Assembly: GCA_019638285.1 (NCBI GenBank)
Contig: JAHBUB010000012.1
Location: 30,253 to 94,252, forward strand
DNA: 64,000 bases
Direction: 5' to 3'
From: Cyclobacteriaceae bacterium
GTDB lineage: Bacteria; Bacteroidota; Bacteroidia; Cytophagales; Cyclobacteriaceae
Both the position numbers and the translations under genes were made by a program. Under the pieces are notes generated by a model. It was given only the letters and a program-made list of their open reading frames with translations, was not told the origin of the DNA and ran no database searches. Shown here one piece after another: positions 1-64,000 of the stretch (position 1 is the stretch's first letter; every line of letters begins with the position of its first letter).

Positions 1-648
1 GATAAAAATCAATTTCTGATAGAGAGCCTTGCTTCTAGAGAAGGCCATCATGTAATGATGTACCCGTTTGAAGGAAGGTTTGTTCACGAAGGCATGGCTG
101 CTCTGATAGCGTATCGTATTTCCAGGATCAAACCCATCACTTTTTCTATTGCTATGAATGACTATGGATTCGAATTGCTCTCCGATCAGGAAATACCCAT
201 AGAAGAAGCAGTAGAAACCAATATGTTGGGAATAGAAAACCTGACAGAGAACATTCTGGCAAGTATAAACTCAGTGGAAATGGCAAGAAGAAAATTTAGA
301 GATATAGCAGCCATTTCAGGTCTTGTCTTTAAGGGCTTTCCAGGCCAGCGGGTTAAGGACCGACATTTACAGTCTTCATCCCAATTGTTTTTTGAAGTCT
401 TTCATGACCATGAGGCACACAACCTGCTTTTACTGCAGGCTTTTGAAGAAGTAATGGATTTTCAATTAGAAGAATCAAGGTTAAGGAAGGCACTGGATAG
501 AATTGCACATCAAAAAATTACAATCAAATACCCCGCACGACCTACACCCTTTGCGTTTCCTATTATGGTAGATCGATTACGGGAAAAGCTCACTTCTGAA
601 AAATTAGAGGATCGTGTAAAACGAATGCTGATTCAGTATAACACCTAA
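1..648 (+). CDS. Ligase-associated DEXH-box helicase, C-terminal part (start outside window)
   Basis: The reading frame is open from the first base, so the gene begins upstream of the window and only about 215 C-terminal residues are visible. The stretch FEGRFVHEGMAALIAYR matches the conserved C-terminal region of Lhr-like helicases that are encoded with an ATP-dependent DNA ligase in a DNA-damage-response cluster. The helicase motor domains are not in view. The nearby PdeM gene (3135), a known partner of this helicase, supports the call, although a phosphate transporter lies between them on the other strand. By family knowledge the ligase and exonuclease partners would be expected upstream, outside the window. 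Confidence 0.75.
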   Translation, partial: DKNQFLIESLASREGHHVMMYPFEGRFVHEGMAALIAYRISRIKPITFSIAMNDYGFELLSDQEIPIEEAVETNMLGIENLTENILASINSVEMARRKFRDIAAISGLVFKGFPGQRVKDRHLQSSSQLFFEVFHDHEAHNLLLLQAFEEVMDFQLEESRLRKALDRIAHQKITIKYPARPTPFAFPIMVDRLREKLTSEKLEDRVKRMLIQYNT

Positions 649-741
649 AGTTCAAGTCTTACCTGGAAATAATAGTCTGGTACCTGGAATGATGATCTCT
701 AGTAATTTTGCTTGTAACCCCAGACTAATGCCCTTGTTTTT

Positions 742-3000
742 CTAATCTTTCTTCTCAGTGGTGACTATAGAATGTTGCACAAACTCATAGTAAAGCAGGT
801 ACATGCGATGAACTACAGCTACTATATCTTTCGTCTCTAACAAAATTCTTGTTTGTAAAAATGCCATCCGATTTCCTAAATCATCATTTTGGATATCTAC
901 CACCATGATATCTAGCTTTTTATAAATGGTCAATAAGAGCTTATCCTTTTGCCTTTCTAATTCATCATGGTTGTCAAATCTCAAATGCTCAATCGAATCT
1001 GCGCTTAGGTTAATAAAAATTCCCAAGTCCGTCATTAAATGATCAAAAGCATTAATATATTTCTTTTTTGGAGGCGAATGGAGATTGATAACATGGTTTG
1101 CACAGATTTCATTAAGTAATTGTGCACTTTGATATAAGTCTTGCACCAGGTCAAAAACAAGAATGTACAATCTTCCTGCCGCCACGTTACCTTTCTCAAT
1201 TTTCTTTACGTATTTGATTATTTTATTATGTAATTTTTCGTTCTGCGCTTGTAGTTTATGAATTTCCTTTCTAGACTTTACCAGCGCATCTTTATTTTCG
1301 TTTATTAAAGATTTAATACTGAAAACGCTCACCTTCATTACCGTTCTCAGATTCTTCACGGTGTTAATCTTACTTTCATCAATTACTTCTTGAATATTAA
1401 CGACTGCACCAGCAAGAAATTGATTGTTAGACTCCTCCTCATCCACTTTTCTTTTAAACACAATATGGCTGCGCACCAGAAGGAATGCGGCCACAGCGAC
1501 AAGTGAGAATATGCCGACCATTCCAGTTTTGTAAATTATAAGCGCAAAGAAACCGCAAGAAGTAAAAGCTACAAGGGCGGTGATTAGCCACCCTGCAATT
1601 ACATTTACTACGCCAGCGACCCGATACACAGCGCTTTCTCTTCCCCACGCCTGATCAGCAAAAGAGGTACCCATGGCAACCATAAAAGTGACAAAAGTGG
1701 TGGAGAGGGGTAGTTTTTTTGAAGTAGCGTAGGCGATCAAAATACTGGAAACCAAAAGATTAACTGAGGCCCGAATTAAATCGAACGATGGTTTTTCTTT
1801 TTCGTCTACACCATCAACTCCATTTTTAGTAAATCGCTTAGACAAGGAAACACGCCAAGTTTTAGGCATTAGGGCCTCTGCTATATTACCTGCACCAATA
1901 CCAATGCTCACCAATACGCGTGAAAGAAAATTGGCCTTGAATCGCTCATCCCCTTCATCCTGACGGCTGAGAGATACCTCGGTTTCACTAACTTTCCTGC
2001 TTTTGGCGTTTGTCCAAAGTGTAAATACCATTATGATCCCGCTTATGAACAGTATCCACGATGGAGTAGATACTGTTAGCGCAAGCCCTGCCATATTAAA
2101 TTCATTGGCAGGAATATTTGAAGCAGCCCAGGTTTGAAATGAAATAAGCCCAGCCACGGCAACTCCGATAAAGTTCACGAGGTCATTGCCTGCAAAAGCC
2201 ATGGCCAATGAAAAGGTACCCAGCAATACTACTGCCTTTAATGGATTTATTTTTTTCCACCACATCAATATTTGTATGGTGATGCTCCAGAAAGCCAATG
2301 ATATTACCACTATCATCCAGGCGTGGGCCATCACCCAGTCGACTTGCTTGAGACTTACTAAGGTACTGCCTTTCACTCCTTTTATAAAAAGGAAATAGAT
2401 GATGGTGGTGATTGCGATACTACTAAAAACCGCACCATATCTTTTGAGGTTTCGTTCGAGATTGAATGTAAAGATGATTCTCGAAATATGCTGGACAATA
2501 GCCCCTACAATGAAGGAGATGAATACGGATAAGAATATACCGGAGATGATGGTGATTGCACTGGAATAATTAATTATTTCACGCCATTTCTCAAAACCAT
2601 ATCCACTATCGAAAGCGATTAGTAAACCGGTAACAAGGGCACCTCCTAAAAGCGCGAAGACAAGCGAAACAGTAGTGGAGGTGGGCAGGCCGAGCGTATT
2701 ATAAAAGTCCAGCAAAATGATGTCGGTAAGCATAACCGCTAAGAATACGATCATGACCTTGTCAAAGGTGAAAAAGGCAGGATTGAATATGCCTTTTCTT
2801 GCCACCTCCATCATGCCACTGGAAAATGAAGCGCCTAGTAAAATACCAAGGCTGGCAACTATAAGTATCGTTTTAAGAGAAGCCACCTTAGACCCAATGG
2901 CCGAATTGAGGAAATTTACAGCATCGTTGCTTACCCCTACGATTAAGTCAATAAAGGCAAGTAAAAAGAGAACACAGATCAGAACCAAGTATATACTCAT
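742..3000 (-). CDS. PiT-family inorganic phosphate transporter with PhoU-like C-terminal domain
   Basis: Inner-membrane phosphate permease of 752 residues, longer than a bare PiT protein. The first 490 residues or so are hydrophobic with the two inverted family repeats; their signatures are seen as SNDAVNFLNSAIG near the N-terminus and AGNDLVNFIGVAVAG near residue 270. The segment LGLPTSTTVSLV is also typical. After residue 530 the protein becomes a soluble, charged, helical domain resembling DUF47/PhoU regulators, a fusion found in Bacteroidota. It starts with ATG and is divergent from pdeM across a 134 bp gap. The substrate could also be a phosphate-metal complex; that is not resolvable here. 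Confidence 0.88.
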   Translation of the reverse strand: MSIYLVLICVLFLLAFIDLIVGVSNDAVNFLNSAIGSKVASLKTILIVASLGILLGASFSSGMMEVARKGIFNPAFFTFDKVMIVFLAVMLTDIILLDFYNTLGLPTSTTVSLVFALLGGALVTGLLIAFDSGYGFEKWREIINYSSAITIISGIFLSVFISFIVGAIVQHISRIIFTFNLERNLKRYGAVFSSIAITTIIYFLFIKGVKGSTLVSLKQVDWVMAHAWMIVVISLAFWSITIQILMWWKKINPLKAVVLLGTFSLAMAFAGNDLVNFIGVAVAGLISFQTWAASNIPANEFNMAGLALTVSTPSWILFISGIIMVFTLWTNAKSRKVSETEVSLSRQDEGDERFKANFLSRVLVSIGIGAGNIAEALMPKTWRVSLSKRFTKNGVDGVDEKEKPSFDLIRASVNLLVSSILIAYATSKKLPLSTTFVTFMVAMGTSFADQAWGRESAVYRVAGVVNVIAGWLITALVAFTSCGFFALIIYKTGMVGIFSLVAVAAFLLVRSHIVFKRKVDEEESNNQFLAGAVVNIQEVIDESKINTVKNLRTVMKVSVFSIKSLINENKDALVKSRKEIHKLQAQNEKLHNKIIKYVKKIEKGNVAAGRLYILVFDLVQDLYQSAQLLNEICANHVINLHSPPKKKYINAFDHLMTDLGIFINLSADSIEHLRFDNHDELERQKDKLLLTIYKKLDIMVVDIQNDDLGNRMAFLQTRILLETKDIVAVVHRMYLLYYEFVQHSIVTTEKKD

Positions 3001-3134
3001 GCAGCTTGAAAGATATTAGTTGAGCCGTTTATTAACAAAAAGCCCACAATTAAACTTCAAATTTCTCTCAAATAAGGTGTATGCACAATTAAATTCAGAG
3101 ATTTGAATCCAGGATATTTCAATAATGTTGAATT

Positions 3135-3797
3135 GTGGATGTAGTGGCAGACAATGTATTCAGAATAAAGGGCGTTAATCTTCAATTGCTACCTCAGAAA
3201 GCAGTTTTGTTACCTGAAGATCAGATTTTGCTCATTGCTGACTTGCACCTGGGGAAAGCCAATCATTTTAGAAGATCGGGCATCCCGGTTCCAAATGCTG
3301 TCAATAGTAAGAATCTTGAAACCCTTATTGACCTTATCAACAGGCATAAACCTGAAAAAGTAATTTTTCTTGGAGATCTTTTTCACAGCTCATACAATGA
3401 AGAGTGGGAGGCACTGGGACAAGTAGTTAGACATTTTGCTTCGATCCAATTTCAATTGGTACGTGGAAATCATGATATTATGAGTGAATTACAATATAAA
3501 AGATGCCGGCTACAATTATTTGAACAAATTAAAATGGGACCGTTTTTGCTCACACATGAGCCATTGAAGGTGATTCCTGAAGACCAGTATAATCTTGCAG
3601 GTCATATCCATCCAGGGGTGAGGCTAATGGGTAAAGGAAAACAATCAATGACGTTGCCATGTTTTTTTTTCGGACAAGAACAGGCCATACTCCCAGCATT
3701 CGGTGCATTTACAGGTTTTGTAAGTGTGCGCGTGTCCAGGAAGGATAATGTATTTGTGATCGCAGATCAGCGTATAATAAAAATCAATGATGAATAG
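3135..3797 (+). CDS. pdeM: Ligase-associated DNA damage response phosphoesterase PdeM
   Basis: Calcineurin-like metallophosphoesterase of 220 residues, predicted to act as a nuclease in the ligase-associated DNA repair set. Metal ligands are visible in order: D36 and H38 in IADLHLGKANHFR, D81 in FLGDLFHS, N112-H113-D114 in RGNHD, H141 in LTHEP, and H157 with H159 in AGHIHPGV. The N-terminal start appears to be GTG: an in-frame stop lies two codons upstream and the nearby ATG at 3125 is out of frame. The gene overlaps the following capA-like gene by 11 bases, which suggests co-transcription. The helicase fragment at the left edge is its expected functional partner. Confidence 0.87.
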   Translation: MDVVADNVFRIKGVNLQLLPQKAVLLPEDQILLIADLHLGKANHFRRSGIPVPNAVNSKNLETLIDLINRHKPEKVIFLGDLFHSSYNEEWEALGQVVRHFASIQFQLVRGNHDIMSELQYKRCRLQLFEQIKMGPFLLTHEPLKVIPEDQYNLAGHIHPGVRLMGKGKQSMTLPCFFFGQEQAILPAFGAFTGFVSVRVSRKDNVFVIADQRIIKINDE

Positions 3798-5154
3798 GAG
3801 CATATTTATAGTTCTATCCCTAATTTTCAACGCTCATTTCGCCCAATGTCAGGACACAACAAGTGTTTCTTTACTATTTGTGGGAGATGTCATGCAGCAC
3901 GATTCACAGATCACTGCAGCTTATAATCCTGTTTCAAAAGAGTATGATTATAGTGCCTGCTTTCAATATATAAAGCCAATTATTCAATCTGCCGACATTG
4001 CCTTTGCCAATTTGGAAGTGACACTTGCGGGCCCACCTTTTAAAGGCTACCCACAATTCAGCGCTCCGGATGAATTGGCAAAAGAATTAAAAAATACAGG
4101 GTTTGATGTATTGGTCACCGCCAACAATCATAGTTTGGATAGAAGAAAGAAAGGATTGGAGCGTACGATTGATGTACTAGATAATTTGGAGGTACTCCAT
4201 ACCGGCACTTTTAAGGACTCCACCTCAAGGGCTTTGCAATATCCATTGGTATTCGAAAAGAATGGATTCCGGTTTTCATTGCTCAACTATACCTATGGCA
4301 CCAATGGCATTCCAGTTACCAAACCAAATATTATCAATCTTATTGATACACTACAAATTAAAAAAGATTTGGCAAAAGCAAAACAACAGCAGACAGACGT
4401 TACTATTGTTTTTATGCATTGGGGAACAGAATATCAGGATATACCCAATCGCTCTCAAAAAGAAATCGCCACATTATGTTTAGAGAATGGAGCAACGTTG
4501 GTAATTGGTTCTCATCCGCATGTGCTACAACCTATGGATTGGGATAAAGCACAGAATACGTTGGTTGCCTATTCCCTTGGAAATTTTGTTTCAGGGCAGC
4601 AATCCAGGTATCGTGATGGTGGGGCCATGCTTTGGGTTGAATTGGAGAAACTAAAAGTTTCAGATTCCTCATCCATAGTTAATATAAAAAATGCTGCTTA
4701 TGAGTTGGAATGGGTATACCGAAACAATGAGGTGCCTAAAAAATATTTTATTCTTCCGGTAAAAGAGTTTGAAGAGGATACTCTCCAGCTAACGAATAAG
4801 ACTTCCAAAGACATGTTCAGAATTTTTAAAGAAGATTCTAGAAAGTTATTTCAAAATAATAAAGGTATAACTGAGTCAGTCCGGATGCCACTTGAAATCA
4901 GCTACTATAAAATACTACTTACCAGTTCGTCAGATTCAATTCCTATTGCAGACTCCACGAATGTTCTGCATTTTTATGGTTTGGATGTGGAACAAGTAAG
5001 CGACACCTTATATAATTGGACATCGGGAAAATTTTACGATAAGGAGACAGCAGAGCAAGCGCTTGCAGAGATCAGGTCATTTACATCATTTACCGATGCG
5101 AAAATTGTGTGGTACTATTGGGACAGGAGGAGGGAAGGATTTAACGTCCGGTAA
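3787..5154 (+). CDS. CapA-like metallophosphatase, secreted
   Basis: 455-residue protein of the CapA/PgsA fold, a calcineurin-type phosphatase family named after poly-gamma-glutamate capsule synthesis. A signal peptide covers about residues 1-21. Metal-site motifs are LFVGDVMQHDS (D34), FANLEVTLAG (N75, E77), TANNHSLD (N114, H115), MHWGTEYQ near 210 and IGSHPHVLQP near 240. The last 75 residues look like a SPOR-type peptidoglycan-binding module (pattern KILL...GKFYDKETAEQALAEI), which is inference. No capsule genes surround it, so capsule function is not supported by context. It overlaps pdeM by 11 bases at its start and the OMP gene tail-to-tail by 14 bases. Confidence 0.8.
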   Translation: MMNRSIFIVLSLIFNAHFAQCQDTTSVSLLFVGDVMQHDSQITAAYNPVSKEYDYSACFQYIKPIIQSADIAFANLEVTLAGPPFKGYPQFSAPDELAKELKNTGFDVLVTANNHSLDRRKKGLERTIDVLDNLEVLHTGTFKDSTSRALQYPLVFEKNGFRFSLLNYTYGTNGIPVTKPNIINLIDTLQIKKDLAKAKQQQTDVTIVFMHWGTEYQDIPNRSQKEIATLCLENGATLVIGSHPHVLQPMDWDKAQNTLVAYSLGNFVSGQQSRYRDGGAMLWVELEKLKVSDSSSIVNIKNAAYELEWVYRNNEVPKKYFILPVKEFEEDTLQLTNKTSKDMFRIFKEDSRKLFQNNKGITESVRMPLEISYYKILLTSSSDSIPIADSTNVLHFYGLDVEQVSDTLYNWTSGKFYDKETAEQALAEIRSFTSFTDAKIVWYYWDRRREGFNVR

Positions 5155-5827
5155 ATAGTAACCCAATAGAAAACTCTAGACCGGTAAAATCAATTTTAGC
5201 ATCTGGAAAGTCTGCACTTATTGTTTGATTAGGTCCACTTAACAATCCTCCACTGTAATTCCCCAATATCGGAAACTTAGATGTACCGTTCAGATAGTTA
5301 CACTCCAGTGAAATACCGAACTGGCGTGTAACGTATACGGTAAATTCTACACCAAAATGGATTCCAAAACCAGGATTGTTTTGAAATAATAAGTTCGCAT
5401 TGGCAATGTCCCATCCTTGGTAATCGCGCAGCGCGCGGTCCATATTTCCGTAATCAATTCGCTGGTCAAAACCATAAAAAAAGAATCCACCTCCTTTAAT
5501 ATCAAATTGCGCCTGCTTTCCCGCGAATTTCAGTACTAGCTCTGCAGGGACGAAAATAGTAAAATTGGGGCCTGTAAGTGATTTATTACTTTCGAAAGGA
5601 AGGTCAATTACATTGAGACCAGCCATTCGATATAAAGAAGCGCCTGTTTCAATGGCCAAAAAACGATTGAGATCGAAGCCAACACCTCTCAAGGAAAATG
5701 GACTGATTGGAGTGGAGAAGGATCCGTTTCTGGGGATAAAATAAGAGAATGAGAGCCCAACATTTTGAGCAAAGACGCTGCAAAGGCTCATTATCACAAA
5801 AAAACAGGTAATCAAACTTTTTTTCAT
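5141..5827 (-). CDS. Outer-membrane beta-barrel protein, uncharacterised
   Basis: 228 residues with a clear signal peptide (MKKSLITCFFVIMSLCSVFA, cut before Q). The mature part is rich in glycine and alternating aromatic and hydrophobic residues and ends in a strand-like LEFSIGLLFTGR, which fits a small outer-membrane beta-barrel of the kind common in Bacteroidota. No catalytic motif is seen. Convergent with the CapA-like gene, overlapping its end by 14 bases. The substrate or partner is unknown. Confidence 0.65.
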   Translation of the reverse strand: MKKSLITCFFVIMSLCSVFAQNVGLSFSYFIPRNGSFSTPISPFSLRGVGFDLNRFLAIETGASLYRMAGLNVIDLPFESNKSLTGPNFTIFVPAELVLKFAGKQAQFDIKGGGFFFYGFDQRIDYGNMDRALRDYQGWDIANANLLFQNNPGFGIHFGVEFTVYVTRQFGISLECNYLNGTSKFPILGNYSGGLLSGPNQTISADFPDAKIDFTGLEFSIGLLFTGR

Positions 5828-5973
5828 CCTTACTAATATTTTCTCATGTTAAAGTTACTTACATGCCATATCTTTCTTCATTGATTATGGGGTGTTATTT
5901 TCAAATCCTGTGAAAAGGCATTATTTTTCAGTTACAACAATAATAAACCCCTAAACCTTAGTATTAAACTCAG

Positions 5974-7680
5974 ATGAAAAAAACATTTATAGTACTTATA
6001 GCATGGTTTTTGTTTTCGTGTGGTGAGAAACAGGCCCCTGCTGACATGATTATTTCGGGAGGAACAATATACACAGTAGATGATGGCCAATCCACAGTGG
6101 AGGCGGTAGCAGTTTCATCCGGAAAGATTGTTTTTGCAGGATCTTCTGGTGAAGTACAAAAATACAAGGGAGATCAAACACAGATGATAGATCTTCAAGG
6201 AGAAACCATGACACCTGGGTTTATTGAATCACATGGCCATATCATGGGGCTTGGTTACAATGAAATGAATCTCGATTTGATGGATACCAAAAGTTGGGAT
6301 GAAATTGTTGAGCGTGTAAAGGAGGCGGTAGGAAAAGCGAAACCAGGTGAATGGATTATTGGCAGGGGTTGGCATCAGGATAAATGGGATAAAAAACCGG
6401 AGAAAATGGTAAAGGGGTTCCAAACCCATCAAAAGCTGAGTGAAGTGTCACCTGATAATCCTGTGTTTCTGAGTCATGCGAGTGGCCATGCAGGTTTTGC
6501 CAATGCCAAAGCCATGCAAATTGCGGGGGTGAACCAAATGTCCATTGAAAGAATGGAAAAGGACATGGGTGAGGGAGGTGAGATTATTCGTGATGAGTTA
6601 GGGAATCCCACGGGCCTATTTAATGAGAGGGCTCAATCTTTGATTGGTAAGTATATTCCCGAAAGCTCTGAAGAAACGGATAGTAAAGCGTTTGAAATGG
6701 CCATGAATGCCTGTGCCAAAGCGGGTATTACGAGCTTTCATGATGCAGGTGCCTCACGAAAAGACATAGCCTTATTTAAGAAATTTAAGGCAGCAGGAAA
6801 CTTGAAAACCCGCATGTATGTAATGATAACAGGCCGAGATCCCGAATTGGTGCACGAATGGTTTCGCAAAGGACCTGAAGTGGATAGCACTTGTTTCCTG
6901 ACCATTCGCTCCGTTAAACTCAATTGCGATGGCGCTCTGGGATCACGAGGTGCTTGGCTTCTTGAACCTTATGAAGACAGACCAGGGTGGTATGGTATGC
7001 CTACCATTTCGATGGACACAGTACTTAGTGTCTCAAAGGCAGGATTGAAAGCTGGCTTTCAGGTATGTTCTCATGCCATTGGCGATAGGACAAATCGTGA
7101 GGTTCTCGATCGTTATGAAATTGCATTTAACGAAAATCCGGATAAGGCTAAAGACCATCGTTTTAGAATAGAGCATGCGCAACATGTGCATCCAAATGAT
7201 ATTCCAAGATTTGGGAAAATGGGTGTTATTGCGGCCATGCAGGCCATCCACTTGTCATCGGATCGACCCTGGGCCATTGATCGATTGGGTGAAAAGCGCA
7301 TAGTAGAAGAGACCTATGTGTGGCAAGACCTTATGAATTCAGGGGCAATGATTATCAATGGTACGGATGTTCCAGTGGAGCCTATCAATCCTATCGCCTG
7401 TTTTTTTGCCTCTGTAACGAGACAAACATTAGACGGCAAACCAGAAGGAGGGTATGAACCAAATCAAAAAATGACCAGAGAACAGGCATTGAGGTCTTAC
7501 ACGCTTGATGCTGCCTACGGGGCATTTCAGGAGGATTATCTAGGATCTATTAAAGTGGGTAAAGCGGCAGATTTCACCATCTTCAGCAAGGATATTATGA
7601 CTGTACCTGATAATGAATTGCTGTCAACTGAAATTGCCAAGACCATTGTTAATGGCAAAGTGGTTTATTCTAAAGATTGA
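5974..7680 (+). CDS. Amidohydrolase lipoprotein (YtcJ-like)
   Basis: 568-residue metal-dependent hydrolase of the YtcJ / N-substituted formamide deformylase group. A lipoprotein signal peptide ends at the lipobox FLFSCGE (C16), so the enzyme is expected to be anchored to a membrane outside the cytoplasm. The amidohydrolase HxH pair is H87/H89 in IESHGHIMGLG. Further metal-site motifs are CSHAIGDRTNRE, RIEHAQHVHP and INGTDVPVEP. The C-terminal VGKAADFTIFSKD is the usual composite-domain end of the superfamily. It is a single gene followed by a strong hairpin terminator. The substrate cannot be told from sequence. Confidence 0.85.
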   Translation: MKKTFIVLIAWFLFSCGEKQAPADMIISGGTIYTVDDGQSTVEAVAVSSGKIVFAGSSGEVQKYKGDQTQMIDLQGETMTPGFIESHGHIMGLGYNEMNLDLMDTKSWDEIVERVKEAVGKAKPGEWIIGRGWHQDKWDKKPEKMVKGFQTHQKLSEVSPDNPVFLSHASGHAGFANAKAMQIAGVNQMSIERMEKDMGEGGEIIRDELGNPTGLFNERAQSLIGKYIPESSEETDSKAFEMAMNACAKAGITSFHDAGASRKDIALFKKFKAAGNLKTRMYVMITGRDPELVHEWFRKGPEVDSTCFLTIRSVKLNCDGALGSRGAWLLEPYEDRPGWYGMPTISMDTVLSVSKAGLKAGFQVCSHAIGDRTNREVLDRYEIAFNENPDKAKDHRFRIEHAQHVHPNDIPRFGKMGVIAAMQAIHLSSDRPWAIDRLGEKRIVEETYVWQDLMNSGAMIINGTDVPVEPINPIACFFASVTRQTLDGKPEGGYEPNQKMTREQALRSYTLDAAYGAFQEDYLGSIKVGKAADFTIFSKDIMTVPDNELLSTEIAKTIVNGKVVYSKD

Positions 7681-7700
7681 TAGTTTAAAGCCCATAAAAA

Positions 7701-7735
7701 AAGCAAAGCCCTTGAATGTTCAAGGGCTTTCGCTT
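7701..7735. terminator. Bidirectional intrinsic terminator
   Basis: Perfect 12 bp inverted repeat AAAGCCCTTGAA / TTCAAGGGCTTT (7705-7716 and 7719-7730) with flanking AAGC and GCTT that extend the stem past one bulge. A-rich sequence on the left and TTTT on the right allow it to serve both the amidohydrolase gene (+) and the convergent TerB-like gene (-). Confidence 0.85.
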
Positions 7736-7754
7736 TTCAAAGGATTTGAATTCT

Positions 7755-8147
7755 TTATTTCAAAAATTTACGAGCCCTCTCAACCAACATTTTACGATCT
7801 GCGGTAATGGTAGGGTCACTATAGATTCGAGAGGAGAGTTCTGCTACTACAGCTTTTTTATATCCCAATTTTTCGGCTACCTCCTCACAAAAACTTATTT
7901 CACTTTTGAAGACTTGGCCATCTGCTTTCATAAGCTGAATTAAGAGATAGAGGTTTTCAAACTTTTGATCCTCACTGAAAGCACTAAGATCTCCTATAGG
8001 TTGTGGCGCTTTCATCATTTCATCTATTTCATCTCTTGAAAGGCCATTTGCTTTGCCGATCATATGGAGAATTTTTGCTTCTTTTTCGCCTACTGTCATG
8101 TCACTGGCAGCCAGGTTGATTAAAATATTAAGCTGTTCTTTAATCAT
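7755..8147 (-). CDS. TerB-like protein
   Basis: 130-residue all-helical cytoplasmic protein. The pattern AASDMTVGEKEAKILHMIGKANGLSRDEI in the first half and LLIQLMKADGQVFKSEISFCEEVAEKLG in the second is the duplicated acidic helix pair of the TerB/DjlA N-terminal fold. TerB domains bind metal ions through such acidic residues and occur in tellurite and stress proteins; the real role is unknown. Single gene, divergent from the GIN-domain gene, ending at the shared terminator at 7701-7735. Confidence 0.7.
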   Translation of the reverse strand: MIKEQLNILINLAASDMTVGEKEAKILHMIGKANGLSRDEIDEMMKAPQPIGDLSAFSEDQKFENLYLLIQLMKADGQVFKSEISFCEEVAEKLGYKKAVVAELSSRIYSDPTITADRKMLVERARKFLK

Positions 8148-8307
8148 AGTAGTAGTTTGTTTTCGCTAAAGGTGATGGTTGTGAGCTGAAATTTAGGCAA
8201 AATTGAATGAATTTTTATAACATGGATAAAAAAACCTTATAAAGACATTATTTGCAAGCAACCCTCTTATAGTGAGGTTGTCATTAGTTACAAAAACGTG
8301 CTTTAAT

Positions 8308-8988
8308 ATGAGAAAAATAGTAGTGATTGGATTTTTGCTTACGCTGATTACTCCGCTGTGGGCACAGAATAGTGAAGTAAGGTCTGTTGGTTCATTCAGT
8401 GGGATTAAGTCGGCAGAAGCGGTGGATGTATACCTGAAAAAGGGAGATAAAGAAAGTGTGAGAGTAGAAGTAACAGGTACCTCATTATCAGATGTGATTA
8501 CTGAAATTTCAGGTTCATACCTCAAAATTCACATGGCCAGTGGAAATCACAGAAGAGTAGATGCGAAAGTGTATGTGACTTATGTTAATTTAGATAAAAT
8601 TGCCGCAAGTTCAGCTTCGAATGTATTTTCAGAAGGACCCATTAAAGCCTCATCAATCGAAATTAGTGCAAGCAGTGCAGGATCTATTGAAATAGGTTTA
8701 GATGCGACAGCGGTAAGTGCAGATGTCTCAAGTGCCGGTGATATTGTTCTTGAGGGCAAGGCCAGTTCATTGAATGTAGAGGCAAGCAGTGCAGGAGACA
8801 TTGATGCCTATAGGCTTGAAAGTGAATCGGTGCGTGCCAGAGCGAGTAGTGCCGGCACGGTGAAAGTGACTGCCACTAAATCACTTGATGCCAGGGCCTC
8901 AAGTGGGGGGGATGTCCGCTATAGAGGGAATCCTATGAAAACCAATACAGATTCCAGTAGTGGAGGATCAGTAAAAAAATCTAACTAA
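8308..8988 (+). CDS. Head GIN domain protein (DUF2807), secreted
   Basis: 226-residue protein with a signal peptide (residues 1-19, ending LWAQ) and one DUF2807 domain, a right-handed beta-helix-like fold rich in repeats of the type ASSAGSIEIG and SSAGDIVLEG. The family is frequent in Bacteroidota envelopes; no enzymatic role is known. The start is taken at ATG 8308 because it begins the signal peptide; an upstream in-frame GTG at 8272 would add 12 residues before it and spoil the signal. Low-complexity S/A/G content explains antisense open frames here. Confidence 0.8.
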   Translation: MRKIVVIGFLLTLITPLWAQNSEVRSVGSFSGIKSAEAVDVYLKKGDKESVRVEVTGTSLSDVITEISGSYLKIHMASGNHRRVDAKVYVTYVNLDKIAASSASNVFSEGPIKASSIEISASSAGSIEIGLDATAVSADVSSAGDIVLEGKASSLNVEASSAGDIDAYRLESESVRARASSAGTVKVTATKSLDARASSGGDVRYRGNPMKTNTDSSSGGSVKKSN

Positions 8989-8989
8989 A

Positions 8990-9163
8990 TTAAGAACCTG
9001 ATGCCAAACGGTGCTTCCTGTCTATAGAAACCTCTTTCAATTGACGCTCCTCTCTAATATTTTGTTCGAAATTTAAAATAGCTCGATTAAAGCTCTGCAA
9101 ATAAGCAGAATCTGATTTAATCATTTTAGGCCATTTAGGCCCTTTGTTAATGAAATTGATCAT
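8990..9163 (-). CDS. Possible small protein, 57 residues, unrecognised
   Basis: Open frame starting ATG at 9163 and ending at 8990-8992, just after the GIN-domain gene on the opposite strand. The product is basic and helical (begins MINFINKGPKWPK, later LNFEQNIREERQLKE). The frame stays open for another 18 codons upstream with plausible residues, so this could also be the remnant of a longer gene. No family was recognised and no ribosome-binding site is seen, which is normal for the phylum. Could be a chance frame. Confidence 0.3.
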   Translation of the reverse strand: MINFINKGPKWPKMIKSDSAYLQSFNRAILNFEQNIREERQLKEVSIDRKHRLASGS

Positions 9164-9395
9164 AATTTCATGGTTTGGGTGTTTTAACGTAAACCAATGG
9201 GGATTGGTTATACTATCTCTTCAGATATACAGACAGTCAAACGGCTATTTACCCCTAAGTAATTGAGCTTTGACTTTAAATCAAATTGTGATTCATCGTT
9301 ATCTCATCGGTTTGATTATTAACCTAGTATCTAAATATTTAATACTTTTTTTAGAAAAGTGGGTCAAATTTTAAGCAGTATTCGGTAAAAGTATA

Positions 9396-9403
9396 TACAT
9401 TTG
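9396..9403 (+). promoter_or_regulatory. Promoter -7 box for glutamine synthetase III
   Basis: TACATTTG fits the Bacteroidota -7 consensus TAnnTTTG and lies 30 bases before the ATG at 9434. It overlaps a TTG at 9401 that could otherwise be read as a start codon, which argues for the ATG. No good -33 TTTG was seen at the expected distance. Confidence 0.45.
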
Positions 9404-9433
9404 CTTCAGAATACATCAAATAACAACCACTAC

Positions 9434-11596
9434 ATGGCAACTTTACGTTTTAAAGCACTAAATACATTAAATAGCAGAGCTAAGGTTCAGGTTGACATAC
9501 CGTCTGCCAAAGTCTCAGAGTTTTTTGGAGAGGATTCATTTGGGATGAAACAAATGCTTAGCGCACTGGCACCAGCGGTATATAAAAAAGTTAGTGAAGC
9601 CATTAAAAATCATGAAAAGATAGATCCAGAAACTGCTGATTCAGTGGCATCTGCGGCTAAAAGCTGGGCCATGAGTAAAGGCGCGACTCATTTTACCCAT
9701 TGGTTTCAACCATTGACAGGAGGAACTGCCGAGAAGCATGATTCTTTTTTTGATCCTATATCTGGAATAGAAAAATTTAAAGGAAGTGAATTGGTTCAGC
9801 AAGAACCTGATGCATCTTCATTTCCCAGTGGTGGAATAAGAAGTACTTTCGAGGCTCGTGGTTATACTGCCTGGGATCCTACTTCTGATATGTTTATTTA
9901 TGGCAAAACCCTATGTATACCCACTGTATTTGTTTCCTATACGGGAGAGACACTGGATACAAAATCACCGTTGCTAAAGGCATTAAAGGCAGTGGATAAA
10001 GCGGCTACCTCTGTTTGTCAGTTCTTTGATAAAGATGTAAATAAGGTCGTGGCATTTCTGGGCTGTGAGCAGGAATACTTTGTGGTAGACAGGGCCCTTT
10101 TTATGGCCAGACCGGACCTGGTGATGACAGGGAGAAGCGTATTCGGCCATGCTCCTGCAAGAGGACAACAATTGGATGATCACTATTTTGGTGCTATACC
10201 CACCAGGGTTTATAAATTCATGAAGGATTTTGAGATAGAAAGCTGGAAATTGGGAATTCCTTTGAGAACACGCCACAACGAAGTAGCACCAAGCCAATTT
10301 GAGGTAGCCCCATTATTTGAGGAGGTCAACGCAGCCAATGATCACAATCAATTATTAATGGACGTGATGAACCGAGTATCCGAGCGGCATAATCTGAAAG
10401 TACTCTTTCATGAAAAACCATTTGCAGGACTTAATGGCAGTGGAAAGCATAATAACTGGTCGTTAATAACAAATACCGGAGTTAATCTTTTTGCCCCTTC
10501 TAGCACTGCTAAGGATAATCTTTTGTTTTTAACATTTTTTGTGACGGCCATTAAAGCAATTCATGAGTATGCAGATTTGGTCATGGCAAGCATAGCGTCC
10601 GCTGGTAATGATTTCCGGCTAGGTGCCAATGAGGCTCCTCCCGCCATCATGTCGGCATTCATTGGAAAGCAAATGAATGATGTACTGGATGAGCTGGAGA
10701 AAAATGGAAATGTGAAAATTGAAAAGGGTGACAATATGTACATGAAGCTTGGAATAGACCAAATTCCAGAAATCATATTGGATGCTACAGATCGCAATCG
10801 CACTTCACCATTTGCATTTACTGGTAACAAGTTTGAGTTTCGTGCGGTTGGATCGAGCGATAATAGTGCTACCCCCATGACCGTACTTAACCTTATTATG
10901 GCAGATCAACTTTTGGATTTCCATACTGCTGTAAGTAAGGAAATTGAAAAGGGAGTCGAAAAAAGAATGGCTATCGTAGGCGTACTCAGAAAATACATTA
11001 AGGAATCAAAGTCGATCAGATTTGAGGGGGATGGTTATAGCGAAGGATGGGTGAAGGAAGCTGAGAAAAGAGGTTTGAGTAATATCAAGAACATGCCGCG
11101 TGCCATTGAACCTTTCTTATCTAAAAAATCAATTGAATTATTCGAAAGACATTCTATTTTCAATAAAAAAGAGATAGAGGCCAGAAATGAAATCAAGTTA
11201 GAGGGCTATATTAAAAAAGTTCAGATAGAAGCCCGCATCATGTGCGATCTTGCTACTAATCACATTGTACCCACAGCCATTTCTTACCAAAATAAATTGA
11301 TCACCAATGCCAACGGATTAAAAGGATTAGGGATTGATAACACCGGAGTGGTTGCAACAATTAAGGAAATTAGCGGATATATCGATTCGATTAAAGAGAA
11401 TGTAACAAAGATGACTGATGAAAGGAGGAGGATAAATAAAATTAGTGAAACGGATAAGCGTGCCTTTGGATACTGTGATGACATTAGAGAAAAATACTTC
11501 AGTAAGATTAGAAGAGCTGTAGATAAGTTAGAATTGTTGGTTGATGATGAAGACTGGCCGTTGGTTAAGTACCGCGAACTATTGTTCTTACGATAA
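9434..11596 (+). CDS. glnN: Glutamine synthetase type III
   Basis: 720-residue cytoplasmic enzyme that makes glutamine from glutamate, ammonia and ATP; the length fits the GSIII class (about 700-730), much longer than GSI or GSII. Recognisable blocks are the N-terminal VSEFFGEDSFG, the central HNEVAPSQFEVAPLFEE, the active-site region LNGSGKHNNWSL, and RNRTSPFAFTGNKFEFR near residue 460. The start is set at ATG 9434 (MATLRFKALN); the TTG 11 codons upstream sits inside the promoter-like box. It is a single gene with no nearby ammonium transporter or PII gene. Confidence 0.95.
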   Translation: MATLRFKALNTLNSRAKVQVDIPSAKVSEFFGEDSFGMKQMLSALAPAVYKKVSEAIKNHEKIDPETADSVASAAKSWAMSKGATHFTHWFQPLTGGTAEKHDSFFDPISGIEKFKGSELVQQEPDASSFPSGGIRSTFEARGYTAWDPTSDMFIYGKTLCIPTVFVSYTGETLDTKSPLLKALKAVDKAATSVCQFFDKDVNKVVAFLGCEQEYFVVDRALFMARPDLVMTGRSVFGHAPARGQQLDDHYFGAIPTRVYKFMKDFEIESWKLGIPLRTRHNEVAPSQFEVAPLFEEVNAANDHNQLLMDVMNRVSERHNLKVLFHEKPFAGLNGSGKHNNWSLITNTGVNLFAPSSTAKDNLLFLTFFVTAIKAIHEYADLVMASIASAGNDFRLGANEAPPAIMSAFIGKQMNDVLDELEKNGNVKIEKGDNMYMKLGIDQIPEIILDATDRNRTSPFAFTGNKFEFRAVGSSDNSATPMTVLNLIMADQLLDFHTAVSKEIEKGVEKRMAIVGVLRKYIKESKSIRFEGDGYSEGWVKEAEKRGLSNIKNMPRAIEPFLSKKSIELFERHSIFNKKEIEARNEIKLEGYIKKVQIEARIMCDLATNHIVPTAISYQNKLITNANGLKGLGIDNTGVVATIKEISGYIDSIKENVTKMTDERRRINKISETDKRAFGYCDDIREKYFSKIRRAVDKLELLVDDEDWPLVKYRELLFLR

Positions 11597-11640
11597 TCCC
11601 TGCGTTGACTTGATGACTTTTTAAATCATTGATTTTTTGT

Positions 11641-11671
11641 TACCATTGCCGACTTTAGGTTGGCAATGGTA
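11641..11671. repeat. Hairpin between convergent genes
   Basis: Inverted repeat TACCATTGCC / GGCAATGGTA (10 bp arms, about 11 base loop) between glnN (+) and the S41 protease gene (-). No T-run follows on either strand in the right orientation, so it is only weakly terminator-like. Confidence 0.4.
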
Positions 11672-11755
11672 ATTCTTAAAATGTCAATAGGGTTTACTGC
11701 CAGGGTATGGAAAATAAATTAGGAGAAACATTTATATTAAAAGAAGACCTATACC

Positions 11756-13402
11756 TTAAAGAAGATTTAGCATCTTCTTATATTCCTCGGGCTTATTGAA
11801 TACCTCAATTGATTTTTTAATGTCGGAATCACTTTTAAACTCTACTTCAGTTACTCCTTTTTCCAGGTAGTATATAGAAGCAATGTCCTGCTCAAGAAGC
11901 ATTCTAATTTGATCCTTAAATGTGTAGAGGTCTTTTTTCCTGCTTTCTTTTACAAGTTCAGCAACTTGTTCAATTTGTGGACTGAGCTCGTTGAAATATC
12001 GCTCCCGTTTTGCTTGCTCTCTGAGTGAACTTAATTCAATTTCTACCGGTGATCGATAGTTGTATTGTTTGGATTTTACCCAACTGACGAAATCATCATA
12101 TTCTTTGTCTGTCAGTTTGAATTCACGAGCGGGTGGAATGATAGGATGTTGAGAGGCATACGATGCAGCATAGTCTAAAATAAATCCATTGGTATAAAGC
12201 ATCTTTGTTAGCGAAGAAACCTCATCATTACCCACTGTAAGGTCTGGGTCAATTCCTCCACCATCGTATACTATTCTTCCGTTTGTTGTTTTAAATTGTT
12301 GTTTTAGAGAATCAGGAATAGCGCCCACGCTGCCGTCTTCTCTTCGATGGGAATAATCCAGCACTTGAATGCATCGACCTGTAGGTGTATAGTACTTTGC
12401 GGTTGTTATTTTTACTTGCGAATTATAGGATAGTTGACGTGGAATTTGCACCAACCCCTTTCCAAATGATTTTTCTCCTATAATCACTGCCCTGTCATAA
12501 TCTTGCAAGGTACCAGCAACAATTTCGGAGGCAGATGCGCTACCGCGATTGATAAGTACCGCCAAGGGAATCTCGAGATCAACCGGATTGTTAAGCGTTT
12601 CGTAGGTCGCGTTGCTATTTTGTACTTTGCCTTTGGTAGTTACTACCTTTTTTCCTTTAGGAATAAAAATGTTACAAATGTTTACAGCTTCAAGAAGCAG
12701 ACCTCCTGGGTTATCTCTCAAATCGAGAATGATGTTTTTTGCACCTTGATCTTTTAAACTAACTACTGCATTTCTCACTTCCTTCCCTGCATCAGGTGTA
12801 AAATCCGTGAGCTTTATATAACCCGAATTGGTACCCACCATGCCGAAATAGGGCACGTTGCTCATTTTTATTTTTTCCCGTTTAAATTCTAAATTGATTA
12901 AGCTTGGCACACCCACTCTTTTTACACTCAGTTTTACAGTAGTACCTACCTGGCCGCGCATGAGTTGGTTGGCCTCCTCAATGGATATTTTTGCTAACTC
13001 AATCTCGTCCAGTTTAATTACTTCATCGCCAATCTTCAATCCATTTCTCTGGGCAGGATAGCCTTCGTATATCATGGTAATCAATGTGCGGGTTCCAATT
13101 ACTCTGGTTGCGGCTCCGATGCCGCCATATTGGCCGGTATTCATCGTGCGATAAGTTTCTACCTCATCCTCAGCGATATAATTAGTGTAAGGATCCAGCG
13201 ATATGAGCATTGCATCAATACCGGTACGTATAAGTTGATTTGGATTTACTTCATCCACGTACAATGCGTTGACTTCTTTGAATAAGGAAGCAAAAATATC
13301 CAGGTTTTTAGCGATCTCGAAATAGCGATCAGCGGGAGGAGTGAATGAAAAAGCAAAAACCCCCAGCACCGAAATTAATGACACGATTAATAACTTCCTC
13401 AT
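11756..13402 (-). CDS. S41-family C-terminal processing peptidase
   Basis: About 548 residues; a Prc/CtpA serine protease exported to the periplasm. An N-terminal hydrophobic segment (LLIVSLISVLGVFAFSF) is followed by a helical region, a PDZ domain (about 85-170, with GGIGAATR and GLKIGDEVIKLDE) and the S41 core. Catalytic serine is in INRGSASASEIVAG and the lysine in GEKSFGKGLVQ. The C-terminal 150 residues form a helical tail. The start is taken at ATG 13402; an upstream TTG at 13411 lies inside a TAAATTTG box (13409-13416). Family members trim or degrade secreted proteins; the target here is unknown. Confidence 0.9.
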   Translation of the reverse strand: MRKLLIVSLISVLGVFAFSFTPPADRYFEIAKNLDIFASLFKEVNALYVDEVNPNQLIRTGIDAMLISLDPYTNYIAEDEVETYRTMNTGQYGGIGAATRVIGTRTLITMIYEGYPAQRNGLKIGDEVIKLDEIELAKISIEEANQLMRGQVGTTVKLSVKRVGVPSLINLEFKREKIKMSNVPYFGMVGTNSGYIKLTDFTPDAGKEVRNAVVSLKDQGAKNIILDLRDNPGGLLLEAVNICNIFIPKGKKVVTTKGKVQNSNATYETLNNPVDLEIPLAVLINRGSASASEIVAGTLQDYDRAVIIGEKSFGKGLVQIPRQLSYNSQVKITTAKYYTPTGRCIQVLDYSHRREDGSVGAIPDSLKQQFKTTNGRIVYDGGGIDPDLTVGNDEVSSLTKMLYTNGFILDYAASYASQHPIIPPAREFKLTDKEYDDFVSWVKSKQYNYRSPVEIELSSLREQAKRERYFNELSPQIEQVAELVKESRKKDLYTFKDQIRMLLEQDIASIYYLEKGVTEVEFKSDSDIKKSIEVFNKPEEYKKMLNLL

Positions 13403-13482
13403 ACTATTCAAATTTATTCAAAACCCCATTTAGAAAATAGCAATATCACTTTTTTATGACGATTCTTGACTAAATTGTCTGG

Positions 13483-13564
13483 AATGTCAGGATAAACCCT
13501 GACATTGAAAATGAAATCAGCCGTTGGTTTAACTTAAACTTCTTTGCCTAATTTCATTTTCAAT
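13483..13564. repeat. Nested inverted repeats
   Basis: Two adjoining inverted repeats in the 245 bp gap before the S41 gene. The first is AATGTCAGG / CCTGACATT (13483-13491, 13498-13506) with a 6-base loop. The second is ATTGAAAATGAAAT / ATTTCATTTTCAAT (13504-13517, 13551-13564), a perfect 14 bp pair 33 bases apart. They share three bases, so the two structures compete. No T-run follows. Confidence 0.6.
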
Positions 13565-13647
13565 CGTCAGTACAAAAAAGTCCTTTGAGTTTTTGGGTTT
13601 ATTGAATAATAACGAGGATAGTAAAAAATAGTATGAGATAATCGGGA

Positions 13648-14109
13648 TTAATTCAGTTTGAAGAGCACCTCAATTTCAACAGGAATTCCTTCAGGAAGTG
13701 AGCTCATTCCAACGGCACTTCGCACACCCACACCTTTGTCTTCACCCCAAACATTGGCAAATAGTTCACTGCAACCATTAATTACGAATGGGTGACGCGT
13801 GAAATCCGGAACGCAGTTGACCATTCCGAGCAATTTGATCACCCTTTCAACGCGATCGAGACTACCCAAGTATTTTCTCAATGTGGCCAATATAGCAAGT
13901 CCAACTTGCTGTGCCGCAAGCTTTCCAGCATCTGCATCCATGTCTTGACCTACCTTGCCTACAATCCATGTTCCGTCTTCTTTTAATGTTCCATGCCCTG
14001 ATACTAAAGCATGATTTCCGTCAATAAGTAGTAATTTATAAACGCCTAGTGGGTCTGGTGATGCAGGTAGTGTTAGTCCTAATTTTTCGAATCTTTGTTC
14101 TGCTGTCAT
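13648..14109 (-). CDS. RidA-family protein
   Basis: 153-residue member of the RidA/YjgF/UK114 superfamily, the longer subtype. RidA proteins remove reactive enamine/imine intermediates made by PLP enzymes. Typical blocks are ALVSGHGTL, GKVGQDMDADAGKLAAQQVGLAIL, RVIKLLGMVNCVPDF and GVGVRSAVGMSSLPEGIPVEIEV. The canonical substrate-binding arginine appears as R in GVRSAVG. It is the last gene of a minus-strand run leuS-fabH-small protein-this gene, with 4 bases to the preceding gene. Confidence 0.85.
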   Translation of the reverse strand: MTAEQRFEKLGLTLPASPDPLGVYKLLLIDGNHALVSGHGTLKEDGTWIVGKVGQDMDADAGKLAAQQVGLAILATLRKYLGSLDRVERVIKLLGMVNCVPDFTRHPFVINGCSELFANVWGEDKGVGVRSAVGMSSLPEGIPVEIEVLFKLN

Positions 14110-14113
14110 GTAA

Positions 14114-14341
14114 TTATTGCAATTTATCAGGAATTTGTATAATTTTTACTACAATCTCATGTGGATCACCGTCTTTATCCAATAGATTAAACCTTATGGC
14201 AGGATTATCTTTTTTTAGATCTGACTCTGCATGGATAATCTTATTGTCTAGCAAATGTTTTTCTATTTCGCTCTGCAATATAAGCAACGCATTGGCCATG
14301 TCTACTTCAAGAGGGCTGGGATTGTAAGAAGTTGTTTTCAT
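14114..14341 (-). CDS. Small conserved-looking protein, 75 residues, unknown
   Basis: ATG start, 16 bases after fabH and 4 bases before the RidA gene, so it is translated within the same run. The product is mixed alpha/beta with no signal peptide or cysteine. It reads like a helix (MANALLILQSEIEKHL) followed by strands (AIRFNLLDKDGDPHEIVVKIIQIP). No family was recognised. Tight spacing on both sides is the main support. Confidence 0.65.
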   Translation of the reverse strand: MKTTSYNPSPLEVDMANALLILQSEIEKHLLDNKIIHAESDLKKDNPAIRFNLLDKDGDPHEIVVKIIQIPDKLQ

Positions 14342-14357
14342 AACTTATAGGGTATGT

Positions 14358-15359
14358 TTACCATTTAATTAAAGCCGATGCCCATGTAAAGCCGCTACCA
14401 AATGCAGCTAGACAAATAATGTCATTTTTCTTCATTTTCCCCTCAGCCCATGCTTCACTCATTGCGATAGGAATGGAGGCAGCTGTTGTATTTCCATATC
14501 GCATTATGTTGTTGTATACTTTTTCGTCAGGTAATCCCATTTTTTGTTGTATGAACTGACTGATTCGCAAGTTTGCCTGATGAGGAACAAGCAAACTAAT
14601 GTCTTCCTTCTTCATGTTATTTGCTGCCAGTGCTTCATTGATCACCTCTGTGAAGCGCACCACCGCATGTTTAAATACCTGACTTCCGTTCATTACTACT
14701 TTAAATGAAGTGGTATCCAAAATTTGCTCTGGTTGGCGTTCGGCATGGGGTCTGCTGCTTCCCGGATCTTTTACATACAATTCTTCCGCAAAATTTCCAT
14801 CAGAGTGAAGATGTGTAGACAGTATTCCCGGTTGATCTGAAACTTGTAAGATAGCTGCACCGGCACCATCACCAAAAATTACTGCAGTATTCCTTCCCCT
14901 TGTGGTAAGGTCCAAAGCGGTGGATTGAATTTCGGCACCGACAACAAGAATGGTTTTATACATGCCCGTTTTAATAAACTGGTCGGCTACAGATAGGCCA
15001 TAAATAAAACCAGAGCAGGCATTGCGGATATCAATAGCTGCAATCCGTCCGTCAAGTCCCAATTCTCTTTGCAGCAATACACCAGAACCAGGGAAAAAAT
15101 AATCGGGGGTGATAGTGGCAAAAACGATAAAGTCAATATCCGTCTCTTTTAGCCCCGCTCTTTCCAGGGCCATGCGGCTCGCCTTGGCCGACATATTAGC
15201 AACTGTATCTTTAGCAGGATCAATCCATCTGCGTTGCTTTATACCCGTGCGTTCTACGATCCATTCATCAGTAGTATCAATAATATTGGATAGGTACTGG
15301 TTGGAGATCACCGTTTCTGGTAAGTAATGCCCCAGGCCAACTATTTTGGAGTATTTCAT
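14358..15359 (-). CDS. fabH: 3-oxoacyl-ACP synthase III (KAS III)
   Basis: 333-residue condensing enzyme that starts fatty-acid synthesis from acetyl-CoA (or a branched starter) and malonyl-ACP. The Cys-His-Asn triad is visible: C115 in IRNACSGFIYG, H260 in LVPHQANLR and N290 in RYGNTTAASIP. N-terminal DEWIVERTGIKQRRW is diagnostic of FabH. Located between leuS and the 75-residue gene, same strand, 51 bases after leuS. It stands apart from other fab genes, so it may be one of several FabH copies in the genome. Confidence 0.93.
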   Translation of the reverse strand: MKYSKIVGLGHYLPETVISNQYLSNIIDTTDEWIVERTGIKQRRWIDPAKDTVANMSAKASRMALERAGLKETDIDFIVFATITPDYFFPGSGVLLQRELGLDGRIAAIDIRNACSGFIYGLSVADQFIKTGMYKTILVVGAEIQSTALDLTTRGRNTAVIFGDGAGAAILQVSDQPGILSTHLHSDGNFAEELYVKDPGSSRPHAERQPEQILDTTSFKVVMNGSQVFKHAVVRFTEVINEALAANNMKKEDISLLVPHQANLRISQFIQQKMGLPDEKVYNNIMRYGNTTAASIPIAMSEAWAEGKMKKNDIICLAAFGSGFTWASALIKW

Positions 15360-15410
15360 GATTAAAGGTTCCTAATTCAAAACTCCATATTCATCCGATG
15401 AATATTGAGT

Positions 15411-18215
15411 TTACAATACAACATTAACAATTTTACCGGGAACAATAATTACTTTTTTAGGTGCTTTGCCTTCTGTCCATTTTTGCACTATCTCTGATGC
15501 CAGCACCTGCTTCTGAATATCTTCTTTTGGCATATCCAATGCCATATTCATTTTAGCCCTCACTTTTCCATTAATTGAGATTGGGTATTCAAATGAACTT
15601 TCCACTAAATACTTCTCTTCCACTTTATGATAAGTGGCGTTGAGTACCGTATCAGAATGCCCCATTTTTTCCCATAATTCTTCGGCCATATGAGGAGCAA
15701 AAGGAGAGAGGGCAATTATCAACGGCTCAATTACAGCGCGTTTATTACACTTCAACGCATTCAGTTCATTGATGCAAATCATAAACTCACTCACAGAAGT
15801 ATTAAAAGAGAAATTGTCGATATCCTGTTCAATCTTCTTGAGTGTTTTATGCAATACTTTTAATTCTTCTTTGGTGGGTTCAGCATCACTGAGCTTCAAA
15901 TTACCTTCTGCATCATGCATTAGGTTCCAGAACTTTCTTAGGAATTTATAAACCCCGTCTATTCCGCTGGTGCTCCAAGGCTTGGATTGCTCCAACGGCC
16001 CAAGGAACATTTCGTACATGCGAAGGGTATCTGCTCCATAGTTTTCTATAATGTGGTCTGGATTGATCACGTTAAAGTATGACTTACTCATTTTTTCAAT
16101 GGCCGAACCACATATATATTTACCATTTTCCAAAATGAATTCTACATTAGCGAAATCAGGTTTCCATTTTTTGAATTGTTCAGTATCTAATTCCAGACCG
16201 TTGACAATGTTGACATCTACGTGGAGTGCATCTGTCTCATATTGATTTATTAAACCGTGCGACACAAATTGATTTTTCCCACGAATCCTATAAACAAACC
16301 TTGAGTCTCCCGTAATCTTACCTTGGTTGATTAACTTCTTAAAGGGTTCATCAAAATTCAGGTAACCTAAGTCGTGCAATACTTTTGTCCAAAGTCTCGC
16401 ATACAACAAGTGAGCTACGGCATGTTCTGATCCACCTACATATACATCTACCTGATTCCAGTATTCGAGCGCTTCTTTGGAGGCAAACTCTTTTTCATTG
16501 TGTGGATCCATGTAACGCAGAAAGTACCAGGCTGCTCCGGCATGGGTAGGCATGGTATTGGAATCTCTTTTTTCATGAGGGCCGATATTGATCCAGTCCT
16601 TCAGGTTGGCCAACGGGCCTTCTCCAGAACCGGAAGATTTGAATTCGTTGGTATCCGGAAGTTCTAAAGGTAAATCCTTCTCATCCATGGCATAGGGCAT
16701 ATCGTCCTTGAACACCACGGGGAATGGTTCTCCCCAGTAGCGTTGACGACTCCAGCCAGCATCTCGCATTTTATAGTTCACCTGTCTTTCGCCAATTCCC
16801 ATCTCTACCAACTTATCGATCACCACTTTCATGGCATCTTTCATTTTGGTGCCATTCAAAAATTCAGAGTTGGTTAAAGTTGCTTCATAGGTGGGATTAG
16901 CTTCTTTACCGTTATAATGCTCTCCAATGATATTGGTAATGGGAATGTTAAAATGTTTGGCGAATCGATGGTCGCGGTCATCACCACACGGCACCCCCAT
17001 GATTGCGCCTGTTCCATATCCTGCTAATACATATTCACTGATCCAAATAGGAACCTCTCTTTGGTTGAAGGGATTGATGGCATATGCCCCTGTAAAACAG
17101 CCCGTGATCTTTTTCACTTCTGCCATGCGATCTACTTCTGATCTGCTTTCCACATAGCTGAGGTACTTGTCTATTTCACCTTTATGAGATGAACTGGTAA
17201 TGTCTTTTACCATGTCATGTTCAGGAGCGACCACCATAAAATCCACACCAAAAATGGTATCAGGACGAGTGGTAAATACCATCATGTTTTTAACGATAGC
17301 TTTTTCACTCTTAAGTGCAAATGTAATCTTAGCTCCCTCGCTTCGTCCAATCCAGTTGCGCTGAATGTCTTTCATGGATTCGCTGAAATCCACTTCCTTC
17401 AATCCTTTCAACAAGCGCTCTGCATATTCTGTAATGCGCAAACTCCACTGGCGCATTTGTCTTTTTACTACGGGGTGTCCACCTCTGTAGCTAACGCCAT
17501 TAATCACTTCATCATTGGCCAATACTGTGCCCAGTGCCTCACACCAGTTGACATCGGTGTGCGCCAGATAGGCCAGACGATATTGCATCAATATTTCCTG
17601 CTGAATTTTTTTATCAAACGATTTCCAGTCCGATGCACTAAACGCTGAGTTGCCTGATGGCAATCGATACTTAGCGTTGGGAAAATGATGATTCTTGTTT
17701 CCTTCCTTTTCGAAATTGGCAATGAGTTGTTCAATGCGTTCTGCTTTTTGAAGGCTACGATTGAACCAACTATCGAACAATTGTAAAAAGATCCATTGGG
17801 TCCATTTATAGTATTTTGGATCGCAGGTCCTTACCTCACGACTCCAGTCATAACAAAAGCCAATTCGGTCCAGTTGCTTTCTAAACGTCTCAATGTTTTT
17901 TGCTGTGGAAATGGCCGGATGCACGCCATGCTCGATGGCATATTGTTCTGCAGGCAACCCAAAAGCATCGTATCCCATAGGGTGCAGCACATTGAAACCT
18001 TTTACGCGTTTGAACCGGGCAACAATGTCCGTAGCTATATAACCCAATGGATGGCCAACATGTAAACCAGCACCTGACGGGTAGGGGAACATATCCAGGG
18101 CATAATACTTGGGTTTTGAGGGGTCGTTGCTGACCTTATACACCCCATCTTGACGCCACTTTTGTTGCCACTTTTCTTCTATTTTCTTGATCTCTTCTTT
18201 GCTATAGTCCGCCAT
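15411..18215 (-). CDS. leuS: Leucyl-tRNA synthetase
   Basis: 934-residue class Ia aminoacyl-tRNA synthetase. The HIGH-type motif is seen in PYPSGAGLHVGHPLGY near residue 45 and the KMSKS motif in IEKMSKSYFNVINPDH near residue 700. The editing domain (CP1) is present in between, with TTRPDTIFGVDFMVVAPEH. The C-terminal end FEYPISINGKVRAKM is the usual anticodon/tail region. Length is in the upper range for bacterial LeuRS, with insertions typical of the phylum. A promoter-like TATTTTTG lies 28 bases upstream. Confidence 0.97.
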   Translation of the reverse strand: MADYSKEEIKKIEEKWQQKWRQDGVYKVSNDPSKPKYYALDMFPYPSGAGLHVGHPLGYIATDIVARFKRVKGFNVLHPMGYDAFGLPAEQYAIEHGVHPAISTAKNIETFRKQLDRIGFCYDWSREVRTCDPKYYKWTQWIFLQLFDSWFNRSLQKAERIEQLIANFEKEGNKNHHFPNAKYRLPSGNSAFSASDWKSFDKKIQQEILMQYRLAYLAHTDVNWCEALGTVLANDEVINGVSYRGGHPVVKRQMRQWSLRITEYAERLLKGLKEVDFSESMKDIQRNWIGRSEGAKITFALKSEKAIVKNMMVFTTRPDTIFGVDFMVVAPEHDMVKDITSSSHKGEIDKYLSYVESRSEVDRMAEVKKITGCFTGAYAINPFNQREVPIWISEYVLAGYGTGAIMGVPCGDDRDHRFAKHFNIPITNIIGEHYNGKEANPTYEATLTNSEFLNGTKMKDAMKVVIDKLVEMGIGERQVNYKMRDAGWSRQRYWGEPFPVVFKDDMPYAMDEKDLPLELPDTNEFKSSGSGEGPLANLKDWINIGPHEKRDSNTMPTHAGAAWYFLRYMDPHNEKEFASKEALEYWNQVDVYVGGSEHAVAHLLYARLWTKVLHDLGYLNFDEPFKKLINQGKITGDSRFVYRIRGKNQFVSHGLINQYETDALHVDVNIVNGLELDTEQFKKWKPDFANVEFILENGKYICGSAIEKMSKSYFNVINPDHIIENYGADTLRMYEMFLGPLEQSKPWSTSGIDGVYKFLRKFWNLMHDAEGNLKLSDAEPTKEELKVLHKTLKKIEQDIDNFSFNTSVSEFMICINELNALKCNKRAVIEPLIIALSPFAPHMAEELWEKMGHSDTVLNATYHKVEEKYLVESSFEYPISINGKVRAKMNMALDMPKEDIQKQVLASEIVQKWTEGKAPKKVIIVPGKIVNVVL

Positions 18216-18242
18216 TGTGCCTTTTCTGCCTTAGATAAAGCG

Positions 18243-18250
18243 CAAAAATA
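18243..18250 (-). promoter_or_regulatory. Possible -7 box for leuS
   Basis: On the minus strand this reads TATTTTTG, matching TAnnTTTG, 28 bases before the leuS ATG. A good -33 element was not found, so this is tentative. Confidence 0.35.
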
Positions 18251-18313
18251 AGGCAAAGCGGGGAGAAAGTCAGCCTGCTTAGGGTGTCTATGGGCTACAA
18301 TAATTCATTAGGG

Positions 18314-19615
18314 TCAGTTGACTTTCGACTTATCGATTCGGCTGGGCGTATCCACCCCATTTACTATTGTTTTTGAGCTTAGCGCAATACCTCGAATAAC
18401 ATTGGTGATGTTGGCCATGTCCAAGGTGGAAACCTCGTCATCCACCGTGTGGTAATAGGGGTCGGTAGGAATTTGATCAGTAGAGATAGAATGGGCGGGT
18501 ACTCCGTGTCGTGCCAGTGTTGCATTATCTGATCTATAAAATAGATTTTGTTCTGGATAAGGATCTGGATGAATTTGGAAGGAAGATCCTTCTAAGTTTT
18601 TTTGAAGGATTTCCCCAAAATCACTTCGTTCAAAGCCTGTAATAAAAGCAGCATCCTTTCCCCATTTGGAAGGCTTCCCAATCATTTCAATGTTAAACAT
18701 GGCTACTACTTTATCTGGGTCCAATTGTTGAGAAAAATACCTGGAGCCAAAGCCTCCGATCTCTTCTGCTGTGAAAGCCACGAAGATCAGAGACCTTTCG
18801 TTTGATTTTATTTTACTGAAATATTTAGCCAATGAAATTACAGCGGTAGTGCCAGAGGCATCGTCATCGGCTCCGTTGGCAATGGAATCGCCCGCAACAG
18901 GTTCCTGAATTCCGATATGATCATAATGGGCCGAGAAAACCACACTCTCGTTAGGTTTAGATTTGCCAGGTAATATGCCTACGATATTGGCCATTGTAAT
19001 TATTTCCTTGCCTTGAGTGGCTTTCACAGAAATGTCATTTGGTCTTTCTTCATCGAGAATATAAAGGATCGATCCGGTTGACTTTGCGTCAGGGTCAAGG
19101 ATTTTTGGACGACTGAGGTAATGTTGTGCGGATTTAAATTCTTCCGCATGTGTTTTGTTTACCAACACAATTTTATCGCCACCCTTTCTTTCTATGGCCG
19201 AAATGGTAGGAAAGAGCGGTTGGCTTTTTCCAATCGTATCAATGGGAGTAGCGGAGTTCAAATTGATCGCTTCTGCTCCCGAAGAGAGAAGAAGGCGATC
19301 TTCAGGAATTTTGTTTCCCGCAACAATTACCTCCAGGCTGGTTCTACTCAATTTTATTTTCTGAAAATCCTGACGATAACCGGATAAACCCTGCATTGTT
19401 ATTAAGCCAGCCTTTTTAAACTGCTTTTCAATAAAAGCTCCTGCTTTGTCGATGTCTTCAGGCACCAAAGCAGATCTTCCACGCATGTTGTCAGAAGCAA
19501 GCGTGTTGATGATCTTGGAGACTTGTTTTTCCTTGATCAGCTTATTGACATCCTGTGCTAATAAAGGTTGAGACAATATTACTGCAAGTAATATGAGGTA
19601 GGGGATACGCTTCAT
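18314..19615 (-). CDS. M28-family metallopeptidase, secreted
   Basis: 433 residues with a signal peptide (ending QPLLAQ, residues 1-20). The zinc aminopeptidase core lies at about 220-420. Ligand motifs in order are FSAHYDHIG (His), ADDDASGTTAVISLAKYF (bridging Asp), FTAEEIGGFGSRY (catalytic and ligand Glu), FNIEMIGK in place of the usual Asp-containing block, and YYHTVDDEVSTLD (His). A PA-like insert may lie at 90-200. It would cleave amino-terminal residues from peptides in the periplasm or outside the cell. Divergent from the TonB receptor gene. Confidence 0.87.
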   Translation of the reverse strand: MKRIPYLILLAVILSQPLLAQDVNKLIKEKQVSKIINTLASDNMRGRSALVPEDIDKAGAFIEKQFKKAGLITMQGLSGYRQDFQKIKLSRTSLEVIVAGNKIPEDRLLLSSGAEAINLNSATPIDTIGKSQPLFPTISAIERKGGDKIVLVNKTHAEEFKSAQHYLSRPKILDPDAKSTGSILYILDEERPNDISVKATQGKEIITMANIVGILPGKSKPNESVVFSAHYDHIGIQEPVAGDSIANGADDDASGTTAVISLAKYFSKIKSNERSLIFVAFTAEEIGGFGSRYFSQQLDPDKVVAMFNIEMIGKPSKWGKDAAFITGFERSDFGEILQKNLEGSSFQIHPDPYPEQNLFYRSDNATLARHGVPAHSISTDQIPTDPYYHTVDDEVSTLDMANITNVIRGIALSSKTIVNGVDTPSRIDKSKVN

Positions 19616-19785
19616 TTGACTGGGGTTTATTCGGCAGCCAAATTACCTTTTTGCACCCTAATAAAACAAATTCAGGATAGTCGTATTTCTTTTTGACAGT
19701 TCATCCAACCCAATCTACAGTTCAGTAACACCTTTTGCGAGGTATTGACCTATGAAGTGAATATTTACGCTGTATTCACAAAATT

Positions 19786-21939
19786 ATGAGGACCGCAGTA
19801 CTAATACTCTTACTCTTCATCACCAGCACTACCTATGCGCAGACTATCATTTCTGGAGTGGTAACTGATGAAAAGGGAGCAGCTATTCCCGGAGCCAATG
19901 TTTCAATTGAAGGAACTTATGATGGCGCCAGTACTTCTGTTGAGGGTGTATTTCAATTTGACACCAGTGAAAAGGGCGCCCATATAATTACTATATCTTT
20001 TATTGGCTTCAAGACTTCAAGTCAACCGGTGAACTTAACTAGTGAACCTATTCAACTAAAAATTTCATTAAAAGAGGAGATTAATCAGTTAGAGGCAGTA
20101 GTGATTTCTGCAGGTTCTTTTACCGCAGGAGAGGAAAAAAGAAGAACAATTTTAAAAGCAGTTGATATTGCTACTACGGCTGGGGCCACCGCTGACATTG
20201 CTGGCGCACTGAATACATTACCAGGTACACAAAAGGTAGGAGAGAGTGGAAGGTTGTTTGTTCGTGGTGGAGATGGAAGTGAAACAAAGACATTTATTGA
20301 TGGCATGTTGGTAGCCAATGCGTACAGTCCGTCTGCTCCAAACACGCCATCAAGAGGACGTTTTCTGCCCTTTATGTTTAAGGGAACCAGTTTTAGTACG
20401 GGAGGGTATTCTGCAGAATATGGGCAGGCACTTTCTTCAGCGCTTGTTCTTGATTCAAAGGATAAGGCAGATATCAATCAAACTGACTTGGGGTTGCTTT
20501 CGGTGGGTGGTGATGTGGCGCATACGCAGGTTTGGGATCGGGCATCTATTACAGGAAAGATACAGTACACCAACATTCGTCCTTATTTTGGAATGATCAA
20601 TCAGGAAATAGATTGGGTAAAACCTCCTGCTTCTATTGAGGGTAGCACTGCTTTTAGACAAGAGGTGGGTGATCATGGTATCGTAAAGTTTTTTGGAAAC
20701 TTTAATCATTCTGATTTTAAGTTATATCGTCACGACATCCTTGATCCTACTAAGAAAAAATCTTTTGATTACGCGAATAATTATAGGTATGGCAATGCCT
20801 CATTTTTGCAGGCATTCAATAACAGGTGGTCTGTAAGAGGAGGGCTTTCGTCTAACTACAATGAAAATAATATTCTTTTTGAAGGCAAGCCTATTGATGA
20901 GGTAGAAAACGAAACTCATTCAAAATTAGTTTTTGAAAACACTCTTTCCGATCGCGTAGAATTAAAGTTTGGTGTGGAGCATTTTCAGTCAAACTATAAA
21001 GCTTCACAGCCAGATAGTTTACTCATTCAGCAGACTGTTGCGTTTAGCACTCCTATCACAGCTGGATTTGCAGAAGCAGAAATCTATGCCAGTAAATATT
21101 TTGTGACTCGTGCAGGAGCAAGAACTGAGTTTAATGGATTAACAGAAAAACTGAGTGTTGATCCACGACTTTCGATCGCCTATAAGCCATTCAGGCATGG
21201 CCAGTTTTCGTTGGCTTATGGGCAATTCCGTCAGGTGACACAAAATCAATTTCTCAGAGTGAATCAAAATCTGGAGGAAGAAAAGGCAGCGCATTATATT
21301 TTGAATTATCAGGTAATTACTGACAATCGCACATTCAGGACTGAGCTTTATTATAAGCGATATTCCAATCTTGTCAAATTTATTAATGGAAATCCTGAAC
21401 AACTTACTAATGCTGGGAGAGGATATGCACAAGGGTTTGAATTGTTTTGGCGAGACAGTAAGTCCATTCGCAATTTAGATTACTGGGTATCCTATTCTTA
21501 TCTGGATACAGAACGCGATTATTTGAATTTTCCTATACCATCGGCTCCTAGTTTTGCTTCTACGCACAATTTTTCAGTGGTAGGTAAGAAGTTTGTCTCG
21601 GAGATTAAATCACAGCTTGGAATCACTTATTCCTACAGTAGTCCAAGGGCTTACAACAATCCTAATAGTGAAATTTTTAATAATGGGAGAACGCCCGCGT
21701 ATCAGGATTTGAGTGTGAATATTTCTTACTTGCCAAAACCCTTTCTGATTATTCATTTATCTGTTACTAACGTGCTTGGCAGAGATAATATTTTTGGATA
21801 TGAGTACAGTGAAACTCCTGATAACAATGGGCACTACTTGAGCCGGGCCATTCGTCAGCCTGCAAAACGATTTTTGTTTCTAGGCGTATTTTTCACCATT
21901 TCAAAAAACAAATCAATCAATCAATTACCAAATTTATAA
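19786..21939 (+). CDS. TonB-dependent receptor
   Basis: 717-residue outer-membrane receptor. A signal peptide (to about residue 18) leads into a carboxypeptidase-regulatory-like domain (GVVTDEKGAAIPGANVSIEG), then a plug domain with KVGESGRLFVRGGDGSETKTFIDG, and a beta-barrel ending in strand FLFLGVFFTISK. It carries no SusD partner, so it is not a typical SusCD pair. The next gene (TPR-like, 11 bases downstream) and a LytS/LytTR pair follow on the same strand. The ligand is unknown; iron or cobalamin complexes and small oligomers are all possible. Confidence 0.9.
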   Translation: MRTAVLILLLFITSTTYAQTIISGVVTDEKGAAIPGANVSIEGTYDGASTSVEGVFQFDTSEKGAHIITISFIGFKTSSQPVNLTSEPIQLKISLKEEINQLEAVVISAGSFTAGEEKRRTILKAVDIATTAGATADIAGALNTLPGTQKVGESGRLFVRGGDGSETKTFIDGMLVANAYSPSAPNTPSRGRFLPFMFKGTSFSTGGYSAEYGQALSSALVLDSKDKADINQTDLGLLSVGGDVAHTQVWDRASITGKIQYTNIRPYFGMINQEIDWVKPPASIEGSTAFRQEVGDHGIVKFFGNFNHSDFKLYRHDILDPTKKKSFDYANNYRYGNASFLQAFNNRWSVRGGLSSNYNENNILFEGKPIDEVENETHSKLVFENTLSDRVELKFGVEHFQSNYKASQPDSLLIQQTVAFSTPITAGFAEAEIYASKYFVTRAGARTEFNGLTEKLSVDPRLSIAYKPFRHGQFSLAYGQFRQVTQNQFLRVNQNLEEEKAAHYILNYQVITDNRTFRTELYYKRYSNLVKFINGNPEQLTNAGRGYAQGFELFWRDSKSIRNLDYWVSYSYLDTERDYLNFPIPSAPSFASTHNFSVVGKKFVSEIKSQLGITYSYSSPRAYNNPNSEIFNNGRTPAYQDLSVNISYLPKPFLIIHLSVTNVLGRDNIFGYEYSETPDNNGHYLSRAIRQPAKRFLFLGVFFTISKNKSINQLPNL

Positions 21940-21950
21940 ATCCAATAATT

Positions 21951-22583
21951 ATGAAAACTACTATGTTAATTTTATTCACTTTCTGTTCTGTTGCCTTGTT
22001 TGCCAATGACAAATACGAACAAGCCATGCAAACCAACATTCAAGCAATTTACAAAGCGCAAACCGTGGAGGATATGCAGCAAGCTGTCAATGCGTTTGAA
22101 CGTATTGGAGCTGCGGAGAAAAATAAATGGGAGCCATTCTACTACGCCTCCTTTGGTTATATCATGATGTCGACACGGGAAGAAGATGGTTCTAAAAAGG
22201 ATATAATGCTGGATAAAGCTACCGATGTGCTCAAGCAAGCCAAAACAATTAATGCCAATGAATCTGAGATTGTAGCATTGGATGGTTTTATTTACATGAT
22301 GCGAGTTACGGTTGATCCTGCTACCCGGGGCCAACAATACTCCGGTTTGGCAATGCAGGAATTTAATAAGGCATTGGCTATAAACCCTGAAAACCCAAGG
22401 GCAATGTACTTGTTGGCGCAGATGGAATTTGGAACCGCTCAATTTTTTAAAGCATCGACAGCCGATGCATGCGCTACAGCGGCAAAGGCAATTGAAAAAT
22501 TCGATAACTATAAAAATGAAAATGCTTTGGCGCCAAGATGGGGAAAGGAGTCTGCTCAAAGAGTAGCGAGTCAATGCAATTGA
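21951..22583 (+). CDS. TPR-like periplasmic protein
   Basis: 210 residues with a signal peptide (ending CSVALFAND). The rest is helical with tetratricopeptide-like pairs, e.g. LDKATDVLKQAKTINANESEIVALDGF and GLAMQEFNKALAINPENPRAMYLLAQM. Begins 11 bases after the TonB receptor gene and probably shares its transcript, so it may act at the same transport step. The family looks like Bacteroidota proteins annotated only as hypothetical. Confidence 0.65.
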   Translation: MKTTMLILFTFCSVALFANDKYEQAMQTNIQAIYKAQTVEDMQQAVNAFERIGAAEKNKWEPFYYASFGYIMMSTREEDGSKKDIMLDKATDVLKQAKTINANESEIVALDGFIYMMRVTVDPATRGQQYSGLAMQEFNKALAINPENPRAMYLLAQMEFGTAQFFKASTADACATAAKAIEKFDNYKNENALAPRWGKESAQRVASQCN

Positions 22584-22678
22584 GCTATAAATAGATGATG
22601 GAATTCTGTCTTTTAATTTGTTCCAATAATTAAAACTGGTTCTGGTTGATAACTTGGCGAGTTGATTACCTTTAAGCA

Positions 22679-23695
22679 ATGACAAAAGAAAGTAAAGCAA
22701 AGGAATACTTGCTGGTTATTGTGGTATCCGTTGTGGGTTCTGTTGCATTGACGTACCTAACCTGTGACTCCTGTCATGATGATCCAATGCGATTTTTTTA
22801 TTATGCTTCCTTATACACTGCTCTCTGGGCTGGCCTCTGGATTGGTAATAGTTATATGAATGATTTTCTTAGTGAGAGAATTTCCTGGATAGAAACGCCA
22901 ATTAAAAGACTTGTTGTGGGAATTATTGCAACGATTCTTTTTACAGTAATTGTGGCTATCATTATTCTCAAAGGTTTTGAGTTCGCCATGGGCTTTAGAT
23001 TCAATAGTTATTTAGAGATTATTCAGGTAACACTGATTATTACATTTTTCATTTCTCTATTTTTCCATAGCCGAGGATTTTTAATGGAATGGAAACGCTC
23101 AGTAGTGGAGGCTGAGCGGTATCAAAAAGAAAGTATAAAAGCCAATTATGAAAGTCTAAAGAATCAGGTGAATCCACATTTTCTATTTAACAGCCTCAAT
23201 GCACTAACAAGTCTGGTTTATGAAGATCAGGACAAGGCAGCAAAATTCATTAAACAGTTATCAGATGTATATCGATACGTGTTGGATACGCGTGGTAGAG
23301 AAGTGGTTGCCATTGAAGAAGAATTGCAATTTTTAAATTCCTATTTGTTTCTTCAGGAAATAAGGTTTGGGGGCAAATTAATAATTATGAATGACCTTAA
23401 AGAGTTGAAAGGAAACGTACCGCCATTGGCTTTGCAAATGTTGGTGGAGAATGCTATTAAACACAACATAGTTTCTGAAGCTCAGCCACTGACAATTCAG
23501 CTTTATAAAGAGCAGAACAATATGGTGGTGGTTAACAATTTGCAGTTGAAGAAGGATTTGTCTGAGGGTTTATCTGGGGTGGGGCTGGATAACATTAAAA
23601 AGAGATATCAGTTCCTAAGCAACGGTATGATTGAAGTTGTTAAAACTGAAAATAGTTTTTGTGTAAAACTTCCAATATTGAGCGAGGTGAAATGA
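22679..23695 (+). CDS. LytS/YehU-type sensor histidine kinase
   Basis: 338 residues: four membrane segments in the first 130 residues with no large sensor domain, then a His_kinase module. The phospho-acceptor is H167 in NQVNPHFLFNSLNALTSL and the ATP-lid motifs are LQMLVENAIKHN and GVGLDNIKKRY. Two cysteines with a histidine (CDSCHDD, residues 29-35) sit in the first loop, which might bind a metal or sense redox state (inference). The stop codon overlaps the start of the response regulator by ATGA, so the two are coupled. Confidence 0.9.
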   Translation: MTKESKAKEYLLVIVVSVVGSVALTYLTCDSCHDDPMRFFYYASLYTALWAGLWIGNSYMNDFLSERISWIETPIKRLVVGIIATILFTVIVAIIILKGFEFAMGFRFNSYLEIIQVTLIITFFISLFFHSRGFLMEWKRSVVEAERYQKESIKANYESLKNQVNPHFLFNSLNALTSLVYEDQDKAAKFIKQLSDVYRYVLDTRGREVVAIEEELQFLNSYLFLQEIRFGGKLIIMNDLKELKGNVPPLALQMLVENAIKHNIVSEAQPLTIQLYKEQNNMVVVNNLQLKKDLSEGLSGVGLDNIKKRYQFLSNGMIEVVKTENSFCVKLPILSEVK

Positions 23696-24453
23696 GAGTA
23701 TTAATTATTGAAGATGAGCCCTTGGCCGCGACAAGATTAAAAAGCCTGCTTACTAAGTTGGATACATCAATGACTATGGTTGATGTACTTGATTCGGTGA
23801 AGGCTTCAGTAAACTGGTTCAATACATATCAGCCTCCTCAATTGATTTTTATGGATATTCAATTGGCAGATGGATCCAGTTTTGAGATTTTTGAAAAGGT
23901 TACTGTAAAGGCGCCCATTATATTTACTACGGCCTATGATGAATACGCCATTAAAGCATTTAAGGTAAATAGCATTGATTACCTTTTAAAGCCCATTGAT
24001 GAGGATAGCCTAATCAAAGCATTGGATAAATTTAGGTCGTTGAACGAGGTGCAAACGATCCAGCAAACTATTCTTGCTCAAATTGGCTCCACCATGCAAC
24101 AGTTGACACAGAGGTACAAAGAGCGGTTTGTAATAAAAGTGGGCGATCATTTGAAATTTATCGATGTAGGGGACATCCAATACTTTTATAGTGAGGAAAA
24201 GATTACGTTTTGCATTACAAATGATAAAAGAAAGCACATACTCGATTTCACACTCGATCAGCTAGATGAGCTTGTTGATCCTTCTAAGTTTAGCCGGATA
24301 AATCGAAAATATATTGTGAGTATTAATAGTATCATTGATGTAATTAGCCATACTAATAGCAGGCTAAAGCTTATTTTAAAGGCCAGTGATGACAATGACG
24401 TAATTGTAGCCCGTGAACGGGTACAAAGTTTTAAAAATTGGCTTGACAGATAG
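23692..24453 (+). CDS. LytTR-family response regulator
   Basis: 253 residues. Receiver domain at 1-120 with acidic pocket EDEP and phospho-site D55 in FMDIQLADG, switch threonine in FTTAYDEY and K in YLLKPID. A LytTR DNA-binding domain occupies about 145-250 (FIKVGDHLKFIDVGDIQYF, then FSRINRKYIVSINSI). The start is ATG 23692, overlapping the kinase stop; an in-frame upstream start at 23659 would lie within the kinase gene. It probably controls the nearby TonB receptor and TPR genes or a distant target. Confidence 0.92.
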   Translation: MRVLIIEDEPLAATRLKSLLTKLDTSMTMVDVLDSVKASVNWFNTYQPPQLIFMDIQLADGSSFEIFEKVTVKAPIIFTTAYDEYAIKAFKVNSIDYLLKPIDEDSLIKALDKFRSLNEVQTIQQTILAQIGSTMQQLTQRYKERFVIKVGDHLKFIDVGDIQYFYSEEKITFCITNDKRKHILDFTLDQLDELVDPSKFSRINRKYIVSINSIIDVISHTNSRLKLILKASDDNDVIVARERVQSFKNWLDR

Positions 24454-24456
24454 ACT

Positions 24457-25545
24457 CTATTCTTGATTCATAAAATCGCTGATCAGGCAGTGAAAATGAT
24501 GAGTTCCCTTTTCTTGTTTTACTGAATACCGCCCATGTTTATAAAACCGAGAACGGATTCCCTTTTGAACATTTTGCACAATATCTTCATCCTCCATCTC
24601 CACAGTATGGAGATCAGATCCTGCGCCATGATCAAGTTTGCCTTCATCCCAAACATAAGATAGAAACGACACCTTACATTGATCAACAGCTATTGGATCG
24701 ACAATGTTAATGGATAACCCCCAAGGATAGAAGTTAAACATCATGTTGGGGAAAACCCAGAAATAATACCCGGCAATTTTTTTTCCATAGTCCACTGATT
24801 CTTTGGGTAAATCGAAGACATGTTCGTCCTTTTTTGCAATACCAATTTGAAGAGAGCTGTATTTATTCAATTCAATGGTATAATTACCATAATCAATAGC
24901 AGCGTTAAGGCCTGCATGCACAAAAGGTATATGGAATCCCTCTAGGTAATTTTCGCAATACAGTGCCCAGTTTGAAGAGACTATATAAGATTTGGACAAG
25001 TCTGGTCTGAGTTTGAATTCCGAAAGGGGCATCCAATTCACTCGTTCCATCATTGGCCCAAGGAATTGGTCAGCGGATGTTTTTGCATTTAGGGATGTGA
25101 ATATCCACTTACCCCATTCGTAGAGAGGCACAGAGGTTAAATCATCATCTTTTGTGGGAAAGTTTTCAACTTCCTTAAACTCGGGCATGGATTGGAATTT
25201 TCCGTCTAAAGAAAATCTTCTGCCATGGTATTTACACCTGAGGTCATTGACTTTGCATGGTTCCTCTATCAAGAGATTCCCTCTATGGGTACATACATTT
25301 GACAAACAACGGAGATTTCCGGTTTTATCTCGGCAAAGTATTAATGGTTCATTGATATAATCTTCTAATAGATTTACAGGGATTGCGAAACCATTCTCTT
25401 TTACCTGATCGGTATCGCCAACCAATTGCCACGTTTTACTAAATATTTTTTCTTTGGCCGCTTCGTAGTATTCCTGACTAAGGTAAAAATCGGTGGATAG
25501 CGTTTTCGCTGTAGCAATATTGTTATCCATTATTAATTTCTTCAT
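24457..25545 (-). CDS. Rieske non-heme iron oxygenase, alpha subunit
   Basis: 362 residues. The Rieske [2Fe-2S] ligands are C85 and H87 in CTHRG and C104 and H107 in CKYHG. The mononuclear iron site has H205 and H210 in NYLEGFHIPFVH, with an acidic ligand expected in the EDEDIV segment near 325. The overall pattern is closest to the choline/carnitine/betaine monooxygenase-like group of aromatic-ring hydroxylases, but the substrate is not fixed by sequence. No reductase gene is adjacent. ATG 25545 is preferred over an upstream TTG. It ends 4 bases before the response-regulator gene end, convergent. Confidence 0.87.
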   Translation of the reverse strand: MKKLIMDNNIATAKTLSTDFYLSQEYYEAAKEKIFSKTWQLVGDTDQVKENGFAIPVNLLEDYINEPLILCRDKTGNLRCLSNVCTHRGNLLIEEPCKVNDLRCKYHGRRFSLDGKFQSMPEFKEVENFPTKDDDLTSVPLYEWGKWIFTSLNAKTSADQFLGPMMERVNWMPLSEFKLRPDLSKSYIVSSNWALYCENYLEGFHIPFVHAGLNAAIDYGNYTIELNKYSSLQIGIAKKDEHVFDLPKESVDYGKKIAGYYFWVFPNMMFNFYPWGLSINIVDPIAVDQCKVSFLSYVWDEGKLDHGAGSDLHTVEMEDEDIVQNVQKGIRSRFYKHGRYSVKQEKGTHHFHCLISDFMNQE

Positions 25546-26041
25546 AAACCTAAATTTATTCAAATTATTGGATGGATTTCAGATTAATATATTGTTTTCT
25601 CTTTATAAGAGTTTTATGTGGTTAATTTAAAATTAGGATTTGGGAATTGAATATTAGGAGAGCTTTAAGAAATGCTGTATTGAACAAGCGCATCTCAGCG
25701 AAGAAATTGAACCTTTTTGGTGGTAGGGAGAATGATGTGCCAACCGAGGAGTTGTCAATAAAGATAAAGGCAATGTATAAAATGTCTTACCCGAAACTAT
25801 TTGGCTACCATTGTATAGATGAAGAATATTACAATAAGAAGGATCCAAACCCCGTACATGATTAAATCTGTCCTCACATAAGCACGATATTCATTCCACA
25901 TTTTCTTCATCCTTGTTAACATCTTGTAAAATTACACAAAGCAGGAAATCAATTATAGTAGCTAATGCAAATTTGGCGATTAATAGGATTAAAATTTAAT
26001 AATACAGAAGTATGGTAGTTTGAGGTTACTAACGTAGCTTA
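25546..26041. other. 496 bp gap, one doubtful small frame
   Basis: Apart from the 72-residue frame at 25647-25865 no gene, hairpin or repeat of note was found. The remaining sequence is AT-rich and probably contains the promoters for the Rieske gene and the large PD40 gene. Confidence 0.4.
25647..25865 (+). CDS. Doubtful small protein, 72 residues
   Basis: Open frame starting TTG with no ATG near its N-terminus. The second half reads well as protein (KIKAMYKMSYPKLFGYHC, then IDEEYYNKKDPNPVHD), which suggests either a short real gene or the tail of a decayed one. The frame continues only eight codons upstream of the TTG. No family was recognised. Confidence 0.3.
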   Translation: MNIRRALRNAVLNKRISAKKLNLFGGRENDVPTEELSIKIKAMYKMSYPKLFGYHCIDEEYYNKKDPNPVHD

Positions 26042-29000
26042 ATGGCCGTATTTTATTTTGAAATGATAATTACTAAAATGGGTTTGGCGGTATCTATCTG
26101 CCTGTTCTTTATCGGAGTGAGTAAAGGTCAGGAATCTGTCACTCAAGAGACGAGCCCTGCCAGCATGAAGTGGTACCAGATTAACACCCACCATTTTAGA
26201 ATACTGTATCCTTATGGATTTGAAAAGGAGGCAGAGCGTGTGGCCAATACGCTTGAGCACATCCGGGAGCCAGAAGCAGCAAGCCTCGAGGTCATGCCGA
26301 AAAAGATATCGGTAATACTGCATAGTCAATCCGCCATTTCCAATGGATTTGTGACCCTTGCACCCAGAAGATCGGAGTTTTATGCGATGCCTCCACAGAA
26401 TTACAATTTTATTGGCACCAACGAATGGCTTACATTACTTTCTTCTCATGAATATCGCCACGTTGTTCAGTTTCAGAAGAGTTTGACGGGGTTTAACAAA
26501 GGGATTCATCTGCTATTTGGCCAGCTTGCTCAGGCAAGTATGGCTTTTGTGGCAGTACCTCAATGGTTTTGGGAAGGAGATGCGGTAGCTACTGAGACCG
26601 CATTTACTTCCAGTGGAAGGGGAAGGATACCGGAGTTTGATATGTTGTTAAGAACAAATTTGCTAGAGGGAAGGAATTTTAATTACCACAAACAATATTT
26701 AAGATCGTATAAAAACAATGTCCCCGATCATTATGTATTAGGCTATCACATGGTTTCCTATTTACGGAAGAAAACAGGGAATCCGCAAGTATGGTCTGAC
26801 ATTACAAAGCGTGCATGGAGTATTCCATTTATCCCATTTACTTTTTCTAATGCTATTAAAAAGGAAACGGGCATGTATGTGACCGATCTCTACAAAGAGA
26901 TGGCCCTTGATTTGAAAAAAAATTGGAAGGAACAACAAGACGCACTTGCGCTGACCCAATTTGAAAAAATAAATAAGAGGCCGACCAAAGTCTATACTGA
27001 TTATTTGTATCCTCAACCATTGAGTAATGGAAAGATTGTAGCGCTTAAAACGGGAATTGGAGACTTCTCCCAATTGGTAACACTTACTGAAGGCGGAGCA
27101 GAGAAGAAACAGTTTGTGCCTGGGCCCATCAATGATGCAGGGATGCTTTCTGTGGCGGCCGATAGGGCAGTTTGGAATGAATATCGTTTTGACCCGCGTT
27201 GGCGAACTAGATCATATTCAATTATAAAAGGGTTTGATTTTAATACTGGCAAGTCCAAAGTAATTGCAAAACATGAACGCTACGGTGCTGCGGCTTTATC
27301 TTCGGATGGAAATAGAGTGGCAACCGTTCAAGTAGATGAATCTTATCAAAATAACCTGATGATTTTGGATTACAATACAGGTGCGGTAGTTAAAAAGATA
27401 GAGAACCAAGATAATCATATCCTAACCATGCCCAGGTGGAGCCATGATGGAAAACAAATAGTCTACATTCAATTAAGCAATGACGGAAAACAAATAATGG
27501 CGTTCGATGTCGCTTCATCTGTGATAAAACCATTGTACCAGGCAGGTGACGAGAATGTTGGGCATCCTGTTTTGTTTGATAATTTTTTAATATTCAACTC
27601 ATCTTATAGTGGTATTGATAATATTTATGCTCTGGATATAGCTACACAGAAGCGTTATCAAATTACATCTGGTAAATATGGCGCGTTCAACCCTTCCATT
27701 TCTGAAGATGGAAAAACAATGTATTACAATGAGCAAACCAAAGATGGTTTTGATGTCGTGAAAATACCTTTTGATCCGGAGAAATGGACAGCCATTGAAG
27801 CGGTAGCAGTGCAGCCAAGCCTTTTTGCCAATATGCTTTCGGAGCAAGAGGGGCAGCCTACATTGATGGAATCAATCCCTACGATCGAGTATGAGCGCAA
27901 ACGCTATCATCGTGCCAGTGGAATGATGAATCTGCACTCATGGGGACCTTATTTTACCAACTCAATATACCAGGCCAATTTGGGGATTACATCCAAGGAT
28001 ATTTTAAGTACCACTGAGATAAGTGGCGGATATACCTATGACATCAATGAAAAAACCGGTGCTTGGGGTGCTGGAATTAGCTATCAAGGAATGTATCCTA
28101 TAATTGATGGAAACTTCAGTTATGCTAAACGAAGTAACTCTGATGCTATTTTTGGTAGAGATGTCGAATTTAAATGGACCGAGATTGGTGGAGCGATTGG
28201 AATCAGGGTTCCTTTGATCCTGACTAGCTCAAAATATAATACAAGTTTGTCGGTTGGAAATTCGGTGGGGTACACACAAGTCTCCGGATTTAAAAATGCT
28301 GTAAGTGAGAATGGAGTGGTTATTTCTTCTGGGTTTGGAAGGCTGGTGCCTGCAAACGATTCACTGGCATATAACTTTACAGATAAAGCCAGTAACGGGG
28401 ATTTATTATATAATCAATTCTCCTTCAGCTTCATCAATTTATTAAAACGGAGTCGGAGAGACTTTAATTCTAAGTATGGACAATCTTTAGCGTTTGAAGC
28501 ATACAACACACCCTACGGGGGCGATTTTGTTGGGCACTTATATGTCGCCAGAGGTGCTTTTTATTTTCCTGGGCTACTCAAACATCATTCTCTTTATTTT
28601 AGAGGGGGCTATCAGCAAAGATTGTCCGACTTAAATTTTGATACCTATACTTTTAGAAATAAGCTCGCTAAACCTAGAGGCTATTCTTATCCACAAGACT
28701 CACGCTTTTATTCAATTTCGACCAACTATGCGCTGCCCTTATGGTACCCTGATATTAGCATTGGACCGATTTTAAATATCCAACGGATCAAAGCAAACTT
28801 GTTTTATGATTATGGAAATGGGGAAGGGCATCAATATTTTTATCGTTTTGAATCGGGGCAACCCACTACCGTATATTCTATTAACAATGCCGATGTGTAC
28901 CAATCCTTTGGTGCCGAAATAACTTTTGATATTAACATAATGAGATTCCTGCCCCAATTTGAATTGGGACTCAGGAGCTCCTATACCAAGGCCAATCGAT

Positions 29001-29053
29001 TTAACGAGGGAGGGGCCGTCTTTGAGTTTATCTTGGGAAATATTCCATTCTGA
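26042..29053 (+). CDS. Large secreted protein: HEXXH metalloprotease-like domain, WD40-like propeller, C-terminal barrel
   Basis: 1003 residues. A signal segment lies in residues 8-30; the true start may be ATG 26063 or 26078. Residues 45-200 contain SSHEYRHVVQF (HEYRH, 136-140) followed about 40 residues later by PQWFWEGDAVATET, the HEXXH...E arrangement of gluzincin peptidases. Residues 310-600 look like a TolB/PD40 propeller (SSDGNRVATV, SHDGKQIVYIQ, SEDGKTMYYNE). The last 400 residues are strand-rich and end EFILGNIPF, consistent with an outer-membrane barrel. It is probably a surface or periplasmic protein; the three-part architecture is read by eye. Confidence 0.75.
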   Translation: MAVFYFEMIITKMGLAVSICLFFIGVSKGQESVTQETSPASMKWYQINTHHFRILYPYGFEKEAERVANTLEHIREPEAASLEVMPKKISVILHSQSAISNGFVTLAPRRSEFYAMPPQNYNFIGTNEWLTLLSSHEYRHVVQFQKSLTGFNKGIHLLFGQLAQASMAFVAVPQWFWEGDAVATETAFTSSGRGRIPEFDMLLRTNLLEGRNFNYHKQYLRSYKNNVPDHYVLGYHMVSYLRKKTGNPQVWSDITKRAWSIPFIPFTFSNAIKKETGMYVTDLYKEMALDLKKNWKEQQDALALTQFEKINKRPTKVYTDYLYPQPLSNGKIVALKTGIGDFSQLVTLTEGGAEKKQFVPGPINDAGMLSVAADRAVWNEYRFDPRWRTRSYSIIKGFDFNTGKSKVIAKHERYGAAALSSDGNRVATVQVDESYQNNLMILDYNTGAVVKKIENQDNHILTMPRWSHDGKQIVYIQLSNDGKQIMAFDVASSVIKPLYQAGDENVGHPVLFDNFLIFNSSYSGIDNIYALDIATQKRYQITSGKYGAFNPSISEDGKTMYYNEQTKDGFDVVKIPFDPEKWTAIEAVAVQPSLFANMLSEQEGQPTLMESIPTIEYERKRYHRASGMMNLHSWGPYFTNSIYQANLGITSKDILSTTEISGGYTYDINEKTGAWGAGISYQGMYPIIDGNFSYAKRSNSDAIFGRDVEFKWTEIGGAIGIRVPLILTSSKYNTSLSVGNSVGYTQVSGFKNAVSENGVVISSGFGRLVPANDSLAYNFTDKASNGDLLYNQFSFSFINLLKRSRRDFNSKYGQSLAFEAYNTPYGGDFVGHLYVARGAFYFPGLLKHHSLYFRGGYQQRLSDLNFDTYTFRNKLAKPRGYSYPQDSRFYSISTNYALPLWYPDISIGPILNIQRIKANLFYDYGNGEGHQYFYRFESGQPTTVYSINNADVYQSFGAEITFDINIMRFLPQFELGLRSSYTKANRFNEGGAVFEFILGNIPF

Positions 29054-29135
29054 TGTGACCCGTTCTAATTTGAATATGGTTGTTTTTACAGCTATTTTTG
29101 AAGAATTGATTCTAATTTAATATAGCGTTATAACA

Positions 29136-30740
29136 ATGGCAGAAATAGTCCGAATGCCGAAAATGAGCGATACCATGACCGAAGGGGTGATCGCCAAATG
29201 GCATAAAAAGGTGGGTGATACAGTTAAGTCTGGAGAACTGATGGCAGAAATAGAGACAGACAAGGCTACGATGGATTACGAGTCGTTTAATGAGGGTGTG
29301 GTTTTACATCTTGGCGCTAAAGAGGGGGAAGCAGTTCAAATAAATGGTATACTGGCAGTTGTAGGTAAGAAAGGGGAGGATTTTAAGGAATTGTTGGCAA
29401 GTTCATCTCAAACTAAAACAGCTGCCACGGGGGGCGAATCAGAAACATCACAAAATAAAGAAACAGCAGTGGCAGAACAGGTAGATACTTCAAACATCAA
29501 AGCCGAGTTGGTATTGATGCCAAAAATGAGCGATACAATGGCCGAGGGTGTAATCGCAGCCTGGCACAAAAAAGTGGGAGACACAGTGAAGTCAGGAGAA
29601 CTAATGGCCGAGATAGAAACAGACAAAGCGACAATGGAATACGAGTCGTACCATACGGGGACTGTACTTTACATTGGTGCCAAAGAAAAAGAATCCATTC
29701 CGGTGAATGGCGTCCTAGCTATTATTGGTGAAAAAGATGCTGATTGGAAGACTTTATTAAAATCATCACAGCAAACTGAAGCTCCGAAGGAGGAGAAGAG
29801 CGCCAGCACACCTGCAGCCTCCACTACGCCTACCTCTCAGTCTTCAAGTTCGTCATCATCACAACCCAGCAATGGTAGATTGAAGGCTTCACCACTGGCA
29901 AAAAAGATGGCCAAAGACCTTGGCTATGATATTAGTAAAATTGAAGGTTCGGGTGATCAGGGGCGGATTACAAAGAGAGATATAGAAAACTTTAAGCCGG
30001 GAGCCTCTGCCTCTAAAGAATCAGGAGCAGCCGTTGCGTTGCCATCTGTGGTAGGTGAAGAGAGCTTTGAAGAGATCACTCTTTCTCAGATGCGCAAAAC
30101 AATCGCTCGTAGGTTGTCAGAGAGCAAGTTTACAGCGCCTCATTTTTATCTTACCATGGAGATCAACATGGACAAGGCTGTGGAAGCACGTAAGAGCATC
30201 AATGAAGTGGCTCCTGTAAAGATTTCTTTTAATGATTTTGTAATAAAGGCAGTGGCAGCAGCTTTGCGTCAACATCCGGATGTCAATGTTTCGTGGTTGG
30301 GAGATAAAATTCGAAAAAACCACCATATACATATTGGGGTGGCCGTTGCCGTTAATGATGGTTTGGTTGTTCCTGTAGTTCGTTTTGCAGATAACAAATC
30401 GTTAGCTCATATTTCTTCTGAAGTGAAAAACCTTGCGCAACGCGCGCATGACAAAAAACTTCAGCCAAGTGATTGGGAGGGAAGTACTTTTACCATCTCT
30501 AATCTTGGAATGTTTGGAATTGAAGAATTTACGGCCATTATCAATCCTCCTGATGCTTGTATTCTAGCAGTAGGGGGAATAAAGGAAACTCCCATTGTGA
30601 AAAACGGACAAGTGGTACCCGGAAATATAATGAAGGTAACCATGTCTTGTGATCACCGTGCAGTAGATGGTGCGGTAGGATCAGCCTTCCTTAAGACCCT
30701 AAAAGGTTTGTTGGAGGATCCTGTAAGAATCCTTATTTGA
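29136..30740 (+). CDS. Pyruvate dehydrogenase E2, dihydrolipoamide acetyltransferase
   Basis: 534 residues with two tandem lipoyl domains, each with lipoyl-lysine motif ETDKATM (near residues 43 and 170). Two linkers follow; the second is rich in S, T and P. A peripheral subunit-binding domain lies at about 250-285 (KASPLAKKMAKDLGYD), and the catalytic acyltransferase domain covers 305-534 with SCDHRAVDGAVG as active-site motif. It moves acetyl groups to CoA in the mitochondrial-like PDH complex. No E1 or E3 gene is adjacent. HslV follows 12 bases downstream, an unusual pairing. Confidence 0.93.
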   Translation: MAEIVRMPKMSDTMTEGVIAKWHKKVGDTVKSGELMAEIETDKATMDYESFNEGVVLHLGAKEGEAVQINGILAVVGKKGEDFKELLASSSQTKTAATGGESETSQNKETAVAEQVDTSNIKAELVLMPKMSDTMAEGVIAAWHKKVGDTVKSGELMAEIETDKATMEYESYHTGTVLYIGAKEKESIPVNGVLAIIGEKDADWKTLLKSSQQTEAPKEEKSASTPAASTTPTSQSSSSSSSQPSNGRLKASPLAKKMAKDLGYDISKIEGSGDQGRITKRDIENFKPGASASKESGAAVALPSVVGEESFEEITLSQMRKTIARRLSESKFTAPHFYLTMEINMDKAVEARKSINEVAPVKISFNDFVIKAVAAALRQHPDVNVSWLGDKIRKNHHIHIGVAVAVNDGLVVPVVRFADNKSLAHISSEVKNLAQRAHDKKLQPSDWEGSTFTISNLGMFGIEEFTAIINPPDACILAVGGIKETPIVKNGQVVPGNIMKVTMSCDHRAVDGAVGSAFLKTLKGLLEDPVRILI

Positions 30741-30752
30741 GTCTAAACTCTA

Positions 30753-31292
30753 ATGGAAAAAATTCGGTCCACAACTATACTTGCTGTGCTGCACAATGGC
30801 GAAGTGGCCATTGGTGGAGATGGACAAGCATCCATGGGCAATACCGTAGCTAAAAGCAACGTAAAGAAATTGCGTAAACTGCAAGATGGAAAAATTGTAG
30901 TTGGCTTTGCCGGTTCGACAGCAGATGCTTTTACTTTGTTAGATAGGTTCGAAGAGAAATTAAATTCTTTTGGTGGCAACATGAAAAGAGCTGCCATCGA
31001 ATTGGCCAAAGATTGGCGCATGGATCGCTACCTCAGAAGACTGGAAGCCATGATGATTACTACCAGCAAAGATGAATTACTCGTGCTTTCTGGCACGGGT
31101 GATGTGTTGGAGCCCGATAACCAGGTAGCAGCGATAGGTTCTGGAGCCATGTATGCACAAGCGGCAGCGCTTGCTCTCAAAAAGCATGCACCACAACTCT
31201 CTGCCGAAGAAATAGTGAAGGAAAGTCTGCATATCGCTGCAGATATTTGTGTGTTCACCAATCACAATCTGATCATCGAAAAACCGCTGTAA
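30753..31292 (+). CDS. hslV: ATP-dependent protease subunit HslV
   Basis: 179 residues, the usual HslV length (about 175). The N-terminal [12 protein letters not shown] matches the family if the protein is processed to expose the catalytic threonine (T7). Conserved blocks are [35 protein letters not shown] and [16 protein letters not shown]. It assembles into a proteasome-like chamber with the HslU ATPase, which is not in the window. Placed directly after the E2 gene and converging on the aminotransferase gene with only 6 bases between. Confidence 0.95.
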
Positions 31293-31298
31293 TTCTTA

Positions 31299-32483
31299 TT
31301 AGGATTGTTCAATAGCTTTGAGTAGGATTTCGCTGGAGGATTTTATTTCATCTTCCGTAATTGATAGAGGAGGTGCTATTCTAAAGCTGTAGGGACAAGA
31401 GAGGAACCAAAAGCAGATGACTCCCATTTCCAATGCATTGTTCACAATCCGCTTTACTTTTTCTTCCGACTCGAAGTCAATAGCAAAAAACAAACCCATC
31501 CTACGCATTTCTTTGATAGAAGGATGCGCCAGGTATTTTTCAAATAGCTTTCCTTTTCTCTCTACCTGTTCCACTAACTTTTCTTCCTGAAGTACTTCGA
31601 GAGTAGCCAGAGCGGATGCACAGCAAAGGGGGTTACCACCAAAGGTGGTAATATGCCCAAGCATAGGATCGTGAGTCAATAATCTCATCAACTTCTGATC
31701 AGCGATAAAGGCCCCAATGGGAAGCCCTCCTCCAAAGGCTTTTCCGATGGTTAAAATATCGGGAACGATATCGAATTGTTCAAAAGCAAATAAAGTTCCT
31801 GTTCTGCCCATTCCGCACTGAATCTCATCCAGAATGAGTAAGGCTCCCGTCTCATCACATTTTTCTCTTAACGCTTTCATATATTCCCTTGTAGGAATTC
31901 TCACTCCTGCATCTCCCTGAATGGTCTCCATGATCACGCATGCGGTTTTATCGTTGATGGCTGAAAGGTGATCAAGGTTATCAAATTCTATAAAGTGGAT
32001 ACCAGGAAGTAAAGGGCGGAAGGCATTTTTTTTCGTTTCGTTACCTGAAACGCTTAGCGATCCATGTGTGCTTCCGTGATATGACTTTTGAAATGAAATA
32101 ATATTAGTTCTACCCGTTGCTCTTTTGGCTAGCTTTAATGCGCCTTCATTGGCTTCCGTGCCTGAGTTGACAAAGTAGCAGCAGTTGAGTGACCCTGGGA
32201 GCAGTGATGTTATTTTTTGTGCCAGCAGGTTAGGTGTAGATTGGATGTATTCCCCATACACCATTACGTGTAAATGCTTATCGGCCTGGTCTTTGATGGC
32301 TTGTACTACTTTTGGATGCCGATGGCCGATATGGGTAACGCCAACGCCTGAAATCAAATCGATGTATCGTTTACCACCCGGCTCGTACAAGTAAATACCT
32401 TCTGCGCGTTCAATAGGAATTAGAAATGGAAATGGAGTAGTTTGGGCGAGGTGGATTAAGAAAACTTCTGAGCTGTATTCCAT
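31299..32483 (-). CDS. Class III PLP aminotransferase
   Basis: 394 residues of the acetylornithine/ornithine/4-aminobutyrate aminotransferase fold type I. PLP-lysine is in LTIGKAFGGGLPIGAF, the cofactor-binding DEIQ motif in LILDEIQCGMGRTG, and NSGTEANEGALKLAKRATG and SYHGSTHGS bind the phosphate region. Start is ATG 32483; an upstream TTG would add two residues. Substrate specificity is not decided: no arginine or GABA genes surround it. It is convergent with hslV. Confidence 0.87.
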   Translation of the reverse strand: MEYSSEVFLIHLAQTTPFPFLIPIERAEGIYLYEPGGKRYIDLISGVGVTHIGHRHPKVVQAIKDQADKHLHVMVYGEYIQSTPNLLAQKITSLLPGSLNCCYFVNSGTEANEGALKLAKRATGRTNIISFQKSYHGSTHGSLSVSGNETKKNAFRPLLPGIHFIEFDNLDHLSAINDKTACVIMETIQGDAGVRIPTREYMKALREKCDETGALLILDEIQCGMGRTGTLFAFEQFDIVPDILTIGKAFGGGLPIGAFIADQKLMRLLTHDPMLGHITTFGGNPLCCASALATLEVLQEEKLVEQVERKGKLFEKYLAHPSIKEMRRMGLFFAIDFESEEKVKRIVNNALEMGVICFWFLSCPYSFRIAPPLSITEDEIKSSSEILLKAIEQS

Positions 32484-32518
32484 AGACAAATCTACCTACT
32501 TCATGAGGCAAAAGAAAA

Positions 32519-32543
32519 GCCCTTCCCATTTTTTGGGAAAGGC
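32519..32543 (-). terminator. Terminator after the 41-residue gene
   Basis: Inverted repeat GCCCTTCCCA / TGGGAAAGGC (10 bp arms, one mismatch, 5-base loop). On the minus strand a T-rich run (TTTTCTTTT) follows the stem, as expected for a terminator of the small gene at 32569-32694. Confidence 0.65.
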
Positions 32544-32568
32544 CAGAATTCGTTGCTTTCAAAGTATA

Positions 32569-32694
32569 TTATTGAGCTTCCAAAACAATAGAGATTATTA
32601 TTCCCATGATAATGATTATACCCAGGAATATTACTTCCCAATGTCTTCCAGAATACCGTCCCCCTGGGTAAACCAAGTTTTTTAATCTATTCAT
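32569..32694 (-). CDS. Small membrane protein, 41 residues
   Basis: ATG at 32694, TAA at 32569-32571. The product has a polar N-terminus (MNRLKNLVYPGGRYSGRHW) and one strongly hydrophobic helix (VIFLGIIIIMGIIISIVL), with a short tail. A minus-strand hairpin and T-run lie just downstream (32519-32543), which supports a real transcription unit. It is too short for standard gene calls. Function unknown; the shape fits a single-pass inner-membrane small protein. Confidence 0.6.
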   Translation of the reverse strand: MNRLKNLVYPGGRYSGRHWEVIFLGIIIIMGIIISIVLEAQ

Positions 32695-33156
32695 GTCAGG
32701 TAGCTTTTGGTGATACAAACTTGTTATGCAAAGCTTTGGAATTTGTAATGAAGGATTTCATCAAATACACTGAAAATCATACATCAGTAAAGAAGTCCTA
32801 CAAGTATTGCTTTAAGCAAATAAAAGCTGCCCCTACGGGTATTTTAGATATTACCTGGCCATTATTTCTCCGTTTTATAGAGGATTGGGCTTAAAGATTG
32901 ATAAGTCGGGACCGTTTCTTTTACTTTTTTTTGTGAAACGCAGGTTAAATGAAAGGGCTATTGCTCTGCAGAATGCTCAGCAACAATACAGAGTATATTT
33001 CCTACCAATGAGCTCAACTATCGAGTAAACGATCAAATCGATATTTCAAGTTCCGGTGCTCCTACCTTTTCCGGTCAGACCCCAACTGAGGTTCAGGTGT
33101 CTACTTTGAACCTTGAACTTTAAACTTTGAACTTTAAACTTTGAACTTTGAATTCT
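32695..33156. other. 462 bp gap with gene debris and a heptamer repeat
   Basis: Contains a 48-residue frame on the plus strand (32748-32894), a broken stretch around 32935-33120 that reads as protein-like in shifting frames (for example ALQNAQQQYRVYF and later ISSSGAPTFSGQTPTEV), and a 7 bp tandem repeat at its right end. I read it as decayed coding sequence that cannot be assigned to a family. Confidence 0.4.
33104..33152. repeat. Seven copies of a 7 bp tandem repeat
   Basis: Seven units of the heptamer CTTTGAA, with variants CCTTGAA and CTTTAAA, immediately downstream of the gap pseudogene stop. Such a short phase-like array may change length by slippage. It is too far from any start codon to act as a coding switch here. 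Confidence 0.85.
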
Positions 33157-34151
<995 letters not shown>

Positions 34152-34306
34152 TTAAACTGAGTTGTAAAAATAAAGCTATGGATACCCAAAACCAACGGAA
34201 TGAGATGCCAGTCCCAAAAAAAGTAAAGACGGTTTTTGTTAATCTATACCTGAATTCTATCTTTTGCGACTCTTTAGCGGAGAACTTAAAATAAGATCCG
34301 TTCGTC

Positions 34307-34345
34307 CTTGCCTGCCGAAGGATAGTTAGACCTACCGCAGGCTGG
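34307..34345. repeat. Palindromic insert 1 in tRNA-Glu copy (39 nt)
   Basis: Bounded on both sides by exact tRNA sequence. It contains GCCTGCCGAAGG and CCTACCGCAGGC, an imperfect inverted repeat with shared GCCTGC arms, resembling repetitive extragenic palindromes seen in Cytophagales genomes. No target duplication is visible. Confidence 0.7.
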
Positions 34346-34367
34346 TAGGGGTTAGGACACCAGATTT

Positions 34368-34466
34368 CCCGCCCGACCGCCTGTAAATTTCCTTTTAGTA
34401 CAAGTAAGCTAAGTGAAATATTGGAGCATTTAATATCATTTCACCGATCGCGGCAAGGCGGGCGGG
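34368..34466. mobile_element. Palindrome-ended insert 2 in tRNA-Glu copy (99 nt)
   Basis: Starts CCCGCCCGACCGCC and ends GGCAAGGCGGGCGGG, so the outer 8 or more bases are inverted repeats. It interrupts the anticodon loop. Its two ends are of different type; the same pair of ends occurs in reverse order in insert 3. The interior is AT-rich and non-coding. It looks like a small non-autonomous element that leaves no target duplication. Confidence 0.65.
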
Positions 34467-34487
34467 TCATTCTGGCAACACGGGTTC

Positions 34488-34582
34488 CCCGCCCGCCTGA
34501 CCAAACATTATCTTTGATATACGCGCAAAAGTCTTAATATATTTAGTCAATCGATTACCCACGATCTTGGCGGTCGGGCGGG
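34488..34582. mobile_element. Palindrome-ended insert 3 in tRNA-Glu copy (95 nt)
   Basis: Starts CCCGCCCGCCTGACC and ends GGCGGTCGGGCGGG. Reverse-complemented, its ends match those of insert 2, so the two are members of one family in opposite orientation. It interrupts the T-loop between GGGTTC and GATTCCC. The interior differs from insert 2. Confidence 0.65.
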
Positions 34583-34599
34583 GATTCCCATATTTAGTC

Positions 34600-34851
34600 A
34601 TGAGTTATTTTGTGTATGTTTTAAAAAGCGAAAAAGAGGAAGGTAAGCACTATGTTGGAATGACATCCAATATGGAGAGGCGTTTGAAAGAGCACAATGC
34701 CGGCAGATCAAAATTTATCGCTGGGTTCATTCCATGGAAAATAGGTTACAGTGAACTTCTGACAACGAGAAGCGAAGCGAGGGAAAGAGAGAAATATTTG
34801 AGATCGGCCGCAGCGAGACGATTTATAAAACAATATCTTCTCCGAATATGA
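34600..34851 (+). CDS. GIY-YIG nuclease family small protein
   Basis: 83 residues from ATG 34600. Only the GIY-YIG fold is present: FVYVLKSEKEEGKHYVGMT carries the paired motifs (YVL and YVG), followed by ERRLKEHNAG with the conserved arginine and by the helix TRSEAREREKYLRSAAARR. This length and pattern fit the stand-alone YhbQ/UvrC-like family. An upstream TTG at 34567 would extend into insert 3 and is not credible. The gene lies between the broken and the intact tRNA-Glu copies, a setting that suggests co-duplication or homing at a tRNA locus (inference). Confidence 0.88.
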   Translation: MSYFVYVLKSEKEEGKHYVGMTSNMERRLKEHNAGRSKFIAGFIPWKIGYSELLTTRSEAREREKYLRSAAARRFIKQYLLRI

Positions 34852-34862
34852 AGCCCTATTTT

Positions 34863-34893
34863 TTTGTTAATATGTACCTGAATTCTATCTTTG
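34863..34893 (+). promoter_or_regulatory. Promoter of tRNA-Glu
   Basis: TTTG at 34863-34866 and TATCTTTG at 34886-34893 with 19 bases between them fit the Bacteroidota -33/-7 consensus (TTTG and TAnnTTTG) very well. The mature tRNA begins 29 bases after the -7 box. Confidence 0.75.
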
Positions 34894-34921
34894 CGGCTCT
34901 TTAGAGGAAAACTTTAAAAAA

Positions 34922-34993
34922 GGTCCGTTCGTCTAGGGGTTAGGACACCAGATTTTCATTCTGGCAACACGGGTTCGATTCCCGTACGGACTA
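34922..34993 (+). tRNA. tRNA-Glu (anticodon TTC)
   Basis: 72 bases fold into a cloverleaf. Acceptor GGTCCGT pairs with ACGGACT, the anticodon arm is CCAGA-TTTTCAT-TCTGG with anticodon TTC, and the T-arm is CGGGT-TCGATTC-CCG type. The 3' CCA is not encoded. It is followed by a strong terminator and preceded by a consensus promoter. Confidence 0.95.
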
Positions 34994-34999
34994 CAGATT

Positions 35000-35038
35000 A
35001 AAAAGCAACTAATTGAATATCAATTAGTTGCTTTTTTT
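35000..35038 (+). terminator. Terminator of tRNA-Glu
   Basis: Near-perfect hairpin with arms AAGCAACTAATTGA and TCAATTAGTTGCTT, loop ATA, followed by a run of eight T residues. Confidence 0.92.
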
Positions 35039-35140
35039 TGTTTTTAACATTCTCGATTTGCCCTTGCGGCCCGTTTGCTCCTTTGGTTTCCCCAATGTAC
35101 TATATTTGGCAGGTTTTACCTTTAAAACAAATTCTCCTAA

Positions 35141-35860
35141 ATGTTTGAACAGACCTTTAAAAATATTGATGATATCCTGTATAAGGGCTCAGGAGCAGAC
35201 AGTGAGTTAGATTACATCGGACAGACCTCGTGGGTGAAGTTTCTCAGGCACCTGGACGAGCTGGAGCGCGACAAAGCCGATGAGGTAGCACTCAAAGGAT
35301 AAAAATACCACTACATTGTGGAGGAAGAATACCGCAGGCCTATCTGGACGATGCCGTAAGGTGAAGATGAGAAATCTTTTCTGAGCTAAAGAACAAAATC
35401 AAAAGAGATACAATCTCCGATAGATACCGGGGCTTGCAGGCGAACTTCCTTTCCGTTCCTCAAAGACAAGCACGAACTCAGTCACCAGTATGAATCCAAG
35501 ATCAAGAACTGGAGAATGCGTGGTGCAATGGTGGTTAAATACGAACACCTCAGCCGCTCATCAGAGCCATGATCTAAGAGATTGATCCAAAAATAGGGAG
35601 AAGATCTATAGTGTTGCTGCGGGTTTTTGTAGTTTCTTGTGTGAGGCCTACGGCTACATGAATGAGCGCATAAAACCACCGACAACCTAAAGATATTTTA
35701 AGACGCGACCCTTTACGGGAAAGAGAAAAGAACCTGGCCAGTGTGATTGGGGTCACGAACATGATCTTGCACGACATTGAAGCACCTCATATTATTCATA
35801 CCAATACTTGTCTGAGGATTTTTAAGTGCAGAATCGTGTTTTCCATACGAGCGAACTGTG
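35141..35860 (+). pseudogene. Type I restriction-modification methylase HsdM, decayed
   Basis: The start MFEQTFKNIDDILYKGSGAD is the N-terminus of HsdM-type adenine methyltransferases. A stop at 35300 (GGA TAA where lysine is expected) interrupts the frame, after which KYHYIVEEEYRRPIW continues. Later, in another frame, TLYGKEKNLASVIGVTNMIL and IEAPHIIHTNT match the middle of HsdM just before its NPPF motif. The catalytic half and the hsdS and hsdR genes are absent. Several frameshifts and internal losses show a long-dead gene. The sequence is more GC-rich than its surroundings, which fits transfer. Confidence 0.8.
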
Positions 35861-36165
35861 TACTTCACCCGCTGGGTTGTACATATTTTAATAATGATAT
35901 AGAATCATTCATATTATACGAGATTAAGTATGATTTTGGTCAGTCCTACTTGAGATATCTATTATATATACACACAAACTAATAAGTTGAAAAGACTGTT
36001 GAGTAGTTAGTGTCTAACAAGTAAATATTGACGATGTATGCCATTGTGTACGCCTTTAATATTACTTTGGTGCAAAGCTGGGTTTTATACTTTCTGTAGC
36101 CTTTTCGCTTACAAAAATCCAAGTTTCAATAAGCACCGCAACATTATACTGAGTCCTCCAGGTAA
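35814..36165. pseudogene. Fragments similar to the 55-57.4 kb stress block
   Basis: About 55 bases at 35814-35868 match roughly 75 percent with positions 54988-55041, inside the SDR gene; on the minus strand it reads HDSALKNPQT against YDAALENPQAP. About 150 bases at 36020-36165 resemble 57275-57415, just before the MscS-like gene; on the minus strand both end in a similar peptide (QYNVAVLIETWIFVSEK and YNFKVLSEAWAFVSEK). The order and orientation agree with the block at 55-57.4 kb. This suggests a decayed duplicate with a large internal loss. Confidence 0.45.
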
Positions 36166-36470
36166 GTCGTTCGTAAATAATTTTACGACAGCAACATTAT
36201 TAACAATGGCGTTGTGAGCTATTGTGCACATGATGGATGAGGAGGAAAAGGGAATAAATGAGTTTCATTTGAATGATCAGAAGGAAATGATCATAAGGTG
36301 TGATTCATATAACTTATTTGGAAAAATAGATAACTCTTTCCAGAATAGAATAGACATATTAAGTCTCTTGATCTAGGTCAAGTTTCTTCTTATTCGGTAT
36401 CAATGGTGTGAAGGACTTTAAACATTAGTTTTTTTAACAAAAAGAGAAAACCAAATATAAAATAATAATT
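36166..36470. other. Gap upstream of the first YceI gene
   Basis: No frame with protein character was found in this 305 bp stretch. It contains the CRP/FNR-like palindrome at 36368-36381 and an AT-rich leader before the YceI start. Confidence 0.5.
36368..36381. promoter_or_regulatory. CRP/FNR-type binding site
   Basis: TTGATCTAGGTCAA fits the FNR/CRP pattern TTGA-N6-TCAA and is flanked by C and G that extend the palindrome. It lies 90 bases upstream of the first YceI gene at the head of the stress-gene run. The regulator is not in the window. Confidence 0.5.
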
Positions 36471-37010
36471 ATGAAAGCGACCACAACAAAAACAAAATGG
36501 ACTTTAGACCCAACGCATAGTGAGCTTGAATTTAAAGTTCGCCACATGATGATTACAAATGTAAAAGGTGAATTCAGAGACTTTTCTATTGGTGTAGAAG
36601 GTGATGATATTACAAAATCAATTATCAATGTTCTTGTAGAGACAGCATCCATCACTACCAACAATGAGGATAGGGATAATCATCTAAAATCAGCTGACTT
36701 CTTTGATGTAGAAAATCACAAAGAGATAACCTTTAAAAGCACTTCATTTAAAAAAGCGGACGATGATGAATTTGAATTGAAAGGTATCCTCACCATAAAA
36801 GGTATCAGCAAGGAAGTCTCATTGGAAGTAGAGTTTGGAGGTATTAATAAAGATCCTTGGGGAAATGAGAAAGCCGGATTCTCATTGGAGGGAAAAATCA
36901 ATCGCAAGGATTGGGACTTAAACTGGAATACAGCTTTGGAAACAGGGGGTGTATTGGTAGGTGAGGAAGTCAAAATTTCCGGTGAAGTTCAATTTGTAAA
37001 GCAATCTTAA
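36471..37010 (+). CDS. YceI-family protein, cytoplasmic
   Basis: 179 residues, a lipocalin-like YceI fold that binds isoprenoid or other lipids. Blocks WTLDPTHSELEFKVRHMM, EDRDNHLKSADFFDVENHKEITFKS and LTIKGISKEVSLEVEFGG are standard. It has no signal peptide, unlike the next YceI gene, so the two paralogues act in different compartments. First gene of a long plus-strand run of stress-type genes, with a CRP/FNR-like site upstream. Confidence 0.9.
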   Translation: MKATTTKTKWTLDPTHSELEFKVRHMMITNVKGEFRDFSIGVEGDDITKSIINVLVETASITTNNEDRDNHLKSADFFDVENHKEITFKSTSFKKADDDEFELKGILTIKGISKEVSLEVEFGGINKDPWGNEKAGFSLEGKINRKDWDLNWNTALETGGVLVGEEVKISGEVQFVKQS

Positions 37011-37130
37011 AATAGAGTAATTACAATCACAGGTACTGGAAAGGACTTGTGCCTGCAACAGCAAAAGAGCGGGTATCAGAAGAACCAAACCTTGTGTTGA
37101 AAAAAACAAGATTAGATAAATTAAATTTGA

Positions 37131-37706
37131 ATGAATATGAAAAAAATACTTATTTTATTTGTAGTAACCTTTATTACCATTGGCTCATATGCACAAACTC
37201 AATGGAAAGCAGATCCTTATCACTCCTCCTTAAATTTCAATATTTCACATTCTGGAATTAGCATTGTGAATGGAAAATTTCTGGAATACACAGGAAACTT
37301 AACTACAGATGGAGAAGCACTTAACAATGCAAATATTGGCTTTACCGTTAAAGTAAAGAGCGTAAATACAAATGTAGTAGATAGGGATAACCACTTGAGG
37401 AGTGCTGATTTTTTTGAGGTAGAGAAATTTCCAGATATGACTTTTAAAAGCACCAAAATATTGGCTACAGGTAAATCCAACCAATATTTATTGTATGGCA
37501 AGCTGACCATTAAAGATGTTACGAAAGACGTGATTTTTGATGTGCTCTATGGTGGAATAGCCAAGAGTGATGAGGGTGAAAGATTGGGGGTGAAAGCCGA
37601 AACGACCATCAATAGATTTGATTATAATATTGATTTTGACCCGGCTGCTGCTGGTGTTGGAAAAGATGTAAGCATCGTTGTTCACGCACAGTTTGTAAAA
37701 CAATAA
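37131..37706 (+). CDS. YceI-family protein, secreted
   Basis: 191 residues with a signal peptide (KKILILFVVTFITIGSYAQ). The mature part has the YceI blocks WKADPYHSSLNFNISHSG, DRDNHLRSADFFEVEKFPDM and LTIKDVTKDVIFDVLYGG. It probably carries a lipid or quinone precursor in the periplasm (family knowledge, ligand unknown). TAAATTTG at 37122-37129 resembles a -7 box so close that the alternative start at ATG 37137 (MKKIL) would be leaderless; the choice between 37131 and 37137 is open. Confidence 0.9.
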   Translation: MNMKKILILFVVTFITIGSYAQTQWKADPYHSSLNFNISHSGISIVNGKFLEYTGNLTTDGEALNNANIGFTVKVKSVNTNVVDRDNHLRSADFFEVEKFPDMTFKSTKILATGKSNQYLLYGKLTIKDVTKDVIFDVLYGGIAKSDEGERLGVKAETTINRFDYNIDFDPAAAGVGKDVSIVVHAQFVKQ

Positions 37707-37722
37707 CATTAAATAAAGAAAC

Positions 37723-38103
37723 ATGAAAAATTCAGCAAAAACAGTAGTTGATAAAATGTTCTCTGCATTTGGTAGTGGCGATGTTGAAAAATTAGTAGCA
37801 ACAGTTTCTGACAACACCGAATGGATTTATCACGGCACCCAAATCATTCCGGCAGGAACTTTTGAAAAGAAAGAGGGGGTGAGAGCATTTTTTAGTAATA
37901 TCCTCGACAAAACGGAAATCATCAGCTTTGAGCCACAACAATTTATTGTTGAAGGAAAGATGGTTGTCGTGTTGGGTCAGGAACATCAAAAAGTGAAACG
38001 GTCGGGAAGGGAACTAAAGCAAAAATGGGTTCAGATATATACCGTTGAAAACGGTTTGATCACAAGAATGGAAGAGTTTGCCACTTCAGAAGAAGTAACC
38101 TAA
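37723..38103 (+). CDS. NTF2-like / SnoaL-type protein
   Basis: 126 residues of the cone-shaped NTF2 fold, with VVDKMFSAFGSGDVEKLVATV, WIYHGTQIIPAGTFEKKEG and the C-terminal KWVQIYTVENGLITRMEEF. Family members bind small molecules or act as isomerases or hydrolases; the substrate here is unknown. It starts 16 bases after the secreted YceI gene and likely belongs to the same transcript. Confidence 0.8.
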   Translation: MKNSAKTVVDKMFSAFGSGDVEKLVATVSDNTEWIYHGTQIIPAGTFEKKEGVRAFFSNILDKTEIISFEPQQFIVEGKMVVVLGQEHQKVKRSGRELKQKWVQIYTVENGLITRMEEFATSEEVT

Positions 38104-38109
38104 CTTATC

Positions 38110-38198
38110 AAAGTACTAAAATCAAACTTTTAGCATTACTAACTTTCTTTGTTTTAGCGTCACAGCTTCTCAAGGACAATCAAAAACAAAATAAATAT
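38110..38198 (+). pseudogene. Signal-peptide-like remnant fused in frame ahead of the DsbA-like gene
   Basis: Directly before the ATG at 38199 the same frame is open and reads KIKLLALLTFFVLASQ, a convincing signal peptide, but has no start codon. A single-base shift after ASQ would continue as SQGQSKTK and stop. It looks like the beginning of a lost secreted-protein gene left in place by a deletion. Confidence 0.45.
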
Positions 38199-39134
38199 AT
38201 GAAAAAAGAAACATTAAATGATAATCCGCTTTTATGCGACATTGAAACTGGAATGTGTGGACCGGCTGATGAGAATACGGGCATGGATTCTAAAAGCACT
38301 ATGCAATCAACTAAGAAATCCGTAAAGCTAATTTATTATACGGATCCTATATGTTCATCGTGTTGGGGCATAGAGCCGCAATTGCGTAAACTCAAATTAG
38401 AATATGGTAATGCTATTGAAATAGAATATAGAATGGGAGGTTTATTGCCGGACTGGAGTTACAATAGCGGTGGCATCGGAAAACCATCGGACGTGGCAAC
38501 TCACTGGGATGAAGTGAGTGTTCATTATGATATGCCCATTGATGGAGATCTATGGTTGGAAGATCCTTTAGATTCATCATACCCACCATCCATTGCATTT
38601 AAAGCAGCACAAATGCAAGACAATGAAAAGGCAGTTCTTTTTCTTCGGGAATTTAGAGAAATGGTTTTTCTACAAAAGAAAAATATTGCAAAGTGGGAAC
38701 ATATAGAAGTTGCTGCTGAAAAAGTGGGATTAAATATTGAACAGTTTAAAACCGACTTTGAAAGTAATGCAAAAGCGTTGTTTGAAGAAGATTTGAAGTT
38801 AGGAAAAGAACTGGGCGTAAGAGGATTCCCTACCACATTCTTTTTAGATGGTGCTGGTAATAAAGAAATTGTCTATGGTTCAAGGCCCTATGCATTTTAC
38901 GAAATGGCCATTCTAAAATTGAATCCGAATGCTAAGAAAAGTGAATACAATAAAAATTGGGAAACACTCTTTGAGATATATCCTACGTTGACCGCAAAGG
39001 AGTTTTCTGAACTATCCGGAACTCCAAGAACTGAAAGTGAAAAACAATTGAATGAATTAGTTGAAAAAGGGAATTTAGAAAAGCATACTACCAAAAATGG
39101 TTCTATATGGACAAGGAAGAATGCTGATCGTTAA
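38199..39134 (+). CDS. DsbA-family thiol oxidoreductase (FrnE/SpxH-like)
   Basis: 311 residues. A thioredoxin-fold domain (about residues 45-245) holds the active-site pair in YYTDPICSSCWGIEP and the cis-proline loop in GVRGFPTTFFLDG. The helical insert and the motif DPLDSSYPPSIAFKAA place it near FrnE and the ClpXP-adapter SpxH/YjbH group. The last 60 residues (LTAKEFSELSGTPRTESEKQLNELVEKGNLEKH) look like a winged-helix domain, which is unusual and might bind DNA or protein. No signal peptide in the called frame, so it is cytoplasmic. Confidence 0.8.
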   Translation: MKKETLNDNPLLCDIETGMCGPADENTGMDSKSTMQSTKKSVKLIYYTDPICSSCWGIEPQLRKLKLEYGNAIEIEYRMGGLLPDWSYNSGGIGKPSDVATHWDEVSVHYDMPIDGDLWLEDPLDSSYPPSIAFKAAQMQDNEKAVLFLREFREMVFLQKKNIAKWEHIEVAAEKVGLNIEQFKTDFESNAKALFEEDLKLGKELGVRGFPTTFFLDGAGNKEIVYGSRPYAFYEMAILKLNPNAKKSEYNKNWETLFEIYPTLTAKEFSELSGTPRTESEKQLNELVEKGNLEKHTTKNGSIWTRKNADR

Positions 39135-39222
39135 ATACATGTAAGCTGATACATCTATCGAGAAGGTATTTCACATTTTATTAATCGGAAAGAAAAAATA
39201 TTAATCAATTTAAAAAAAAATT

Positions 39223-40284
39223 ATGAAGACAATGAAAGCAGCTCGCTGGTACGCAGCGAAAGATATTAGAGTAGAGGAAACATCAATCCCTACTCCCAAG
39301 GACAATCAAGTAAAGATTGCAGTAAAGTTCACAGGTATTTGTGGGTCAGATCTGCATGAATATAGCGATGGTCCACAACTCATTCCTGTTGATAAACCCT
39401 ACCCACTCAATGGGCACCAGGGGACAACAACCCTTGGACACGAGTTTTCTGGGGTAGTTGAAGCAGTTGGAAAAAACGTAACAAACGTAAAAAAAGGAGA
39501 TCGGGTAACGGTAGAGCCGATTTTTAGAAATCCTAAAAGTCCTTTTATTACTACAGGAGAATATAACCTTTCTGAACCCCTGGGGTTTGTAGGGTTAACC
39601 TCCAATGGTGGTTTCGCTAAATATACAGTGGTCGAGGATTATATGGTACATAAAATGCCCGATAATATGACTTTTGAACAAGGCGCGATTGTGGAACCTG
39701 CTGCTGTTGCAGCGTACGGACTCCAACAAAGCGGAATGAAAATGGGCGATACGGTGTTTGTAGCGGGGGCGGGGCCTATTGGCTTACTCACGGTTCAGGT
39801 TGCTTTGGCCTCGGGAGCTTCCCAGATTTTTGTATCTGATGTCTCAGAGAACAGATTAAAAAAGGCGAAAGAAGTTGGAGCTACGCATACTTTTGATGCA
39901 AGAGATAAAGATATTCCTCAAAAAATTAAGAAAATGACGGGCAATGGTGTTGATGTCTTTATTGATGCAGCTGGTGTTCAAGCTTCTTTTGATACGGGGA
40001 TTAATAGCCTTCGCAATGGTGGTACGGCTGTACTGGTTGCTCTTTTTATGAATAAAGTGCAGCACAATGCCTTAGATCAAGCCATGAGAGAGTTAACGAT
40101 AAAAGGAATAATTGGATATCGAAATATTTTCCCTGAGGTTATTGCCTTAATCAGTAGCGGAAGATTGCCTGTAGAAAAACTTGTAACCAGCGTGATTTCT
40201 CTGGATGAGATCGTAGAAAAAGGCTTCGATGCCCTAATTAAAGATCCATCAGAAGTAAAGATATTGGTGGATATCAACCGCTAA
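39223..40284 (+). CDS. Zinc-dependent (R,R)-butanediol dehydrogenase-like enzyme
   Basis: 353 residues of the medium-chain dehydrogenase family. Catalytic zinc ligands are in GICGSDLHEY and GHEFSGVVEAVG, and the NAD-binding motif is AGAGPIGLLTVQVALASGA. The insertion PQLIPVDKPYPLNGHQG is characteristic of 2,3-butanediol dehydrogenases. It would interconvert acetoin/diacetyl and butanediol, but related sorbitol-type enzymes use other alcohols. Follows the DsbA-like gene by 88 bases. A second start at ATG 39232 is possible. Confidence 0.87.
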   Translation: MKTMKAARWYAAKDIRVEETSIPTPKDNQVKIAVKFTGICGSDLHEYSDGPQLIPVDKPYPLNGHQGTTTLGHEFSGVVEAVGKNVTNVKKGDRVTVEPIFRNPKSPFITTGEYNLSEPLGFVGLTSNGGFAKYTVVEDYMVHKMPDNMTFEQGAIVEPAAVAAYGLQQSGMKMGDTVFVAGAGPIGLLTVQVALASGASQIFVSDVSENRLKKAKEVGATHTFDARDKDIPQKIKKMTGNGVDVFIDAAGVQASFDTGINSLRNGGTAVLVALFMNKVQHNALDQAMRELTIKGIIGYRNIFPEVIALISSGRLPVEKLVTSVISLDEIVEKGFDALIKDPSEVKILVDINR

Positions 40285-40327
40285 GTAGTAAACAATAAAT
40301 CAATTATAAACCTTAAAACACAAAAAA

Positions 40328-40801
40328 ATGACAAAATTAAATTCAATAGGACTAGACGTAGCAAAATCTAAAGTACTTGCAGAAAAACTCAATGAACTCC
40401 TATCAGATTATTCCATCTTTTATCAGAACATCAGAGGATATCATTGGAACATAAAGGGAGATAAATTCTTTGAGTTACATGATAAATTCCAGGAGTTGTA
40501 TGAGAATTTATTTATAAAAATTGATGAAGTAGCTGAACGAATCCGGACATTGGGTCACACGCCAAACCATAAATTCTCTGACTATCAGAAAGAAGCTAAA
40601 ATAAAGGAAAGCTCAGAAGTGGCTGACGGAATACAAGATGTGAAGGACACCCTTGAATCATTAAAAATTATTATTATACTTCAACGGGAAATTCTGGAGT
40701 TATCTGCAGAAACCGATGATGAAGGAACCAATGCACTAATGAGCGATTACATTCGCGAGCAAGAAAAATTAGTTTGGATGTATTCTGCGTATTTAAAATA
40801 A
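40328..40801 (+). CDS. dps: Dps-family ferritin-like protein
   Basis: 157 residues, normal for Dps. Ferroxidase residues are visible in RGYHWNIKGDKFFELHDKFQELYENLFIKIDEVAER (His, His, Asp and Glu/Asp at the expected spacing). It forms a dodecameric cage that stores iron and protects DNA from peroxide. This is the intact copy; a second, frameshifted dps lies at 56678-57144. Only 6 bases separate it from the DoxX gene. Confidence 0.93.
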   Translation: MTKLNSIGLDVAKSKVLAEKLNELLSDYSIFYQNIRGYHWNIKGDKFFELHDKFQELYENLFIKIDEVAERIRTLGHTPNHKFSDYQKEAKIKESSEVADGIQDVKDTLESLKIIIILQREILELSAETDDEGTNALMSDYIREQEKLVWMYSAYLK

Positions 40802-40807
40802 TTAGAT

Positions 40808-41245
40808 ATGAAAAGAGCATTAAATTTTTTAACCAGGGATTGGAGTTTGGGCCATGACACCGGTTTATTGATTCTCAGATTGGTCTTTGGTCTGGTTTTG
40901 ATCTATGGCCACGGCTTTGAAAAGCTGACTGTTATCTTTAGTGGACAGGAAATCCAATTTATGGACCCTATAGGTATTGGTGCGAGCGCTTCCTATTATC
41001 TGGCTGCTTTTGCAGAAGGGATTTGTGGCATGCTATTGATTTTGGGATTGTTTTCCCGGATAGCTACATCAATATTATCCATGAATTTTTTGGTCATTTT
41101 CATTTTCCACGCCTTTATGCTTGGTGATGGTTTTGCTATTTTGGAATTACGCTTTTTTTACCTGTTTTCCTTTATTGCATTAACGCTTACCGGCCCTGGA
41201 AAGTTGTCATTGGACTATTTATGGCTTCGAGGAAAATTGAATTAG
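40808..41245 (+). CDS. DoxX-family membrane protein
   Basis: 145 residues with four hydrophobic segments and the DoxX pattern RLVFGLVLIYGHGFEKL followed by AFAEGICGMLLILGLFSRIA. DoxX proteins partner quinone- or thiol-stress enzymes; MhqP of the Bacillus quinone-response regulon belongs here. Position 6 bases after dps and 21 before pirin supports an operon. Confidence 0.83.
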   Translation: MKRALNFLTRDWSLGHDTGLLILRLVFGLVLIYGHGFEKLTVIFSGQEIQFMDPIGIGASASYYLAAFAEGICGMLLILGLFSRIATSILSMNFLVIFIFHAFMLGDGFAILELRFFYLFSFIALTLTGPGKLSLDYLWLRGKLN

Positions 41246-41266
41246 GAAAAACCTGAAAACAATAGT

Positions 41267-42187
41267 ATGCCGGAAATAATTATACAAGCCCGAGAAGCGG
41301 CCATTAGCACTCATTTAAGTGTAAAGCGCATCCTTCCTTTTCGGAAAAAGAGAATGGTAGGTCCTTTTATTTTTATGGACCACGCGGGGCCGATAAATAG
41401 TTTTCCGTCTGAGGTAACCTCAATGGACGTGTTGCCGCATCCGCATATCGGGCTTTCTACGATCACCTACCTTTTCAGCGGAAACGTTACCCACCGCGAC
41501 AGTCTGGGAGTAGAGCAAGTAATTCGTCCGGGTGAAGTAAACTGGATGACCGCAGGAAAAGGTATTTCCCATTCTGAGCGTTTTGAAGATCCTGACCTTT
41601 TGCAAAAAGGCGGCCTGGAAATGCTACAAACCTGGGTAGCCTTGCCAGAATCTGTAGAAGAAAGTGACCCCACTTTTGAAAATTACAAACCCGATCAATT
41701 GCCAGTTTATACCGACAGCGGTATTTGGATGCGTTTGATAGCCGGCAATGCCTATGGATTGGGGAATGATGTGGCCGTTCATTCCCCACTTTTTTACCTG
41801 CACGTAAAATTGGAAGCCGGTGCAAAAATTGACTTGCCTACCGAACATTCCGAAAGAGCCATTTATATCACAAGCGGAAGTTTGGAACTGTCCGGGAGGG
41901 CCTATTCCAATGGTCAAATGATCGTCTTTTCAAAAAACGAAGAGGCAACCGTTCGATCCAAAACGAATTCCGAATTTATGATTTTGGGAGGTGAACCCCT
42001 GGGTGAACGGTTTATTTGGTGGAACTTCGTCTCTTCGAGCAAAGAACGCATCGAGCAGGCCAAAAACGATTGGAAAACGGGGAAAATTATTTTGCCGCCC
42101 AACGATAACAAGGAATTTATTCCCCTTCCTGAAAGCCGGTCGAAGCCAGCAAGCAGCGATGTGCCACCCCCCGAGCCGCTTTCGTGA
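41267..42187 (+). CDS. Pirin-family protein
   Basis: 306-residue cupin of the pirin family. The iron site is in PHPHIGLSTITYLF and THRDSLG, with the E of GISHSERFE completing it. The second cupin half starts near residue 180. Some pirins open the ring of quercetin, others act as redox-sensing regulators. Its neighbours (DoxX and a VOC dioxygenase) point to handling of quinones or catechols. Confidence 0.9.
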   Translation: MPEIIIQAREAAISTHLSVKRILPFRKKRMVGPFIFMDHAGPINSFPSEVTSMDVLPHPHIGLSTITYLFSGNVTHRDSLGVEQVIRPGEVNWMTAGKGISHSERFEDPDLLQKGGLEMLQTWVALPESVEESDPTFENYKPDQLPVYTDSGIWMRLIAGNAYGLGNDVAVHSPLFYLHVKLEAGAKIDLPTEHSERAIYITSGSLELSGRAYSNGQMIVFSKNEEATVRSKTNSEFMILGGEPLGERFIWWNFVSSSKERIEQAKNDWKTGKIILPPNDNKEFIPLPESRSKPASSDVPPPEPLS

Positions 42188-42229
42188 AAATACTGATCGA
42201 ACACGGGATTGAATTTTAAATAAAATATT

Positions 42230-43168
42230 ATGAACAAAATATTAGGACTGCATCATATCACGGCCATTGCAGGTGACGCTCAGCGCAATTACGACTTTTA
42301 CACCAAAACCCTCGGATTCCGTATGGTAAAAAGGACCGTTAATTTTGACGACCCCCAGACCTATCATTTCTACTTTGGTGATGAGGTGGGTTCTCCGGGA
42401 ACCATACTTACCTTCTTCCCCTGGGCAAATGTGAGACAAGGAAAGAACGGAGCTGGTATGGCCACAGAAATTGGATATTCCGTACCGAAAGGAAGTTTGG
42501 ATTTCTGGAAAGCTCGTTTAAAAAAATTCAACACCCGTCATGAAATCCTTAGTGAACGGTTTGGAGAAAAATACATTGCTCTTCAGGATCCTGACGGCTT
42601 GTGGCTCAGTCTGATTGAAGCGAAACAGAAGGATGAGCGAAATGGCTATGAAACCGCTGAAATAAAAGCCGATGTAGCGATCAAAGGATTTCACACGGTT
42701 ACATTGACCCTGAATGACGTCAAAGCCACGGCTGCAATCTTAACGGAAGTATTCGGTTACAAGCAGATAGCACAGGAAGGTAATTTAGACCGCTACCAAA
42801 CTGATGCTGTAGAAAATGCGGCCATAGTTGACCTATTGGAAATGCCACAAGCCCAAAGAGGTTTAAATGCAGGTGGCACTAATCATCACGTGGCATTTAG
42901 GGTAAAAGATGAAGAAACCTTGATGGCGTTTAGAGAAAAAATTGCGGCAAGAGGCTTACAAATTACTGGGAAAATAAACCGGGACTATTTCTTTTCGCTC
43001 TATTTCCGCGAGCCGGGTGGCGTACTGTTTGAAATTGCGACAGACAATCCTGGATTCGCAACGGATGAGACGATAGAAAACCTGGGAAGTTCACTTCAAT
43101 TACCTGATCAATATAAAGCGATGCGGGATAAGATTGAAAAAGGGCTACCGGAGCTTCAAACAAAATGA
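42230..43168 (+). CDS. Ring-cleaving dioxygenase, MhqO-like (VOC fold)
   Basis: 312 residues made of two glyoxalase/VOC halves. The first begins LHHITAIAGDAQRNYDFYTKTLGF with the metal-binding His; the second has KGFHTVTLTLNDVKATA and ends VLFEIATDNPGF with the metal Glu. This layout is that of MhqO/YkcA-type dioxygenases, which open hydroquinone rings. The esterase gene begins 7 bases downstream, the same order as Bacillus mhqO-mhqD partners (family knowledge). Confidence 0.9.
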   Translation: MNKILGLHHITAIAGDAQRNYDFYTKTLGFRMVKRTVNFDDPQTYHFYFGDEVGSPGTILTFFPWANVRQGKNGAGMATEIGYSVPKGSLDFWKARLKKFNTRHEILSERFGEKYIALQDPDGLWLSLIEAKQKDERNGYETAEIKADVAIKGFHTVTLTLNDVKATAAILTEVFGYKQIAQEGNLDRYQTDAVENAAIVDLLEMPQAQRGLNAGGTNHHVAFRVKDEETLMAFREKIAARGLQITGKINRDYFFSLYFREPGGVLFEIATDNPGFATDETIENLGSSLQLPDQYKAMRDKIEKGLPELQTK

Positions 43169-43175
43169 CAAACAA

Positions 43176-43793
43176 ATGCACAAGAAGAATATACAAACAG
43201 CGGGTAAACCTATAGAAGAAGCAAAGCAAGTGTTGATCATGATTCATGGCCGTGGAGCGAATGCCCGTGATATTCTCGGGCTTTCCTCGCATTTAAATGT
43301 GGCTGAATACGCCTTATTTGCCCCCGAGGCTACAAATAATACTTGGTACCCATATTCATTTATGACTCATCCTGAGGAAAATGAACCATGGCTTTCTTCT
43401 GCTCTTCACTTACTCAAAGAAGTAGTTGATGAAGTAACCGAACAAGGTATTACTTTCGAAAATATTTACTTTCTGGGGTTTTCGCAGGGAGCTTGTCTGG
43501 CATTGGAGTTTGTTACACGTCATGCTAAAAAATGGGGTGGTGTTGTGGCTTTTACAGGTGGACTTATTGGTGACAAAATATATCAGGAAAATTACTCCGG
43601 CAATTTTAATGGTACTCCCATTTTTATCGGTACTGGAAATCCCGATCCGCATGTACCGATCGAACGTGTAAACGAAAGTGTCAGTATCCTGGAAAAAATG
43701 AATGCAAAAGTACACTTACAAGTGCATGAAGGTCGGCCACACAGCATCTCTCCGGATGAGATAGAAGAAGCAAATCGATTGATTTTTGCTTAA
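43176..43793 (+). CDS. Phospholipase/carboxylesterase family hydrolase, MhqD-like
   Basis: 205 residues from ATG 43176 (an upstream TTG start would overlap the dioxygenase gene). Alpha/beta hydrolase with oxyanion motif IHGRGANARDI, nucleophile Ser in GFSQGACLALE, Asp in GTGNPDPHVPIERV and His in GRPHSIS. It matches MhqD-type carboxylesterases, which are paired with the quinone dioxygenase. Translationally close to the dioxygenase gene. Confidence 0.88.
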   Translation: MHKKNIQTAGKPIEEAKQVLIMIHGRGANARDILGLSSHLNVAEYALFAPEATNNTWYPYSFMTHPEENEPWLSSALHLLKEVVDEVTEQGITFENIYFLGFSQGACLALEFVTRHAKKWGGVVAFTGGLIGDKIYQENYSGNFNGTPIFIGTGNPDPHVPIERVNESVSILEKMNAKVHLQVHEGRPHSISPDEIEEANRLIFA

Positions 43794-43860
43794 TAGAGAA
43801 AGGACCTGTGAATGCATTGTACACGTGAAACAAAACATTATAACATAAAATTAATCTGAG

Positions 43861-45108
43861 ATGAAAAAGAAATTCTTTAACGCGAATATTTATCGCCACG
43901 ATACAGCAACCGAAATTATAGTTGAAAACGGGAAGATCACTCATATAGGAACTAATCTGCCAAAATGTGATAAAGAGATTGATCTCGGTGGCAAGCTTGT
44001 ATTACCTCCCTATGTTGATCCTCATTTACATTTGGATTATGTATATACGTTATCTGAACTTGGGCAAGAAGGAGCTGGTTCAGGTACTTTGTTTGAAGCG
44101 ATTGAATTATGGCCAAAATTCAAAGAAACTTTGACGGTAGAAAGTGTGAAAAGACTTGCGTTGAAGGGAATTAAAGATGAGGTTTCCCAGGGAGTACAAC
44201 ACATCCGCACACATATTGATGTGACAGATCCAAACTTTACCGCACTAAAGGCGATGTTGGAAATGAAAGAGGAGCTGAAAGATTTCGTTGATATTCAAAT
44301 CGTAGCTTTTCCACAACAAGGGATGTACATGTATAAGGGCGGACGAGATTTAGTGGAAGAGGCGCTGAAAATGGGAGCTGATGTTGTAGGAGGTATTCCG
44401 CACTATGAACCTGCCAGAGAATTTGGAGACAAATCCGTTCATGATATTGTTCAGCTTGGTTTAAAATATGATAAACAGATAGATGTGCATTGCGATGAAA
44501 CAGATGATACGCATTCACGTTTTGTGGAATTATTAAATGCCCTTGTTCTTATGGAAGATTATGGTAGTAGAACCACTGCCAGTCATACCTGTTCCTTTGG
44601 TTCTGCGGATAATTCTTATGCCTTTAGAATGATGGACTTATTCCAAAAGAGCAAAATGAATTTTATTTCTTGTCCTACAGAAAATGCCTATCTTCAAGGT
44701 CGCCAGGACACGTATCCTAAACGCAGAGGATTAACGAGAGTGAAAGAATTCATAGAATCAGGAATTAATGTTGCTTTCGCACAAGATTCAATCAACGACC
44801 CATGGTACCCAATGGGGAACGGCAACATGATGAATATCCTTGACAATGGAATTCACTTGGCCCAAACTATGTCCCCCGAAGAAATCAAAACAGTCTTTGA
44901 TCTGATTACCTACAATGGCGCGCGTTGCTTGAATATTCAAGACAGCTACGGTTTAGAAGTTGGTAAAGCAGCCAACTTTATAGTGCTCAATGAATCCTCC
45001 GTTTATGAAGCGATTCGGAAAAGAGTAGAGGTATTGGCATCAGTTCGCAAGGGCGATTTTCTATTCCGCAGAAGAGAACCGGAATATGAAATACCTTTAA
45101 ATCTCTAA
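43861..45108 (+). CDS. Cytosine-deaminase-like amidohydrolase
   Basis: 415-residue member of the CodA branch of the amidohydrolase superfamily. Metal ligands are in DPHLHLDYVYT, DVHCDETDDTHSRF, ASHTCSF and FAQDSINDPWYPMGNGN, all at CodA-like positions; LQGRQDTYPKRRGLTRVKE is the conserved loop. It may deaminate cytosine or a related pyrimidine or triazine. Lies 67 bases after the esterase gene in the same run. No uracil or pyrimidine transporter is nearby, so the substrate remains open. Confidence 0.85.
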   Translation: MKKKFFNANIYRHDTATEIIVENGKITHIGTNLPKCDKEIDLGGKLVLPPYVDPHLHLDYVYTLSELGQEGAGSGTLFEAIELWPKFKETLTVESVKRLALKGIKDEVSQGVQHIRTHIDVTDPNFTALKAMLEMKEELKDFVDIQIVAFPQQGMYMYKGGRDLVEEALKMGADVVGGIPHYEPAREFGDKSVHDIVQLGLKYDKQIDVHCDETDDTHSRFVELLNALVLMEDYGSRTTASHTCSFGSADNSYAFRMMDLFQKSKMNFISCPTENAYLQGRQDTYPKRRGLTRVKEFIESGINVAFAQDSINDPWYPMGNGNMMNILDNGIHLAQTMSPEEIKTVFDLITYNGARCLNIQDSYGLEVGKAANFIVLNESSVYEAIRKRVEVLASVRKGDFLFRRREPEYEIPLNL

Positions 45109-45215
45109 ATTTGGAATCCACATTAATAGTTAATTAGTTCTACCCAGGATGAGGGAAAGTTGTGGAGAAGTATAAAAAGAAGCTATCTTTGAGAAGGTCA
45201 CTAAAAAATTATAGT

Positions 45216-45527
45216 ATGAACTACACAGAAAATTTTGAAGGTATAAAGTTAGATGTACAGGCAGTGGACATCACTATCTCCAATGACTTACAACAAGGTA
45301 TTAGGGATACGATTAATAGATTAAAAAGACATACTTCGGATGTCAATTTTGTGGATGTGTATTTTACAGATAAAAGTGAAAAATCAACAGATCCTAAAAC
45401 TGTGGGTATGAGATTTGGTATTCCTGGTAACGATGCCTTTGCTTCTGATTCGGGGGACAACTGGATGGAACTGCTGAAAAACGTAGAAGAAAAACTGCGC
45501 AGACAATTAGAGAAAAGGCAAAGCTGA
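45216..45527 (+). CDS. HPF/RaiA-type ribosome-associated protein
   Basis: 103 residues from ATG 45216 (a longer frame from 45162 is less likely). The strand-helix pattern IKLDVQAVDITISNDLQQGIRDTINRL and FVDVYFTDKSEKS, with a basic helical end VEEKLRRQLEKRQS, fits hibernation-promoting factors. These bind the 30S decoding site and inactivate ribosomes under stress. The protein lacks the long C-terminal dimerisation domain. Closes the stress run and is followed by a candidate structured RNA. Confidence 0.75.
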   Translation: MNYTENFEGIKLDVQAVDITISNDLQQGIRDTINRLKRHTSDVNFVDVYFTDKSEKSTDPKTVGMRFGIPGNDAFASDSGDNWMELLKNVEEKLRRQLEKRQS

Positions 45528-45539
45528 ATTTAAAAAAAA

Positions 45540-45571
45540 TAGGCGAGCGGCATCCTTTTCCGGCCGCCTTA
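45540..45571 (+). terminator. Weak GC-rich hairpin after the HPF gene
   Basis: AGGCGAGCGG pairs with CCGGCCGCCT with two mismatches around a short loop, 12 bases after the HPF stop. It is not followed by a T-run, so it is a weak terminator or an RNA stability element. Confidence 0.35.
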
Positions 45572-45575
45572 TATA

Positions 45576-45700
45576 TGCTGACACAATCCTTTTCAGAAAG
45601 TTGAAACCTTTTCGTTTGGAGTACAACTTGTATGTCTAAAGGATGTATGTCAGCATTGTCTTAGGCAGTTATCAACGCGATAATTGCCTTTTTTTATTAT
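45576..45700 (+). ncRNA. Candidate structured RNA
   Basis: An 80-base stem-loop has outer arms TGCTGACA / TGTCAGCA (45576-45583 and 45648-45655), a second helix ATCCTTT / AAAGGAT (45586-45592 and 45638-45644) and an inner helix AAGTTG / CAACTT (45598-45603 and 45624-45629). An intrinsic terminator follows at once. There is no open frame inside. It could be a small RNA or a 3' UTR element of the HPF transcript. Confidence 0.5.
45662..45700 (+). terminator. Intrinsic terminator
   Basis: AGGCAGTTATC / GATAATTGCCT (11 bp with one G-T pair, loop AACGC) followed by TTTTTTT. Downstream of the structured RNA on the plus strand. Confidence 0.85.
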
Positions 45701-45814
45701 CACCTATATATATTTTACAAAGATCAACCCAAAACCTTTTTGGCAAAAAGGGAAATAATCTACGTAACGTAGCTATTGTAAGTAGCCTGGGGGTGTGTGT
45801 TTATTGCCTATTTC

Positions 45815-46546
45815 CTAAAACTCAGTTTCTTGGCCCACTAATTTCCAACCAGCCCGAGTTACTTCCAGTTTCATGATCAGACTGGTAACCAAATTTTCTA
45901 ACAAATTTTCTTGCTTTCCAATGGTCGCTACTTCTACTTGAATAATTACCTCTTCTGGATTTGTTTCAATAACATCTCTATTAATTGAACGCATTAATAA
46001 CTGATCATTAGTTTCAATGTGGTTTAATAACCAAAATCGGACGTTCGATTCTATACCTAAAGAACATTCGATGGAGACCTGATAGTAGGTTTCTCTGACA
46101 TCAGCTTGCCTATATGCCGAAAGTTTTGATAATCGAATACTTATAGGTCTTAGAATTAAATGTGATAAAACTACCGCAGTGGTAGTAACCAACGCTTCAA
46201 TGAAAAAACCCATTCCTGCTAATGTTCCAACCGCAGCAGAACACCAAATGGTAGCTGCTGTATTAAGCCCACTGACATTAAATCCGTCTTTCATTATTAC
46301 GCCTGCGCCAATGAAACCGATTCCTGTAACTATTTGTGCCGTAACCCTGCCTGGATCTCCTCCCGAAAGATTGTGAAGGTCTATAGACAATAGCACATAT
46401 GATGCCGCACCAATTGCAACCAGCGTATTGGTGCGTAATCCCGCATTTTTTTGCTGCAACTGTCTCTCAAATCCAATAATACCACCTAACAAAAATGCAG
46501 CGCCTATGCGTAAAATATATTCGGTAATATCTACTAAACCACCCAT
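45815..46546 (-). CDS. MgtC/SapB-family membrane protein
   Basis: 243 residues: four to five membrane segments with the MgtC pattern AAFLLGGIIGFERQ, KNAGLRTNTLV and GIGFIGAGVIMKDG, then a C-terminal cytoplasmic alpha/beta (ACT-like) domain from about residue 155. MgtC proteins inhibit F-ATPase or adjust to low magnesium and acid stress. Minus strand, about 42 bases downstream of the MFS gene, so they may be co-transcribed. Confidence 0.88.
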   Translation of the reverse strand: MGGLVDITEYILRIGAAFLLGGIIGFERQLQQKNAGLRTNTLVAIGAASYVLLSIDLHNLSGGDPGRVTAQIVTGIGFIGAGVIMKDGFNVSGLNTAATIWCSAAVGTLAGMGFFIEALVTTTAVVLSHLILRPISIRLSKLSAYRQADVRETYYQVSIECSLGIESNVRFWLLNHIETNDQLLMRSINRDVIETNPEEVIIQVEVATIGKQENLLENLVTSLIMKLEVTRAGWKLVGQETEF

Positions 46547-46587
46547 AAACTCTTTACTTATCTATTAATAAATGACGCTCGCAAACA

Positions 46588-47760
46588 TTAACTTAAAGTC
46601 TTTTTGGCAAAAATGGAAATAATCATACCCGGAATGGACAAAGCAATTGCAAAATAAATTAAGCTTAAGGGAGAATAAATTCCCAGCAGCAAACCTGCAA
46701 CAGAAGTTGCAATCATAATGGCTAAGTTGAATATAGAAGACTGAACTGAGGTGGCAACGTCTTTTGCACTTTCTACCTGTCTGCTTACGGCAGCCTGTAG
46801 TAAGGTGACCAATGGACCAAATGAAAGCCCCCACAAAAGGAAAGCAAAATGAGCCATTCCTGTTGTTCTACCGAACATTAGAAAAATACCCATAGAGATG
46901 ATCAGAAAGGCAAACATCAGTATTGTAAGCAGCCTCAGGTGGTTATCAGTGTATTTTATTGCAAGCAATACAGAAATCAAAGACCCTATTCCAAAAAGCA
47001 ATAAGGCACTTTCTATTCCCCCGGCCAACTGAATTTCATCAACCAAGCTTGTGATATACACATAGACACCATAATGCGCAATCACACCAAGCAGCGTAAG
47101 CAGAAGAACAAGTAAAACTGCCGGTATTTTTAAGAGTGCAAATGGCGAAGAACTTTTGGTGAGTTTTTCTCCTGGTGTCGAGGGCAATGCAAAAATACTG
47201 ACCAAAGCAATAGCAATAATAACAACCCCAAGTCCAATGAATTCCGTTCTCCAGCCATATTCGTTTCCAATAAAAGTCATGATGGGCATCCCAATGCTAA
47301 TGCCCAATGTATTCCCTGCCATGATCACTGCGATTGCCTTCCCGTGTTGATTCTCATCCACCAGTCGCATCCCATAAGCTGCAATCATTGGCCACATTAC
47401 TCCGGCACAAATTCCACCGATAATCCTAAGGAAAATAATAATCGTATGATCGTATAAAAGCCCTGCAATAATATTGGAAATGGCGAACCCGCCAAGCAAA
47501 ATCAGTAACAGAAATTTGCGATTGAATCGCATGGTCATTGAAATGAGAGGGATTGCAAAAATAGCAGATGCAATGGCGTAGTAACCTACGAGATTACCGG
47601 TTTGCACCTCGCTGATATTTAAATCGGCCATCATTTGAGGAAGAACCCCCGAAGGCATCAACTCGGATAGTATTCCAACAAAAGTTACTGACGACATCAA
47701 GATCATAATTGGCCACGGAAAAATATTTTTATCTTTTTCAGTAGAATTGTGTTTGTTCAT
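46588..47760 (-). CDS. MFS transporter
   Basis: 390 residues with about 12 membrane helices. The N-terminal half contains GILSELMPSGVLPQMMADLN and LGGFAISNIIAGLL typical of AraJ/YdhP/PbuE-like drug and sugar-efflux carriers, with the loop MRFNRKFLL in place of motif A. Likely exports small organic molecules. It precedes mgtC on the same strand. Confidence 0.85.
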   Translation of the reverse strand: MNKHNSTEKDKNIFPWPIMILMSSVTFVGILSELMPSGVLPQMMADLNISEVQTGNLVGYYAIASAIFAIPLISMTMRFNRKFLLLILLGGFAISNIIAGLLYDHTIIIFLRIIGGICAGVMWPMIAAYGMRLVDENQHGKAIAVIMAGNTLGISIGMPIMTFIGNEYGWRTEFIGLGVVIIAIALVSIFALPSTPGEKLTKSSSPFALLKIPAVLLVLLLTLLGVIAHYGVYVYITSLVDEIQLAGGIESALLLFGIGSLISVLLAIKYTDNHLRLLTILMFAFLIISMGIFLMFGRTTGMAHFAFLLWGLSFGPLVTLLQAAVSRQVESAKDVATSVQSSIFNLAIMIATSVAGLLLGIYSPLSLIYFAIALSIPGMIISIFAKKTLS

Positions 47761-47976
47761 AGTGTTTCTTTTTATGCCTGCTTGAAGTTTGGTAACTATC
47801 CAGATACCAATTTAAACTAATTTGATAGACTGTATACACACCCTGGCTGTTTTTAACAAACCGATCGGTGATAGATCAAATAATGACAACATTCAGTGCT
47901 GCGTATGGCTAAAGTTGGAAATTTTCAATCTTGTTAGAGAAGCCTTGAAAAACCGAGAAGAAAATGTCGATTGATA

Positions 47977-50199
47977 TCAATCCAGATTCACCGATGCGGC
48001 CAGTTTGAGCATTTTACCACTTAGGGAAAAAAGGCGGTGCAATTGTTCCCAAACCAAATGAGCCTCTTGAAGATCACGTTCAGCTTGTTTGTCCATGGAT
48101 GCAAAATTCCTAGTGTCTAAGGGATTGAACGTAGGCAACTGTTCTTCAAAAAGTGGATCATTTTCAGAAAAGCCCTGCACACTGTATTTCTTGTCTTTTA
48201 GGCATTGTAGCACCCTCTCCAGGTTTTCCTCTATTTTTTCTGTTACAATCATGAATCGTTCGGATGCCTCTGTTGTTTTATGGTACTGTATGTATGTACT
48301 CACCGAAGCCAATGAGGCTAAAAACGTGTGGTTCAAGACGACCAGTTCGTAAATTTTATCTGCTTCCCTTTGTTTCGACTTGGGTTCCTGTACCATCCGC
48401 TGAAAAGCCGAGCTAAGATTAGAGGTTTCCAAAAATGCCTCTTTACGCGCAATATTGTAGGAGGTAGGTATGTTCCCCTTTAGCTGATAATATTCGGTAA
48501 TCTTATGGAGGAAGTCCTTGTTGGCTTTCACACTTTTTTTGATACTTTCTTTGATTTCAAGGAACTCCCAGGAAGGCCAAAGCCACAGCATGGCGGCAAA
48601 GGAAAGTCCGGCACCGACAAGCGTGTCCAATATTCGGAATTTTAATAGGGTCAAAACATCTGGATTGAGAATAGCATAGATAAAGACCACACTCAACGTA
48701 ATGAAGGTAGCCGAAGCCTTATAGTTTTTTTGTACCATAGAAAGTGCAATGACCAAAGAAGCTACGCCCATGATCCCGTACACATAGGGATCTTGTATAA
48801 GAAAAACAACACAAGCGGCAATGGCCCCACCAATAAGCGTACCGATAATGCGATCTTTGGCTCGGTTTTTTGTGAGTCCATAGCTGGGCCGCATGATTAC
48901 GATAATGATAAACAAGATCGAGTACGGATTCTGAAACACGAAGATCGAACCCAGTGCATAGCCTATCATAACGGTAACCGCCAGCCGAAACGAATGTCTA
49001 AAAACAGTGGATTTAAAACTAAAATTCCTTAATAATAGTATCGGACTATAATCTTGGAATGCCACAAAACGTAGGGCATTTTTTCTATCGATAAAATCGA
49101 TTTCAGTATCACCAGGTCCATCTAACAACCATTTTATTCTTTCCAGTTTTTTGAACTGTTTTTCCTGATATTCGAGCCAATTTTTTAGCATTAGATATCC
49201 CTCGTAATCCGGGGTGTCACGTAGCAATGCTATTTGAAGCCTTGCATCTTCAAAAGATGGCATCAAGTCATCACTCTTGGGTATATCTTTCACGTTGTTA
49301 CCCGCCTCTGAAATCACTCGCAGTTGATGGGCCATTTTGAAAATCAGATCTTGAAATATTTTAATGTATTGGGGATGGTTATTAAAGAGCGCATCCATTC
49401 GATCATAATTTCCGGGATTTGCGATTGCTGTTTCCAACATCTCCACCAATTGCACGAATATCAACAGGCGTTTATCCTGATAATGCGACCAACCGGAAGT
49501 CTTTCTCGAATGGATTAAAATTTCTCTCAGAACCCCATGATTCTCGGTAAGCTTGGTTTGCAGGTTCAGTAATTTGGACTGTAGCTTTTCGTAGTCTACA
49601 TGTAGTCCGACCAATTTTCCCCGTGTTTCTAATAATTCAGCCGTAAGCCCATAGGTTTCTGATAATAATTCTTCGGTCTCTGCATTAGGGCTTATGCGAT
49701 GCCAAATGTTTGTCAATATCAAATACCAGAGCCCCCCCACACCTATCAACAGAGCATATTGGTAGACTTCCAATTCTGCTGAATCGTTGGCAAAGCTCAA
49801 AGCCAAGGCCATAAGGCCTGAAAAACTTATGAGCGAGGCACGAAAGCCATACACCGAAATAAAGGCGATGGCAAAAGTGAGTATTCCCAATACAGGAAGT
49901 AGCAACGAAAGTTCAAAATGTAGATAGCCCTTAATAAAGCTGACGAGCATGACCAATGCCGCGGCAATAAGAATGCTCATTTTTTTATGTCGAAAACTAC
50001 CAATGACATCACTGGGCGAGCTCCAAAAGGCACCAAAGCTGAGTGTCAGCCCAATTTCATAATACCCGAGTTGCATGCCGATTAATGTGGGTAGCGTAAC
50101 CGCAATACCAACCCTGATGCCCCTTGAAAAAGAGGTGCTTCTCAAGAACTGCTGCAATTCCTTAAAATTCTCGTAAATAAAAAGGGTTACAGTACTCAA
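47977..50199 (-). CDS. FUSC-family inner-membrane protein
   Basis: 740 residues with two six-helix-like blocks (about 25-165 and 400-530), each followed by a soluble helical region. The second block holds LAVTVMIGYALGSIFVF and IIVIMRPSYGLTKNRAKDRIIGTLIGG, the FUSC signature. Related proteins (AaeB, YccS) export aromatic acids. The start seems to be TTG; there is no ATG within reach upstream and the next internal methionine is past the first helix. The two blocks suggest the YccS/YhfK subtype. Confidence 0.85.
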   Translation of the reverse strand: MSTVTLFIYENFKELQQFLRSTSFSRGIRVGIAVTLPTLIGMQLGYYEIGLTLSFGAFWSSPSDVIGSFRHKKMSILIAAALVMLVSFIKGYLHFELSLLLPVLGILTFAIAFISVYGFRASLISFSGLMALALSFANDSAELEVYQYALLIGVGGLWYLILTNIWHRISPNAETEELLSETYGLTAELLETRGKLVGLHVDYEKLQSKLLNLQTKLTENHGVLREILIHSRKTSGWSHYQDKRLLIFVQLVEMLETAIANPGNYDRMDALFNNHPQYIKIFQDLIFKMAHQLRVISEAGNNVKDIPKSDDLMPSFEDARLQIALLRDTPDYEGYLMLKNWLEYQEKQFKKLERIKWLLDGPGDTEIDFIDRKNALRFVAFQDYSPILLLRNFSFKSTVFRHSFRLAVTVMIGYALGSIFVFQNPYSILFIIIVIMRPSYGLTKNRAKDRIIGTLIGGAIAACVVFLIQDPYVYGIMGVASLVIALSMVQKNYKASATFITLSVVFIYAILNPDVLTLLKFRILDTLVGAGLSFAAMLWLWPSWEFLEIKESIKKSVKANKDFLHKITEYYQLKGNIPTSYNIARKEAFLETSNLSSAFQRMVQEPKSKQREADKIYELVVLNHTFLASLASVSTYIQYHKTTEASERFMIVTEKIEENLERVLQCLKDKKYSVQGFSENDPLFEEQLPTFNPLDTRNFASMDKQAERDLQEAHLVWEQLHRLFSLSGKMLKLAASVNLD

Positions 50200-50931
50200 A
50201 ACTGAACGGTTTAATCGCGAAAGATAGGGGTTTTACAAGTCCGATTCTACCCTAAAACCAAATAGGATTTACCAAAAATCGGAATTCCCGGACTGTACGT
50301 GCCAGAAGATTCAGGAGTCAAGGATGCTGCCGCAAAACAAGGAAGTCTTAAAATTCGTTTTGGATTGGGCAAACCCCTACGACCATTGATTGCTATCTTA
50401 TACGGTAAAATAGATAGTGACAAAGCTATCAATGTGAAGGTAACAAGTCTGCACGACCAGGCACAAATGCCAAAAAGGAATTGGGTGAGTTCAAATCCAT
50501 TCGAGATACCTTCATTGGATTTCAAGCCCACCTGTATCGGGCACAGGCGATGTGATAGGGATACTAACTGGCGTGCGTCTTCTAGCTGCGAAATGGCATG
50601 TGTGAGACTCGTGCCTAAGTAGTCAGAGGTATTAGTGAAATCAATTATACTTTTCATAGCCATGGGATTCTTCAGTTGCTCCACCCGCAAGCCCTCTAAG
50701 GCTCCTTCTGAATGACGGAGCGGGGTAGTGTGTATTTTATGTTTTCAAAGCAGTCTTTGTAGACCTAAGAGAAATTACTGGAAAATGGACCAAACCAATC
50801 CCAACGTGGAACTTGGTAGTCAATCAATTTATTAACATCTTCGGAGAGCGGTGCAAAATATAAACCCTTTACGCAGTTGCTTAGACACTACCAGGCACTT
50901 ACACACTTTTCTGGGCAGTGTCGCATTTCAC
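50200..50931. other. Gap with overlapping open frames, no recognised gene
   Basis: A 732 bp stretch. Two frames overlap at 50247-50690 on opposite strands (minus, 147 codons from a TTG; plus, 107 codons from a GTG) and neither reads like a known family. Neither has an ATG near its start. It may be a decayed gene; the right part has no frame. Confidence 0.4.
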
Positions 50932-51185
50932 TAGCTACCACGCACCATCGAGGTAGCTACCACGTATCATCGGGTTGGAACCACGCACTCCCAAGTTAGC
51001 TACCTCGTATCATAGCGTTAGAACCTTGCTTCATTTCACCAGCTACCCCGCATCATCGAGCTGGAACCTCGTACCATTTCGGTAGCTACTTCACACCATC
51101 TTGTTAGCTACCTTGTACCATCGCGTTAGAACCTTGTATCATTTCACCAGCTACCACGCACCATCACGGTAGCACCTCATGTCGT
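50932..51185. repeat. Tandem array of 21-22 bp repeats
   Basis: Eleven full units and one partial, each 21 or 22 bases, of the type TAGCTACCACGCACCATCGA. Two flavours alternate: units starting TAGCTACC and units starting TGGAACC or TAGAACC. Units 4, 5 and 6 (50997-51061) recur as units 9, 10 and 11 (51105-51169), so there is a 108 bp higher-order period. The unit length is two helical turns. There is no open frame through the array. It ends 272 bases before the gene at 51458. Confidence 0.92.
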
Positions 51186-51457
51186 TTTTTTATAACAGAG
51201 TATCTTTCCGGTTGCAGGCGCCCCCCTCTCCACCTGCCAGCATGGGGATGGGGCAGACCCACCCGCTCTTGGTTTCAGAGCAGTACTCTCTCAGCCAAAA
51301 GGGGGAATGGGGATTCCCGATTTACCTCCCAGCCACAGAAGATTTGTCGAATAAGAAAAAAATTAAAATATTTTAAAAGTTTTTTCTTATTTATGAAACT
51401 ATTCTACCAGGGTTTTACGTACTTAGAGTATGTTCAACAATTTAACATTTATATGTT
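51186..51457. other. Leader between repeat array and the 240-residue gene
   Basis: GC-rich at first (51220-51345), then AT-rich. It contains the inverted repeat AATAAGAAAAAA / TTTTTTCTTATT (51350-51361 and 51380-51391). No gene is seen. A long leader for a gene of this size is itself unusual. Confidence 0.5.
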
Positions 51458-52180
51458 ATGTCACATGTTAAAAACGCAGCAAGCTACTCTAGGCTAGTAG
51501 ACATCTGCACCGGGTACGGAGGTAAGTATAACCCTGGGCGTCCAACCCTCCAGCTTAAAGCAATGAGAGCTTTGCTCAATGAAGCACAAAGTTCATTGCA
51601 AGATGTTTCACTTAAACAAGATGCGTACCATCGCATACTGAATAAAAAGAGTTCGGCTTTTGACGGACTGGACATTCTGGCGAACCGCGTGATCGGAACT
51701 ATGGAGGCATTGCAAATGCCTGAGGCAACCATTGAAGATGCACGCTACTTCTACAGGCTGCTGGCCGGCAAGCGGGCTACACTCAGACCCCCCATCCCTT
51801 CTGAGGACAGTGATGAGGAGAAGGTAAAAACCCGTGGGTTTCAACAACTGAGTTATGTAGCCAAAGCCAGCAACTTCTTTAAAATGGTGCAAATGGTAAA
51901 TGCGCTGCCGGCTTATATAAGCAACGAGCCCGATCTACAGATTCCGGCCCTTATGGAAAGAGCAGCCCCTTTACAGTCACTCATTGAAGAAGTGGACAAA
52001 GCCAAAGTGGCCTTGTCTATAGCAAGGCTGAAACGCAACCGAATCCTCTACCGCACTAACACCGGTATGGTAGACAATGCCAAACTGGTAAGACGGTATG
52101 TGAAAGTAGCGTTTGGTACGCGTAGCGGAGAAGCCGCTCAATTGAAAGATGTTCGTTTCACTAAACAAAAAGTAAGATGA
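51458..52180 (+). CDS. Uncharacterised 240-residue helical protein behind a repeat array
   Basis: Clean ATG-started frame with higher GC than its neighbours. No signal peptide or membrane segment. The protein is nearly all helical: AMRALLNEAQSSLQDVSLKQ and FDGLDILANRVIGTMEAL near the N-terminus, KTRGFQQLSYVAKASNFFKM in the middle, and a basic C-terminal block RLKRNRILYRTNTGMVDNAK then RYVKVAFGTRSGEAAQLKDV. I have the impression that related proteins of unknown function with a similar YVKSVFG-type ending occur in Bacteroidota, but cannot name a domain. A tandem repeat array precedes it and a strong terminator follows, so it is a single unit. Confidence 0.8.
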   Translation: MSHVKNAASYSRLVDICTGYGGKYNPGRPTLQLKAMRALLNEAQSSLQDVSLKQDAYHRILNKKSSAFDGLDILANRVIGTMEALQMPEATIEDARYFYRLLAGKRATLRPPIPSEDSDEEKVKTRGFQQLSYVAKASNFFKMVQMVNALPAYISNEPDLQIPALMERAAPLQSLIEEVDKAKVALSIARLKRNRILYRTNTGMVDNAKLVRRYVKVAFGTRSGEAAQLKDVRFTKQKVR

Positions 52181-52198
52181 GAACCTTCGCAATCAACT

Positions 52199-52233
52199 AA
52201 AACCTCTGCATGATATCTGCAGAGGTTTTTTTA
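52199..52233 (+). terminator. Terminator after the 240-residue gene
   Basis: AAAACCTCTGCA / TGCAGAGGTTTT with loop TGATATC, followed by further T residues. A perfect hairpin 19 bases after the stop codon. Confidence 0.92.
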
Positions 52234-52403
52234 TGTCCATTCGTTATAATACTTAATCACCTTGATCCTTGTTGGTATTTTTGCAACTATAAGAAGCTCT
52301 CCCATGTAGTTTATAAGTGCAATTTGCCTAATGCTGTTAGCTAAGGTGGCAATAGAAAAGCCGTATCTAAAGCTCCAGTACTTTTAGGGCTTAATTAGAG
52401 CAC

Positions 52404-53885
52404 CTACAAAAGAGGGGAGAGTAACCGAATTAACTTTTCCCACAGAAGTATGTACGTGGGCCTGTTCAACCAATCATGGGTATTGATCTCACGCGATTCT
52501 TTTAAGTCTTCTTCAAAAGCCTTTTGCAGTTGACCTGTAATTTCTTTAGAGAAGAGCACTGCATTGACTTCAAAATTAAGATCGAAGCTTCGGTAGTCCA
52601 TATTGGCGGACCCCACTACCGATAGATCATCGTCTATTATCATGGTCTTGGCATGTACAAATCCTTTTTCGTATGTAAATATTCGCACCCCGTGTTTTAG
52701 AAGTTCGGTGTAATAGGAGCGTGCAGCGGAATTGACCATTTTTGAGTCTGATTTACCGGGGACCAATAACTTAACTTCAATACCACTTTTAGCAACAATG
52801 ATAAGCGCGTCCATTAAGCTTTCACCTGGAATGAAATACGGACTCGTAACTAAAACCTTTTCCCTGGCGGAGCCTATGGCTTCCATGATAGAATAGAAAA
52901 TAACAGGTAATTTGGAATCGGGACCGGAAGGCACAATCTGCACTACTTCGTTTTGTATTTTCTGTGCATCAAAACGCTGCGGAAAATAATCCCTCCCGTA
53001 TTGTAGTTTGTTTTCGCTGCTGAAATTCCAATCGCAAAGAAATAGGTACTGCAAATAAATAGTTGCCCTTCCATCAATCATTAAATGGGTATCTCTCCAA
53101 TACAATCCATTTTTGGGGTTTGTGTCATTCCTATACCTGTCGCTGATGTTGATGCCTCCAATAAATGATTTTTCTCCATCTATTACAATAATTTTTCGAT
53201 GGTTCCGGTAGTTCATCCGGTTGGCAAAGGCATACCACTTGATTCGATAAAATGGAGCGGTATCCACACCAGCCTCTTCCAATCTTTTGATAAATCCATT
53301 GCTAAGACCATGACTTCCGAAGTGATCGTATAAGAAACGTACTTCTACACCCTGTTGTGCTTTTTTAATTAAAATGTCTGCTATAGAATTCCCTGTTTCG
53401 TCATTTTCATAGATATAGTATTCCAGATGAATATGTGATGTAGCGCCTTCCAGGGCTTCCAAAAGTATGGGAAACTTCTCTTCTCCGTTCAAAAGGAGTT
53501 TTACGGAATTGTTCCCGGTTAATGGACTGTTGGTTGAATAATGAATGAATCGAACCAAATTGCGATGCTTCGAAAGCACCAAGTCCGAATGCAATACCTC
53601 TTCAGAATAATCATGAAGACGGGTGAGTATTTCTTGACGGAGCGCTTCGTCATTTACAATTTTTCTGCTGTATAACTTTTGTTTTCGGTAGTTGATGCCA
53701 AACGAAAAATAGAATAACATCCCTACCACAGGAACCAACACAATAAAAAGAATATAGGCCAGGGCTTTGACACCACTGCGGGTATCATGCAGCACTCTTA
53801 ATATGACCAAAACCATAATGATGAAGTAGACTACTTCAAACATGATGGTCAGGTACATTGTGTCTTGGAATAGATTGAGGGACAT
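52404..53885 (-). CDS. Cardiolipin synthase (phospholipase D family)
   Basis: 493 residues. Two N-terminal membrane helices are followed by two PLD catalytic motifs: HRKIIVIDGEKSFIGG near residue 220 and HAKTMIIDDDLSVVGS near 400. The HKD-type H-K-D residues are intact in both. It condenses phosphatidylglycerol into cardiolipin. First in a minus-strand stress-linked block shared with HdeD, SDR, baeRF and dps; about 57 bases separate it from the HdeD gene. Confidence 0.93.
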   Translation of the reverse strand: MSLNLFQDTMYLTIMFEVVYFIIMVLVILRVLHDTRSGVKALAYILFIVLVPVVGMLFYFSFGINYRKQKLYSRKIVNDEALRQEILTRLHDYSEEVLHSDLVLSKHRNLVRFIHYSTNSPLTGNNSVKLLLNGEEKFPILLEALEGATSHIHLEYYIYENDETGNSIADILIKKAQQGVEVRFLYDHFGSHGLSNGFIKRLEEAGVDTAPFYRIKWYAFANRMNYRNHRKIIVIDGEKSFIGGINISDRYRNDTNPKNGLYWRDTHLMIDGRATIYLQYLFLCDWNFSSENKLQYGRDYFPQRFDAQKIQNEVVQIVPSGPDSKLPVIFYSIMEAIGSAREKVLVTSPYFIPGESLMDALIIVAKSGIEVKLLVPGKSDSKMVNSAARSYYTELLKHGVRIFTYEKGFVHAKTMIIDDDLSVVGSANMDYRSFDLNFEVNAVLFSKEITGQLQKAFEEDLKESREINTHDWLNRPTYILLWEKLIRLLSPLL

Positions 53886-53942
53886 CTGTGTACGAAATTC
53901 AAAATAGAATATCGTCTAAGCTAATTATTTCCCCGTAATAAG

Positions 53943-54578
53943 TTAAAATTGTTCTTTCCTCAAATCATTTTGCAAGGCGTTGTAACGTTCTTTCCATTCA
54001 GAGGATATCTTCTCCGAATGTTTGTGAAGCTTTCTTAGTTGCATAGAAAAGAAGATGCTGAAAACGCCACTCAATAGAAATGCCAGCCCGGTCCAGAATA
54101 CGATGGTCATTCCGGCAAACACGGGGTTCCATATCAGAATGATGGCAAAAATAGCACCCAATATGCCCAAGACGAGAAGCCATCCCCAGTTAGCGCTTCC
54201 ATATCTCTTTACATCCAAGGCAAAGCTGAAGGTAGAAATTGAACGAAACAGGATAGTAAAGCCTACATATAAGGCCAGCACACCCATGGAAAGTACCGGG
54301 TTAATCAGCAATAATGCTCCGATAACAAGGGTAACGATACCAAAAACGAGGTACCAGCCCCAATTGTCAAGTTGCTTTCTGTTGGCCACAGAGAATAGGA
54401 TCTCGAAAATTCCTGAAAACAGAAACCCCAGACTGAACAGCATGGCTAAGACCAGGTACGAGCTTGCTGGTGATACGAACGCAGCAATTGCTGCTCCTAT
54501 AAATAAAAAGCCTACGATAAGTGGTAAGTACCAATTCTTTAGGGCTTCCGACAAAGGTCTTAGAATAAGGGTTTTCAT
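53943..54578 (-). CDS. HdeD-family membrane protein (DUF308)
   Basis: 211 residues with six hydrophobic segments arranged as repeated pairs, e.g. PLIVGFLFIGAAIAAFVSP, YLVFGIVTLVIGALLLINP and LVLGILGAIFAIILIWNP. Same general plan as E. coli HdeD, which helps survival in acid at high cell density. 35 bases after the SDR gene on the same strand. The last 40 residues are charged and cytoplasmic. Confidence 0.85.
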   Translation of the reverse strand: MKTLILRPLSEALKNWYLPLIVGFLFIGAAIAAFVSPASSYLVLAMLFSLGFLFSGIFEILFSVANRKQLDNWGWYLVFGIVTLVIGALLLINPVLSMGVLALYVGFTILFRSISTFSFALDVKRYGSANWGWLLVLGILGAIFAIILIWNPVFAGMTIVFWTGLAFLLSGVFSIFFSMQLRKLHKHSEKISSEWKERYNALQNDLRKEQF

Positions 54579-54613
54579 AGTGATAGGATTTAGTATTTGT
54601 TATTTATAGCATA

Positions 54614-55429
54614 TTAGGTAGGCTGTCCCATTTTCTTAATATTATGAATGACACCGCCATCTATCAGAATATCAGTGCCAGTAATGAAACGGGCAGCATC
54701 ACTCACTAAAAAATGTACAACATCTGCTACATCTTCAGGTGTTCCATTTCTTTTTAATGGGGTTGCTTCTTTTATTGCTTGCATACGTTCTGGATGCTCT
54801 TGTGCTGCTTTTAATGCCATCGCAGTTTCAATTACCCCGGGTGATGCGGTAACAATACGCGCTCCTTTACCTCCCCATTTATCTACATTTTTAAGAGAAA
54901 GCAGTTGCACTCCACGTTTTGCGAAGTTGTACATGATGTCTGAACTACCATCAACAAATTGACTTACCGTCTCAAAAGACCCAGGTGCCTGAGGATTTTC
55001 AAGTGCAGCATCATATTGTTCATTGGAGGGAACTGTATGCGCCATCATAGAAGAGAACAACACAGCTACAGAATTTTCAACAGCCAGTTCATAAAAGGCA
55101 TCGATGAGAATTTCTGTACCCACCAAGTCAATGGTATATACTTTCTTTACGTCTTGCACTGTTCCGCTGACACCAGCGGTATGGATCAGCGCTTTTAACG
55201 AGCCACTGTCAGCCACAAATTTTATTAGCTTATCCACATCTTTCTTGTTGGTAATGTCGCAGGCGATACCTGTAGCTTTAAAACCTTCTTTTGTCAGCGT
55301 TTGTACAGCCTTGTCTACTATCTCTTGAGAGTAGTCGGTAATTATTAATTCTTCATTCTTAAAAGTTCTGGCACAAGCCATGCCTATGCCACCTGCACCT
55401 CCTGTGATTACTATTTTTTGCGACTTCAT
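54614..55429 (-). CDS. SDR-family oxidoreductase
   Basis: 271 residues. NAD(P)-binding motif GGAGGIGMACARTF at residues 8-21 and catalytic YxxxK seen as YNFAK in IMYNFAKRGVQLLS. The acidic residue after the second strand (ITDYSQ) suggests NAD. The substrate is unknown. A short degraded relative of this gene lies at 35814-35868. Confidence 0.87.
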   Translation of the reverse strand: MKSQKIVITGGAGGIGMACARTFKNEELIITDYSQEIVDKAVQTLTKEGFKATGIACDITNKKDVDKLIKFVADSGSLKALIHTAGVSGTVQDVKKVYTIDLVGTEILIDAFYELAVENSVAVLFSSMMAHTVPSNEQYDAALENPQAPGSFETVSQFVDGSSDIMYNFAKRGVQLLSLKNVDKWGGKGARIVTASPGVIETAMALKAAQEHPERMQAIKEATPLKRNGTPEDVADVVHFLVSDAARFITGTDILIDGGVIHNIKKMGQPT

Positions 55430-55526
55430 TTTATTTTTTTGTTATAATGTATTAAACAATTTTTTTCCTTAAGTAAGAATTACTACAGCTTTAATATAAT
55501 TCCTTAAACTTTTTACTCACTATTTT

Positions 55527-56600
55527 TCAATGTTGTGTTATTGCACCAAAGCCGTTAAATTTTTTTAATTCTCCTTTGGGAAGGAAAACGACATCTCCTC
55601 CAAAGCCCATGTTTCTATCTATCATTTCGTCATAGATATCTTCAATCACCTCTTTATTGTTTCTTTCGCTATCGGAAACATAAGTAATCACGCCATCTTT
55701 CATTACGGCTGGTTGAAATAGCCCCTGCTCTATAAAGAGTGTTTGAATCTTGCCCTGTGCTATTGCCTTCCAGATTTCATTGGTGTCAGAAAGAAATTGG
55801 TTGGCGCTTACCGCTTTTTTTAATTCAACTTTTCTGGCATTATTCTTTTTGATGATGTGCTCCTGAACTATTTTCCATGCTTCGCTGACTATCGCGTGAT
55901 TCTTTTTCTCAATCCTATTTTTGTTCAAAAAAATGTCAAGAATACTGTTTCTTTGATCCGCAATTTTTAAATAGGCATGATAGTTTTCTTCCACGCTGCA
56001 TATTAAAACAGGAAGCGGATTATTTTTTCTGACTTTGTTGACATCCTTATCTACCAGATTAAAAAATTCAGTAAGCAAGTTTCTTTGACGGGACATGTCT
56101 GATAAGTCCACCCACTCTGTGGTATCAAATTGATTGTTCAAGACGGGGAAAGGAGCACCAACTTCGGCAACAACTTTGTCATTGGTAGCCTCTATTAATC
56201 TTACTTTTTCCCGGCTTAAAACCAATACATAATAGCTCGTTTCCTGGTGCATGGCTCTTACCAGATCTCTGGTAACAAATGTGCGGCCAACAACTGCCCG
56301 CTCCTCTACGGCAATAGGCAATCTTGTGTATTCTGCAATGTCTTCATTTACAAAGAGTATTAGACTTTCAAGGTTATGACTGTGGTCTATTTTATTTGCG
56401 AGGCTATTTAATCTATCGATCAATTTCTCTGCATCTTTTTTACTCTCGTTGGCCAGTAGTTTGGTTTCGGCTTCTTTTATAAGTTTTTTGAGGCGCAACG
56501 CATCCTTCAGATAGTCTGGTTTTGTTCGATGGGTATTTGCTATAATGGTTATGCAATTTTTTGAAACAATGTTTTTCAGTTCTTTTAATGTAGCGTTCAT
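55527..56600 (-). CDS. Bacterial release-factor-like (baeRF) family protein
   Basis: 357 residues. N-terminal half MNATLKELKNIVSKNCITII, SLILFVNEDIAEYTRLPIAV and YYVLVLSREKVRLIEATND, and C-terminal segment KAIAQGKIQTLFIEQG (a peptidyl-tRNA-hydrolase-like position) fit the archaeo-eukaryotic eRF1-like proteins of bacteria, believed to act on stalled ribosomes. No GGQ motif is seen. It lies between dps and the SDR gene, in a block with stress genes. Confidence 0.7.
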   Translation of the reverse strand: MNATLKELKNIVSKNCITIIANTHRTKPDYLKDALRLKKLIKEAETKLLANESKKDAEKLIDRLNSLANKIDHSHNLESLILFVNEDIAEYTRLPIAVEERAVVGRTFVTRDLVRAMHQETSYYVLVLSREKVRLIEATNDKVVAEVGAPFPVLNNQFDTTEWVDLSDMSRQRNLLTEFFNLVDKDVNKVRKNNPLPVLICSVEENYHAYLKIADQRNSILDIFLNKNRIEKKNHAIVSEAWKIVQEHIIKKNNARKVELKKAVSANQFLSDTNEIWKAIAQGKIQTLFIEQGLFQPAVMKDGVITYVSDSERNNKEVIEDIYDEMIDRNMGFGGDVVFLPKGELKKFNGFGAITQH

Positions 56601-56677
56601 CCTTTTATGAATTTGATTATTCAGTTTATTCCAATTTTAACGAGGGGTTAAAGCCCAAATGTTGACCTATTCAAATA

Positions 56678-57144
56678 TTATTTCAAATAGGCGTTCAACA
56701 TCCAGAGTGTTTTTTCAGTTTCAGAGATATAATCACTCATTAGGCTTTGAGTGCCTTCGTCATTTGCATCTGCGGCAAGAGACAATATGTCCCGCTCTTT
56801 TTTGATTAATATTGAGAAGTTTTTTACTATAATCTCAACGCCTTGTGTTCCGTCTGTTACATTCTTCTCCTCCTTCACCTCGGTAGTTTTGAGATAATCG
56901 GAATAGGTATGCAACGGCTCTCCTTCGAGCGTCAAAATGCGCTCAGCGATTTCATCGATTTTGGTAGAGGCATCCTTATAGAACTCTTCAAATTTCAAAT
57001 GCAATTCAAAGAAATTTTGACCTTTGATATTCCAAGCAATCCTCTTAAGTTCTGATAAAACAATTCATAGTTTGCTAATAGGATATTTAACTCTTTAACC
57101 AGTTTTTCAACTTTTTTCTTGTCTAACCCTACTAAGTTTTTCAT
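56678..57144 (-). pseudogene. dps: Second dps, frameshifted
   Basis: The start MKNLVGLDKKKVEKLVKELN and FYQNLRG come from ATG 57144; the rest (LHLKFEEFYKDASTKIDEIAER onward to 56678) lies in another frame. The shift falls in the RG-YHW position at about 57034-57041, where TTGCT replaces the six bases for Tyr-His. One base is missing and the ferroxidase histidine is not encoded even in a repaired frame. Similar in length and sequence to the intact dps at 40328. A sequencing error is possible, but the missing histidine argues otherwise. Confidence 0.8.
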
Positions 57145-57413
57145 GTTTTGTTTATTTTGTTTTGGTTCGTTACGAAGTTAGCCTTATTACTTAAGAATAA
57201 GTATGATGTCTGTCAGCCATACAAGAGACATATATCATATATAGGGGTAAACAAATGAGGTGAGGAGCATTTAAATCTCTTAGGTCAGGCAAGTAAAATT
57301 GGAGATGAGTGCTTTTGATTAAATTTGCAGAAAATTGAGACTTATTCCTTTGTGATTTTTTTCACTTACAAAAGCCCAGGCCTCACTAAGTACTTTAAAA
57401 TTATACCAAGTCC

Positions 57414-57914
57414 ATGATGGAAGAATATAGAATTGAAATTATTGAATCCGTAGTTATTTTGTTTTTATACTTAGCCGTACGATTTGTACTGAATAAGGCT
57501 GTTGAAAAGGTTACCTTAAAATTCACCCATCAAAGGGCAAGAACAAAAATCATTAAAAAGTTTGTTAATTCTTTTCTGCTTTTTGTGGGTTTGCAATTCC
57601 TGCTGTTCGTTTGGGGAGTTGAGCAATCAGAGCTAATATTTTTTATTTCCACAATGTTAACTGTGTTGGGAATCGCCTTTTTTGCACAATGGTCAATTAT
57701 TTCTAATGTTACTTCAGCACTGATTATATTTTTTAGTCATCCTGCCAAAATTGGAGATACCATTACTGTGCTTGATAAGGACTACTCAATAAAAGGAAGG
57801 ATAAGTGATATTGAAATGTTCTTTATTACCATCAAAACGGAGGAAGGAGATAAAGTCACCATTCCAAACAACGTTTTTATCCAAAAAATGATTAAACAGG
57901 GCAAGAGTGCATAG
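57414..57914 (+). CDS. Short MscS-family channel-like protein
   Basis: 166 residues. Membrane helices at about 5-25, 50-70 and 75-110, then a beta domain with the MscS pattern FFSHPAKIGDTITV and the end VTIPNNVFIQKMI. The large C-terminal cytoplasmic cage of full MscS is lacking, as in many minimal homologues. Start could be ATG 57414 or 57417. Its upstream 140 bp has a degraded counterpart at 36020-36165. Confidence 0.8.
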   Translation: MMEEYRIEIIESVVILFLYLAVRFVLNKAVEKVTLKFTHQRARTKIIKKFVNSFLLFVGLQFLLFVWGVEQSELIFFISTMLTVLGIAFFAQWSIISNVTSALIIFFSHPAKIGDTITVLDKDYSIKGRISDIEMFFITIKTEEGDKVTIPNNVFIQKMIKQGKSA

Positions 57915-58029
57915 CGTAACTCTAAAGAATGTATTTTGTCAAGGAACCGAGAGATATTTCTTATCAAAACTTTGACTGTTTGGAGCGCTGTAATACCTTA
58001 TAGCAGCAATTTTTAACTTTAGATGAATT

Positions 58030-58500
58030 ATGAAAAAACAAATAATAATGGCTGTCGCCATATTCTCCATATCGAGTTGTAGTTCAGGTAAAAATAATAA
58101 TGTACCCATATCGAATAATTTGATTAAAGAAGCAATAACGGATGATCGTATCGTAGAAAAGTACTGGAAGCTTAAAATCTTAGATGGTCAAACAATTGAG
58201 ATGGCAGAAAACCAGGAACGTGAAATGTACTTTACGCTGAAAGCTGACGAAAACCGTGTAACTGGGTTTTCCGGATGCAATACATTTAGTGGTAGCTATG
58301 CATTGGATAATGTGAATCGTATTCGGTTTACCCACATGGCATCTACCATGAAAGCTTGCCCGGATGTGGAGGTAGATGAGCCCAAATTTTTAGAAGTATT
58401 TGAGCTTACGGATAACTACACTGTAGATGGAGAGATGCTCAGCTTAAATGTAGGAAGACGTACACCCTTGGCTGTTTTTGAAGTTGTTGAGGTTGAATAG
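58030..58500 (+). CDS. META-domain lipoprotein (HslJ-like)
   Basis: 156 residues with a lipobox (ISSCSSG, C17), so it is membrane-anchored. The META domain has YWKLKILDGQTIEMAEN, FSGCNTFSGSYALDN and MASTMKACPD, the family hallmark. Related HslJ helps novobiocin and heat resistance in E. coli; the role here is unknown. Single gene. Confidence 0.85.
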   Translation: MKKQIIMAVAIFSISSCSSGKNNNVPISNNLIKEAITDDRIVEKYWKLKILDGQTIEMAENQEREMYFTLKADENRVTGFSGCNTFSGSYALDNVNRIRFTHMASTMKACPDVEVDEPKFLEVFELTDNYTVDGEMLSLNVGRRTPLAVFEVVEVE

Positions 58501-58674
58501 AGTGACTCTCTTGAATAATTATTAATTTTGCACTTGCGCGAGTAATTATTACAATATAATTATTTAGCTTCTATGAAGAATCAGTTTACAGGGTTCATGC
58601 ACTTTTTAATGATTTGAAATATTTGTATTATTTAATAGGGAAAACAGATTATTCGAAAAATCACTTATTGGAAA

Positions 58675-58696
58675 AGGCCACCCCGAAAGGTGGCCT
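58675..58696 (-). terminator. Terminator of the ribonucleotide reductase gene
   Basis: AGGCCACC / GGTGGCCT (8 bp, six-base loop). On the minus strand the stem is followed by TTTTCC, consistent with termination of the nrdJ transcript. A second hairpin with 9 bp arms lies at 58724-58744. Confidence 0.6.
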
Positions 58697-58759
58697 ATGC
58701 AAGAGTTAAAACCCAGTGAAGTATATATTGTTAAAAACAATATAGCTGAGTAATCTTAA

Positions 58760-60610
58760 TTACACGATTACACAAGCACCACCTGCACATGCAGCTTCTG
58801 CCTGTAGATCCGTGGCATCATCGGGTTCAAAAATGGCAGACAAATCGATGTTCTTTAGTGATTTTTCTAGCTCCTCATAGCGTTCACGAGTGATATCTTC
58901 AAAAGGAGGTTGTTTGTAGTTGCCATTGTCATAAGGAAGCACACTTAATCCATTGTAAGAGGCTTTGTTTTCCCACATCCATTCCCCCACTTCTTTCCAT
59001 TCATTTTCTTTAATGGATACAGTGGCAGAAACATTATTGGCGTTGGATCCTAACCGGTAACCGTTACGAACCCATTCCAAATTGAAAGTTTTAACCCGCT
59101 CCAATAAATCCATCGCACTTTCAGTTCTGAGTATACTGTTATCAGGTGCCTTTTGAGGAATACACACAATGGCCTGCTTGCTGTTCAGCATATCCTCCTC
59201 CAGCAATTCAGGGTGGTTGATTCGTAAGTGATCATAAAGGGCTTCATTTTTTCCGATTCTCATCCTACGCAAATAGTAATCGTTGTGCCAGGCATGGATC
59301 CCTGACGAGGTGCCAAGTACCAGAGAACTCGTTCCGGAGGGTTTAATGGTGGTGCAGCGTGCCGCAAATTCAATTCCAATTTTTGCTGTAACTTCAACAT
59401 TGATATGTTTTACTTCATCTGCTGCTTCTTTTAAATCAAGCTTTATTACCTTTCCACTGGCAATTCCAGTCATTCCTACTCCAATCAATGCATCTTGTTC
59501 GGTAGTTTGTTTCCATATTTCTCGCAAGTAATGGAAGTCGGTAAAGCCTGCCTGAAGGGTACCAAAAAAGCCTGCTGCTCTTGCACGCGCATTTAGCTCT
59601 TCCTGCGTTTCTACATCTGAGACATTTACTTCACAGAGGTTACAAAACTGAAATGGACGAAGGGCAATTTCACAACATGGGTTGGTTCCCCAATCAGGAT
59701 GGTTGGTAAAATAAAAACCAGGTTCTCCGGTTCCGGATATTTCAATCTTTTCCCAAAGATCAAAAAACTCTTGTTGTGTAGTCTCATCACGGGAGAGTAC
59801 GGCAGAGTTATTGGCACGGCCTCTCTGTTCGTTTAATTCCCACCAATTTCCAAACTTACAAGTAAGCATTTCTTCATCTTCAGGTGAGAAGAGCGATATC
59901 ATTGCTGATCTGCGTATTCCTCCAGCCAAAACGGCATTAGCGATGTGGCACATGAGGTCGTGGCACTCCAGAGGAGTTAATTGCTCTCCATCCTTTTTAC
60001 GGTCAAGGATTGCTGTGATATGGGCATGACACACTTTTAAAGGTTCAGGACCAGGGGCCTTACCTCCGGCAGTTACTAATCGAGCTCCTTTGGGTCGGAT
60101 GTCAGAGTAGTCGAAATCAGGCATGGCTTTGCTCTGCCCAAAGTAGGCTTTCATGATCATTTTGATGGAATCGGCCCAACCCTCCAGGCTATCGCCAATC
60201 AAAAAGCGCCTGCGCTTTTCCGCTTTTTCAATGGGGGGTAATTCGGCTACGTGATGGTATTGGACAGAGTAACCCACTCCAGTCCCCCCTAATAACAGAA
60301 ACATGGCTTCAGAAAACGCGCGGATGTCATCCACTGGCAAATAAGCACAATTGTAAATACGGCTATTATTCCTTGAGATAGAAGGGCCTGCAAATTGCAT
60401 TGCGCGCATAGATGGAAGTACTTTCTTTTGTAGTATCCACTGCATGTTATCCTCAATTTCAGATTTCATTTGAGGGTACTTTTCTACCATCATATATTCA
60501 TATCTCGCACATATTTCCGGCCATAATTCCCTGCGCTGCAGTTCTGGGATGTATCGTGCATACTTCATGTATATCACGATATCGCTAAGAATTTCCTGAT
60601 TAAGTTCCAT
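58760..60610 (-). CDS. nrdJ: Class II (adenosylcobalamin-dependent) ribonucleotide reductase
   Basis: 616 residues. The blocks GGTGVGYSVQYHH, NPCCEIALRPFQFCNLCEVN (containing the thiyl cysteine region) and GTSSGIHAWHNDYYLRRMR are those of monomeric B12-dependent ribonucleotide reductases like the Lactobacillus enzyme. The C-terminus CAGGACVIV carries the two redox cysteines in CxxxxC spacing, which re-reduce the active site. It makes deoxyribonucleotides with or without oxygen. No B12 riboswitch was seen in the 37 bases to the next gene. Confidence 0.92.
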   Translation of the reverse strand: MELNQEILSDIVIYMKYARYIPELQRRELWPEICARYEYMMVEKYPQMKSEIEDNMQWILQKKVLPSMRAMQFAGPSISRNNSRIYNCAYLPVDDIRAFSEAMFLLLGGTGVGYSVQYHHVAELPPIEKAEKRRRFLIGDSLEGWADSIKMIMKAYFGQSKAMPDFDYSDIRPKGARLVTAGGKAPGPEPLKVCHAHITAILDRKKDGEQLTPLECHDLMCHIANAVLAGGIRRSAMISLFSPEDEEMLTCKFGNWWELNEQRGRANNSAVLSRDETTQQEFFDLWEKIEISGTGEPGFYFTNHPDWGTNPCCEIALRPFQFCNLCEVNVSDVETQEELNARARAAGFFGTLQAGFTDFHYLREIWKQTTEQDALIGVGMTGIASGKVIKLDLKEAADEVKHINVEVTAKIGIEFAARCTTIKPSGTSSLVLGTSSGIHAWHNDYYLRRMRIGKNEALYDHLRINHPELLEEDMLNSKQAIVCIPQKAPDNSILRTESAMDLLERVKTFNLEWVRNGYRLGSNANNVSATVSIKENEWKEVGEWMWENKASYNGLSVLPYDNGNYKQPPFEDITRERYEELEKSLKNIDLSAIFEPDDATDLQAEAACAGGACVIV

Positions 60611-60647
60611 GGTTGTAGGGTTAAAATTAAATAGAGTTTAAAAAATA

Positions 60648-61367
60648 TTAATTCTTCAATGGATTTATATCATTAGAGGATCCATTTTCTAGCTGCAAAG
60701 CAGCCGGATAGAGTATTTGATCTTCAAGCTTGACAATATATTTAATATGCTTTTCCAGTTGTTCAAGTTGGCTATACAACAAACCAAAGGCAGAAATGGT
60801 GCCTTTGGGTACCTTATAACCCCGTGTTAGTGCCCTGATTTTATCCAAATCTGCTATAACTGCACGATGTTCATTCTCCATTGTCTCAATGGGGTACATG
60901 AGGTGAAATGGGGTGGCTTCCTCTTCGTTCGTTTCTGTTCTTTTTTCGGCTAATTTTTTAATAGCAGGAAACAAAATCTTCCCTTCTGTATAAATGTGTA
61001 GTTCCAGGCCGATTACAACCTTATCAAATAGAGATTTAATTTTCTCTAGCTCAATCCTACGAGATCCGTATTGTTTTAAAACTTCGTGTATGGATGTTCT
61101 AATACTTTTTACAGATTCTTTAATAAAGCGGTGATGTTCTTCCATCATATGTTCTACCAAGTGAGGGAGGGGCCACTCTGACATTTCTGAATGGATGGAA
61201 GGTGAAATGAGTATTTTTTTTAGATGCTCTTTTACCAACTCTGGTAAAACCTGCGCCTCCCTACAGGCCTCCTCAAATTGGGCTTTACTATTCAAATGGA
61301 CTATTCCTAATCGTTTTAAAACATCAGTTGCTTGAGGGGCTACTCGTAATATTTCCGAAATCGTCAT
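60648..61367 (-). CDS. RIC/YtfE-like hemerythrin-domain protein
   Basis: 239 residues. The N-terminal 60 residues have the DUF542-like order of an ScdA/YtfE protein but lack its CCGG motif (LGIVHLNSKAQFEEACREA). The hemerythrin part has LVEHMMEEHHRFIKE, LELHIYTEGKILFP, ENEHRAVIADL and LEKHIKYIVKLEDQILYP, giving the His and Glu ligands for a di-iron site. YtfE-type proteins repair iron-sulfur clusters after nitrosative or oxidative stress. 37 bases before nrdJ, same strand, so probably an operon. Confidence 0.82.
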   Translation of the reverse strand: MTISEILRVAPQATDVLKRLGIVHLNSKAQFEEACREAQVLPELVKEHLKKILISPSIHSEMSEWPLPHLVEHMMEEHHRFIKESVKSIRTSIHEVLKQYGSRRIELEKIKSLFDKVVIGLELHIYTEGKILFPAIKKLAEKRTETNEEEATPFHLMYPIETMENEHRAVIADLDKIRALTRGYKVPKGTISAFGLLYSQLEQLEKHIKYIVKLEDQILYPAALQLENGSSNDINPLKN

Positions 61368-61520
61368 CTAAATGGCAGAGAACAGTATCACACTAAATTA
61401 CCTACTTAATAGCCAAAAGTAAAAGATATATTAGTCTTTTAATAGGGATAATGGGAAAATTTGAGGAATAATTAAAGTGAAGAAATAGCCTAAACCAAGG
61501 CTGAGAAACAGTCACAAAAA

Positions 61521-61706
61521 TTATACTTTGGAAGCGGAGATCAGATGCTGCAACTCTTCAATTTGAACTTGCTTTTGTGTAAGCTCCTTCCTCTCTTTTG
61601 TAAGCGGTTGCCCTTTTAGACTTGCCAAAGTTATTGAAAGCTTGTACATTAACTCCTCCAGGGCCTCTAACAGAAGCACTTTATGTTTTTGATCAATTTC
61701 TATCAT
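61521..61706 (-). CDS. Small helical protein, 61 residues
   Basis: ATG-started frame in the gap between the RIC-like gene and tnaA. The product is one charged amphipathic helix or coiled coil (LLLEALEELMYKLSITLASL, then KERKELTQKQVQIEEL). No family recognised. The composition is clearly protein-like and it has the same direction as the two genes that follow it. Confidence 0.5.
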   Translation of the reverse strand: MIEIDQKHKVLLLEALEELMYKLSITLASLKGQPLTKERKELTQKQVQIEELQHLISASKV

Positions 61707-61898
61707 AGGTTGATACCATTAATAACAAAATTATTCTCCTGTAAACCTACCCTCTCCAAGTCAGGCACCAAATGATTTTGGTCAATAACAATGAAGACCA
61801 ATATCATATAATTGGGTCCCATCATTTTATAAATTAATTGAATTACCTCACTTGATTGTAAAAAATCAGATTTAACTCCAAACCCATCTATAAAATTC

Positions 61899-61930
61899 CA
61901 TATAAAAAGATAATATTGTCTTTTTATATG
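61899..61930. promoter_or_regulatory. Inverted repeat just before tryptophanase gene
   Basis: Perfect 12 bp arms CATATAAAAAGA / TCTTTTTATATG with an 8-base loop, ending 17 bases before ATG 61948. It could be an operator or an RNA hairpin masking the start. No T-run follows the stem, so it is not a plain terminator. Confidence 0.6.
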
Positions 61931-61947
61931 AAATAAATGAGGTGATT

Positions 61948-63333
61948 ATGAAATCTGAAAAAAGGAGAGCCCTTCCGGAGCCATTTAAGATTAAGATGGT
62001 TGAACCGCTACGAATCACCACAAAGGATTATAGGCTTGAAAAATTAAAAACAGCTACTTATAACCCATTTCTTTTAAAATCAGATGACGTATTTATTGAT
62101 CTGTTAACAGACAGTGGTACTGGCGCAATGAGTGATCACCAATGGGCCGGAATCCTGATGGGTGATGAAAGCTATGCTGGAGCAAAAAGTTGGCAACATC
62201 TGGAGCGGGTAGTTAAAGAGCTAACGGGGATGCCCTACATTCTGCCGACTCACCAGGGGAGGGCAGCAGAAAGAATTTTGTACAGCACGATTGGTGGCAA
62301 AGACAAGGTGTTTATAAGTAATACGCACTTTGATACCACAAGGGCAAATATTGAATTTACGGGCGCAAAAGCCATTGATATTCCATCAGTGGACTCCAGT
62401 AATTTAGAAAAAGAGTCGGACTTCAAAGGGAACATCGATATCAACAAATTATCTGAATTGATCATTGAGCATGGCGCAGAAAATATTGGAGCGGTCATCA
62501 TGACAGTAACCAATAATTCTTCCGGGGGTCAACCAGTGAGCATGGGCAACATGCTGGAAGTTCGTTCTATTTGTGATGAGCACCAAGTGATGATGGTTAT
62601 TGATGGCTGCCGCATTGCCGAGAACAGTTACTTCGTGAAACACCGCGAACCAGACTATGCAAATTATACCTATGAAGAGATTGCTCAAAAAATGTTACAA
62701 CTCGGAGATGCATTTGTTATGAGTGCCAAAAAAGATGGTATGGTCAACATTGGCGGCCTGCTCACCATGAAGGATAAAAGCCTAAGTGAGAAATGCACCA
62801 ACTTATTGATCATCTCAGAGGGATTTACCACATATGGCGGTTTGGCAGGTCGCGATATGGAAGCCATGGCCATTGGCCTTAAAGAGGTGTTTGATCCGGA
62901 TTATTTGCATTACCGCATACGAAGCACTGCCTATTTGGGTGAACACCTCAGAGCAAAGGGGATTCCGGTAGTTTGGCCGATTGGCGGGCATGCCGTATAT
63001 ATAGATGCCAGCAAATTGTATCCAAATATTCCCTTGGACCAATATCCGGGTCAGGCATTGGTTTGTGATCTTTATGAACAGGGTGGCATCCGTTGCGTTG
63101 AAGTGGGAAGTGTGATGTTTGGAAAATACGACAGTAAAGGAAAATTGATTCCTGCCAAAAATGAATTGGTAAGATTGGCCATTCCTCGTAGAACTTATAC
63201 GCAAAGCCATATCGATTATGTGATTGATGTCTTTGACGATATTCTGGAAATGAAAGAACAAAGAAGGGGATTTAAGATTACCTATGAACCGCCCTTCCTA
63301 AGACACTTTACTGCACGATTTGAACCTGTATAA
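61948..63333 (+). CDS. tnaA: Tryptophanase (tryptophan indole-lyase)
   Basis: 461 residues of the PLP-dependent beta-eliminating lyases. The PLP lysine lies in FVMSAKKDGMVNIGGLL; other conserved blocks are LLTDSGTGAMSDHQWAGI, ILPTHQGRAAERI and NNSSGGQPVSMGNM. It cleaves tryptophan to indole, pyruvate and ammonia. The start is ATG 61948 rather than GTG 61942. The identity as tryptophanase rather than tyrosine phenol-lyase rests on overall pattern (NTHFDTTRANI and FTTYGGLAGRDMEAM) and contrast with the next gene. Confidence 0.85.
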   Translation: MKSEKRRALPEPFKIKMVEPLRITTKDYRLEKLKTATYNPFLLKSDDVFIDLLTDSGTGAMSDHQWAGILMGDESYAGAKSWQHLERVVKELTGMPYILPTHQGRAAERILYSTIGGKDKVFISNTHFDTTRANIEFTGAKAIDIPSVDSSNLEKESDFKGNIDINKLSELIIEHGAENIGAVIMTVTNNSSGGQPVSMGNMLEVRSICDEHQVMMVIDGCRIAENSYFVKHREPDYANYTYEEIAQKMLQLGDAFVMSAKKDGMVNIGGLLTMKDKSLSEKCTNLLIISEGFTTYGGLAGRDMEAMAIGLKEVFDPDYLHYRIRSTAYLGEHLRAKGIPVVWPIGGHAVYIDASKLYPNIPLDQYPGQALVCDLYEQGGIRCVEVGSVMFGKYDSKGKLIPAKNELVRLAIPRRTYTQSHIDYVIDVFDDILEMKEQRRGFKITYEPPFLRHFTARFEPV

Positions 63334-63348
63334 ATCAATTAATAAAAG

Positions 63349-64000
63349 ATGAAAAAGCAATTAATAAAGCGCTCCTGGGCAGAGCCTTATAAAATGAAAA
63401 TGGTTGAGTTGTTGAAAATGACAACCACGACCCACAGAAAAAGGGCGATTAAAGAGGCAGGGTACAATACTTTTTTATTGAAATCGGAAGATGTATACAT
63501 CGACCTGCTCACGGATAGTGGAACCAACGCCATGAGCGATCAACAATGGGCGGGGCTAATGATCGGTGATGAGGCTTATGCAGGAAGTAAAAGTTTTTTC
63601 CGGATGGAAGAAGCCATTAAAAAATATTATGGATATAAGTACATCATACCCACCCATCAGGGGCGTGGTGCAGAGAATATATTATCAAAGATTCTGATCA
63701 AGAAAGGGGATATTGTTCCTGGTAATATGTATTTCACCACTACCCGCTTGCATCAAGAGCTTGCAGGCGGAAAATTTTATGACATCATTGTGGATGAAGC
63801 ACATGACCCCAATAATGAATTTCAATTTAAAGGAAACGTGGATATTGATAAACTCGATGTATTGGTAAAAAAATATGGGGCGAAAAGAATACCCTATGTG
63901 AGCATCGCCACCACTGTAAATATGGCGGGTGGGCAACCCGTAAGCATGAAGAACCCAAAGGAAATGAGGGCTGAGACTAATAAAAATGGAATTCGTGTCA
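63349..64000 (+). CDS. tpl: Tyrosine phenol-lyase (3' end outside window)
   Basis: Begins ATG 63349, 15 bases after tnaA, and stays open to the window edge; 217 residues visible. It is a paralogue of tnaA. The blocks GYNTFLLKSEDVYIDLLTDS, GNMYFTTTRLHQE and IATTVNMAGGQPVSM are those of tyrosine phenol-lyase, which splits tyrosine into phenol, pyruvate and ammonia. The lysine for PLP and the substrate-specificity residues lie beyond the edge. Confidence 0.8.
   Translation, partial: MKKQLIKRSWAEPYKMKMVELLKMTTTTHRKRAIKEAGYNTFLLKSEDVYIDLLTDSGTNAMSDQQWAGLMIGDEAYAGSKSFFRMEEAIKKYYGYKYIIPTHQGRGAENILSKILIKKGDIVPGNMYFTTTRLHQELAGGKFYDIIVDEAHDPNNEFQFKGNVDIDKLDVLVKKYGAKRIPYVSIATTVNMAGGQPVSMKNPKEMRAETNKNGIRV

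Follow-up and report, generated by a model that had tools for sequence, protein, structure and literature searches.

The presence of a tandem repeat array in front of a gene for a protein of 240 residues raises the question of whether array and gene form one functional unit and, if so, of which kind. The locus lies within a stretch of 64,000 nucleotides (the window) from the genome of a Cyclobacteriaceae bacterium (GenBank assembly GCA_019638285.1, contig JAHBUB010000012.1, positions 30,253 to 94,252). A sequence-only reading had regarded it as a possible cassette of repeat array and dedicated gene. The features at the locus are:

50827..50922, minus strand: insertion-sequence-end-like remnant directly outside the array (recognized by recurrence beside other arrays)
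50932..51178, plus strand: tandem array of 21-22 bp units with higher periods of 43 bp and 108 bp (TRF, lag analysis)
51352..51457, plus strand: AT-rich leader that links the array to the start codon and is conserved in other copies
51458..52180, plus strand: open reading frame for the 240-residue protein, basic, all-helical and internally duplicated (group I)
52197..52232, plus strand: Rho-independent terminator of the 240-residue gene (by eye: hairpin, then T-run)

The array itself was confirmed. TRF reported periods of 21-22 and 43 over 50932-51178, and periodicity reached z = 11.0 at best (lags 12-59), compared to a maximum of 3.99 in 2000 shuffles. Identity amounted to 0.70 at lag 108, 0.60 at lag 43 and 0.46 at lag 22. 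The proposed super-period of 108 bases is real, its copies, however, are not identical, since lag-108 identity is 0.70 overall and at best 0.88 (over 50995-51054). GC content is 0.506 in the array and 0.476 in the gene versus 0.400 in the window, which agrees with the description of the gene as GC-richer than its surroundings, and the terminator ascribed to it is recognizable by eye as a hairpin with T-run. The array was also rightly held not to be CRISPR: its units are contiguous, with scattered substitutions and without spacers. Rfam yielded no match above the gathering score; its sole CRISPR hit in the window (51370-51399, 22 bits versus a gathering score of 45) is located in the leader, outside the array. 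Leader and gene start (about 51352-51617) share 77-83 % identity with five copies, three from the same genome and two from G017.

The remnant at 50827-50922, which resembles an insertion-sequence end, possibly of IS256 type, is 100 % identical to G000:C23:30185-30280 and 90 % identical to C50:8098-8176, both of which adjoin other array loci. The 96-bp sequence was also matched in G027 and in G032, the latter without a family gene. Its core motif has five exact sites at four loci in the whole own genome (besides the window at G000 C23:30220, C23:93708, C50:8106 and C50:8232), none of them farther than about 140 bp from an array; as the motif was composed after these sites were known, the notable part is its absence elsewhere in this genome. 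The arrays may be insertion hot spots or shelters for this insertion-sequence-like remnant. Tandem repeats of 7 bp were observed as well, namely ACTTTGA at window positions 33103-33152 and TCTTACG, AACCAAC or similar ones at L101, L104, L106, L113, L115 and other loci, where they sometimes flank the gene-array pair on both sides.

The encoded protein had been assigned to no recognized family, and indeed Pfam, NCBIfam and PHROG gave no match to it at E up to 10, including any recognizable transposase or recombinase family. No known DNA-binding domain was found in the family protein, and no solved or viral fold convincingly matched the protein model. The protein is basic and bilobed: the window protein has a pI of 9.91 and a net charge of +15, AF2 models it as purely helical, two of the helices being long (mean pLDDT 89.6), and its N-terminal half is homologous to its C-terminal half (hhalign E 2.9e-10, probability 96.8 %). 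Among 113 family proteins, 90 % have a pI above 9, the median net charge is +10, and near-invariant residues include Y24, P26, R64, Y153, R193, Y198 and Y214.

Contrary to its designation as an orphan, the gene has nine near-full-length relatives in its own genome (3.98 Mb, 85 contigs), making ten copies in all, and this genome additionally carries one fragment (L048). The nine other copies are 31-53 % identical to the window protein, and two of them are damaged (L040 by an internal TAG, L041 lacking a normal start). A gene for a 376-residue tyrosine-recombinase-like protein is located at G000 C26:479-1609, about 1.4 kb from the fragment. Matches were unevenly spread among genomes of relatives (17 of 58, own genome included), and 9 of 392 genomes in a phylum sample matched a 38-member profile (own genome again included). 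A scan of 84,980 species, each represented by a single genome, with two conserved peptides of one branch confirmed 250 relatives, the best 80 of which (L094-L173) constitute the named group II set. Record titles name Bacteroidota for 79 of these best 80; the remaining one is a MAG labelled Neisseriaceae. Their hosts include members of Cyclobacteriaceae, Flavobacterium, Chryseobacterium, Pedobacter, Chitinophagales and Bacteroidales, with Flavobacterium aquatile, F. croceum and Epilithonimonas tenax among the cultured ones. No recurrent partner gene was detected, the commonest neighbour family occurring at 8 of 118 locus entries. At L082, L083 and L084, which come from three genomes of a single family, a polynucleotide phosphorylase-like gene (by eye) lies behind the array, possibly a conserved location.

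The family splits into two branches, groups I and II, by start motif and by the side on which the array lies. An array was called where, no more than 900 bp from the gene, the best autocorrelation z for lags 20-22 or 41-44 was 6 or higher; segments 2-3.8 kb from the gene served as controls. In group I, the array is located upstream at 22 of 26 loci and downstream at none (controls 0/49), whereas in group II it is located downstream at 72 of 79 testable named loci and upstream at 2 (controls 2/112, one of which is the displaced array of L157). A second measure detected arrays at 69 of the 80 named group II loci. Best lags were exactly 21 (28 arrays) or 42 (44 arrays) in the 72 group II arrays and 21, 22, 42, 43 or 44 in the 22 arrays of group I. 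Gene and array thus form a conserved pair with a period near two helical turns and a fixed side. Upstream placement, which the sequence-only reading had suggested checking at each homologue, holds for group I and not for group II.

Several of the loci that failed the test nevertheless carry related signals. Among the seven of group II, L162 and L098 offer less than 230 bp of sequence, L151 and L168 carry weaker lag-21 signals, the array of L157 is about 2.8 kb away, and L138 and L143 are without array, L143 showing a lag-42 signal upstream. In group I, TRF found a 42-bp array within 500 bp of L043, L059 has a 44-bp array 0.8-1.5 kb upstream, L051 has weaker arrays 1.4-1.8 kb upstream, and L049 has none of this period. 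Start motif assignment was corrected by hand in two cases (L076 moved out of group I, L071 moved in), and L040, L041 (damaged N-terminus) and L048 were left out of the alignment and of the association counts. A further twelve loci from the first set were tallied outside both groups; seven of them have a downstream array. Four of these seven are identical to named loci (L058=L097, L066=L102, L076=L111, L077=L094), which leaves eight more divergent loci of the own genus, three with a downstream array by the same test (L063, L065, L067) and five without (L064, L065b, L070, L074, L075). A regular absence of the array from homologues, named beforehand as evidence against a cassette, was not observed in groups I and II, yet five of the eight divergent loci are array-less.

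In the opposite direction, 848 kb of the own genome comprising all ten copies (L040 and L041 included) were scanned for arrays. Ahead of every copy there is an array, whose end is some 180-350 bp from the gene. Nine of these arrays have a best lag of 22-44, and the one at C23:121563 is strongest at lag 14 and contains a 42-bp array according to TRF. Two further arrays with z > 9 and a lag of 42 or 43 have no family gene nearby, C2:96712-97055 (L229) and C23:93370-93698 (L234); the unit type of the latter resembles by eye that of the array at C1:59765. A weaker hit (lag 21, z 6.2) represents the heptamer run at window position 33103, and six other hits, including one immediately behind a family copy, had lags of 12, 14 or 54. 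All ten copies have an array, and two strong arrays stand apart from the gene.

Similar arrays were found beside a second family. DUF6261 (PF19775) weakly matched 1 of 38 family members (E 0.02, not over the Pfam gathering cut-off) and gave no match in the own genome. Genes for DUF6261 were detected in 2 of 198 genomes of the phylum. Of 76 genomes belonging to one family, 6 gave matches, and in 5 of these the cut-off was exceeded. Of 14 loci, 13 were considered (L254, with a match below the cut-off, was left out), and 7 of these 13 have 41/42-bp arrays (z at least 6) upstream (L174, L177, L250, L251, L256, L257, L258). L252 has an array beside a truncated match, L178 a weaker array (z 5.5) and L255 a strong lag of other length (33); L175, L176 and L253, the last with 166 bp of upstream sequence, gave weak signals only. 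None of the 12 loci other than L252 has a downstream array. DUF6261 thus resembles the present family in its length of about 240 residues, its helicity (a model from five sequences is all-helical, pLDDT 80.7) and its upstream arrays, but differs in that homology is unproven, profile comparison giving a probability of 1.9-3.7 % and E of 0.012-0.025.

Unit sequences vary from locus to locus. Circular alignment (EM) of 72 group II-type arrays yielded the consensus WTTAGAAATCTAGCAWCCGCA with 5.44 bits in total. Column-permuted controls reached 2.18 +/- 0.04 bits (maximum 2.27) and random-strand controls 3.89 bits (maximum 4.00); since 5.44 bits exceed both, group II arrays have a degenerate motif in common and a fixed orientation relative to the gene. 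The alignment took in 69 of the 80 named loci, plus 3 others, under a threshold that differed slightly from that of the association count, so that L126, L137 and L139 (z 6.0-6.1) are in the association count and below the EM threshold. Seven arrays with doubtful boundaries (L065, L124, L134, L154, L156, L162, L169) were included in the EM and left out of the later tests on units, RNA and coding. Over 65 arrays, the number of units varies from about 8 to 31, with 13 as the median. Group I arrays mostly lack a match to the group II consensus, and a common strand and motif for both groups was not supported (mean z 0.51 vs -0.16, plus exceeding minus in 15 of 26).

Array similarity decreases with protein divergence (Mantel r 0.46 over 64 loci; maximum of 1000 permutations 0.133), and units change much faster than proteins. 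The proteins of L094 and L096, for example, are 90 % identical and their units clearly different (similarity 0.42), and any recognition would therefore have to be loose. The following were tried on the units and not supported: avoidance of each other's units, of the kind known from plasmid incompatibility, by paralogues with 70-80 % protein identity (unit similarity 0.395 within genomes, 9 pairs, vs 0.429 between genomes, 89 pairs; 0.388 vs 0.386, i.e. no effect, in the Cyclobacteriaceae-like subset), and a 10.5-bp periodicity of conservation inside the unit (equalled by 58 % of permutations). A dyad symmetry of the unit is suggestive only, with 0.365 for a subset, below the 95 % control value of 0.383, and 0.413 for the full set. 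By eye, the group II consensus partly resembles the 23-nt BrickBuilt consensus of Porphyromonas gingivalis as given in PMC4596501.

On balance, these findings are probably best explained by a two-part cassette, consisting of a DNA-binding protein and the two-helical-turn array which it coats, that disperses as one. A strongly basic, two-lobed helical protein would act together with an adjacent tandem array of putative binding sites. As the units approximate two turns of B-DNA (21-22 bp, or 42-44 bp for dimeric units), successive protein molecules could occupy one face of the DNA and might form a local nucleoprotein filament like that of plasmid iterons or of the ParR-parC centromere. We infer binding of the array by the protein, and a role of the filament in holding, marking or organizing a chromosomal site. 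Unequal exchange would homogenize each array while array sequence drifts, the protein tolerating a degenerate motif. Gene and array would spread as one unit, in some hosts presumably inside integron-like cassette arrays.

Joint duplication of gene and array is visible in group II, in three recent pairs; together with the recurrence of the gene-array pair in both groups, this supports the proposed cassette. L144 and L146 reside on two contigs of one genome and encode proteins 98 % identical; their DNA is alike from -75 to +1280/+1217, with array lengths differing and only short, non-collinear matches in the flanks. The common stretch extends from -43 to +1163 in L131/L136 and from -311 to +1403, plus one further shared stretch, in L117/L122. 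In the group I pairs L045/L053, L047/L068 and L043/L044, the DNA match spans the gene, and the array not or in pieces. The right ends of L117/L122 resemble integron attC sites in being palindromic and closing with AACGTT; that of L122 folds into a long imperfect stem. The right ends of L131/L136 close with ACGTT and fold weakly. BLAST matches to attC-like sites numbered 13 in the genome of L117, 14 in that of L126, 1 in that of L127 and 10 in that of L116, and 22, 3, 13 and 9 in four Flavobacterium genomes. No integron integrase scored over the TIGR02249 cut-off in any of 15 genomes (below it, matches occurred in all 15 as well as in all 14 control genomes), and integrase-less integron clusters are possible in these genomes.

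Duplication as discrete units is also what would be expected of a mobile element, in which movement or amplification of the cassette would be the work of its own protein, the array representing recognition or by-product DNA. The multiple and patchily distributed copies (ten in the own genome; 17/58 relatives; 9/392 phylum genomes) and the near-invariant R64, R193, Y24, Y153, Y198 and Y214 are in line with such a role. Nevertheless, this explanation appears unlikely: no transposase or recombinase family is recognizable in the protein, the boundaries compared have no single end sequence in common, and the other copies in the own genome, judging from their identity of 31-53 % to the window protein, are old. 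In addition, 72,556 plasmid and 50,697 phage records searched with the group II member L077 yielded nothing; one relative was found in viral contigs.

Alternatively, the array could be transcribed and its RNA be bound or used by the protein, as in TIGR-Tas systems. According to PMC12045711, TIGR arrays accompany a single gene on either side, and their units, conserved at any one locus, vary between loci; the present arrays are similar in both respects. TIGR-Tas systems have a Nop-domain protein and two variable 8-12 nt spacers per array unit. A Nop domain was neither matched by the window protein in Pfam at E up to 10 nor was it among the matches listed for the family (25 of 66 families weakly matched by 38 members, E up to 1). 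Group II units contain no spacer-like hypervariable block, mean within-array heterozygosity being 0.21-0.52 at every position. With respect to folding, the window array is more stable than shuffles on the plus strand (z -4.1), and z falls below -2 in 28 % and 26 % of 65 group II pieces on the two strands, the medians over these arrays, however, being -0.2 and -0.1. Most of the lowest z values come from arrays with the stop codon as called start, so that the piece folded there probably takes in the gene terminator. Terminator-like hairpins are more frequent immediately behind the gene (24 of 65 loci) than in control windows (12 of 89) and are not commoner after the array (7/62 vs 12/89). On the reverse strand, the stretch separating array and gene shows a slight excess of them (18/65 vs 10/89); window lengths differ in these comparisons. 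A reverse transcript ending between array and gene is therefore possible, although gene terminators are often bidirectional. Considering also the lack of an Rfam match above the gathering score, a function of the array as RNA is regarded as improbable.

Slightly less credible still is the notion that group II arrays encode, or descend from, a gene for a heptapeptide-repeat protein on the opposite strand, even though their period equals exactly 7 codons. Reverse frame -2 has the fewest stops (49 in 4597 codons; 33 of 64 array cores stop-free), but these occur at the rate of independent sites (47 expected, ratio 1.04; a weak test). Its synonymous excess of 1.32 surpasses all 2000 random re-phasings, and that by a second count is 1.38 (P 0.02 versus 250 common column permutations), while the period-3 power of conservation alone is non-significant (10 % of permutations as strong). 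Open reading frames covering at least 80 % of the array core were found on the reverse strand of 35 of 65 arrays, compared to 21 of 65 on the plus strand, so that 30 of 65 are without such a reverse frame. Moreover, the lags of group I (22, 43, 44 bp) and of DUF6261 (41 bp) break the frame. At L172, L135 and L171, reverse-strand open reading frames run through the array, that of L172 consisting of heptapeptide repeats; these may be listed as proteins in the genome annotation. The coding evidence for group II arrays is mixed, and the reading as DNA is retained as the common denominator.

Finally, that the arrays are functionless, slippage-prone intergenic DNA merely near a common gene is very improbable and largely refuted, as the richness of the hosts in 7-bp tandem repeats and the fast drift of the arrays contrast with a phylum-wide association on a fixed side, a fixed orientation in group II and association counts far above control values near zero.

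A two-part cassette of binding protein and coated array, as favoured here, would have consequences beyond the window, since roughly a hundred chromosomal loci in a single phylum, cultured species included, carry the gene-array pair. To our knowledge, plasmid replication and partition are the main settings in which bacterial tandem arrays have been described together with a binding protein of their own encoded next to them. A published link of such a gene to a 21-bp array was not found in the literature searched, with subscription journals and bioRxiv largely outside its scope. It may tentatively be proposed, short of being probable, that an undescribed class of chromosomal elements exists, in which a dedicated protein is combined with its own fast-evolving satellite, the two being passed on and spread jointly throughout Bacteroidota and the locus-specific arrays acting like small centromeres or anchoring filaments, with DUF6261 as second such family. 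If true, this would provide a function for a large unannotated family, perhaps also for DUF6261, and a bacterial model for the lasting fit between a binding protein and a satellite whose sequence drifts.

Among known systems, iteron plasmid replicons combine a Rep gene with tandem iterons of about two helical turns, the unit sequence differing between replicons. The present family likewise has tandem sites of about two turns adjoining the gene, their role as binding sites being putative, but it is multi-copy on chromosomal contigs, the window protein has no Rep family match (Pfam, NCBIfam, PHROG, E up to 10) and L077 is without match in the plasmid collection. The ParR-parC partition centromere comprises a basic protein and an adjacent direct-repeat array, as does the present family. 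Partition systems of this type have an actin- or tubulin-like NTPase gene as neighbour, whereas at the present loci no neighbour family is widespread (8 of 118 locus entries at most). Some family copies have attC-like ends reminiscent of integron cassettes, and relatives of these ends recur in the same genomes; the window copy, in contrast, has no attC-like end visible by eye, and the integrase was missing over the TIGR02249 cut-off in the 15 genomes. TIGR-Tas loci (PMC12045711) also have the array on either side of one gene and locus-specific units, but differ in their dual spacers and unit length. BrickBuilt of P. gingivalis, a dispersed intergenic minisatellite of 23 nt (about two turns), is another dispersed two-turn repeat of Bacteroidota genomes; PMC4596501 describes it, unlike the present cassette, as a MITE with terminal inverted repeats, the hypothetical proteins annotated inside being unconfirmed. 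Taken together, the cassette would not appear to be a full member of any of the known systems tried, and its resemblance would seem to be to an iteron or parC array.
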